From assembly GCA_027858745.1 (NCBI GenBank), contig JAQICB010000018.1:1-39985 (forward strand): 39,985 nt of DNA. The letters are read 5' to 3'. The notes under the pieces are model-generated. The model was not told the origin of the DNA. It searched no databases and was given only the letters and a program-made list of their open reading frames with translations. Shown in pieces: positions 1 through 39,985 of the stretch (positions within the stretch are counted from its first letter, which is position 1; every line of letters starts with the position of its first letter). This stretch comes from Bacteroidales bacterium. Its GTDB lineage: Bacteria; Bacteroidota; Bacteroidia; Bacteroidales; UBA1715. Position numbers and translations under genes: made by a program.

Positions 1-169
1 AAAAAGTATGCTTTGCGTAAAAAACAGTTTTTCTGCGTTAAATTATTTCACAATAGCTCGCTATTATTCAATAATTTGCCTTGATAAACAGCTTTTTATA
101 TCAACCGAGGACAAAGGACGAGCTCAGCGGAGCTAATCCGAACTCGAAAAATTACGTCGAACTCAGGTT
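1..169 (-). repeat. Dispersed repeat element, copy A (cut by window edge)
   Basis: Intergenic repeat, read on the minus strand relative to copies B and C. It starts at the terminal motif AACCTGAGTTCGA (reverse complement at 157-169) and runs to the window edge, so its far end is not seen. It shares with copy C the segment from the terminus to about GATATAAAAAGCTG. It shares with copy B a longer segment that includes an interrupted palindrome at 40-77 (AAATTATT arms around AATAGC/GCTATT). It ends 15 bases downstream of the acyl-CoA dehydrogenase stop codon. No gene is seen in this stretch. The similarity was read by eye; the mobile nature is inferred. Confidence 0.8.
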
Positions 170-184
170 AATAATATATGCAAA

Positions 185-1891
185 TTATGATATTTTATAT
201 TCTCCTAAATCTTTCACTTCAGATTGTTCAATATATTTGAATCGTTGTTGATTTTCTGCATATGCTAATTTCACAAACATTTGAGCCGAAGACTCAAATT
301 CAGCATCACGATCAGCATCGAGAATAAGCAAATAACTCATAATAATATTCCCGGCCATTTCGACTAAACGACGAGCATGAAAATCAATATATTCGTTATT
401 TTTCTCAACAGTTACCAGATCTGTAGCTTTCACATAATCATCAGTCATTTCACGAAGAGAATCTCGTAAATAATCAAAATTCGGAGATATTTTCGTATTT
501 TCATATTCACGAATTTGATTTAAAAACACCCCATTTACGACACCACGAATAGCTGCAACAACCTGTAATTGTGAAGTTCCTTCATAAATTGAAGTAATAC
601 GAGCATCACGATACATACGTTGAATCGGGTAATCTTTCATAAACCCTGATCCGCCATGAACTTGAATAGAATCATACGTAATTGAGTTTGCATATTCACT
701 TGAAATAAGTTTAATAAGCGGTGTGTACACATCAGCTAACCGATTATAATGTTTCGACTCTTTTCGTTCTTCAGGCGTTAAATTTCGTTTTTTCGAAATT
801 ACATCATATGCTTTATACATATCAACGAAACGTGATGTTTCGTACAATAATGCACGCACCGCATCGGTACGAACTTTCATATTTGTAACAAGCTCATACA
901 CAGCAGGGAATTCAATAATTGGTTTTCCAAACTGTTCACGTTCGTGAGCATATTTAAGTGCCTCACGATATGCACCTTCACACAAACCAAGAGACTGAGC
1001 ACCAATTCCAAGACGAGCTCCGTTCATCAAAAACATTACATATTTAATAAGCCCTAATTTTCGAACACCACACAATTCAGCAGGAGCATTTTTAAATACT
1101 AACTCACAAGTTGGAGAACCTTTAATACCCAATTTATTTTCAATACGGCGTACAATAAGAGCTTTATCGTTTCTATCATAAATAAATAATGATAAACCAC
1201 GAGCATCATGTGTTCCTTCTTCTGAACGGGCAAGCACAAGGTTTACATCAGCATCACCGTTTGTAATAAACCGTTTTACCCCATTCAAAAACCATTGTTT
1301 TTTATCGTGGTCATAGGTTGCTTTTAATTGAACCGCCTGAAGGTCAGAACCGGCATCGGGTTCTGTTAAATCCATAGCAGCAGTTTCTCCGGCACAAATA
1401 CGAGTCAAATATTTATCTTTCATATCGTCATCGCCAAATTCAAGAATTGTTTCAGCACAATCTTGCAAGCCAAAAAGATTACAAAAAGCAGCATCAGAAC
1501 GAGCAACAATTTCACCTGCCATAATATAAGGAACGGTAGTAAAATTAAGTCCGCCATACTGACGAGGCAAGGTCATTCCCATAAGCTCTGCTTTACGAAA
1601 AGCAGCCATACCAACCTGCGTACCTTTTGCATACACAACTTCATTATCAACAATTGTTGGACCTTCTTCATCAACAGATTCAGCTAAAGGGTCAAGGATG
1701 TTTGCACTCAAATCGCCAACAATTTCAAGTACTTTATTATAACTATCCATTGCATCTTCAAAATCACGCGGAGCATAATCGAATGATTCATTATCAGCAA
1801 AATTATCTTCTTTAAGCTGAACAATTTTTTTCATCAAAGGATGACGTAAATGAAATGCGAGAGATTTATTATCTGAATAAAAATTTGCCAT
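185..1891 (-). CDS. Acyl-CoA dehydrogenase
   Basis: FAD-dependent acyl-CoA dehydrogenase of 568 residues. It oxidises (or, with a suitable ETF, reduces) an acyl-CoA at C2-C3 and exchanges electrons with ETF in the cytoplasm. The usual order is visible: an N-terminal helical domain, the middle beta-domain signature MDLTEPDAGSDLQ near residues 172-184, and the C-terminal helical domain with IYEGTSQLQ. Glu437 of this motif matches the catalytic base of the medium- and short-chain family. At 568 residues it is longer than the roughly 380-residue core; the extra C-terminal part is typical of the long Bacteroidota form. It is the last gene of etfB-etfA-acd, with 24 bases after etfA. Substrate chain length cannot be read from the sequence. 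Confidence 0.95.
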   Translation of the reverse strand: MANFYSDNKSLAFHLRHPLMKKIVQLKEDNFADNESFDYAPRDFEDAMDSYNKVLEIVGDLSANILDPLAESVDEEGPTIVDNEVVYAKGTQVGMAAFRKAELMGMTLPRQYGGLNFTTVPYIMAGEIVARSDAAFCNLFGLQDCAETILEFGDDDMKDKYLTRICAGETAAMDLTEPDAGSDLQAVQLKATYDHDKKQWFLNGVKRFITNGDADVNLVLARSEEGTHDARGLSLFIYDRNDKALIVRRIENKLGIKGSPTCELVFKNAPAELCGVRKLGLIKYVMFLMNGARLGIGAQSLGLCEGAYREALKYAHEREQFGKPIIEFPAVYELVTNMKVRTDAVRALLYETSRFVDMYKAYDVISKKRNLTPEERKESKHYNRLADVYTPLIKLISSEYANSITYDSIQVHGGSGFMKDYPIQRMYRDARITSIYEGTSQLQVVAAIRGVVNGVFLNQIREYENTKISPNFDYLRDSLREMTDDYVKATDLVTVEKNNEYIDFHARRLVEMAGNIIMSYLLILDADRDAEFESSAQMFVKLAYAENQQRFKYIEQSEVKDLGEYKIS

Positions 1892-1915
1892 AATTATTTC
1901 GTTGTTAGAAGGTTC

Positions 1916-2935
1916 TTACTTAGTATTTAATTTATAATACTTAATCATTTTCGGGATTATGTCATTCAAATCTCCGGTGATAGTATAATCTGCAATAGCA
2001 TTAATTGGTGCATCTTGGTCGTTATTAATTGCTATTACCATAGCAGACTCAGCCATACCTGCGGTATGTTGCACAGCTCCCGAAATACCACATGCAATAT
2101 AAAGTTTCGGACGAACCGTCACGCCTGTTTGTCCAACTTGCCGTTCGTGTTCAACATAACCGGCATCTACTGCAGCACGAGAACCTGCGACTTCGCCACC
2201 TAACACATGTGCCAACTCATATAATAATTTGAAATTATCTTTTGAACCAACACCATATCCACCGGCAACGACAATTGGAGCACCTTTAAGATTGACTTTA
2301 CTTTTCTCTATTTGTCGTTCTATAACTTGAATTACAAAATCCTCCTCTTTCAAAATTGATTTTGCATCAATTTTTTTAACTTTTCCGGAATACGTTGCAT
2401 CAGCAATTTCCTTTTTCATCACCCCCTCACGAACCGTCGCAATTTGGGGGCGCGTGTCAGGATTTATAATAGTAGCAATAATATTTCCGCCAAAAGCAGG
2501 TCTTATTTGATATAACAAATCTTTGTACTCTTTTTTTGTTTTGGGGTCGGTATGGTCACCTATTTCAAGACTGGTACAATCGGCTGTCAAACCGCTTCCG
2601 GTTGTAGAACATACACGGGGAGCCAAATCTCTTCCGAGAGAAGTTGCACCAAAAAGAGCAATCTCAGGTTTTTCTTTTTCAAATAAGTCACATACAATTC
2701 TGTTATGTGGCAAGGTGGTATATGGAGTTAAACGACTGTCATCTGCGATGTGAACGACATCAACACCGTAAGGATACAATTCCTTTTCAATTCCATCAAG
2801 TTTCGAACCTAAACAAATAGCTTCTAACTTTTTATTTAATTGGGTTGCCAGTTTTTTTCCTTTTGTTAATAATTCCAAACTAACATCAGCTATTTCTGTT
2901 CCCTCTAATTCTATATATACAAATACATTATTCAC
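1916..2935 (-). CDS. etfA: Electron transfer flavoprotein subunit alpha
   Basis: Alpha subunit of the heterodimeric ETF (339 residues), which carries FAD in its C-terminal domain and passes electrons between acyl-CoA dehydrogenase and downstream acceptors. The FAD-binding signature is intact: SRAAVDAG at 252-259, VGQTG at 267-271 and GISGAVQH at 283-290. The reading frame begins with GTG (bases 2935-2933 on the minus strand). The nearby ATG is out of frame, so GTG is taken as the start. It lies 27 bases after etfB and 24 bases before the dehydrogenase gene, and all three are probably one transcript. Confidence 0.96.
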   Translation of the reverse strand: MNNVFVYIELEGTEIADVSLELLTKGKKLATQLNKKLEAICLGSKLDGIEKELYPYGVDVVHIADDSRLTPYTTLPHNRIVCDLFEKEKPEIALFGATSLGRDLAPRVCSTTGSGLTADCTSLEIGDHTDPKTKKEYKDLLYQIRPAFGGNIIATIINPDTRPQIATVREGVMKKEIADATYSGKVKKIDAKSILKEEDFVIQVIERQIEKSKVNLKGAPIVVAGGYGVGSKDNFKLLYELAHVLGGEVAGSRAAVDAGYVEHERQVGQTGVTVRPKLYIACGISGAVQHTAGMAESAMVIAINNDQDAPINAIADYTITGDLNDIIPKMIKYYKLNTK

Positions 2936-2962
2936 GATTATTCAATTTTAAATTTATACTGC

Positions 2963-3835
2963 TTATCCTATAATATGATTTGCAATTAATTCCCGCATTA
3001 AAAAATCAATATCTTTTTCTGAGGTATCTAAGTCAACTGTTTCTTTTGCTTTGAACACGACATTTTCGATATTTTTTACTTTTGTTGGAGAACCGAGCAA
3101 ACCGAGAGATTGTGAATCAGGATTGAGATCATCTGCAGTCCATTCAGTAATCTGAAGATACGGACGAGTTTTCATCATGCCTTCATAATCCATTGCAGCT
3201 TCTTGCAATTCAGATACGGTTTTGGCATGTTTATATTTCATGGTTAATTTCGAATTTCTCGAACGACATTCAACAGCAGAACTATGAACGGTTACAAGTG
3301 TTGGCAAAGTTGCTTTTACAACTTCGTACCCTCGTTCTAATCTTCTTTTTACCGTTATATCTTTTGGGGTTACAGATACTATTTCTTCAGCATATGTTAT
3401 TTGTGGAATTCCAACTTTATCGGCAACTTGCGGACCAACTTGAGCAGTATCTCCATCAATTGCCTGACGACCTGACAATAATAAGTCAAATGGCATGAGT
3501 TTTTTTATAGCCAAACTAATGGTATATGATGTTGCGAGAGTATCGGAACCTGCAAATGCTCTATCGGTCAACAAATACCCACCATCTGCTCCTCTATACA
3601 TCGCCTCGCGAATAATTTCAGCAGCACGGGGAGGTCCCATGGTAACAATTTCAACTGTTGTTCCCGGATGTGCATCTTTTATTACTAATGCTTGTTCTAA
3701 AGCATGCAAATCTTCCGGATTAAAAATCGCAGGTAAAGCTGCCCTGTTAACTGTCCCGTCAGACTTCATCGCATCTTGACCAACATTTCGTGTATCAGGA
3801 ACCTGCTTAGCTAATACTATAATTTTCAGACCCAT
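2963..3835 (-). CDS. etfB: Electron transfer flavoprotein subunit beta
   Basis: Beta subunit of ETF, 290 residues from the chosen start MGLKIIVLAKQVPDT. A start nine codons upstream is possible. However, a TATATTTG promoter box lies at 3860-3867 and would overlap that longer start, and MGLKI matches the usual beginning of the family. Residues 122-138 read GRQAIDGDTAQVGPQVA, the adenine-nucleotide/FAD region. The DGDTAQVG form is that of clostridial and Acidaminococcus ETFs, including known electron-bifurcating ones, rather than the mitochondrial DDDCNQTG form. It is the first gene of the etfB-etfA-acd operon. Whether this ETF bifurcates is inference. Confidence 0.95.
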   Translation of the reverse strand: MGLKIIVLAKQVPDTRNVGQDAMKSDGTVNRAALPAIFNPEDLHALEQALVIKDAHPGTTVEIVTMGPPRAAEIIREAMYRGADGGYLLTDRAFAGSDTLATSYTISLAIKKLMPFDLLLSGRQAIDGDTAQVGPQVADKVGIPQITYAEEIVSVTPKDITVKRRLERGYEVVKATLPTLVTVHSSAVECRSRNSKLTMKYKHAKTVSELQEAAMDYEGMMKTRPYLQITEWTADDLNPDSQSLGLLGSPTKVKNIENVVFKAKETVDLDTSEKDIDFLMRELIANHIIG

Positions 3836-3859
3836 TTTTATTATTTTTTGATTAGGTAA

Positions 3860-3867
3860 CAAATATA
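3860..3867 (-). promoter_or_regulatory. -7 promoter box of the etfB operon
   Basis: The minus strand reads TATATTTG, matching the Bacteroidota sigma-70 -7 consensus TAnnTTTG, about 25 bases upstream of the chosen etfB start. A good TTG at -33 is not obvious, so this is a moderate call. Confidence 0.5.
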
Positions 3868-3900
3868 TGAATTTTCAGAAAAAACATCGCATGTATTCAC

Positions 3901-3934
3901 AAAAAAAGCCGACAGATACCTATCGGCTTTTAAT
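3901..3934 (-). terminator. Intrinsic terminator after the secreted hypothetical gene
   Basis: AAAAGCCGA (3904-3912) pairs with TCGGCTTTT (3923-3931). On the minus strand the stem is followed by a seven-T run. It lies between the stop of the 3960-4823 gene and the etfB promoter, so it separates the two minus-strand transcription units. Confidence 0.8.
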
Positions 3935-3959
3935 ATATAAATACGTTACATATACAATT

Positions 3960-4823
3960 TTACATTCGTTTGTTAAAACTAACAGAATTTCTTCGATCAA
4001 TTTCTACAAAAAACCGTTTACTACTTCGTTCCGGGAATTTGTACACAGAAAAACCTTCGGGTGTACGACCGACTTTTTTGCCTCTAAAATGCTGAGCTTC
4101 CATTTCGTGTACTGCTGTAACATAAAAAGACTCTTCTATTTTCGAAACATTCTTCTTCGTTTCTGCATCGGTTGAATACACAATAGAAACACCAAAAGAT
4201 ACCGGTGAGTTTTGTTTTGAATATTCTTCGGTAAACACAAAGGCTTTTTTATTACCTCTTCGTTTGCCTCTATCTTTGAAAACTTTATATGATGCAGAAG
4301 TGTCCATTACAATACCCTGCGAACCAATTAAATAATAATTCCCTTTGGTATACGTACTATTAGGTTCTATCGAAATAATCTGATCCTTATCCCCTGACTC
4401 TTCTTGATTCATCTGACGTTTCCACTCATATTCCATATCTGTTAAAGTAGGCTCAATAGCTTTATATTGCTCATAAACTTTTAATTGCGAATCGGTTAAT
4501 TTATCAAGATATGGGGTCATAGGTATTTTTTCACCTTTAACCATAAACATCGATTGTGTCCAATTTATGTATATTGGCACAGATAATTTATTTTCTATGC
4601 GTAGCATTAATTTACCTTTACTTGACCAAAAAAGAAAACTTACAATAATAGTATCATCTTCATAATAATATTGATCATATTTATTTTCCGGTAAATCGGA
4701 TTCTGACTCAACATCATACACTTGTACTATTCCACGAGGATTGTTGACATCTTGTGCTGAAAGTTTCCCAACACTCATTAAAACAACTACAAAAGACAAA
4801 AGAATAAGAGAAATATTTTTCAT
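3960..4823 (-). CDS. Secreted protein of unknown function
   Basis: I do not recognise this 287-residue protein. The start MKNISLILLSFVVVLMSVG gives a clean signal peptide ending around KLSAQ. An alternative start nine codons upstream would only add charged residues before it. The mature part is soluble, rich in Lys, Glu and Tyr, and has no further membrane span. The C-terminus (SVSFNKRM) is not a T9SS sorting domain, so a periplasmic location is likely. It is a single-gene unit: a promoter lies upstream at 4856-4884 and a terminator downstream at 3901-3934. No catalytic motif is seen. Confidence 0.8.
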   Translation of the reverse strand: MKNISLILLSFVVVLMSVGKLSAQDVNNPRGIVQVYDVESESDLPENKYDQYYYEDDTIIVSFLFWSSKGKLMLRIENKLSVPIYINWTQSMFMVKGEKIPMTPYLDKLTDSQLKVYEQYKAIEPTLTDMEYEWKRQMNQEESGDKDQIISIEPNSTYTKGNYYLIGSQGIVMDTSASYKVFKDRGKRRGNKKAFVFTEEYSKQNSPVSFGVSIVYSTDAETKKNVSKIEESFYVTAVHEMEAQHFRGKKVGRTPEGFSVYKFPERSSKRFFVEIDRRNSVSFNKRM

Positions 4824-4855
4824 ACGACACTGTATTAATTTTTTATACAATTATA

Positions 4856-4884
4856 CAAATATAAATAAATTATTGAAAAATCAA
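4856..4884 (-). promoter_or_regulatory. Bacteroidota-type promoter of the secreted hypothetical gene
   Basis: On the minus strand TTG (4882-4884) is followed after 18 bases by TATATTTG (4856-4863), close to the TTTG-N19..21-TAnnTTTG consensus. The ATG is about 33 bases downstream of the -7 box. Confidence 0.6.
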
Positions 4885-4919
4885 TAACTTTCTTTAAAAT
4901 TATACAATAAGAATAGTAA

Positions 4920-7001
4920 TTAGACTGAATATTTTTGTTGCAGATAAGCATATATTTCTTTTTGTGATCGCACAACTTTCCCTTTTTGCGGTACGCGAAC
5001 ATTTTTTGTTTCTTCCGTAAGATGACTAGCTTTCACATTGTCTGCCAACTGAATATATAAAATATCTAAAATTTCTTTTTTAATGTCTGTATTATAAATT
5101 GGGAAACCACACTCTATTCGATGATATAAATTTCTCCGCATCCAGTCTGCAGAACTCAGGTAAAGTTTTTCTTCCCCTTGTGCATAAAAATAAAAGACCC
5201 GAGCGTGCTCCAAAAAAACATCAACAATACGAATGAGTCTAATATTCTTACTATACGGCTGATTTGGTTTCAAACAACATGCTCCTCGTACAATTACATC
5301 TACGGTAACTCCTGCCAAACTTGCCTCATACAATAAATCAATCATGTATGGGTCTTCGAGTGCGTTCATTTTCAAAATAATATGTGCTTTTGCCTGAGCT
5401 TTTGCTTGGGTAATCTCAAAGCGTATAAACTCTTCAAAACGCTGTACCATATTATTATTAGGAACCAACAAGTGTTTAAACGGATAATGCGAAATTGAGC
5501 GTTCTAAAATTTTAAATAAGCCTTTTAATTCTTCTGTTATCTCATTCTCTCCGGTAAAAAAACCATGATCACAATATAACTCCGCTGTTTTTTCATTAAA
5601 ATTACCCGTGCCCAAAAAAGCTGTTGATTTCACATTTCCTTTTGACGTTAATCGTGTTACCAACGCAACTTTTGCATGAACTTTTAATTTTGGCATACTA
5701 TATATAATTTGTATACCCGCATGTTTCATCTCGTGAGCAAAACGTAAATTATTCTCCTCATCAAAACGAGCTTTTAATTCCACAAAAACAGTTACCTTTT
5801 TCCCGTTTCGTGCAGCAAGAATTAAGGCTTTTACCACAGCAGAATTATCTGCCACACGATACTGAGTCGACTGAATCTCAACAACACTCTCATCATAAGC
5901 CGCTTCGGTCAAAAATTTAATAAAGTATGAGTATGATTGATACGGGAAATGCAATGCCACATCATTTTTTTCTATATAGCGAATCAAAGAGCGGGTTGTT
6001 TGCAAAACCGGATGCATTAAAGGTCTGAACCGTTCGTTTTCTAATTCAGGAGATTTCGGATTCGGAAAAGCAAAAAAATCACGAAAATTATGATGAGTAC
6101 CTGCTTTTACCAAATCCTCAGCTTCAACACCAAAGGTATCTACAACATAATCCAAAATCGCTTGAGGCATAGAATAATCATACTGAAACCGATTGGGTAA
6201 GCCCAACTGTCTGGTTATCGCAATATTCGAAATAATATCAATTAATTCTTCAGACTCATATTCTTCATAATCTAAATCGGCATCGCGAGTCATTTTCACA
6301 CTATACCATGCATCTATTTCGTAACCGGGATACACCTCTTGAACATGCATCATCATAACATCCTCAAGAAACATTATACAATAGTTTCCTTCATCATCAA
6401 CGGGAATTTGCATAAACCGGGATACACCATGATCGGTTGGTAATTTAACCAAACCATACACGGGTTTTTTTACAACAGGATTGTCATATAAGGAATATTT
6501 TGGCTTTCTATACATTTTTAACACAATGTATATTTGACCGGTACGCATAAAAGGTTTAATCCTTTTTTTTTCTAACAAAACAGGTTGTATATGCGGTAAA
6601 ATATGAGCGTCGAATACATTTCGAATAAATTTCTTTTGCAATTCGGTAACGAGACTGTGAATATCTAAAATTCGTATATTATTTCGTTCTAATTCAGGTA
6701 CAATTGTTTTTTGAAAAACATCGATAAACTCATTCTGAAATTTTCCAACTAGCTCGTTTATAACAGAAATAACTGCGGTTGGATTTACCGCTTGTTTTTT
6801 GGGATGATTATGAGGTAATTCCCTAATAAGACGTCGATAATAACTTACCCTCACACGATAAAATTCCTCTAAATTGTTTGAATAAATTGCGAGAAATTTC
6901 ATTCTCTCATACACCGGCAAACTTAAGTCTTTGGCTTCTTCTAAAACACGATAATTAAAATATAACCAACTTATATCTCTATTAATATATTCAAACGTCA
7001 T
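4920..7001 (-). CDS. ppk1: Polyphosphate kinase 1
   Basis: Reversibly transfers the gamma-phosphate of ATP to polyphosphate. At 693 residues it is the usual PPK1 length. The N-domain begins with the family signature NRDISWLYFNYRVLEEA (residues 7-23). Both PLD-like catalytic domains are present: His442 in KLKVHAKVA corresponds to the autophosphorylated histidine of the E. coli enzyme (His435), and His599 in LEHARVF corresponds to the second essential histidine (His592). GTGNFNEKTAELY (465-477) is also conserved. It follows the M23 peptidase gene after only six bases, so the two are probably co-transcribed. Nothing appears broken. Confidence 0.97.
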   Translation of the reverse strand: MTFEYINRDISWLYFNYRVLEEAKDLSLPVYERMKFLAIYSNNLEEFYRVRVSYYRRLIRELPHNHPKKQAVNPTAVISVINELVGKFQNEFIDVFQKTIVPELERNNIRILDIHSLVTELQKKFIRNVFDAHILPHIQPVLLEKKRIKPFMRTGQIYIVLKMYRKPKYSLYDNPVVKKPVYGLVKLPTDHGVSRFMQIPVDDEGNYCIMFLEDVMMMHVQEVYPGYEIDAWYSVKMTRDADLDYEEYESEELIDIISNIAITRQLGLPNRFQYDYSMPQAILDYVVDTFGVEAEDLVKAGTHHNFRDFFAFPNPKSPELENERFRPLMHPVLQTTRSLIRYIEKNDVALHFPYQSYSYFIKFLTEAAYDESVVEIQSTQYRVADNSAVVKALILAARNGKKVTVFVELKARFDEENNLRFAHEMKHAGIQIIYSMPKLKVHAKVALVTRLTSKGNVKSTAFLGTGNFNEKTAELYCDHGFFTGENEITEELKGLFKILERSISHYPFKHLLVPNNNMVQRFEEFIRFEITQAKAQAKAHIILKMNALEDPYMIDLLYEASLAGVTVDVIVRGACCLKPNQPYSKNIRLIRIVDVFLEHARVFYFYAQGEEKLYLSSADWMRRNLYHRIECGFPIYNTDIKKEILDILYIQLADNVKASHLTEETKNVRVPQKGKVVRSQKEIYAYLQQKYSV

Positions 7002-7007
7002 ATTATT

Positions 7008-7976
7008 TTAATCTAGTGTTTGTGTCGGACGTAATGAAATACGAATCATTTCATCGTATTCTTGTGGCGATAAATCATTCAAAAAATAATTTATCGGATT
7101 TATGGGCTGATTATTTTTGCGAATTTCATAATGCAAATGCGGCCCGGTAGAAGTTCCTGTATTTCCAACCAGACCAACAACTTCGCCACGTTTAACTTTT
7201 TGTCCCGGTTTTACCAGAATCATACTCATATGTGCATAAATTGACTCGTATTTGTAACCATGACTTACTGTTACACTTTTTCCGTATCCGCGCACAAAAC
7301 GAGCACGTTTCACAACACCATCACCCGATGCGTAAATTTTTGTCCCCGGAGGCGCCGTCAAATCAATACCGGTATGCATTTTTAATGTTTTGTAAATAGG
7401 GTGTATTCTATATCCGAATCCGGAAGAAAATCGGGTAATATCATTATTTGATAATGGTTGAATACCCGGAATACATCGCAACATATCTTCCTTATTTTTA
7501 GCTAAATTTATGACACTGTCAAAAGATAAGGTTTGCACATACAACATTTTATACAAAACATCTAATCGTTGTGCTGTTTCAACAACAACTTCCATATTCG
7601 GTTTTGATTCTATTTCCGCATACCTGTTTATTCCACCAATTCCGGCTTTTCTTATTTCATCAGGAATCGGGTCTGCTTCAAAAATCACACGATATATATT
7701 ATTATCACGATCTGCAATATCTTCCAGTACATTTTCAATAGTATGTATTTTTGAATTCAAGACTTTATATTGTACACGCAATTCTGAATTCTCATCCATT
7801 AAATCAGTCTCGCGCACCGATGGAAAAAAGAATAACCACGAAAGCATAAACGTAAACCCAAGAACAAAAAATGAAGTGAGGTATATAAAACCCATCCCAA
7901 AAATATGCTTCTTTGAATATTCAATTTTTTCGTATGTGAGCGTTTCGGGATTAAACCTATATTTACTTTTGGCCAT
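7008..7976 (-). CDS. Membrane-anchored M23 (LytM) peptidase
   Basis: 322 residues. A short basic cytoplasmic end is followed by one membrane span (about residues 27-50), a probable coiled-coil or helical linker (about 58-95), and a C-terminal LytM domain. The zinc motif is complete: His201-x3-Asp205 (HTGID) and His280-x-His282 (HLHYE), with His249 in YAHM. It should therefore be an active peptidoglycan endopeptidase in the periplasm rather than a degenerate EnvC-type activator. The architecture is common in Bacteroidota next to alaS. It is divergent from alaS (119 bases between starts) and leads directly into ppk1. Confidence 0.93.
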   Translation of the reverse strand: MAKSKYRFNPETLTYEKIEYSKKHIFGMGFIYLTSFFVLGFTFMLSWLFFFPSVRETDLMDENSELRVQYKVLNSKIHTIENVLEDIADRDNNIYRVIFEADPIPDEIRKAGIGGINRYAEIESKPNMEVVVETAQRLDVLYKMLYVQTLSFDSVINLAKNKEDMLRCIPGIQPLSNNDITRFSSGFGYRIHPIYKTLKMHTGIDLTAPPGTKIYASGDGVVKRARFVRGYGKSVTVSHGYKYESIYAHMSMILVKPGQKVKRGEVVGLVGNTGTSTGPHLHYEIRKNNQPINPINYFLNDLSPQEYDEMIRISLRPTQTLD

Positions 7977-8004
7977 TATTAGTCATCAATTTTGTATGTT
8001 AATC

Positions 8005-8035
8005 GCAAAAGTAATGAAAAAAAATTTACTTTTGC
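8005..8035. promoter_or_regulatory. Divergent promoter region with a perfect 10-bp inverted repeat
   Basis: GCAAAAGTAA (8005-8014) and TTACTTTTGC (8026-8035) are perfect inverted copies separated by 11 bases. Each contains a TACTTTTG box matching the TAnnTTTG -7 consensus: 8006-8013 for the minus-strand peptidase gene and 8027-8034 for alaS. The spacing to each start is plausible (about 30 and 61 bases). Neither side has a convincing TTG at -33, so a shared protein-binding site is an alternative. Confidence 0.55.
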
Positions 8036-8095
8036 ATAAAAAACGTCTGTAAGACTAAGTATTTTTAACATTTTATTAAGAAAACAATTATTTTT

Positions 8096-10729
8096 ATGAT
8101 GAATTCACGTGAATTACGACAATCTTTTTTAGATTTTTTTTCTTCAAAACACCATACAATTGTCCCGTCAGCACCTATGGTTATTAAAAACGACCCCACT
8201 CTCATGTTTACAAATGCGGGGATGAATCAATTTAAAGATATATTTCTTGGCAATGCTCCTATAGAATCTTCCCGAATAGCTGATTCTCAAAAATGTTTAC
8301 GTGTTTCGGGAAAACACAACGATTTAGAGGAAGTTGGTCACGACACCTATCACCATACCATGTTTGAAATGCTTGGAAACTGGTCGTTTGGCGACTATTT
8401 CAAAAAAGAAGCTATTGCCTGGGCGTGGGAATATTTAACTGAGATACTTTCTATTTCGCCGGACATGTTGTATGCGACAGTTTTTGAGGGCGCCGCAGAA
8501 GACGGAACTGATTTTGACCACGACGCATACGATGAATGGTGTTCATATTTACCAAAAGATCGCATCCTGAAAGGCAACAAAAAAGATAATTTTTGGGAAA
8601 TGGGTGAATCCGGCCCCTGTGGTCCTTGTTCCGAAATTCACGTCGATATTCGCTCCGCATCGGAACGAACTCAAATACCCGGACATGAGCTGGTGAACCA
8701 AGACCACCCACACGTTATTGAAATTTGGAATTTGGTATTTATTCAATATAACCGAAAAGCTGACGGTTCTCTCGTTACTCTTCCAAGCAAACATATCGAC
8801 ACCGGCATGGGATTCGAGCGTTTGGCTATGATTACGCAAGGGAAACAATCAAATTATGACACTGACGTATTTCAACCCCTTATTTCTCATATAGGCAAAT
8901 TGTCTGATGCGACATATGGAAAAGAAAGCGAAAAAGACATTGCAATGCGTGTAATTGCCGACCATATTCGAACCATTTCGTTTGCAATAGCTGACGGGCA
9001 ATTACCTTCGAATATTAAAGCCGGATATGTTATCAGACGAATTTTGCGTCGTGCTATTCGGTACGGATATACTTTTTTAGGTCTCAATGAACCATTTATG
9101 TACCAGCTTCTTCCCACCTTAATTCATACTATGGGAGAAGCATATCCTGAGCTCATTTCTCAACAACAACTCATTGCAAAAATTATTTTTGAAGAAGAAA
9201 AATCTTTCTTGCGAAGTTTAACTACCGGCATCCAGCTTCTACAAAGAATTATTGATAAAACTAAAAAAACGGGAGCATCAGAAATTTCAGGAGTCGATGC
9301 GTTTACTTTGTACGATACCTATGGGTTTCCGTATGATTTAACGACCTTAATTGCTCGTGAACAAAACTTGAGCGTTGACGAAAAAGAATTTTTGTCGGAA
9401 TTGGAAAAACAGAAAAACAGAGCTCGTCAAGCCACCTCAGTTTCAACCGGCGATTGGATTGATTTATCGACAGGCGACGGTGCTACATTTATTGGATATG
9501 AAGCTACCGAAACAATGATTTCTGTTATTAAATATCGTGAGGTTCTTTCAAAAAAGAAAAAAGTTTATCAACTGGTATTTGACAAAACACCTTTTTACGC
9601 TGAATCCGGCGGTCAAATTGGTGATACGGGAGTTATAGAATCTACCAAAGGTGCATTTCCCATCATTGACACTCAAAAAGAAAATAACTTAATCATTCAC
9701 ACAACACTGAAAATCCCGGAAAATTTCGACACCGAATTTAAAGCAATTGTAGATACAGAAAGACGCGAAAATATTGCTGCAAATCACTCAGCAACACATC
9801 TTTTACACGATACTTTATGTGATATTCTCGGTTCTCATGTTGAACAAAAAGGATCACTTGTTGAAGCTGAAAGACTCCGATTCGACTTTGCTCATTTCCA
9901 AAAAATGACTGCCGAAGAAATTCGTACAGTTGAAAAAATGGTAAACAAAGCTATTCGGAACAATATTTCTTTGAATGAAAAACGGAAAACTCCAATAGAT
10001 GAAGCACAAAAAATGGGTGCAAAAGCTTTATTTGGAGAGAAATACGGCGATGCGGTTCGAGTTATTCAATTCGGAAAATCGGTAGAATTATGTGGTGGAA
10101 CACATGTTTCATCAACAGGAAATATCGGTTTTTTCAAAATAATTTCTGAAAGTGCTATTGCTGCCGGAATCAGAAGAATTGAGGCGGTAAGTGGAGAAAC
10201 TGCCGAATCACTGATTTATGAAGCAACCGATACTGTTTCGGAATTATCAAATGTATTGAAAAATCAGAAAAACATTTCTCAACAGGTTGAGTCGCTCTTG
10301 TCAGAAAACCAACAATTAAAAAAACAAATTGAACAGTTCGAGAAAAATAAAGCTCATATCTTTGCTCAACAACTCATCGGCAAAAAAACGTCTGTAGGAA
10401 GCATTAATGCAATTATTGAACACATTCCGGCAGAATATTCGAAACAATTAAAGGACATTGCAATGCACATTAAAAACAGTTCACCTGAAACAATTTGTGC
10501 TCTAGCAACAAGCGAATCAGGCAAAGTACAACTTGCCGTAAGTATTTCTCAAGATATAATTGATGCTCATGATGTTTCAGCACAAAATATAATTAAAGAA
10601 GCTGCTCAAAAAATAAAAGGTGGCGGAGGCGGTCAGGTGTTTTTTGCAACAGCAGGCGGAAAAAACCCTGAAGGAATATCAGAGGCATTTGTTGTTATTA
10701 GAGATTATATTAACCAAAACATATCGTAA
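8096..10729 (+). CDS. alaS: Alanyl-tRNA synthetase
   Basis: Charges tRNA-Ala; 877 residues, normal length. The class II catalytic core is at the N-terminus ([11 protein letters not shown], then [14 protein letters not shown]). The editing/SAD domain has the zinc ligands His564 and His568 (HSATH) and Cys666 and His670 (CGGTH). A coiled region near residues 725-765 leads to the C-terminal DHHA1-like domain with the glycine loop GGGGGQ at 843-848. Two adjacent ATGs (8096 and 8099) could serve as start. It is divergent from the M23 gene and is followed two bases later by the lipoprotein gene, which suggests one transcript. Confidence 0.98.
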
Positions 10730-10731
10730 TT

Positions 10732-11307
10732 ATGAACACAACTCGCTCTTGCGCATTCCTCTTTATTATGCTTATCTCAAGTTTTTCCTGTCGTTCGATT
10801 AAAGAAACCCAAGCACTCAAAGACTGCAACTACAATTTCTCATCGATATCGAATGTTCGGGTCAACAATGTTTCTATTGACGACAAACAAAATTTACGTG
10901 ATTTGCAAACAACCGAAACATTAAAAATTTCGCAAGCAATAATGGCTCGAAAAATTCCGGTAGATTTAACGGCACATATTTCTGTTCATAATCCAAACTC
11001 ACGAACTGCTGCATTACATAAACTAAATTGGAAATTATTGTTAAAAGATCAAGAAGTTGCCAAGGGGGTTGTTACAGAAAGTTATACTATAAAACCAAAT
11101 GAAACGATTGAAATACCTATTGCTATTTCGACAGATATTGGTTCTGTTTTAAAAATATTTTCCGTAAAAGAACTCATGAACATGATGTTTAATTTATCAT
11201 CGGCATCTATACCAGAAGAAGCACAATTGAAAATTAAACCATCAATTGCTGTAGGCAAAAAAACAATTCAGTCTCCGGCATATTTTACCGTAAATATATC
11301 AAAATAA
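10732..11307 (+). CDS. LEA-type-2-like lipoprotein
   Basis: 191 residues. The N-terminus has a hydrophobic stretch ending in SSFSC, a lipobox that predicts lipidation at Cys20. The mature part (VDLTAHISVHNPNSRTAALHKLNWKLLL, then NETIEIPIAIST, in separate segments) has the beta-sandwich pattern of LEA14 / WHy-domain proteins: a conserved NPN followed by alternating strands. The role in bacteria is unknown. It starts two bases after alaS and probably shares its transcript. Its stop lies only a few bases from the cls remnant on the opposite strand. Confidence 0.75.
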   Translation: MNTTRSCAFLFIMLISSFSCRSIKETQALKDCNYNFSSISNVRVNNVSIDDKQNLRDLQTTETLKISQAIMARKIPVDLTAHISVHNPNSRTAALHKLNWKLLLKDQEVAKGVVTESYTIKPNETIEIPIAISTDIGSVLKIFSVKELMNMMFNLSSASIPEEAQLKIKPSIAVGKKTIQSPAYFTVNISK

Positions 11308-11309
11308 TG

Positions 11310-11687
11310 GTGACAATAAGCCGGGCGTTGCTCCCACACTTTATAGTTAAGTTTACGGGAATGACTGAGGTTTTCTATAAAAGACTCACCTAATTGCCGA
11401 GCAAAATCCTGAGAATACACAACTGCATTCACTTCAAAATTCAAATCGAAACTACGAATATCCATATTTGCGGTACCAACAATAGAAATATGCTCGTCAA
11501 CAACCATCGTTTTTGCATGAATAAAACCTTTTTCATACAAATAAATATTAACCCCACACCGTAACAATGGCCCATAATTTGTCCATGCCACAGCATTTAC
11601 AAAGCGAGAGTCGGATATACCCGGAATCAAAATGGTAATGGTCACACCAGTCAAAGCAGCAACTTTTAAAGCATCTATGATACTCGC
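11310..11687 (-). pseudogene. Cardiolipin synthase remnant, truncated at both ends
   Basis: The minus strand encodes about 125 residues of the C-terminal phospholipase-D half of a cardiolipin synthase: DALKVAALTGVTITILIPG, DSRFVNAV, the HKD motif FIHAKTMVVDEH, then GTANMDIRSFDLNFEVNA. A full enzyme has about 480 residues and two HKD motifs; only the second is here. The 5' side stops at the AACCTGAGTTCGA terminus of repeat copy B, and the open frame upstream (about 18 residues from ATG) is encoded by the repeat. The 3' side loses homology after VWEQRP and runs into the antisense of the lipoprotein gene, without the usual RLLSPLL-type ending. It is a decayed fragment and unlikely to be active. 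Confidence 0.85.
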
Positions 11688-11821
11688 AACCTGAGTTCGA
11701 CGTAATTTTTCGAGTTCATATTGATATAAAAAGCTGTTTATCAAGGTAAATTATTGAATAATAGCGAGCTATTGTGAAATAATTTAACACAGAAAAACTG
11801 TTTTTTATGCATAGCATACTT
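11688..11821 (+). repeat. Dispersed repeat element, copy B
   Basis: Begins with AACCTGAGTTCGA (11688-11700) flush against the cls remnant. It continues as the inverted match of copy A as far as about GCATACTT, after which similarity stops. Compared with copy A it lacks about 35 bases between CGAGTTC and TTGATATAAAAAGC. It keeps the interrupted palindrome (11748-11785). No second AACCTGAGTTCGA terminus is seen on the right, so the right boundary is approximate. The rest of the gap up to 11952 is AT-rich, with no gene and no clear -7 box. Confidence 0.8.
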
Positions 11822-11952
11822 ATTCACACTCCTACAAAACGTACAATTCACATATACATATGATTAAACTGCACATTTTCACTATAAAAACTCTCATTTT
11901 CAAACATCTTTTACGTACTTTTTACGTATATTTTAATAAATAGTATATTCCA

Positions 11953-13857
11953 ATGAAAACATTTATTACCATATTGGTATTTCTCGTATTTTCTTTTGCA
12001 TCTCAAGCAGAAGGGAGTAAGGAATTAATGCCCGGAAACACCGGTAATTGTTATGTGCAATTTAATGAATCTTTCGGTGGGCAACGAGATTTTGCAATGG
12101 ATGGTGCTGATATGTATGAACGTTTATATATTCACATTGCAAATGTCGGGGAAGTTATTAATCTCGGATTCAATCCGCTCACAACTACGGGTAGTGCACA
12201 GTTTCGTATAAAAGCTCCAGACGGCACTGTTGTGTATGGTTATCAAACAGTGCCAAGTTCCGCGGGCACCGGATATATATCAACATTTACTGAAGCCGAA
12301 ATCGGTCCCAACACACTTACGGGTGGCACCGGAGGATACACTCCGTTTACCTACACACCAACGACAACCGGAGATTTTTATATAGAATTTGAACGCATTT
12401 CTTCAACAACCCGCTATCTTTTTGAATTATTTGACATTACCATAAGCACATCAGCAGCAGGTGACGCTATTGATGGGAGAGTTTGGTCATATGCATGGGA
12501 TCTTAACACGAACAATTATACAAACAGAGCATACGGTACATTTTATGTCTACAGCGACGATAAGTACATCACAAAAGTTGATTTGAATGGTCTCCAACCC
12601 TATAGTTTCGTTATAGCCTGCAACAACACAGGAGCTCAAAACACAGGAGATTTATCGGTAGACAGACAGTCTGTTCCAGATATAAATACCGTGTATCCAA
12701 AATATAAAATTTTCCTAAACACTCCTGATCCTACTGTTTATGATATTGCTGAAATCCCTACAATGGTTGAAGATTTACAAATTGTAGGAACACCGGTTGC
12801 AAATGAACCGGTTGAGTTTTATATAAACATGAACAAGTCTGGGACACTCGAAATATTTTTAGACATTGACAATGTTGATGGGTATCAGCCGGGAGGAAGA
12901 GATCTAGCCCTTGTAGAACGTGTTGATGCCGGTGGTGATAATATTTTATGGGATGGAAAAGATGGATTAGGGGTTCAGGTCACAACCACAATATCAGTTA
13001 TTGTTAACTCAAAATTTTCTACCGGAGTTACGCATCTGCCAATATATGATGCCGAAAAAAACTCAAATGGTTTTCTTGTTACCCGTGTAGAGCCGGACGG
13101 ACCCGAAAATTTAGTATTATATTGGGACGATTCTCAAATTGACTATGGCACATTACCATCAGGACAAACGGCAACCATGCTTTCGGGAAACACAACGGCA
13201 AACGGTCACATTTGGAGTACCGATAGTAATAACCCCGAAGGATTTGGTGATTGGCATACAATAAACACCTGGTGGAACGGGTACGAAATAAACAATCTTT
13301 CATCCTTCGACTTTATTATTTTACCCATTGAATTAGTAAAATGGGAAGCAACTAACAAAGGTGATTATGTGAAATTATATTGGGTAACCGAAAGTGAAAC
13401 AAACAATCATCTTTTTGAAATAGAACGTTCTGCTGACGGAATCAATTGGGAACATATTTCAACAACAACCGGTGCCGGAAACTCGACTCAAACAATTCAC
13501 TATTACGAAATTGATGAATCTCCACTCATAAATAATATTTCATATTATCGACTAAAACAAATAGATTTTAACGGTGACTTTTCGTATTCTAAAATTGTCT
13601 CCATTCGAAAATATTCTTATACCGATCAAAACATTCATATTTATACCGGGCAAACCGGCTCTGAATACATTATTAATGATTCGAGAATCAATACTCAAGA
13701 CATTTCGATATACAGTGTTTCGGGACTCGATGTGACAGAAAAAACAACAATCTCAAAAATTTCTTCACAGGAAACTCTGATTGATATATCAAATCTACCA
13801 AGTGGCACATACTATGTTGTTACCCGTTTTGGCGAAAAAATAATTCAAAAAAAATAA
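11953..13857 (+). CDS. T9SS-exported protein (type A sorting domain)
   Basis: 634 residues. A signal peptide (MKTFITILVFLVFSFASQAEG) is followed by a beta-rich region without a motif I can name. Around residues 457-550 comes the fibronectin-like segment often preceding Bacteroidota sorting domains (LPIELVKWEA, then LFEIERSADGINWE, then ISYYRLKQIDFNG). The last 65 residues form a T9SS type A sorting domain (SVSGLDVTEK, ISNLPSGTYYVV, GEKIIQKK). It is therefore predicted to cross the outer membrane through T9SS and be attached or released at the surface. It stands alone between repeat copy B and the fructosamine kinase gene. Its activity is unknown. Confidence 0.9.
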   Translation: MKTFITILVFLVFSFASQAEGSKELMPGNTGNCYVQFNESFGGQRDFAMDGADMYERLYIHIANVGEVINLGFNPLTTTGSAQFRIKAPDGTVVYGYQTVPSSAGTGYISTFTEAEIGPNTLTGGTGGYTPFTYTPTTTGDFYIEFERISSTTRYLFELFDITISTSAAGDAIDGRVWSYAWDLNTNNYTNRAYGTFYVYSDDKYITKVDLNGLQPYSFVIACNNTGAQNTGDLSVDRQSVPDINTVYPKYKIFLNTPDPTVYDIAEIPTMVEDLQIVGTPVANEPVEFYINMNKSGTLEIFLDIDNVDGYQPGGRDLALVERVDAGGDNILWDGKDGLGVQVTTTISVIVNSKFSTGVTHLPIYDAEKNSNGFLVTRVEPDGPENLVLYWDDSQIDYGTLPSGQTATMLSGNTTANGHIWSTDSNNPEGFGDWHTINTWWNGYEINNLSSFDFIILPIELVKWEATNKGDYVKLYWVTESETNNHLFEIERSADGINWEHISTTTGAGNSTQTIHYYEIDESPLINNISYYRLKQIDFNGDFSYSKIVSIRKYSYTDQNIHIYTGQTGSEYIINDSRINTQDISIYSVSGLDVTEKTTISKISSQETLIDISNLPSGTYYVVTRFGEKIIQKK

Positions 13858-13913
13858 ATAACTCCCATCCTTTTATCTGACTTTATTTTTACATTTGACA
13901 AAAAAATTGCAAT

Positions 13914-14762
13914 ATGATTCCCAATCATATACTCTCGCATATTGAACGTTCTTTTGGAACAATAACCAATACTCATTCTGTTGGTGGCGGTTGTATTGCC
14001 GATACGTACAAAATAAGCTGTCATTCTCAAACGCTATTTCTCAAATGCGGACAGCTTATCCCCGGAATGTTTCACAAAGAAGCTCACGGGCTTCAGGAAT
14101 TACAAAAAACTAACAGCATTTATATACCTAAGGTTATAGATGTGCAGAATGATTTTTTACTCTTAGAACATATCGAGCCGGGAATACGCAAACCTGATTT
14201 TTTCAGCATTTTCGGAAAAGCATTTGCTCAGATGCACCGATACACCTCAAAAACATGTGGTTTTTTCGAAAATAATTATCTTGGCTTATCATTTCAAAAA
14301 AATACTCCTTCAACAGATTGGGCAGACTTCTTTTTTTCTCATCGATTAGTTTTTCAACTCGAATTAATGAAAGAAAAAAAGTTGGAATGCAAAGACTTAG
14401 AACAACTGATTTTTGCGGCAGAATCCACAATTCGACAAACTTTTTCCCATAAAAACACACCTTTCTCCTTATTGCATGGAGATTTATGGGGTGGGAATTA
14501 TATGGTAAACGGAAATGGAATGCCCTGCTTAATTGACCCTGCTGTTTATTATGGCGACAGAGAAGCCGATTTAGCAATGACAAAACTATTCGGAGGATTC
14601 TCTCCTGAATTCTATAGAGCCTACGAAGAAGAATATCCTTTACCGGCAGGACATAAAGAACGAGAGATTCTCTACACACTCTATCATATTATGAATCATT
14701 ACACCCTATTTGGTGGAGGGTACTATAATCAAGCTATTTCACTAATCAAACAGTTTATATAA
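13914..14762 (+). CDS. Fructosamine kinase family protein
   Basis: 282 residues, matching the fructosamine/ketosamine-3-kinase family, which phosphorylates sugar adducts on amines so that they fall off. The kinase-like fold is readable: Lys44 in LFLKCG and Glu56 in HKEAHGL (nucleotide binding), the catalytic loop HGDLWGGN at 188-195 with Asp190, and the metal-binding Asp208 in LIDPAVYYGDREADL. All key residues are intact. The stop lies two bases before the start of the CstA-type transporter, so the genes are co-transcribed. This suggests that glycated peptides or amino acids taken up by the transporter are among the substrates. Confidence 0.92.
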   Translation: MIPNHILSHIERSFGTITNTHSVGGGCIADTYKISCHSQTLFLKCGQLIPGMFHKEAHGLQELQKTNSIYIPKVIDVQNDFLLLEHIEPGIRKPDFFSIFGKAFAQMHRYTSKTCGFFENNYLGLSFQKNTPSTDWADFFFSHRLVFQLELMKEKKLECKDLEQLIFAAESTIRQTFSHKNTPFSLLHGDLWGGNYMVNGNGMPCLIDPAVYYGDREADLAMTKLFGGFSPEFYRAYEEEYPLPAGHKEREILYTLYHIMNHYTLFGGGYYNQAISLIKQFI

Positions 14763-14764
14763 TT

Positions 14765-16195
14765 ATGATCACATTTAGTATTTCCGTCATCTTACTCATA
14801 CTTGGGTATCTATTCTATTCAAAAATTATCGAACGAATTGCCGGAGCTCGTTCTGACAGAGAAACTCCGGCATACAAACTTCAAGACAATATTGACTACA
14901 CCCCCCTCCCGTGGTGGCGCATTTTTCTCATTCAATTTCTCAACATTGCAGGACTTGGTCCCATTTTCGGAGCGATTGCCGGGGCAATGTGGGGACCTGT
15001 TGCTTTTTTATGGATTGTTTTTGGTTCCATTTTCGGTGGTGCGGTACACGATTATTTCTCAGGTATGCTTTCCGTTAAGCACAACGGACTCAGCATTACC
15101 GAAATCATTGGTATATATTTGGGGAAATTCGGCAAACTTGCCATGAGTTTATTTACGGTATTTCTTATGGTCATTGTAGGTGCAGTTTTTGTGCTCGGAC
15201 CAGCAGGTATACTCATGAATTCAACATCTATTTTTAGCTCGGCAAATACCTGGATTGCTATTATTTTCATATACTATATACTTGCTACTTTACTCCCAAT
15301 AAACACCATTATCGGCAAAATATATCCAGTGTTCGGATTTGCACTTATTTTTATGGCATTGGGACTTATTATTGCTCTTATTGTCGGCGGTTATCATATG
15401 CCTGAGCTAAACACAGAAACATTTCAAAATCTTCATTCAAATAAAGAAAATTTCCCCATTTTTCCCATGATGTTTATAAGTATAGCCTGTGGTGCTATTT
15501 CAGGATTTCATGCAACACAATCGCCTCTCATGGCTCGTTGCATAAAAAATGAAACTCACGGACGAAAAGTTTTTTATGGAGCAATGATTTCTGAAGGTAT
15601 TGTTGCTCTTATTTGGGCAGCAATAGCAATGAGTTTTTACGGTGGTGTGCACGAATTAAACACGACCATGAGTGAAAATAACGGAAATGCTGCCATTGTC
15701 GTTAACGAAATTGCCAACTCACTTCTCGGCACGTTCGGAGCTATTTTGGCACTATTTGGTGTTGTTGCAGCACCAATAAGCACAGGAGACACCGCATTCC
15801 GAGGAGCTCGTTTAATTATTGCAGATTTCTTTCATATTTCACAATCAACAATAATTAAACGACTTTTGGTTTCCATTCCTCTTTTTATTGCCGGATTCAT
15901 TTTTACTTTAATAGATTTTGGCATTATATGGCGTTATTTTGCATGGGCAAACCAAACACTTGCTGCTGTAGTGTTGTGGACAATTACCGTTTATTTAGTG
16001 CAAGAAAAAAAGAATTTCTACATCACCTTTATTCCTGCATTATTTTTAACCGCAGTTATTTTGAGTTATATTTTTGTTGCTCCCGAAGGATTCAATTTAA
16101 ACACATCTGTTGCATACTCTATTGGTATTGCAGCAAGTATAGCCTGTGGAATAAGCTTATTAGTGCACAGAAAAAAACAATTTCATTCAAAATAA
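14765..16195 (+). CDS. Carbon starvation protein A (CstA) family transporter
   Basis: 476 residues, almost entirely hydrophobic membrane helices. The family signatures are visible: an N-terminal helix, then TPLPWWRIFLIQFLNIAGLGP, the glycine-rich GAIAGAMWGP, and GSIFGGAVHDYFSGMLSVKH. Further on come SGFHATQSPLMARC and ISTGDTAFRGARL. CstA proteins are inner-membrane transporters linked to peptide and pyruvate uptake. At 476 residues this is the short form, compared with about 700 in E. coli CstA. It is coupled to the fructosamine kinase gene (two-base gap). The substrate is inferred only from context. Confidence 0.93.
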   Translation: MITFSISVILLILGYLFYSKIIERIAGARSDRETPAYKLQDNIDYTPLPWWRIFLIQFLNIAGLGPIFGAIAGAMWGPVAFLWIVFGSIFGGAVHDYFSGMLSVKHNGLSITEIIGIYLGKFGKLAMSLFTVFLMVIVGAVFVLGPAGILMNSTSIFSSANTWIAIIFIYYILATLLPINTIIGKIYPVFGFALIFMALGLIIALIVGGYHMPELNTETFQNLHSNKENFPIFPMMFISIACGAISGFHATQSPLMARCIKNETHGRKVFYGAMISEGIVALIWAAIAMSFYGGVHELNTTMSENNGNAAIVVNEIANSLLGTFGAILALFGVVAAPISTGDTAFRGARLIIADFFHISQSTIIKRLLVSIPLFIAGFIFTLIDFGIIWRYFAWANQTLAAVVLWTITVYLVQEKKNFYITFIPALFLTAVILSYIFVAPEGFNLNTSVAYSIGIAASIACGISLLVHRKKQFHSK

Positions 16196-16299
16196 TGTTC
16201 ACAGTCAATAAGAAACATGAATTGTTTAATGCTTTGAATCGACAGTTGTATTCATTTTTTTAGTTGATTTGTATAAATATTGATAAAACATAAAAACAG

Positions 16300-17526
16300 A
16301 TGAAAAAAATTACAGTTAGTAATCCGATAGTCGAACTTGACGGAGATGAAATGACCCGAGTAATATGGACATTTATTAAAGAACGACTTATATTACCATA
16401 TCTTAATGTAGATATTAAATATTATGATTTAAGTATTGAAAACAGAGATGAAACTCTTGACAAAGTTACGGTTGATGCAGCCGAGGCAATTAAAAAATAC
16501 AATGTTGGTATAAAGTGTGCAACAATAACACCTGACGAAAATAGGGTTGAAGAATTTAATTTAACCGAAATGTGGCGTTCACCAAACGGAACAATTCGAA
16601 ATATTCTAGATGGCACTGTGTTTCGTGAACCAATCGTTATTAAGAATGTACCACGACTTATTCCAAACTGGACAAAACCTATTATTATAGGCCGTCACGC
16701 TCATGGTGACCAATATCGTGCAACCGATTTTCTTACAAAAGGAAAAGGTAAACTAAGCATAACCTTTACGCCCGAAAATGGTGATGCTCCACAAACATAC
16801 GAAGTTAATGATTTTGATGGCGATGGAATTGGAATGGCAATGTACAATACCGACAAATCAATTTACGGTTTTGCCCGAGCATGTTTTAATATGGCTCTTC
16901 AGAAAAAATGGCCACTTTATATGTCAACAAAAAATACAATTCTCAAAAAATATGACGGCAGATTTAAAGATATTTTTGAAGAAGTCTATCAAAATGAATT
17001 CAAATCAGAATTAGATAAGCATAGTTTAACTTACGAGCACAGACTGATTGACGACATGGTTGCAGCATCATTAAAATGGAGTGGTGAATTTATTTGGGCA
17101 TGTAAAAATTATGATGGCGACGTACAGAGCGACACTCTTGCACAAGGATTTGGTTCACTCGGCTTAATGACCTCAACACTCATTACACCCGACGGAAAAA
17201 CAATGGAAGCAGAAGCTGCTCATGGCACGGTTACACGTCATTATCGTTTACATCAAAAAGGTCAAAAAACATCCACAAACCCTATTGCATCTATTTTTGC
17301 ATGGACGCGCGGTTTGGCATTTCGAGGAAAACTCGACGGAAATACCGAACTTATAGATTTCTGTACAAGTCTCGAAAATGTTTGCATTCAAACAGTTGAA
17401 TCGGGAATAATGACAAAAGACCTCGCATTATCAATTCACGGAAAAGACATGCGAGATTCTCACTGGGTTACAACCGAAGAGTTCCTTGCAGCACTCGACA
17501 AAGGTCTTCAAGAAAAACATCAATAA
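16300..17526 (+). CDS. icd: NADP-dependent isocitrate dehydrogenase
   Basis: TCA-cycle enzyme converting isocitrate to 2-oxoglutarate with NADP. The 408-residue length and the N-terminus [19 protein letters not shown] place it with the dimeric, eukaryote-like subfamily rather than the E. coli type. Visible motifs are the substrate-binding [13 protein letters not shown], the metal-binding aspartates in [12 protein letters not shown] and [16 protein letters not shown], and the NADP region [17 protein letters not shown]. It is a single-gene unit closed by the terminator at 17546-17590. The 104-base gap upstream holds nothing I can name. Confidence 0.97.
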
Positions 17527-17545
17527 AATTATATACTCCAACAGG

Positions 17546-17590
17546 AAAACCGGATTATGAAAACGTGAACACAATCCGGTTTGTTTTTTA
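17546..17590 (+). terminator. Intrinsic terminator after icd
   Basis: AACCGGATT (17548-17556) pairs with AATCCGGTT (17573-17581), with a 16-base loop followed by a T-rich tail (TTGTTTTTT). Confidence 0.8.
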
Positions 17591-17620
17591 ATCAGAACAT
17601 ATTCCTAAATTGAGCGTAAA

Positions 17621-17638
17621 ATTGTACCTTCGTACAAT
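17621..17638 (+). promoter_or_regulatory. Perfect 7-bp hairpin just upstream of the MeaB gene
   Basis: ATTGTAC and GTACAAT flank the loop CTTC, ending 14 bases before the start codon. The segment TACCTTCG inside it is one mismatch from the TAnnTTTG -7 box, so it may be a promoter box, an operator, or a leader hairpin. No good -33 TTG is seen. Confidence 0.35.
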
Positions 17639-17652
17639 AAAGATAAAGAATT

Positions 17653-18759
17653 ATGGAACATCAAGACGGAAGTTTTTCAAGCCATATGCACGAAAAAAAA
17701 GGAATTAACCAACAACCCACATCAAATCCAAATGCAATAGCTCGTTTCAAACAAAACAAGAAAAAACAAGCAATATTATCGGTCGATGAATACGTAAAAG
17801 GTATAGTTGACGGAAACGTTTCGATTTTAAGCAAAGCTATTACCTTAATTGAAAGTAGCCTGCCCGAACATTATAAAAAAGGACAAGACATTATAAATTG
17901 CTGCCTTCCTCATTCCGGAAAATCTATTCGTATTGGAATTACCGGTGTTCCCGGTGTTGGAAAAAGTACATTTATAGAATCGTTTGGTAAAATTATTACA
18001 CAGCACAAACACAAACTTGCTGTTTTGGCCATAGACCCATCGAGCGAACGAACAAAAGGGAGTATTTTGGGAGACAAAACACGTATGGAAGAACTTTCGA
18101 CCGATCCCAACGCATATATTCGCCCCTCACCTTCTACCGGTTCTTTGGGCGGTGTTGCTCGCAAAACGCGCGAAACAATTATTCTCTGCGAAGCTGCCGG
18201 ATATGATGTTATTTTTATTGAAACTGTTGGCGTCGGTCAATCCGAAACAGCGGTACATTCCATGGTTGATTTCTTTTTACTCCTCATGATTACCGGTGCG
18301 GGAGATGAATTGCAGGGAATCAAACGCGGAATTATGGAAATGGCAGACAGCATAGCTATTACCAAAGCAGACCACGACAATATACAACGTGCAAACATGG
18401 CACGACAAGAATATCAGACAGCACTGGGACTCTTCCCACCTCACCCCTCGGGAGTAAAACAAAAAGTACTCACCTGTTCTGCCATTGAAAAAAATGGATT
18501 ATTAGATATTTGGAAACATATAGAAGAATACATTTCGACAACCCGAATGTCTGGCTTTTTTGAAGAAAAAAGAAACGAACAAGCTAAATATTGGATGTTC
18601 GAAAGTATACACGAACAGTTGAAACAACGTTTCTACGAATCGGATGCAATTAAAAATCAGATTAATGATATTGAAAAGCAAGTAATTGAACAAAATATTA
18701 GTTCATTTATTGCTGCTCAAAAATTATTAGATATTTATTTTACTGACCAACAAAAATAA
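17653..18759 (+). CDS. meaB: Methylmalonyl-CoA mutase-associated GTPase MeaB
   Basis: G3E-family GTPase (368 residues) that guards cobalamin loading and the integrity of methylmalonyl-CoA mutase. The P-loop is GVPGVGKST at 98-106. The family-specific stretch DPSSERTKGSILGDKTRME follows, then IETVGVGQSE (switch region) and ITKADHDN, the NKxD-like guanine-specificity motif. The mutase subunits are not in this window. The first 40 residues are polar and poorly conserved, so a slightly later start is possible. It is followed five bases later by nadE, suggesting co-transcription without an obvious functional link. Confidence 0.95.
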   Translation: MEHQDGSFSSHMHEKKGINQQPTSNPNAIARFKQNKKKQAILSVDEYVKGIVDGNVSILSKAITLIESSLPEHYKKGQDIINCCLPHSGKSIRIGITGVPGVGKSTFIESFGKIITQHKHKLAVLAIDPSSERTKGSILGDKTRMEELSTDPNAYIRPSPSTGSLGGVARKTRETIILCEAAGYDVIFIETVGVGQSETAVHSMVDFFLLLMITGAGDELQGIKRGIMEMADSIAITKADHDNIQRANMARQEYQTALGLFPPHPSGVKQKVLTCSAIEKNGLLDIWKHIEEYISTTRMSGFFEEKRNEQAKYWMFESIHEQLKQRFYESDAIKNQINDIEKQVIEQNISSFIAAQKLLDIYFTDQQK

Positions 18760-18764
18760 GTCGT

Positions 18765-20432
18765 ATGAATATTGCTTTTGCTCAATTGAATTATCATGTC
18801 GGAAATTTCTCGTCAAATACAGAAAAAATAATTTCTGCTATTGAACAAGCCAAGGAACAAAATGCGGAACTCATTGTATTTTCAGAACTCTCCGTATGTG
18901 GATATCCGCCTCTGGACTTACTTGAACAAAAAGATTTTATTGAAAAATGCTCTGATTCTGCCGAAAAAATCGCCAAACATTGCGACTCTATCGCAGCAAT
19001 TATAGGGTGTCCGACAATTAATGCAAACGAACGTGGTAAACAATTATACAATTCCGCCTTATTTCTCTCTAATAAAAAAATTGCGCAAGCTTTCCATAAA
19101 ACACTCTTGCCTACCTATGATATTTTTGATGAATATCGCTATTTTGAAGCAAATAACACATTTTCAGTTCTCAATTACAAAGGGCACACATTTGCCATAA
19201 CTATCTGCGAAGATTTGTGGGATAATCAATTATTTGAACAATCGTTTGCAAAAAACAAATTATACCGTCAGTCGCCACTGGAAGAACTCATGAAACACAA
19301 TCCGGATATGGTGATAAACATTGCTGCCTCTCCTTTTTCGTACAATCAAGAATATACGAGAACAACCGTCTTGCAAGACAATGCTCAAAAATTCAATATA
19401 CCTATTTTATATGTTAATCAGGTGGGTGCAAATACCGAAATTATTTTTGATGGTCGCTCAAAACTGGTAAACCCGGAGGGTGAAATTGTTTTAGAATTAG
19501 AAGAGTACACTGAAGATTTTTCTCTCATTGACACAAATGTCGATTGCACTCGAAAAGGAGCCTCTTTACCAACATTTAATAAAATTGAGAAGATTTATAA
19601 TGCCCTTATTCTCGGTATTCGTGATTTTTTCGCAAAAAATAATTTCAAAACAGCAACCTTAGGACTTTCGGGCGGAATAGATTCGGCTGTTGTTCTTGCT
19701 ATTGCAACGGACGCACTTGGACCGGAACATATTCGCGTACTCTTAATGCCTTCCGAATTCTCATCAGAACATTCTATTGCTGACGCAGAAGAATTAGCAA
19801 AAAACCTGAACATTCAATATGATATTCTTCCTATACAAGACAGCTATTCTAGTATTAGAGAAAATCTCACACCCATTTTCAAGGACTTACCGTTTTCTGT
19901 TGCCGAAGAAAATATTCAAGCACGACTCAGAGGTTTACTGCTTATGGCTTTGAGTAACAAATTCGGAAATATTTTACTGAACACATCAAACAAAAGCGAA
20001 GCTGCAGTTGGGTACAGCACCATGTATGGCGACATGAACGGGGCACTTTCGGTGCTGGGCGATGTTTACAAAAAAGATGTGTTTGCCCTTGCCCACTACA
20101 TTAACAGAAACAACGAAATTATTCCCTACAACTCAATTATAAAACCTCCTTCCGCAGAACTCCGTCCTGATCAAAAAGACTCCGATTCGCTGCCTGATTA
20201 TGATATTTTAGATGCAATTTTATTTGAATACATTGAGAAAAAATTATCTCCCGAAGAGATTATTGCACAAGGGTTTGATTCACAAACTGTTCACGACACC
20301 ATTACAAAAGTAAACAACAACGAATACAAACGCTTTCAGTTTCCACCAATTTTACGTGTTTCATCAAAATCATTTGGCTTTGGCAGACGAATTCCTCTTG
20401 TTGCAAAACATGAATGGTATACCGGAAAATAG
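18765..20432 (+). CDS. nadE: Glutamine-dependent NAD(+) synthetase
   Basis: Converts deamido-NAD to NAD using glutamine. Of the 555 residues, the first half is a CN-hydrolase-type glutaminase with the triad Glu41 (VFSELSVCGYPP), Lys112 (FHKTLLPTYD) and Cys148 (ITICEDLWDN). The second half is the synthetase with the ATP pyrophosphatase P-loop SGGIDS at 302-307. NTSNKSEAAVGYSTMYGDM is conserved. Both halves are complete, so this is the two-domain form. The 3' gap (20433-20600) contains no convincing gene and ends in the terminator at 20601-20634. Confidence 0.97.
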   Translation: MNIAFAQLNYHVGNFSSNTEKIISAIEQAKEQNAELIVFSELSVCGYPPLDLLEQKDFIEKCSDSAEKIAKHCDSIAAIIGCPTINANERGKQLYNSALFLSNKKIAQAFHKTLLPTYDIFDEYRYFEANNTFSVLNYKGHTFAITICEDLWDNQLFEQSFAKNKLYRQSPLEELMKHNPDMVINIAASPFSYNQEYTRTTVLQDNAQKFNIPILYVNQVGANTEIIFDGRSKLVNPEGEIVLELEEYTEDFSLIDTNVDCTRKGASLPTFNKIEKIYNALILGIRDFFAKNNFKTATLGLSGGIDSAVVLAIATDALGPEHIRVLLMPSEFSSEHSIADAEELAKNLNIQYDILPIQDSYSSIRENLTPIFKDLPFSVAEENIQARLRGLLLMALSNKFGNILLNTSNKSEAAVGYSTMYGDMNGALSVLGDVYKKDVFALAHYINRNNEIIPYNSIIKPPSAELRPDQKDSDSLPDYDILDAILFEYIEKKLSPEEIIAQGFDSQTVHDTITKVNNNEYKRFQFPPILRVSSKSFGFGRRIPLVAKHEWYTGK

Positions 20433-20600
20433 CCACTATCTAAAGATTTTATCGTGCGTATGCAAACTGACGATTTACTTTTGCGAGAATTTGAGTTACC
20501 CGATAAACAAGGCTTTTTCAAAAATAATTTTTCTTTACTTTTGTTCAATACATATTTTTCACACACACCGGATACAACATTATTGTTCAAAATATCACAC

Positions 20601-20634
20601 AAAAAAAGGTCAGACATACATCTGACCTTTTTTT
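20601..20634. terminator. Bidirectional intrinsic terminator between nadE and secA
   Basis: A perfect 14-bp inverted repeat, A7-GGTCAGA and TCTGACC-T7, surrounds a six-base loop (CATACA). It has T-runs on both strands, so it can end nadE transcripts from the left and secA transcripts from the right. On the secA side it lies beyond repeat copy C. Confidence 0.9.
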
Positions 20635-20639
20635 ATATA

Positions 20640-20763
20640 AACCTGAGTTCGACGTTATTTTTCGAGTTCAGATTAGCTCCACTGAATTCGTTCTTTGTCC
20701 TCGGTTGATATAAAAAGCTGTTTATACGCGTTCTGATCCTAAAAAATTATATCGAACTCAGGT
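20640..20763 (+). repeat. Dispersed repeat element, copy C, with two inverted termini
   Basis: 124 bases bounded by AACCTGAGTTCGA (20640-20652) and its exact inverse TCGAACTCAGGTT (20751-20763). The next dozen bases inward are also similar as inverted copies (CGTTATTTTT against TATAATTTTT). The left 90 bases match copy A; the right 35 bases are not found in A or B. The size, the paired termini and the lack of coding capacity look like a MITE, but no target-site duplication is convincing. It lies between the secA stop (13 bases away) and the terminator at 20601-20634. Confidence 0.85.
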
Positions 20764-20776
20764 TATAAAAGATTAT

Positions 20777-23700
20777 TTATTCTTCACTAACACCGGCACG
20801 TCCGTGGCAACTTTTATATTTTTTACCACTTCCACACGGACACGGGTCGTTTCTTCCGACTTTCGGACCGACACGTACCGGACTCGCTTTTTGTTTTTCA
20901 CGTGTATCTTGCATACGAGCAGCCTCATTCACATCATCTTTACGAGCTTGTAAATTCTGCGTTGTTCGGCGTTGTTCACGAGCTTCAGTTGCTTCGGCCT
21001 GCACCGGTATATGTGCTTTTAACACACTCGAAACCACCTCTTTATTTACCTCAACAAGCATAGCTTGAAATAAACTGAACGATTCGAACTTATATATTAA
21101 AAGCGGATCTTTTTGTTCGTAAGAGGCATTTTGCACCGACTGTTTCAAATCATCCAATTCACGCAAGTGTTCTTTCCACGCTTCGTCAATACTAACTAAA
21201 ATGAACGATTTTAAGAATGAACGCACCAGCTCCTTACCTTCAGATTTTACCGCTTTTTCCAAATTGGTAACCACACTAAATACCCGTTTACCATCAGAAA
21301 TCGGTACTACAATATTTTTATATGTTTCACTTTCTTTCTCGTATACATTCTTAATTACCGGCATCGCCTGTTCGGCAATAGTGCGAACACGTCGTTCATA
21401 AATATCGAGTAGCGTTGCATACACTCGCTCAATTATTTCGTCAGTCGACAAACGCAAATATTCTTCTTCAGTAACCGGAGATTCCAAGGAAAGCACCCGT
21501 AATAATTCCATTTCAAAGTCCTCGAAATCGACATTTCCGTGATTTTCTTCAACAATCGAAACCCCGGTATCATACATCATATTTACAAAATCTACTACGA
21601 TTCTATCACCATATAAAGCATGACGACGTTTTGTATAAATAACCTCACGTTGTGAATTCATCACATCATCATATTCCAACAATCGTTTACGAATACCAAA
21701 GTTATTTTCTTCCACTTTTTTCTGAGCCCGTTCAATCGAACGAGAAATCATATTATGTTCAATTACCTCACCCTCTTCAAGACCGAGTTTATCCATAATT
21801 TTCGCAATACGTTCCGAACCGAACATACGCATCAAATCATCCTCGAGCGATACAAAAAACACCGAAGATCCCGGGTCACCCTGACGACCGGCACGACCAC
21901 GCAACTGACGATCGACACGACGAGAATCGTGACGTTCGGTACCCACAATAGCAAGACCACCCGATTCTATTACTTCGGGAGTCAATTTAATATCCGTACC
22001 ACGACCTGCCATATTGGTTGCAATAGTAATAGTACGAGTTTTTCCGGCTTCTGCAATAATATCGGCCTCACGCTGGTGCAATTTTGCATTTAAGACATTA
22101 TGCGGTAATTTTTTTCGCGTCAACATACGCGAAAGCAATTCAGAAATTTCAACCGATGTAGTACCGACAAGCACTGGTCTTCCTTGCTCCACCAATTCCT
22201 CTACATGATCGATAACTGCATTATATTTTTCGCGACGAGTCCGGTACACTCTATCATTTTTATCTTCACGAACAATCGGTCTGTTTGTGGGAGCCACAAC
22301 AACATCAAGTTTATAAATATCCCACAATTCTTTTGCTTCCGTTTCCGCTGTACCGGTCATACCCGATAATTTTTTATACATACGGAAATAATTTTGCAAA
22401 GTAATAGTTGCATGTGTTTGCGAAGCAGCCTCGACCTTAACCCGTTCTTTTGCCTCAATTGCCTGGTGCAAACCATCAGAATATCGTCGACCTTCCATAA
22501 TACGACCGGTTTGTTCATCAACAATTTTCACCTTATTATCCATTACCACATATTCAGTATCCTTTTCGAATAAAGTATATGCTTTCAACAGTTGGTTAAG
22601 CGTATGAACCCGTTCCGATTTTACGGAATAATCTTGAATGATTGCATCTTTTTGCTCAACTTTTTGACTTGGATCAACTTCCATTTTATCTAAGTCAGCC
22701 AATTGATCGCCAATATCAGGCATCACAAAAAAGTCCTTATCACCGGTATCTTCCGACAAAAAGTCAATTCCCTTTTCCGTTAATTCGATAGAATTATTTT
22801 TTTCGTCAATAATAAAATATAAATCATCTGTTACGATATGCATATGTTTATTATTTTCAGACATATAAAAATTTTCCGTTTTCGTCAACAAAGTTTTCAT
22901 ACCCTGTTCACTCAAAAACTTAATTATTGCCTTATTCTTCGGAAGACCTTTGAAGGTACGTAACAATAATTTTGCTCCCTCTTCCTGTTCCTTTTTATTT
23001 TCGCTGACAATTAATTTTTTTGCATCTGCAAATTCTTTTGTAATAAGTGTTTTTTGAATATTAAACAACCTTTCTACTTTCGGACGAAATTCTACAAAAA
23101 GCTCATCGTTACTATTCTTTTTCGATACCGGACCGGAAATAATTAAAGGCGTACGAGCATCATCAATCAAAACAGAATCGACCTCATCGACAATAGCAAA
23201 ATTATGAACCCGTTGCACCAAATCTTCAGGACTTGTTGCCATATTATCACGCAAATAGTCAAAACCGAATTCGTTGTTTGTTCCATAGGTAATATCTGCT
23301 AAATACGCACCTCTTCGAGCGTCAGAATTTGGCTCATGTTTATCAACACAATCAATAGTTAAACCATGAAATTGTAAGATAGGCCCCATCCACTCAGCAT
23401 CACGTTTCGCTAAATAATCGTTAACCGTAACCACATGGACTCCCTTACCTGCAAGAGCATTTAAGAAAATCGGCAAGGTTGCAACTAATGTTTTCCCCTC
23501 ACCCGTCGTCATTTCCGCAATTTTACCTTCATGGAGAATTACCCCTCCTATCAGCTGCACATCGTAATGAACCATATCCCAAGTGATTTCTGTACCACCA
23601 GCAATCCATGAATTATACCAGGTTGCCTTATCGCCTTCAACAGTAACAAAATCATGAGAAACAGCCAAATCCCGATCATAATCAAGAGTATCAACCTCAA

Positions 23701-24091
23701 TTTCCTTATTTTCCTTAAACCGTCGAGCCGTTTCTTTTACAATTGCAAAAGCTTCCGGCAATATTTCCTTAAGCGTCTCTTCGATTTTCGCATCAACATC
23801 TTTTTTGAGTTGATCAATCTCGTTATACAGATTTTCACGTTCATCAACACTTATAGAATCATCTTCATCAAGCTTCGTTTCTCTATCAGAAATTTGCTGT
23901 TCAATTGGAGATAAACTCTCCGCAATTATTTTCCGTAATTGATCAGAGGCTTCACGCAATTGTGAATGTGATTTTTCTTTAAGATTCTGTTCAAAAGATT
24001 TTATTTGTTCAACTAAGGGATAGATATCTTGTATATCTCGTTCGGACTTACTTCCGCCGAATATTTTAAAAAGTGTACTGACTAAACTCAT
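20777..24091 (-). CDS. secA: Preprotein translocase ATPase SecA
   Basis: Motor of Sec protein export at the inner membrane. At 1104 residues it is about 200 longer than E. coli SecA, which is usual in Bacteroidota. One insertion lies before the Walker A motif MTTGEGKT (194-201), rich in Glu/Lys and probably coiled-coil (about 60-140). Another follows [15 protein letters not shown] (about residues 325-480). [26 protein letters not shown] and [15 protein letters not shown] are conserved. The C-terminus keeps the zinc/SecB-binding motif ([13 protein letters not shown]). A TACATTTG box (minus strand, 24123-24130) about 31 bases upstream is a possible -7 promoter element. Confidence 0.97.
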
Positions 24092-24122
24092 AGAATTATA
24101 GTTTCTTTTTCATTATTTTTAG

Positions 24123-24130
24123 CAAATGTA
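24123..24130 (-). promoter_or_regulatory. -7 promoter box of secA
   Basis: The minus strand reads TACATTTG, a full match to TAnnTTTG, about 31 bases before the secA start codon. No clear -33 TTG lies at the expected distance. Confidence 0.45.
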
Positions 24131-24303
24131 ATGCAAAATCAATGTACTGCCTGTAAAAAAATTATATTTTTTTTTGCTCTTTACAATTAATTTTTTTCGC
24201 AGCATACAAGGACTATTCTTAAAATCGCATTCTATAACAAGATTATTGTTTGCTTACATCAAGCATTTCCATAAAAAATAATCTCAAGATTTTTTAAAAT
24301 CTA

Positions 24304-24334
24304 ATTGCAAAAGAAAAAAAATATTCTATTTTTG
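24304..24334 (+). promoter_or_regulatory. Bacteroidota-type promoter of the tRNA gene
   Basis: ATTG (24304-24307) followed after 19 bases by TATTTTTG (24327-24334) is a near-ideal match to TTTG-N19..21-TAnnTTTG. The tRNA begins 14 bases after the -7 box. Confidence 0.75.
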
Positions 24335-24348
24335 CAGTCCAAAATAAT

Positions 24349-24422
24349 GGCGAGGTAGCTCAGCTGGTTAGAGCGCAGGATTCATAATCCTGAGGTCGGC
24401 GGTTCAAGCCCGCCTCTCGCTA
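24349..24422 (+). tRNA. tRNA with CAU anticodon, probably elongator tRNA-Met
   Basis: A full cloverleaf can be drawn: acceptor GGCGAGG with TCTCGCT, D-arm GCTC...GAGC, anticodon stem CAGGA/TCCTG with loop TTCATAA (anticodon CAT), T-arm GGCGG-TTCAAGC-CCGCC, and A73. It lacks the GGG/CCC anticodon-stem pairs of an initiator. CAU could also be tRNA-Ile2 with lysidine; the elongator Met reading is preferred from the overall sequence but is not proven. CCA is not encoded. Acceptor pairs 1-72 and 7-66 are G-U wobbles. It stands alone between its own promoter and terminator. Confidence 0.93.
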
Positions 24423-24425
24423 CTA

Positions 24426-24460
24426 AAAAAGCTGTCTGAATATTCAGGCAGCTTTTTTTG
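24426..24460 (+). terminator. Intrinsic terminator after the tRNA
   Basis: AGCTGTCTGAA and TTCAGGCAGCT form an 11-bp stem (one G-U pair) with a two-base loop, preceded by an A run and followed by seven T. It starts a few bases after the tRNA. Confidence 0.9.
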
Positions 24461-24742
24461 TGGGCGTACTTTGGTAAAAAAAATGGGCACATGGCAAAAA
24501 AGTATGTGCTGTGCAAATTACAGTGCTTATTTTCCTCGCAAAGCTGCAAAGTCGCAAAGAAGTTGAAATCTTTGTTCGGTCACGGCATCGAATCTATTTA
24601 TGTGGTTTTGTGATGTATCGTACTAAAAAACTTATAAGTTTATATTTTTTTTGTGTTTTATATTTTTTTTGTACATTGCAATATATTGTTAAATTTTTTA
24701 TAAAGAATTACTACATACCACAAATTTAAAATCTATTTTACA
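24461..24742. other. Non-coding stretch with small repeats upstream of the beta-helix gene
   Basis: No convincing gene is seen in these 282 bases. They hold three tandem GCAAAG units (CGCAAAG, CTGCAAAG, TCGCAAAG at 24537-24559), an inverted pair GCACAT/ATGTGC (24487-24509), and the 16-bp direct repeats at 24639-24672. A 72-codon open frame over 24511-24729 has no recognisable features and ends in low-complexity sequence. Confidence 0.6.
24639..24672 (+). repeat. Two identical 16-bp T-rich direct repeats
   Basis: TTTATATTTTTTTTGT occurs at 24639-24654 and again at 24657-24672, an 18-base period. They lie about 70 to 100 bases upstream of the beta-helix lipoprotein gene. Each contains a TATATTT...TTG string resembling a -7 box with extra T. 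Confidence 0.8.
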
Positions 24743-25843
24743 ATGAAAAAACTATTATTCTCTCTCGTCATTTGTAGTATTACTTTTTTCTCATGTGAAA
24801 ATAATGATGATGAAAACAATGACAATACCATTCAAGAAACAACAGGAGATAATGTTGTTATTATAGAAAACGATATAGAAGAATTTACTACATGGTCAGG
24901 TGATTCTATATATATCATCAAGATATATGATTTCTATGTAAATAATACCTTACAAATTGAATCCGGCACAATTATTAAATTTCACCCCAATGATGGGCCG
25001 TACCTTATGATTGGTTCATCAGGAACCATTGTTGCAGAAGGAACCGCTGATGCACCTATCATCTTCACTTCTTATAAAGACGATGAACATGGCGGAGACC
25101 AGAACGGTGATGAAAACACAACGTTACCTGCACCAAAAGATTGGGGATATATAAATACAAACAGTAATAATGGTTCTCAGTTTGAATATTGCGAATTTTA
25201 TTATGGTGGATCATCTACGTATAATGCTACGCTCACTATATATGGCGATAATATAAGCGTTACAAATTGCTCCTTTATTAATAACGACGGAAGCTACACT
25301 TCCAATGCCGGAGATATTGGCGTGTTAGATGCAAGCGATGCGGGAACAGGTACGATTATTCAAAACAATATTTTTTACAATAACAAACGACCATTGTCTA
25401 TAAGCACCGCATTTGATATTGATGATTCAAATATATTTCATAATCCCGATGATCCTTCACAAATAAATGAATACAATGGGATTTTTGTAGAAACAATCAA
25501 TGAAATTGAAGCTCCCAGATCATGGGAAGAAACAGAAGTTCCTTTCGTGATACACGACAATCAGTTTATAATTAGAACAGGTGCCTCATTAAGCCTCGCA
25601 AACAATGTGGTTTTAAAATTTAAGTCTGGCAGTCAATTGCGACTTGATGACGAACTTTCCTCTATTTCGAATTACAATGGAACAGACGTATATTTCACCT
25701 CCTACAAAGATGATACTAAGAAAGGAGACACGAATGGAGATGGCAACACAACATCACCTGCAGACAATGATTGGGAAGGTATATACAACAACACTACCAG
25801 TGATTATGAAACATGGTCGAATATTCTCTATGATTCGTATTAA
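24743..25843 (+). CDS. Beta-helix repeat lipoprotein of unknown function
   Basis: 366 residues. The signal peptide ends in the lipobox TFFSC (Cys at residue 19), followed by an Asn/Asp/Glu-rich linker as in surface-exposed Bacteroidota lipoproteins. Two blocks with the motif FTSYKDD...GD.NGD.NTT.PA..DW (around residues 109-132 and 327-349) and short beta-strand repeats suggest a right-handed parallel beta-helix. GD.NGD.N is Asp-rich and could bind calcium. The second block ends the protein at ILYDSY shortly after the motif, so natural termination or early truncation are both possible. No catalytic residues are identified, and it has no operon partners. Confidence 0.75.
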   Translation: MKKLLFSLVICSITFFSCENNDDENNDNTIQETTGDNVVIIENDIEEFTTWSGDSIYIIKIYDFYVNNTLQIESGTIIKFHPNDGPYLMIGSSGTIVAEGTADAPIIFTSYKDDEHGGDQNGDENTTLPAPKDWGYINTNSNNGSQFEYCEFYYGGSSTYNATLTIYGDNISVTNCSFINNDGSYTSNAGDIGVLDASDAGTGTIIQNNIFYNNKRPLSISTAFDIDDSNIFHNPDDPSQINEYNGIFVETINEIEAPRSWEETEVPFVIHDNQFIIRTGASLSLANNVVLKFKSGSQLRLDDELSSISNYNGTDVYFTSYKDDTKKGDTNGDGNTTSPADNDWEGIYNNTTSDYETWSNILYDSY

Positions 25844-25920
25844 CCTGTATGGTGCGAAAGATAATTATGCATACAATATTGCAATATTCACAGATAATTG
25901 GTCTGATGATTTAAAGTAAA

Positions 25921-25938
25921 TAGAATTCAGGTTAATAA
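25921..25938 (-). repeat. Solitary degenerate terminus of the dispersed repeat
   Basis: TAGAATTCAGGTTAATAA matches copy A's end plus flank (TCGAACTCAGGTTAATAA at 157-174) at 16 of 18 positions. No element body is attached. It lies 29 bases downstream of the stop of the minus-strand esterase. The rest of the gap 25844-25967 shows nothing else, and no terminator is obvious. Confidence 0.5.
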
Positions 25939-25967
25939 AACTTTTTGAAACGAACTACCCCACTTCT

Positions 25968-27350
25968 CTACTGACTTGTAAAACAAGAAATAGGTAATCC
26001 GTGAGCATTGAATATTTCGGGTTGTGCGGTATTGGACCAAGCAAATCGAACATAAACGGGCTTTGCAACCTTTGTAGATTCCACAATAATGGTTTCCTTT
26101 TCTATGTGGGCAGTGGCAGGATAAAACACCCCGTCTGCTCCGGCAAGTTCAAAACCTTCTATCTTTTTCTGTGTTGAATGAAGCCCTTCTGCATGATCAA
26201 AATAAACTACCACCCGATTGCTCGAAATAGTATGTTTTGCATACAAGGGGCCGAAAACGGGTAATTCTGTTTTTCCGTATACCTTATGCAGTGCTATATC
26301 AGCAAAACGTTTTCCGACATCATACTTATTTGTCGGGTGAATATTTTTCAAATCTGTTGTAATATCGCTCGTAACAACCATACCTGTTTGTGGCAAACGT
26401 AATGTTCTTCGCTGAGCATCGCGAATTTCAGCTGCACAAGTAGGACTTTCATTGTAGGTAAAAGGGGCAATTTGTGCAAAATAAAAAGGCAGGGCAGAAT
26501 GCCATTCTTCTCGCCAAGACATAATGAGAGTTTCAAACAATTCATGATAGGTTTCCGGATTTGCGACATTTGTTTCTCCTTGATACCACAACACCCCGGC
26601 AATAGAAAAACGTGTTATTGGTGCAATCATCGCATTATATACCCGTCCGGGTTCACGTGGAGCCCATCCCATTTCAGGAATTTTGCGGGCACTTTCTCTC
26701 AAAACGGGCTTATTCATAATTTTTTGCTCAGGAACCCACACTTCAGCCGGTGTCCCGCCCCAACTAGCATTAACAATACCAATAGGAATGTGTAATTCCT
26801 CGTACAAACTACGAGCAAAAAAATAGCCAATAGCACTAAAATCTATCATTGTTTCGGGCGAACAAGCAGCCCATGAACCGTCTATATCATAATTAGGATT
26901 AGTAGCAGATCGATGAACCACCGAAAAAAAACGAATATTTGGATACTCAGCTTCAACAACTGCTTCCTGAGCATCATCAATCCCGAGTCGAGCAGACCAT
27001 TCCATATTTGACTGCCCCGAACACAGCCACACTTCGCCAATAAGAACATCCTCTAAAACCACTGTATTAAATCCATGAAATGTAATAGTATAAGGACCAC
27101 CTGCATCGGGAGTTTTTAAAGTTGCGGACCAATTTGCCTGATTATTTGTTTCTGTATAAACAACAACAGTATCCCAGCTCGGTATAATTGAAATTTTTTC
27201 ATACGGTTTTCCCCATCCCCACACCGTAATTTCAGAATTGCGTTGCAAAACCATATGATTAGAAAAAACTGAAGGTAATGAAATATTTGCCTGTAAGGAA
27301 TATGAAATCATTACTAATATCATGCATAAAAAAAAAGATTGATTTTTCAT
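25968..27350 (-). CDS. Sialate O-acetylesterase
   Basis: Removes O-acetyl groups from sialic acids (or related acetylated sugars) in the periplasm or at the surface; 460 residues. A signal peptide (residues 1 to about 21) precedes LPSVFSNHMVLQRNSE, the typical N-terminal beta-domain of this SGNH-like family. The catalytic motif CSGQSNMEW contains Ser114; VLWYQGETN (253-261) and NIHPTNKYDVG with His338 complete the expected active-site pattern. It is downstream of the MscS gene (57-base gap) and immediately preceded by an (AT)7 run and a G11 tract on its coding strand. No other sialic-acid genes are in the window. Confidence 0.93.
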   Translation of the reverse strand: MKNQSFFLCMILVMISYSLQANISLPSVFSNHMVLQRNSEITVWGWGKPYEKISIIPSWDTVVVYTETNNQANWSATLKTPDAGGPYTITFHGFNTVVLEDVLIGEVWLCSGQSNMEWSARLGIDDAQEAVVEAEYPNIRFFSVVHRSATNPNYDIDGSWAACSPETMIDFSAIGYFFARSLYEELHIPIGIVNASWGGTPAEVWVPEQKIMNKPVLRESARKIPEMGWAPREPGRVYNAMIAPITRFSIAGVLWYQGETNVANPETYHELFETLIMSWREEWHSALPFYFAQIAPFTYNESPTCAAEIRDAQRRTLRLPQTGMVVTSDITTDLKNIHPTNKYDVGKRFADIALHKVYGKTELPVFGPLYAKHTISSNRVVVYFDHAEGLHSTQKKIEGFELAGADGVFYPATAHIEKETIIVESTKVAKPVYVRFAWSNTAQPEIFNAHGLPISCFTSQ

Positions 27351-27362
27351 ATATATATATAT
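27349..27362. repeat. (AT)7 dinucleotide run reaching into the esterase start codon
   Basis: Seven AT units end in the ATG of the sialate esterase (minus strand). Slippage would change the distance between the start codon and upstream signals. Confidence 0.85.
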
Positions 27363-27375
27363 TTGAATTATAAAT

Positions 27376-27386
27376 CCCCCCCCCCC
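27376..27386. repeat. 11-base C/G homopolymer upstream of the esterase
   Basis: Eleven C on the plus strand (G11 on the coding strand), 26 bases before the esterase start codon and 21 bases after the MscS stop. It is a striking tract in such AT-rich sequence and a candidate contingency locus. The length may also vary through sequencing error. Confidence 0.85.
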
Positions 27387-27407
27387 TCAAGAATTCATCA
27401 CAAATGG

Positions 27408-28682
27408 TTATTCATGAGAAAAATCTCCATTTCGAGTAAAACGATAAATATCTTTTCCCGTTGGTTTTTGAAAAATATCTAAATCAAAAAAGTGCACTGC
27501 CGAAAATAGATGATCGAAAATATCTGCCTGCGTATTTTCATATTCAGCCCACACCGTTGTATTTGTAAAACAATATACCTGAATAGGAATCCCCCTATCT
27601 TCGGTTGCTAATTGACGAACCATAATAAGCATATCAGAACGAACACCTGGATGATTACTCAAATATGCCTGAATATATTTACGAAACAAACCGATATTTG
27701 TCATTCTCCGTCCATTTATCAATACCGACGAATCCGCATTATGTTTTACATTAAATTCCTCAATTTCAGCTTGGCGCGTTTCAATATAATCAGTAACTAA
27801 GGCATATTCTTTATACTTTTCTCGTGTTTCCGGGTCAATAAGACGGACTGTTTGCACATCAATAAACAAAGAACGCATAATTCTCCTCCCACCCGACCGA
27901 ACCATTCCACGCCAGTTTTTAAAACTGTCGGTAACAAAAAAATAGGTAGGAATAGTGGTAATTGTTTTATCCCAATTTCTCACTTTCACCGTCGTTAAAT
28001 ATATTGCAATAACATCTCCATCTGCATTAAATTTCGGCATTTCGACCCAATCGCCTACCTTCACCATATCATTGGCAGACATTTGAATACTTGCCACAAG
28101 CCCCAAAATTGTATCCTTAAAAATTAAAAGAATAACAGCTGAAATTGCTCCAAAAGCACTTAAAAAATAAACAGGCGATTTTCCTAAAATAATCGAAAGC
28201 ACAAATATTCCGGTAATGATATACAGAATTATCCGAATCAACTGAAAATAACTCGTTAGTGGCTTATCTTGAAAAGCCGGACGACTTGAAGACCACAACT
28301 CTGCAACCTTCAAAAAAGCAAAAACAACCGTCATTCCTACAATTATCAAATATACATCAGTTAAGGTAATAACAGTAGGTAGTATAAAAGTAAAATCAGA
28401 AAATATTTGTGGAGCAAAAGCTTTCACAACAAGTGCCGGCATAATATGAGCGACATTATCAAAAACATTATGATCTGCCAACACATCATCCCAGGTAATT
28501 GATGTTTTTTTAATAAAAACATACACATAATGAATAACAATTCTTTTTGTTATCACAAAAATAAGCCATGAAACTATTAGTAATCCGAGCATCAACACTA
28601 ATAATCTGAGATGCATTGCAAAGGAATCTGCCACTCCTACATGCACAAAAAATGATTCAATTATTTGTTCAAAATTTTCCAT
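27408..28682 (-). CDS. MscS-family mechanosensitive channel
   Basis: Inner-membrane small-conductance mechanosensitive channel, 424 residues from MENFEQIIESFFVHVG. A start ten codons earlier is possible but would place hydrophobic residues before an ordinary N-terminus. Several N-terminal membrane spans precede the pore helix and beta-domain: FGAISAVILLIFKDTILGLVAS, then VGDWVEMP, then IYLTTVKVRNWDKTITTIPTYFF. This arrangement resembles the YbdG/YnaI type. The C-terminal cytoplasmic part is intact. It lies upstream of the sialate esterase on the same strand and is divergent from the Rrf2 gene. Confidence 0.92.
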   Translation of the reverse strand: MENFEQIIESFFVHVGVADSFAMHLRLLVLMLGLLIVSWLIFVITKRIVIHYVYVFIKKTSITWDDVLADHNVFDNVAHIMPALVVKAFAPQIFSDFTFILPTVITLTDVYLIIVGMTVVFAFLKVAELWSSSRPAFQDKPLTSYFQLIRIILYIITGIFVLSIILGKSPVYFLSAFGAISAVILLIFKDTILGLVASIQMSANDMVKVGDWVEMPKFNADGDVIAIYLTTVKVRNWDKTITTIPTYFFVTDSFKNWRGMVRSGGRRIMRSLFIDVQTVRLIDPETREKYKEYALVTDYIETRQAEIEEFNVKHNADSSVLINGRRMTNIGLFRKYIQAYLSNHPGVRSDMLIMVRQLATEDRGIPIQVYCFTNTTVWAEYENTQADIFDHLFSAVHFFDLDIFQKPTGKDIYRFTRNGDFSHE

Positions 28683-28738
28683 ATTATATATCAGTTCAAA
28701 AACAACATACAAATTAAAAGAAAAAATTTAAGTCGATA

Positions 28739-28770
28739 CTTGATAAAACAAAAAATATACTATATATTTG
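28739..28770 (+). promoter_or_regulatory. Promoter of the rrf2-cysK operon
   Basis: CTTG (28739-28742) followed after 20 bases by TATATTTG (28763-28770) fits the Bacteroidota consensus. The Rrf2 start is 36 bases downstream. Confidence 0.65.
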
Positions 28771-28780
28771 TAACCTACTT

Positions 28781-28792
28781 ATCCGATAGGAT
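28781..28792 (+). promoter_or_regulatory. Candidate Rrf2 operator ATCC-GATA-GGAT
   Basis: ATCCGATAGGAT has palindromic ATCC/GGAT arms. It lies 10 bases after the -7 box, around the expected transcription start, where a repressor would block the rrf2-cysK promoter. It is inferred from position only; binding is not shown. Confidence 0.4.
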
Positions 28793-28806
28793 TAAAAAAA
28801 TTTGAT

Positions 28807-29253
28807 ATGAAATTAAATACAAAAACACGATACGGATTACGTGCAATAATAGAAATTGCAGCACAAGAGAACAACAAAGGTATTTTACAAAAAACCATTG
28901 CAGAAACACAGGGAATCTCTGTAAAATATCTTGATCAGATAATATCTCAACTGAAAGCAGCAAATCTGATTAGCACAAAAGACGGAAAAAAAAGTGGTTA
29001 TCAACTCACTAAAAATGCATCAGAAATAAGCGTATATGACATTTACAAAGCGTTTAACTCCCCTCTCAAACTAATAGATTGTTTTGATTCCGAATATTCG
29101 TGTGCTAAAATTCCATACTGTGCCTCACATAATTACTGGTACAAATTAAACAAACAAATAATAGATTATATGGAATCGACTAGTCTTGAAACACTCACAA
29201 AAGATCACAAAAAATTAACTAAAAATAATGATGAATTAATGTTTTACATATAA
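28807..29253 (+). CDS. Rrf2-family transcriptional regulator
   Basis: 148 residues. An N-terminal winged-helix (KTRYGLRAIIEIA, then GISVKYLDQIISQLKAANLI, then GYQLTK) is typical of the Rrf2/IscR/CymR family. Three cysteines, Cys92, Cys99 and Cys105, sit where IscR, NsrR and RirA carry Fe-S ligands, here with C-x6-C-x5-C spacing; CymR-type regulators lack them. It starts just after a promoter with a candidate operator and is followed 13 bases later by cysK, so it probably autoregulates and controls cysteine synthesis. Whether it senses an Fe-S cluster, O-acetylserine via CysK, or both cannot be decided from the sequence. Confidence 0.92.
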   Translation: MKLNTKTRYGLRAIIEIAAQENNKGILQKTIAETQGISVKYLDQIISQLKAANLISTKDGKKSGYQLTKNASEISVYDIYKAFNSPLKLIDCFDSEYSCAKIPYCASHNYWYKLNKQIIDYMESTSLETLTKDHKKLTKNNDELMFYI

Positions 29254-29266
29254 AAAATAACCTATT

Positions 29267-30187
29267 ATGAAAATTTACAACGATATAACAGAAACTATAG
29301 GAAATACCCCATTAATAAAATTACAAAAAATAACCGGAAATACAAAAGCTCACATTTTTGCAAAAATGGAATCGTTTAACCCGAGCAGTTCGGTAAAATG
29401 TCGTATTGGTAATGCCATGCTTATTGCCGGAGAAGAAAAAGGTTTACTAAAAAAAGACACGGTGGTAATTGAACCAACAAGCGGAAATACCGGAATTGCT
29501 CTTGCAATGGCATGTGCAGCAAAAGGCTACAAACTAATTTTAACCATGCCGGAAAGCATGTCCATTGAACGACGGAAAATTCTACTTGCATACGGAGCAG
29601 AATTAATTTTAACTCCGGCACAAAACGGGATGAAAGGAGCAATTGCAAAAGCACAGGAAATATGCGATAAAATTGGAAATGCCTATATTCCTCAACAATT
29701 CCAAAACGAAGCAAATCCGGACATACACAAAAAAACAACGGCACTTGAAATATGGAACGACACCGACGGAACAATAGACATATTAGTTGCGGGTGTGGGT
29801 ACCGGAGGAACAATTACCGGTGTTGCGCAGGTAATAAAAGAAAAGAAACCTTCATTTAAAGCAATAGCGGTTGAACCTAAAGACTCAGCGGTTCTTTCGA
29901 GCGGAAAACCGGGCCCACATAAAATTCAGGGAATTGGAGCCGGATTTATCCCGGACATATTAGACCGAGGTATAATTGATGAAGTAATTCGTATTAGCAA
30001 TGAAGAAGCTTTTAGCACTGCAAAAAACACCGCACGACTTGAAGGAATACTCTGTGGAATTTCTTCAGGAGCTGCTATTACAGCAGCAATACAGGTTGCA
30101 AAACGACCAGAAAATAAAGGCAAAAACATAGTAGTTATTTTACCCGACAGTGGCGAACGATACCTGAGCACAAATTTGTTTGATTAA
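29267..30187 (+). CDS. cysK: Cysteine synthase A (O-acetylserine sulfhydrylase)
   Basis: PLP enzyme making cysteine from O-acetylserine and sulfide; 306 residues, normal length. Lys44 in [11 protein letters not shown] binds PLP, TSGNTG (71-76) is the substrate loop, and [10 protein letters not shown] holds the cofactor phosphate. [12 protein letters not shown] and ISSGAA near the C-terminus match CysK rather than cystathionine beta-synthase, and no CBS domains follow. It is the second gene of the rrf2-cysK operon, closed by the terminator at 30222-30253. No cysE or sulfate-reduction gene is nearby. Confidence 0.96.
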
Positions 30188-30221
30188 ACCCATCAAATTT
30201 GTAAGAAACTCTTTTTTATAC

Positions 30222-30253
30222 AAAACCGTCAGTTTACACTGACGGTTTTTTTA
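30222..30253 (+). terminator. Intrinsic terminator after cysK
   Basis: AACCGTCAGT (30224-30233) and ACTGACGGTT (30238-30247) form a perfect 10-bp stem with a TTAC loop, followed by a T run. The remaining bases to 30415 show no gene and no clear -7 box. Confidence 0.92.
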
Positions 30254-30415
30254 TACTTCTAATGCAAAGTGATTTCACAAAAAATCAAAAAGTACACATT
30301 GTTACGCATAAAAATCAGTGTTTTTACTCACTAATACCCATATATACTTGCTTTTTCGATAAAAAAAACTTATTTTTCAATTTAATTAGCTCTGTTTAGA
30401 ACAAATAGTATTTAT

Positions 30416-33400
30416 ATGAAACATTTAATTCGACAAGTAAGCATACTTATATGTATTGCTTGTTTGTATTCTTCACATACATTCGGACAAGTTCCGGATG
30501 CCAACTTTTCAGCAAATGTTACTGAGGAGTGCGGTATTGTATCAGTTAAATTCACTAACCTTTCCACAAATTCTCCAACGACATTAGATTGGGATTTTGG
30601 AGAGGGAAGATCATCAACACTTACAAATCCAACAATCGTATTTACCTCCCCCGGTGAATACACTATTTCACTTACGGCTACAAATGCTTCGGGAAGTGAT
30701 ACTGAAACAAAAGAAGCATATATAAAAGTATATGCAAATCCCGAAGTTGGATTTCTCGCCTCACCTCGCGAAGGATGCACGCCCTTATATGTAAACTTTA
30801 CCGATATTTCCACATCTGCTTTACCCATTACTTCAATAAGTTGGGATTTTGGGGACGGAAGCACCTCGGCTGGCGAAAACACAAATTACACATATATAAC
30901 AGCATCCGATTATTCGGTATCATTAACCGTAACCAATGCTGAGGGATGCTCACAAACATTATCAAAATCAGATTATATTTCTGTTCAAAATGCACCAACT
31001 TCAAATTTCACTATGGATGCATTTGAAAGTTGCTCAGCTCCTTTTACAGTATCATTCACAAATACCTCTACCGGGGCAAGCAGTTATCTCTGGGATTTTG
31101 GGGACGGAAACACGTCAACTGATGCAAACCCCACCCACACATTCACATCTGAGGGTGATTTTTCAGTGAGTCTCACCGTTACAAACGACGTCGGATGCAC
31201 CGATACAAAAGACAGTATTCAAGCGATTCATATAAACACCTTTTCTGCTGATTTCTCCTCACCGAATCAAACAGTTTGTTTGGGAACGGCAACAAATTTT
31301 GTAAACGAATCAAATTTACCTGTGAGTTCAGTAGAATGGGATTTTGGAGACGGGAATACCTCAGCAGTTGAAAACACCTCACATACATATGCTGCCGTCG
31401 GAACATACACCGTAACTCTTTCTGCAACGAGTAGCGCCGGCTGTACAAGCACACAAACACTCACAAATTATATTACCATTAATGATTTACCGGATATATT
31501 CATACAAGCTAATGACAGTATATCCTGTTTAATTCCTTTTTCTGTTAATTTCACCGGACCAACAACAAATATTACTGACTGGGATTGGAATTTTGGAGAT
31601 GGAAATACCGCAACAAATTCAACTCCCACACATGACTATGCTGCCTTAGGAAATTATACGGTAAGCCTTTCTATTACAGATAATAATTCATGTGAAAATT
31701 CACTTACCAAAACAGATTACATTCGCGTTCACGAACCACAAGCCGATTTTACCTCAAATGTTACAAATGGCTGTTTGCCACTTGAAGTTGAATTTACCGA
31801 TGCTTCAACCTCTGAAAGTCCAATTGCTCAATGGGATTGGGATTTTGGGGATGGAAACACAGTAACTGTTGAAGATAATGGCTCGGGAGGATATATTTGG
31901 ACAGAGAACGGCACAATAGTATCAAACGACTCATCAGCCATACATCCAACTCATATATTTGCCGCAGATACCGGACAATATACCATTACGCTTACAATAA
32001 CTGACGAACAAAACTGTACAGACACATATATTGCCGAAGACTACATTGGTGTCGGAGCACCTCCCACAGCACATCTCTCTGCTGTTGATACGGCAGTTTG
32101 TTTTAACGCCATCACCGAGTTTGAGGATACAACATCAAACAGTTTTGCTAACGAATGGATTTGGGATTATGGTGACGAGACAGCTCCTGCATATGTAAAC
32201 ACACCAACACACGAATACGTTTACGGTGACACCGGCACATATACGGTTAAACTTGTCGCCGGACAATATCAATGTTATGCTGATACCATAACAAAAGAAG
32301 ACTACATAACAATTCTACCTCCCGTTGCACAATATACTGTCTCTCCGGGATTTTTATGCGAATCTCCTGATACAATTGAATTTAACAGAGACGAAACCGT
32401 TCTTGCCGACACATACACGTGGACATTTGATGATGGCACAACACTGTTCATTGAAGAAAGTGGTTTGGGTGGATATACATGGAGAGAAAATGGAGTTGAA
32501 ATAGTAAACGACACAACAGCAATTAATCCAAGACATGCATACCAAACTCCGGGGACCTTCTCAACACAACTCAAAGTAGCCAACGCTAACGGTTGCGAAG
32601 ATTCTATGAGCATTGAAATTCAAGTAGACAGTTTACTACTCGGATTTGAACAAACTAATATCGAAACCTGCCAACATTCAGCAATTGAATTTACTGACAC
32701 AACTTTGTCAAATTTTAACATTACCAATTGGGAATGGGATTTTGGTGATGGAAATACGTCTATTGAAGAAATACCCACTCATCAATTTGATGCTTCCGGT
32801 GATTTTAACATAAAACTAAAGATAACAAATGAAATAGGTTGTGTCGACAGTATTACACGTGCGTCTTACATTACGGTAAATGAAGTTCCAAAACCTGATT
32901 TTGATACCACAATAACATCTAAAACTATCGGTTGCGTACCTTTTACCGTCGAATTTGCAGATAATTCAACGGCAACAGCTCCGGATAGTGTTATTTCTTG
33001 GTTATGGAATTTTAATGATGGCACAACACTCCTCATTGAAGACACCACATCTGCGGGTTATAACTGGACAATAAATGGAACTCGTTTTGCAACCGACACA
33101 TCAAAAAACAACCCGACACACATTTTCACAAGCCGGGGCGAATATGACATCAGTCTTACTGCTACCGACTCGAAAGGCTGTGATACAACAATTACAAAAA
33201 TTAATTACATTACCGCATCTATACCTCATCCGGGTATTACCGTAGCTCCGGTAACCTGTCATTATTCTGAAGTTGAATTCACTAATTCTTCTACCGGAAC
33301 AGGTTTAACATACAATTGGTCATTTGGGGACGGTTCACCAAATTCTTCCGTTACAAGTCCATCTCATTCATACTTTGTTACCAAAGATTCTACTATAGAA

Positions 33401-34711
33401 GTTTCTCTGGAAGCTACGGATGTATATGGGTGCGATAGTACAATAACAGAAAGTATTACAATAGCCCGTCCGTACGCATTATTTGAAGCTGATTCAACAG
33501 AAGCTGATTGCCCCCCGTTTATTCCGCAATTTACAGACACTTCCGGCTTATCAATCAGTTTCTGGGTATGGAACTTTGGAGATAGTATTAGTATGGCAAA
33601 CAATACATCAAGCCTCCAAAACCCGCAACATTCGTATAATAAACCGGGCATATATGACGTGCAACTGATAGTAGAAGATGCCAACTCGTGCGTAGACACA
33701 ACTATAAAGGAAAACTATATTGAAGTTGGCGGACCGACGGGAACATTCACCTTCTCGCCAACAGACTCTTGTGCCCCCGCTCCCATTTTATTTGAAGCAA
33801 ATACACAGGATGCAATTGAACATCTGTGGGTATTTGACGATGGGGAAGCTATTTCGGACGACGAAACAATCACATACACATACACACAAGGACGAACATA
33901 TACTCCGGCTTTAGTAATTACAGACATCAACGAATGTGAACAAGTAATAGTGGCAGACGAACAATTAACAATTTATGAAGCTCAAGTTGATTTTACCGCA
34001 CCAACTCTTGTATGTCAAGAACAGACTATTCCTTTTGAAAATATCACCAACTCATCGCACGACATTACAACTTGGTTATGGGAATTTGGCGATGATTCTA
34101 CCAGCATTGAAGACACCGTGGCTCATTTTTATAATTACGGAACATACACTGTTCGGGTAACAGCCTCAATTGAAGAATGTGATTTTATAGAAGAACGAAT
34201 AAACTACCTTTCGGTATTACGCACGCCAAATACTAGTTTTGAAGTTAAAAATCCGGCATATCAATACGAAGAACTTGCATTCACAAACACAAGTGACAGT
34301 TTACCCGTACCGGTAATCACGAATTGGTTTTTTGGCGACAACAATACGGACACAACATACTCGCCAACACATACATATACGCGTGACGGGAACTTCACCA
34401 TAAGACTTGAACAATATACCGTTTCTGAATGTCGTGACACAACATTATTTACTATTACCATACAACGTGATGTTTTACTACCAAATGTGTTCACTCCGGA
34501 TAAAGATGGTGTTAATGATATCTATATGGAAGGTATGGATTTACAACTACAAATAATTAACCGATGGGGACAAGAATTATATAGAGGAAAAGATGGATGG
34601 GATGGTACACATAACGGGAAAAAAGTATCTGCCGGCACATACTTTTATATTGTTGCCCTACCCGACGGGACACTCAAAAAAGGTCCGGTAACCTTATTAC
34701 GTAATGAATAA
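30416..34711 (+). CDS. Giant PKD-repeat surface protein with gliding-motility-type C-terminus
   Basis: 1431 residues. A signal peptide ends near TFGQ. I count 15 tandem PKD-like units, each centred on a W-x-FGDG-like motif and most closing with a Gly-Cys or similar Cys. The next unit opens with a second Cys, suggesting one disulfide per unit. Units 6, 8 and 10 carry an extra roughly 30-residue insertion right after the WDFGDG-like strand (about residues 482-511, 675-706 and 870-900). Residues 1355-1431 (LLPNVFTPDKDGVND, then INRWGQELY, then GTYFYIV) are the CHU_C / type B T9SS sorting signal. The product is an outer-surface adhesin or matrix protein. It is the first gene of a three-gene unit with the PorE-like and PorP/SprF genes. 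Confidence 0.93.
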   Translation: MKHLIRQVSILICIACLYSSHTFGQVPDANFSANVTEECGIVSVKFTNLSTNSPTTLDWDFGEGRSSTLTNPTIVFTSPGEYTISLTATNASGSDTETKEAYIKVYANPEVGFLASPREGCTPLYVNFTDISTSALPITSISWDFGDGSTSAGENTNYTYITASDYSVSLTVTNAEGCSQTLSKSDYISVQNAPTSNFTMDAFESCSAPFTVSFTNTSTGASSYLWDFGDGNTSTDANPTHTFTSEGDFSVSLTVTNDVGCTDTKDSIQAIHINTFSADFSSPNQTVCLGTATNFVNESNLPVSSVEWDFGDGNTSAVENTSHTYAAVGTYTVTLSATSSAGCTSTQTLTNYITINDLPDIFIQANDSISCLIPFSVNFTGPTTNITDWDWNFGDGNTATNSTPTHDYAALGNYTVSLSITDNNSCENSLTKTDYIRVHEPQADFTSNVTNGCLPLEVEFTDASTSESPIAQWDWDFGDGNTVTVEDNGSGGYIWTENGTIVSNDSSAIHPTHIFAADTGQYTITLTITDEQNCTDTYIAEDYIGVGAPPTAHLSAVDTAVCFNAITEFEDTTSNSFANEWIWDYGDETAPAYVNTPTHEYVYGDTGTYTVKLVAGQYQCYADTITKEDYITILPPVAQYTVSPGFLCESPDTIEFNRDETVLADTYTWTFDDGTTLFIEESGLGGYTWRENGVEIVNDTTAINPRHAYQTPGTFSTQLKVANANGCEDSMSIEIQVDSLLLGFEQTNIETCQHSAIEFTDTTLSNFNITNWEWDFGDGNTSIEEIPTHQFDASGDFNIKLKITNEIGCVDSITRASYITVNEVPKPDFDTTITSKTIGCVPFTVEFADNSTATAPDSVISWLWNFNDGTTLLIEDTTSAGYNWTINGTRFATDTSKNNPTHIFTSRGEYDISLTATDSKGCDTTITKINYITASIPHPGITVAPVTCHYSEVEFTNSSTGTGLTYNWSFGDGSPNSSVTSPSHSYFVTKDSTIEVSLEATDVYGCDSTITESITIARPYALFEADSTEADCPPFIPQFTDTSGLSISFWVWNFGDSISMANNTSSLQNPQHSYNKPGIYDVQLIVEDANSCVDTTIKENYIEVGGPTGTFTFSPTDSCAPAPILFEANTQDAIEHLWVFDDGEAISDDETITYTYTQGRTYTPALVITDINECEQVIVADEQLTIYEAQVDFTAPTLVCQEQTIPFENITNSSHDITTWLWEFGDDSTSIEDTVAHFYNYGTYTVRVTASIEECDFIEERINYLSVLRTPNTSFEVKNPAYQYEELAFTNTSDSLPVPVITNWFFGDNNTDTTYSPTHTYTRDGNFTIRLEQYTVSECRDTTLFTITIQRDVLLPNVFTPDKDGVNDIYMEGMDLQLQIINRWGQELYRGKDGWDGTHNGKKVSAGTYFYIVALPDGTLKKGPVTLLRNE

Positions 34712-34728
34712 AGAAAAAAAATAAACAG

Positions 34729-37014
34729 ATGAAATATTCAAAACACATACTTTTTATCGTTTTCTGTTTCGGATTTCAAATAGTAATGTCGCAATCACTT
34801 CGAAAAGCAGATGTTGAATTTGAAAATAAAAACTATATGGTTGCTGCTAAAATGTACGAGCAAGTATTTCCAAAAATTAAGGATAAAGACGAGATTTTAG
34901 AAACTGCATACAAAATTGGAGAATGTTATCGTCTTATAAACAGATACAACAAAGCCAATACTTGGTATAAAAAAGCTGTTGACCGACGATATAAAGAGAA
35001 TGATGTTCAGTTTAAATATGCTTTGACCCTCATGATGGCTGAAGAATATAAACTTGCCGATAAAATGCTCAAGCAATACATGAATACTCGTCCGAGTGAA
35101 GAGCTGAAAGAAATGGCAAAACTTAAAATGAAATCATGCTCGTTTGCACTTAAAAGTACCGACAGTGCCCGTTTCACCGCACGAAATCTTCAGGAAATAA
35201 ATACCCGGGCAAATGATTTTGCTCCAACCACAGTAAAAGAGAAAATTGTATTTACTTCGTCTCGATATACCCGCGACAGTGTTACCTACAGAATTACTGG
35301 TGACGGATTTGAGAATCTGTATGAAACTCGATTCGACAGGGAAACAGAACTGTTTACAAAAGCAGACTTACTCAATGGAGCCATAAACTCAGATATCAAC
35401 AATGGTACACTTGTCTTTGACCCTAAACGAAACATAGGCTATTTTATGCAATGCAACGGTCTGAGCGGAAAAGACAAAAATTGCAATATTTATGTTTCTG
35501 AATTTAACGAACAAGATAATATATGGATTCGTCCCGAGATTTTTCAACATAACTCCAAAGAATACAGTTCGGGGCACCCGGCACTAAGCCCTGACGGCAA
35601 TACTCTTTATTTTGTTTCAAACAATCCTGAAGGTTTGGGCGGAACAGATATTTGGGTATGCAGTCGTTCAGACGATAATGCGTCGTGGAGCAAACCAGAA
35701 AATTTAGGTGAACCCATAAATACCTTTCTCGACGAAATGTTTCCATACATGTTTGATAATTCCGCTCTCTATTTTTCATCAAACGGACATATCGGGTATG
35801 GTGGGTTAGATATATATCTTGCAGAACGAAACGACTCGGTTTTTAATGAACCGGAAAATATGCAAAAACCATTTAATTCAAGTGCAGACGATTTCGGTAT
35901 TGTATTCGTAAATGGTCGTTCCGGATTATTTTCATCAAACAAAATCGGTGGTGTAGGACAAGATGATTTATATTATTTTGCAGCTCGCGGCGTTCATATT
36001 AGTGCTGCCGGAAGAGTTACAAACAACGAAACCGGAAAAGCAGTTGAAAATACGTTAGTCATTTTAACTGACCACACCGGCATATCCGATACGGTAACAA
36101 CAGACGAAGACGGGAAATATCAGTTCAATTTACTTAAACAAGAAATGGGCTACTACATGGTTTCGGTTAAAGATGATTACCTGAATCCTCAAAAACGCAC
36201 ATTTTCTACAAATGGTATAAACCAAGATATAATTCTTTCTTCAGCAAACGGATATGATCTCGATTTTGCTCTTACGCGAATTGAAAAAGGAAAAGAATAC
36301 AATATAAAAAACATCTATTATGATTTAGATAAATACTTCTTACGCCCAGAATCGGTTACCGAACTCGATAATGTTATCAATATATTAAACAACAATCCGG
36401 AAATTTGTATTCAAATCAATTCTCACACAGATGTGCGAGCTCCGGATAATTATAATGTTGTTCTTTCAAACAATCGAGCAAAATCTGTGGTTGATTATCT
36501 TGTCTCAAAAGAAATTGACACAGCACGTTTATCATGGCAAGGTTGGGGCGAAACAAAATTGGCAATACCAAATGCACAAACAGAAGAAGAGCATCAGGCC
36601 AACCGAAGAACAACATTTACTATCGTAAATTATGAACAATTACATTTAGGTGAAAAAGCAGTATTCCATCAACAAACAGTTGAACGAGTAGAGAAACAAC
36701 AAGCTCAAAAAAGAGGTGTTGAAGAACCGACGATTAACGGCGTATACTTCCGTTTACAAATTGCTGCTGCTCATAAACCATGCAACACGAAAATATTTGC
36801 GAAAATTAAAGATGCATTTCCGGAAACCGAAACATACTGTTCTCGATACCCAGATAGTTTTTATAAATACACCGTCGGTTATTTCTTGTTCTTAGATCAA
36901 GCAGAAGCAATGAAATCAAAAATTGATGCACTTGGCTATAATTCATTTATTGTTGCATACAAAAATGGACAAAGAATAACCATCAATGAAGCATTAAAAG
37001 AAATTAAAAATTAA
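34729..37014 (+). CDS. PorE-like OmpA family protein with SPOR-like tail
   Basis: 761 residues, periplasmic and probably peptidoglycan-bound. In order: a signal peptide (to about MSQS); TPR-like helices (about 22-140); WD40-like PD40 propeller strands (about 150-420, for example ALSPDGNTLYFVSNN); a carboxypeptidase-regulatory-like beta-sandwich (about 424-505); and an OmpA domain (about 515-640). The OmpA domain has the diaminopimelate-binding pattern NVVLSNNRAKSVVDYL. The first four match T9SS PorE, which links the secretion or attachment machinery to the cell wall. An additional segment at about 671-755 (YFRLQIAAA...FAKIKDAF, then TVGYFLFLDQAEAMK) looks like a SPOR domain. It lies 17 bases after the PKD gene and 10 bases before porP. 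Confidence 0.92.
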   Translation: MKYSKHILFIVFCFGFQIVMSQSLRKADVEFENKNYMVAAKMYEQVFPKIKDKDEILETAYKIGECYRLINRYNKANTWYKKAVDRRYKENDVQFKYALTLMMAEEYKLADKMLKQYMNTRPSEELKEMAKLKMKSCSFALKSTDSARFTARNLQEINTRANDFAPTTVKEKIVFTSSRYTRDSVTYRITGDGFENLYETRFDRETELFTKADLLNGAINSDINNGTLVFDPKRNIGYFMQCNGLSGKDKNCNIYVSEFNEQDNIWIRPEIFQHNSKEYSSGHPALSPDGNTLYFVSNNPEGLGGTDIWVCSRSDDNASWSKPENLGEPINTFLDEMFPYMFDNSALYFSSNGHIGYGGLDIYLAERNDSVFNEPENMQKPFNSSADDFGIVFVNGRSGLFSSNKIGGVGQDDLYYFAARGVHISAAGRVTNNETGKAVENTLVILTDHTGISDTVTTDEDGKYQFNLLKQEMGYYMVSVKDDYLNPQKRTFSTNGINQDIILSSANGYDLDFALTRIEKGKEYNIKNIYYDLDKYFLRPESVTELDNVINILNNNPEICIQINSHTDVRAPDNYNVVLSNNRAKSVVDYLVSKEIDTARLSWQGWGETKLAIPNAQTEEEHQANRRTTFTIVNYEQLHLGEKAVFHQQTVERVEKQQAQKRGVEEPTINGVYFRLQIAAAHKPCNTKIFAKIKDAFPETETYCSRYPDSFYKYTVGYFLFLDQAEAMKSKIDALGYNSFIVAYKNGQRITINEALKEIKN

Positions 37015-37024
37015 ATTTCACGCA

Positions 37025-37954
37025 ATGATTACACAACTCAAACATACTCGAAACATTTGTTTACTAATTTGTTGCATCATAAGTAGCATATGGGTTCATG
37101 CTCAAAATGATATTCAAATAAGTTATTTTATGAATAATGAATTAGCCTTTAACCCTTCATTTGCGGGTAGTAACGAAGGTGTTCAAGCCTCACTTCTCGC
37201 CCGTAAACAATGGATGAGTTTTGAAAAAGCACCGTTAACACAAACACTTCATGTTGATTATAAAAGTAAAATCGGTGGACTCGGGCTATATGTTATAAAT
37301 GACGGTTTAGGATATGAATGGTCAACACATGCGAAACTTTTATATGCATATCACATTACAATAGCCGAAGATATGCAATTGTCTGCAGGGTTGGGTGCGG
37401 GGCTTTACAATAAACAATTAGATGCATCTGAATTTGTATATCAATCTACAATAACAGATCCAAACGGTATATATCTGACCGAAAATTCACTTCACCCGAC
37501 AATTGATGTTGGTGTCAATCTTTCCTACAAAAATTTAGTTGCCGGCATATCATCAACACACATAAGTAATGGTATTGAAAAATCTGACTTTTCCAAATTT
37601 CCGCGACATTATTACGGATATGTTCAATATCAACATGACCTATCGAATAAAATTGATTTAGTTCCCACGCTCTATATTAAAAGTGGCGGGTACATAACAC
37701 AGTTCGAAGGCAATTGCAATGTATTTTTCAACAACAAATATTGGTTAGGTGCAACATATAGATATAATGAATCTGCTGTTATTCTAGCCGGTATAATTAT
37801 ACAAGAAACTATTAAAATCGGATACGCATATGATTACAGTATTGGTGAAATAAAACCACACAGTAATGGTAATCATGAGATAATTTTATCTATTCGAATG
37901 AATGCGGATAAAACCGACAAAAACTATTATCAAAGTACCCGTTTGTTTAACTAA
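37025..37954 (+). CDS. PorP/SprF family outer-membrane protein
   Basis: 309 residues. A signal peptide ends near WVHAQ, followed by NDIQISYFMNNELAFNPSFAGSN, the hallmark N-terminus of PorP/SprF proteins. The remainder alternates beta-strands typical of an outer-membrane barrel (LLARKQWMSFEKAP, then GLGLYVINDGLG, then LSAGLGAGLY). SprF is needed for the export or surface attachment of the adhesin SprB in Flavobacterium. By analogy this protein should serve the giant PKD protein encoded upstream. It ends the three-gene unit, 17 bases before the reductase gene. Confidence 0.94.
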   Translation: MITQLKHTRNICLLICCIISSIWVHAQNDIQISYFMNNELAFNPSFAGSNEGVQASLLARKQWMSFEKAPLTQTLHVDYKSKIGGLGLYVINDGLGYEWSTHAKLLYAYHITIAEDMQLSAGLGAGLYNKQLDASEFVYQSTITDPNGIYLTENSLHPTIDVGVNLSYKNLVAGISSTHISNGIEKSDFSKFPRHYYGYVQYQHDLSNKIDLVPTLYIKSGGYITQFEGNCNVFFNNKYWLGATYRYNESAVILAGIIIQETIKIGYAYDYSIGEIKPHSNGNHEIILSIRMNADKTDKNYYQSTRLFN

Positions 37955-37971
37955 AAAACAGTCATTTTTAT

Positions 37972-38904
37972 ATGCATATTGGAATTATTGGAATTGGTGG
38001 AATTGGTGGATATATAGGTTCAAAACTGTGTGCTGCTTATTCAAACAATTCCACACACAAAATAACATTTATCCAACGAGGCAGCCATGGTTCGGAAATT
38101 AAAAAAAACGGTCTCACATATATAGGTAAAACAACAGAAACCTACCGCCCCACCGCAGTATACGAAAGTATAGAAAACGCCGGTATATTTGATTCTGTTA
38201 TTCTCTGTACAAAAAGCCGAGATTTAGAACAGACGATTCAAGGAATCATTCCACACATTCATGCTGAAACCAGCATTTTAACTTTGTTGAATGGAGTAAA
38301 CAATGCACAACGAATACAAAAAATTATTCCGGAAAATCGAATTCTTCAAGGATGTATTTATGTGAGTGCATCAATAGAAAAACCGGGTTTTGTAAAACAA
38401 GTTGGCGGTGCAGGAAAAGTATTCTTCGGTCCTGAACACGAAAGTATTCAAGAAAAAGATACAGAATTACAAAGCGTTTTTTCAAATGCAAATATACCAA
38501 CAGTACTCACCGAAAAAATAACAATAGAAGTTTGGAAAAAATATTTATTCATTTCTACCTTTGCTACCATTACAAGTCGGTACAATAAACCTATCGGAGT
38601 ACTAGTTCGAGACCCAAAACATCTTGAAGAAACAAAAATATTGCTTACAGAAATGTTATCAGTGGCACATGCACTCTCCATTGATATTAACGAACACGAT
38701 GCTGAAAACGTTATTGATTTGGCTTTTAAAATACCGGAACAAACACGAACATCAATGCAACTCGATGTATATGGAGGGAAAAAAACCGAAATAGATATTT
38801 TAACCTATTATATAATTCAAAAAGCCGAAGAAACAAATATTTCGGTACCTTTACATACAGAAATGTACACCGAAATCATCAAGATTATAAACTCTCAACA
38901 ATAA
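37972..38904 (+). CDS. 2-Dehydropantoate 2-reductase family protein
   Basis: 310 residues. The Rossmann motif GIGGIGGYIG begins at residue 7 and EVWKKYLFIS contains the expected catalytic lysine region. The C-terminal helical domain (SMQLDVYGGKKTEID, near residues 262-276) matches ketopantoate reductases, which reduce 2-dehydropantoate with NADPH for pantothenate synthesis. Specificity is not certain, because several ApbA/PanE-like proteins have other substrates and no other pan genes are in the window. Its stop overlaps the start of rnhA by one base (TAATG), indicating translational coupling. Confidence 0.88.
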   Translation: MHIGIIGIGGIGGYIGSKLCAAYSNNSTHKITFIQRGSHGSEIKKNGLTYIGKTTETYRPTAVYESIENAGIFDSVILCTKSRDLEQTIQGIIPHIHAETSILTLLNGVNNAQRIQKIIPENRILQGCIYVSASIEKPGFVKQVGGAGKVFFGPEHESIQEKDTELQSVFSNANIPTVLTEKITIEVWKKYLFISTFATITSRYNKPIGVLVRDPKHLEETKILLTEMLSVAHALSIDINEHDAENVIDLAFKIPEQTRTSMQLDVYGGKKTEIDILTYYIIQKAEETNISVPLHTEMYTEIIKIINSQQ

Positions 38905-39539
38905 TGGCAAAACAAAAATTTTATGTTGTATGGCAAGGTGCCAAAACTGGTATTTTTGATAATTGGGACGAATGCAAAAAAGCCATACATGGTATTCCGG
39001 GAGCACAATATAAATCATTTACCTCATACGATGAGGCTTCGCAAGCATTTACACAAAAACCGGTCACAGCACACAGAGCGACACCTAAAAAAAAATCAAA
39101 ACAAGCCAACATAAAAAACCCACAATCAAGTTCAATACTCCGAAACAGCCTTTCTGTAGATGCAGCGTGCAGTGGAAATCCGGGAATTATGGAGTATAGA
39201 GGTGTCTATGTTAAAACAGGCGAAGAAGTTTTCAAGATAGGACCATATCAAAACGGAACAAATAATATTGGAGAATTTTTAGCACTTGTACATGGCTTAG
39301 CATTACTCAAAAAAATGAACAATCCTATTCCAATTTATTCAGACTCTATGACAGCTATGAGTTGGGTACGACAAAAAAAATGCAAATCAAAATTAATAGA
39401 AGATTCTCGCAACACAGAAATTTTCGAATTAATAGCTCGAGCCGAAAAATGGCTTCAAACTAATACCTATACAACACAAATTTTAAAATGGGATACCGCA
39501 CATTGGGGCGAAATTCCGGCAGATTTTGGAAGAAAATAG
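38904..39539 (+). CDS. rnhA: Ribonuclease H1 with viroplasmin-type RNA:DNA-binding domain
   Basis: 211 residues, eukaryote-like RNase HI architecture. Residues 5-48 (KFYVVWQGAKTGIFDNWDEC, then YKSFTSYDEASQAF) form the hybrid-binding domain. A basic linker follows, and from residue 80 comes the catalytic domain with Asp86 (SVDAACSGNPG), Glu124 (NIGEFLALVHG), Asp147 (IYSDSMTAMSW) and Asp207 (ADFGRK). All four acidic residues are present, so it should cleave RNA in RNA:DNA hybrids. It overlaps the end of the reductase gene by one base. Confidence 0.94.
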   Translation: MAKQKFYVVWQGAKTGIFDNWDECKKAIHGIPGAQYKSFTSYDEASQAFTQKPVTAHRATPKKKSKQANIKNPQSSSILRNSLSVDAACSGNPGIMEYRGVYVKTGEEVFKIGPYQNGTNNIGEFLALVHGLALLKKMNNPIPIYSDSMTAMSWVRQKKCKSKLIEDSRNTEIFELIARAEKWLQTNTYTTQILKWDTAHWGEIPADFGRK

Positions 39540-39627
39540 AATCGTATGAAATGTGTGTGTTTTAAAATAACTAAATTTCTTTATAGAATAATAAAAAAAC
39601 ATATTTTACATAAAAAATTAAAAGTCT

Positions 39628-39873
39628 ATGAAAAATTTAATATTATTATTATTTCTAGCAACTATAACATTCTCATGTACACGAGTTAAAGAAAAAACTA
39701 AGGAAACTATTAACGAAAGTGGTGAAATTGTTGGCAAATCTACGAGTGAATTTATTAAGGGTGTTTCAGATGGTGTAAAAGAAAGTCTTGCTTGTGAAAT
39801 AATACTGTCAGAAAATATAAGAACTCAAGGTCTATCATATGGCAAAACGGAAGTAACATCAAATTCAAAATAG
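39628..39873 (+). CDS. Small lipoprotein, probably truncated at its 3' end
   Basis: 81 residues. The signal peptide ends in the lipobox TFSC (Cys17), followed by the helical charged segment TRVKEKTKETINESGEIVGK, then FIKGVSDGVKESLACEI. A strand-like start (ENIRTQGLSYGKTEV) breaks off at a stop after SNSK, as if a longer C-terminal domain had been lost. The stop codon is followed within 20 bases by a repeated TTAGGCTGTT sequence. I do not recognise a function. Truncation is inference and needs an intact homologue to confirm. Confidence 0.6.
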   Translation: MKNLILLLFLATITFSCTRVKEKTKETINESGEIVGKSTSEFIKGVSDGVKESLACEIILSENIRTQGLSYGKTEVTSNSK

Positions 39874-39881
39874 GCTTAATA

Positions 39882-39939
39882 GACAAATGTTAGGCTGTTT
39901 TTCCTTAAATATTTCCAAGTGGACAAAAATTAGGCTGTT
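39882..39939 (+). repeat. Two near-identical 18-bp repeats, possible edge of a mobile element
   Basis: GACAAATGTTAGGCTGTT (39882-39899) and GACAAAAATTAGGCTGTT (39922-39939) match at 16 of 18 positions with a 40-base period. A third TAGGCT lies at 39871-39876. Downstream, the minus strand is open from the window edge to a stop at 39953 (last residues MKFIDAFLKV), which could be the end of a gene outside the window. Identity unknown. Confidence 0.45.
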
Positions 39940-39985
39940 AATTTCAGGAGTTTTACACTTTCAAAAAAGCATCAATAAACTTCAT

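Follow-up and report, generated by a model that had tools for sequence, protein, structure and literature searches.

A short element with inverted ends lies near position 20,640 of the window, the whole stretch of 39,985 nucleotides analysed here, and raises the question of what it is, what moves it and what its interior may be for. An earlier note had taken it for a MITE or an intergenic repeat (copy C) with two further copies, A and B, in the same window. The 13-mer AACCTGAGTTCGA that marks its ends occurs exactly at 157-169 (minus strand), 11688-11700 (plus), 20640-20652 (plus) and 20752-20764 (minus). Copy C therefore does have the exact 13-bp inverted ends ascribed to it, with the second 13-mer ending at 20764 and not at 20763, and the same terminus stands, as claimed, at one end of both copy A and copy B. 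Versions of the 13-mer with two mismatches at 25921 and 32892 are at chance level (shuffles: mean 0.78, largest 4), and no element was seen around 25921.

The insertion proper of copy C is best read as 20641-20763 on the plus strand, with TATAA on both sides as a target-site duplication (left 20636-20640, right 20764-20768, neither assigned a strand). It is an internally deleted MITE in which the left ~80 bp are joined to the right ~45 bp and the interior arms are gone, and it belongs to a 125-bp length class of five copies, four of which are consistent with loss of consensus 82-252 and a TTTAT repeat at the junction. It matches R1, a covariance model built from 11 elements among which this genome is not represented, through the terminal stem (E 1.7e-9). 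Copy C sits at the edge of a terminator-like hairpin (20595-20640, no strand assigned) between the converging NAD+ synthase and secA genes; this hairpin comes from a consensus scan only, which found 2 against 0.5 expected. Copy B (11688-11821, plus strand) is one-ended, with the left end present, the right end missing and one hairpin arm retained at 11722-11811. The earlier note had it short of about 35 bases; what it lacks is about 30 bases (consensus 36-65), which are also missing from other copies in this genome and from relatives of 263-268 bp elsewhere. Copy A (1-169, minus strand) has its left end at 169 and is 99% identical to consensus 1-168. Its body reaches the contig start and its far side is unbounded, cut by the assembly, because the contig, C145, begins at window position 1; the 3′ end of an acyl-CoA dehydrogenase-like gene (matches below curated cut-offs) adjoins it. 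What had been called a private right third of copy C proved to be how the full-length element ends on the right, a part missing from copies A and B, and the interior differences between copies are largely deletions within one element.

The 2.92-Mb draft genome (169 contigs) has 172 occurrences of the 13-mer and none of its reversal, which bears out the suspicion that the family is abundant. By the next letter, 79 of these ends are followed by C ("left") and 92 by T ("right"); all 172 were recovered, 171 of them with flank. Against a 296-base consensus typed by eye from printed copies, 40 of 232 candidates were scored: 10 copies match positions 1-296 at 93-98% identity, and 3 further copies match at least 276 bases at 89-98%. 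The full element, of about 296 bp with 13-bp ends and without a transposase, is thus short, bounded by terminal inverted repeats and present in many copies, as MITEs are defined. A single deletion accounts for 11 of 24 shorter two-ended copies with no more than 7 mismatches and 4-11 repeated letters at the junction, where random junctions have a mean of 0.85 repeated letters and 5 or more in 1.3%; for several of the 24 a single deletion is a poor fit and further changes are required. The same length can be found at separate sites (113 bp at two, 125 bp at five, 219 bp at two), and therefore either deletion derivatives move or the same deletion recurs. A 35-bp palindromic form also exists in this genome. 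Many contigs begin ~102-118 bases from an element end, and the element accounts for many breaks of this draft genome.

Two observations concern sequences joined to the element. Two contig ends of G000 carry ~70 bp of right-end sequence and then pass into an interior of another kind that both have in common (AATTAATAAAGTTTATGCCGGGGATTATAT); this points to a longer element with that end which is missing from the assembly. A repeat of ~38 bp (one strand reading ATGAACCGAAGTACAAAGTACGAGCTCAGCGGAGCTAA) is found in G011, a genome of the same family (L104-L108, ~1501-1540), apparently at gene starts as judged by eye. The ~32-bp extra piece of this genome's MITE resembles that repeat at 88-89%; might it be a captured gene-start repeat?

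The flanks define the target. Two-ended readings were those with a second end within 330 bp and at most one mismatch, or the 35-bp form. Identical 5-bp flanks were found in 18 of 42 such readings, among which at least two sites are counted twice through different choices of right end, and identical flanks of 4, 6 or 7 bp in 0 of 42; on this count a duplication of 5 bp is preferred to one of 3 bp. The 3-bp core matches in 18 of 42, against 3.0 expected from mismatched flanks. Because T stands at -4 in 96% of 171 flanks, the target is read as TNNNA, with the outer A/T of AACC...GGTT part of it. Under this assignment, which we infer from the flanks, the ends of the element would be ACCTGAG...CTCAGGT. 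The search that had been proposed for boundaries and target-site duplications has in this way yielded both boundaries and a 5-bp duplication. The duplication is found in 2 of 10 copies of at least 285 bp and in 16 of 32 shorter ones (35-264 bp), so recombination of full-length copies or their faulty assembly may be the cause. A simple ORF call on the flanks has the 172 ends facing the 3′ end of a gene in 94 cases and the 5′ end in 46, with an ORF running up to the element in 25 and 7 unusable; gene 3′ ends thus face copies about twice as often as 5′ ends.

The 5-bp TNNNA duplications, together with an IS982 insertion sequence that has exactly these termini in a related genome, make it very probable that the element is a non-autonomous transposon (MITE) of the IS982 family. 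That insertion sequence (G088, locus L251) is 1043 bp long, has both termini exact and is flanked by AAT/AAT. Its 299-aa transposase matches the IS982 model NF033520 (E 5.7e-82; 275 bits, cut-off 130) and PF13612 (E 2e-72). It was among 60 stretches fetched around places of the AACCTGAGTTCGAYDWAW type; AACCTGAGTTCGAYDWAW occurs in 36 of 393 genomes of the order, with 0 for the reversed control among the matches listed. On the Segatella copri plasmid NZ_CP137558.1, an annotated IS982 transposase (WP_218413470.1) has AACCTGAGTTCGGGATAAG at both ends and ATT on both sides, and this terminus agrees with the 13-mer at 12 of 13 letters. G334 carries a 1029-bp insertion sequence with a frame change that disrupts its transposase and with flanks that differ from each other. 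The full-length, transposase-bearing relative that the earlier note had asked for therefore exists in other genomes, and the MITE reading is strengthened by the many ends, the 5-bp duplication and IS982-family insertion sequences whose termini are identical or almost so. The IS982 family is described as having inverted repeats with 5′-AC ends (PMC7335449), and ACCTGAG...CTCAGGT has such ends, given the proposed assignment of the outer A/T. The present element differs from that family in lacking a transposase; the word MITE occurs 0 times in the main text of the review (PMC7335449).

Among 14 genomes of this bacterium's family, the 13-mer occurs in G013 (18 copies) and G006 (one copy) and, apart from the present genome, is absent from the others. 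All 18 copies in G013 lie within 190 bases of a contig end, and many lead into fragments that by eye resemble the ends of IS982 transposases; taken alone, these fragments were too short to match family models. The IS fragments at the G013 loci (L110-L127) agree over their first ~34 bp and then continue into one of two left interiors; in L119 and L126 the start of the transposase is missing, and these two may have some other cargo. A search of 18 genomes with the G088 protein matched six (G001, G079 weakly, G088, G149, G215 and G334). In G149 AACCTGAGTTCGA stands beside an IS982 gene, in G215 there are versions with one or two changes, and in G001, of the same genus as the present genome, a C-terminal IS982 fragment is followed by AACCTGAGTTCGG. 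By eye, three IS982 elements (L209, L261, L242) seem to have a hairpin that ends at the start codon, for example AAGGATT...AATCCTTATG, possibly hiding the ribosome site.

In the present draft assembly no autonomous IS982 and no match to the G088 protein was found; the only DDE-type ORF (358 aa) reaches 50 of 130 bits, far below the IS982 cut-off. Since the assembly breaks at these repeats, this absence weighs little. With no IS982 gene assembled, the enzyme would act in trans: an IS982 transposase supplied from elsewhere would cut at 5′-ACCTGAG and paste the element, and the parental IS may be missing from the draft assembly or extinct. An active IS982 in this genome would have AACCTGAGTTCG ends.

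The interior has relatives of its own. G202, G235, G187, G215 and G387 contain elements of 263-268 bp whose ends are identical to those described here or close to them, and which align end to end with the 296-bp element except for a ~32-bp insert in the latter. By eye, they fold as a terminal stem with two long arms that are roughly inverted copies of each other. R1 was run on 149 genomes each from the order and the class and matched 10 in either set with E of at most 0.001, the present genome being counted in both; below 1e-9 there are only 6 and 8 genomes, respectively, again with this genome in both. Some of the weaker matches (L304, L278) share little beyond the terminal stem. The element is patchy, most sampled genomes having none, and copy counts are lower bounds, both in the present genome, with its 40 scored candidates, and across genomes, where 13 candidates were scored per genome under stricter filters. 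The body also occurs under other terminal repeats: AACGTCAACTCGACG in G002, AAGGGGACTTCTATTAATTC in G088 (with variants in G079), AGGGCACCTCTAATAATTC in G533 and G501, AGGGAATCTCTAATAATTG in G424, AACCTCTGATAATTC in G466 and AAGCTGAACAGGTGAGG in G453. In three loci (L280, L273, L286) extra pieces of ~20-27 bp lie, by eye, inside arm 1, as if the arm accepts insertions.

The exact pattern of the arm-2 tip is found in 53 stretches of GTDB contigs, 35 of which were taken further. The complete chromosome of Draconibacterium orientale FH5T has a 266-bp element with flanks AAT/AAT, and the tip also occurs in Marinifilum, other Draconibacterium, Prolixibacteraceae, a Flavobacteriaceae MAG and other Bacteroidota. 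Together with the S. copri relative, these named records point to a place for the present genome in the Bacteroidales (class Bacteroidia). Outside these groups it is found in 21 contigs of one Candidatus Delongbacteria MAG and under one Chlorobiota and one Desulfobacteraceae label, which reflects either real transfer or binning error. Two examined contigs (L350, L330) of the Candidatus Delongbacteria GH39 MAG (JAQIDD01, L320-L370) have AAGGGG-type ends. Viral contigs of IMG/VR gave no exact match to two patterns, and phage and plasmid collections gave none to the Draconibacterium element in a distant blastn search. Against Rfam 15, eight element loci gave only two miRNA matches (E 0.34 and 0.47), far below gathering scores, and a scan of the window gave one tRNA only.

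Several comparisons bear on whether the two-armed fold is conserved. RNAalifold predicted 87 pairs on 11 elements, 49 of them with compensatory double changes. When the structure predicted for G202b was applied to 12 aligned elements (alignment A4), 82.0% of cells were paired. Shuffles gave 64.4%, with none of 500 reaching the observed value, and sliding the partners by 1-3 columns gave 37-48%; 78 of 108 pairs were changed on both sides; the structure of G215 gave 82.2%. In a larger alignment (A5) of 26 chosen elements the corresponding values were 82.5%, 62.7% (0 of 500) and 36-48%, and 92 of 107 pairs had a change on both sides. Relatedness by itself can lift sequences above their shuffles, and a structure derived from a single row has some advantage over its slid versions; with so wide a margin and such a range of lineages, this is unlikely to be the whole explanation.

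Rows of A4 and A5 were chosen for full or nearly full length, with at most two per genome (two from G202 in both alignments, two Marinifilum loci in A5). From the present genome both alignments contain a single 264-bp copy (L271), which lacks the ~32-bp insert; G062 (L274) appears in A4 alone. A5 excludes weak matches, near-duplicates and copies that are truncated or carry inserts, among them L214-L216, L223, L228, L243, L244, L252, L256, L263, L273-L290, L292-L295, L297, L301, L303-L305, L328, L333, L335, L337, L353, L355, L359, L360, L363 and L369. A kissing loop between the arm tips (CGGG with CCCG) was dropped as a general feature: by eye, these tips occur in G202a, G235, G187, G215, G002 and G404, and the arm-1 tip differs in G202b, G108, G088, G079, G424, G466 and G453.

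What such a fold does is a matter of weighing readings. It would most likely act in RNA, for which we see about an even chance, and a transcript reading through from either side would meet the same kind of hairpin first. This hairpin could block read-through or stabilise the end of the upstream mRNA, making insertions tolerable. More broadly, and tentatively enough to fall short of an even chance, the element may represent a mobile structured RNA (or folded DNA) family of Bacteroidia and perhaps beyond, with a body that is selected for its fold, has been combined with several termini, has spread as cargo and acts in read-through transcripts in either direction. Copies without arms, such as copy C, persist with their target-site duplication and count against a role in RNA. 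The serious rival is maintenance at the DNA level with no RNA role, by template-switch correction of quasi-palindromes or as a cruciform for host or transposase, which would leave the stems complementary without selection on a transcript. This, too, is possible rather than probable. Consistent with it, G-U cells do not exceed shuffles, and the opposite G-U/A-C excesses of the two arms appear at about the same size in shuffles, so this asymmetry follows composition; conservation is the same in paired as in unpaired arm columns (0.66 in both), which like the G-U count speaks against a loop-specific or RNA-specific role, many elements match R1 on either strand, and the one element tested folds strongly as DNA (z -5.9). 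Correction should, however, erase internal loops, yet the architecture persists under different terminal repeats. The arm-2 tip also argues against it and for some constraint on sequence: TANCYCGNTA stands in 26 of 26 rows of A5, of which only 16 of 16 are unbiased because ten named rows (and no row of A4) were found with a pattern containing the tip, and one copy of the present genome (L042) deviates. We place most weight on a role in read-through transcripts.

The body could instead be conserved because transposition needs it in cis, for example as a site for the transposase or a host factor. It does accompany the termini, and length varies little, most intact relatives measuring 255-297 bp. 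No such body was seen, however, in the IS982 elements examined that have these ends, R1 gave only three weak right-end matches on 9 loci with whole or partial IS982, and duplications flank half of the copies below 285 bp, even if these may be deletions in place; a cis role is accordingly unlikely. High copy number, mostly intergenic placement and palindromic structure, down to the 35-bp form, would also suit a REP- or ERIC-like repeat with no IS to move it, but the 5-bp duplications and the termini held in common with IS982 insertion sequences largely refute this very improbable reading.

The kind of element is already known, since MITECca01 has been published and one end of MITE239 is nearly the same. 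MITECca01 of Cardinium is a ~240-bp MITE derived from the IS982-family ISCca4 in a Bacteroidota genome; as described in the available text, it differs in being unique to one strain and in retaining a little parental sequence (PMC9769881). MITE239 of Porphyromonas gingivalis, listed with MITE700 and ISPg3, is likewise a MITE group in a Bacteroidales genome, named for its length and present in ~10-20 copies (PMC4596501). Its printed end ACGTGAGTTCGATATAAAGGAA differs from ACCTGAGTTCGATATAA of the present element at 1 of 17 letters and its other printed end at 3 of the first 12, as far as the printed ends go (PMC4596501). ISPg3, which matches MITE239, is assigned to IS5, and the portion of the source at hand describes no conserved fold (PMC4596501). 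The MITE239 terminus had no match in viral contigs; the weak R1 matches L304 and L278 carry it with other interiors. BrickBuilt and MITEPgRS, also of P. gingivalis, are MITE-like and intergenic, and long stem-loops are predicted for BrickBuilt, but both have other termini (GAGACC...) and internal tandem repeats (PMC4596501). In the open-licence PMC literature, as far as its accessible text goes, no account was found of the present element, of its fold or of one body under different termini.

What merits further attention is the two-arm body and its conservation. MITEs usually pass for the remains of decaying transposons, and compensatory change across distant genomes is the kind of signal by which functional structured RNAs are called. 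Here compensatory change keeps an elaborate fold in one MITE body, across distant genomes and whichever terminal repeats surround it. Model R1 also serves to search for such elements elsewhere. If the fold is functional, the family would offer a direct test of why such elements are tolerated beside genes.
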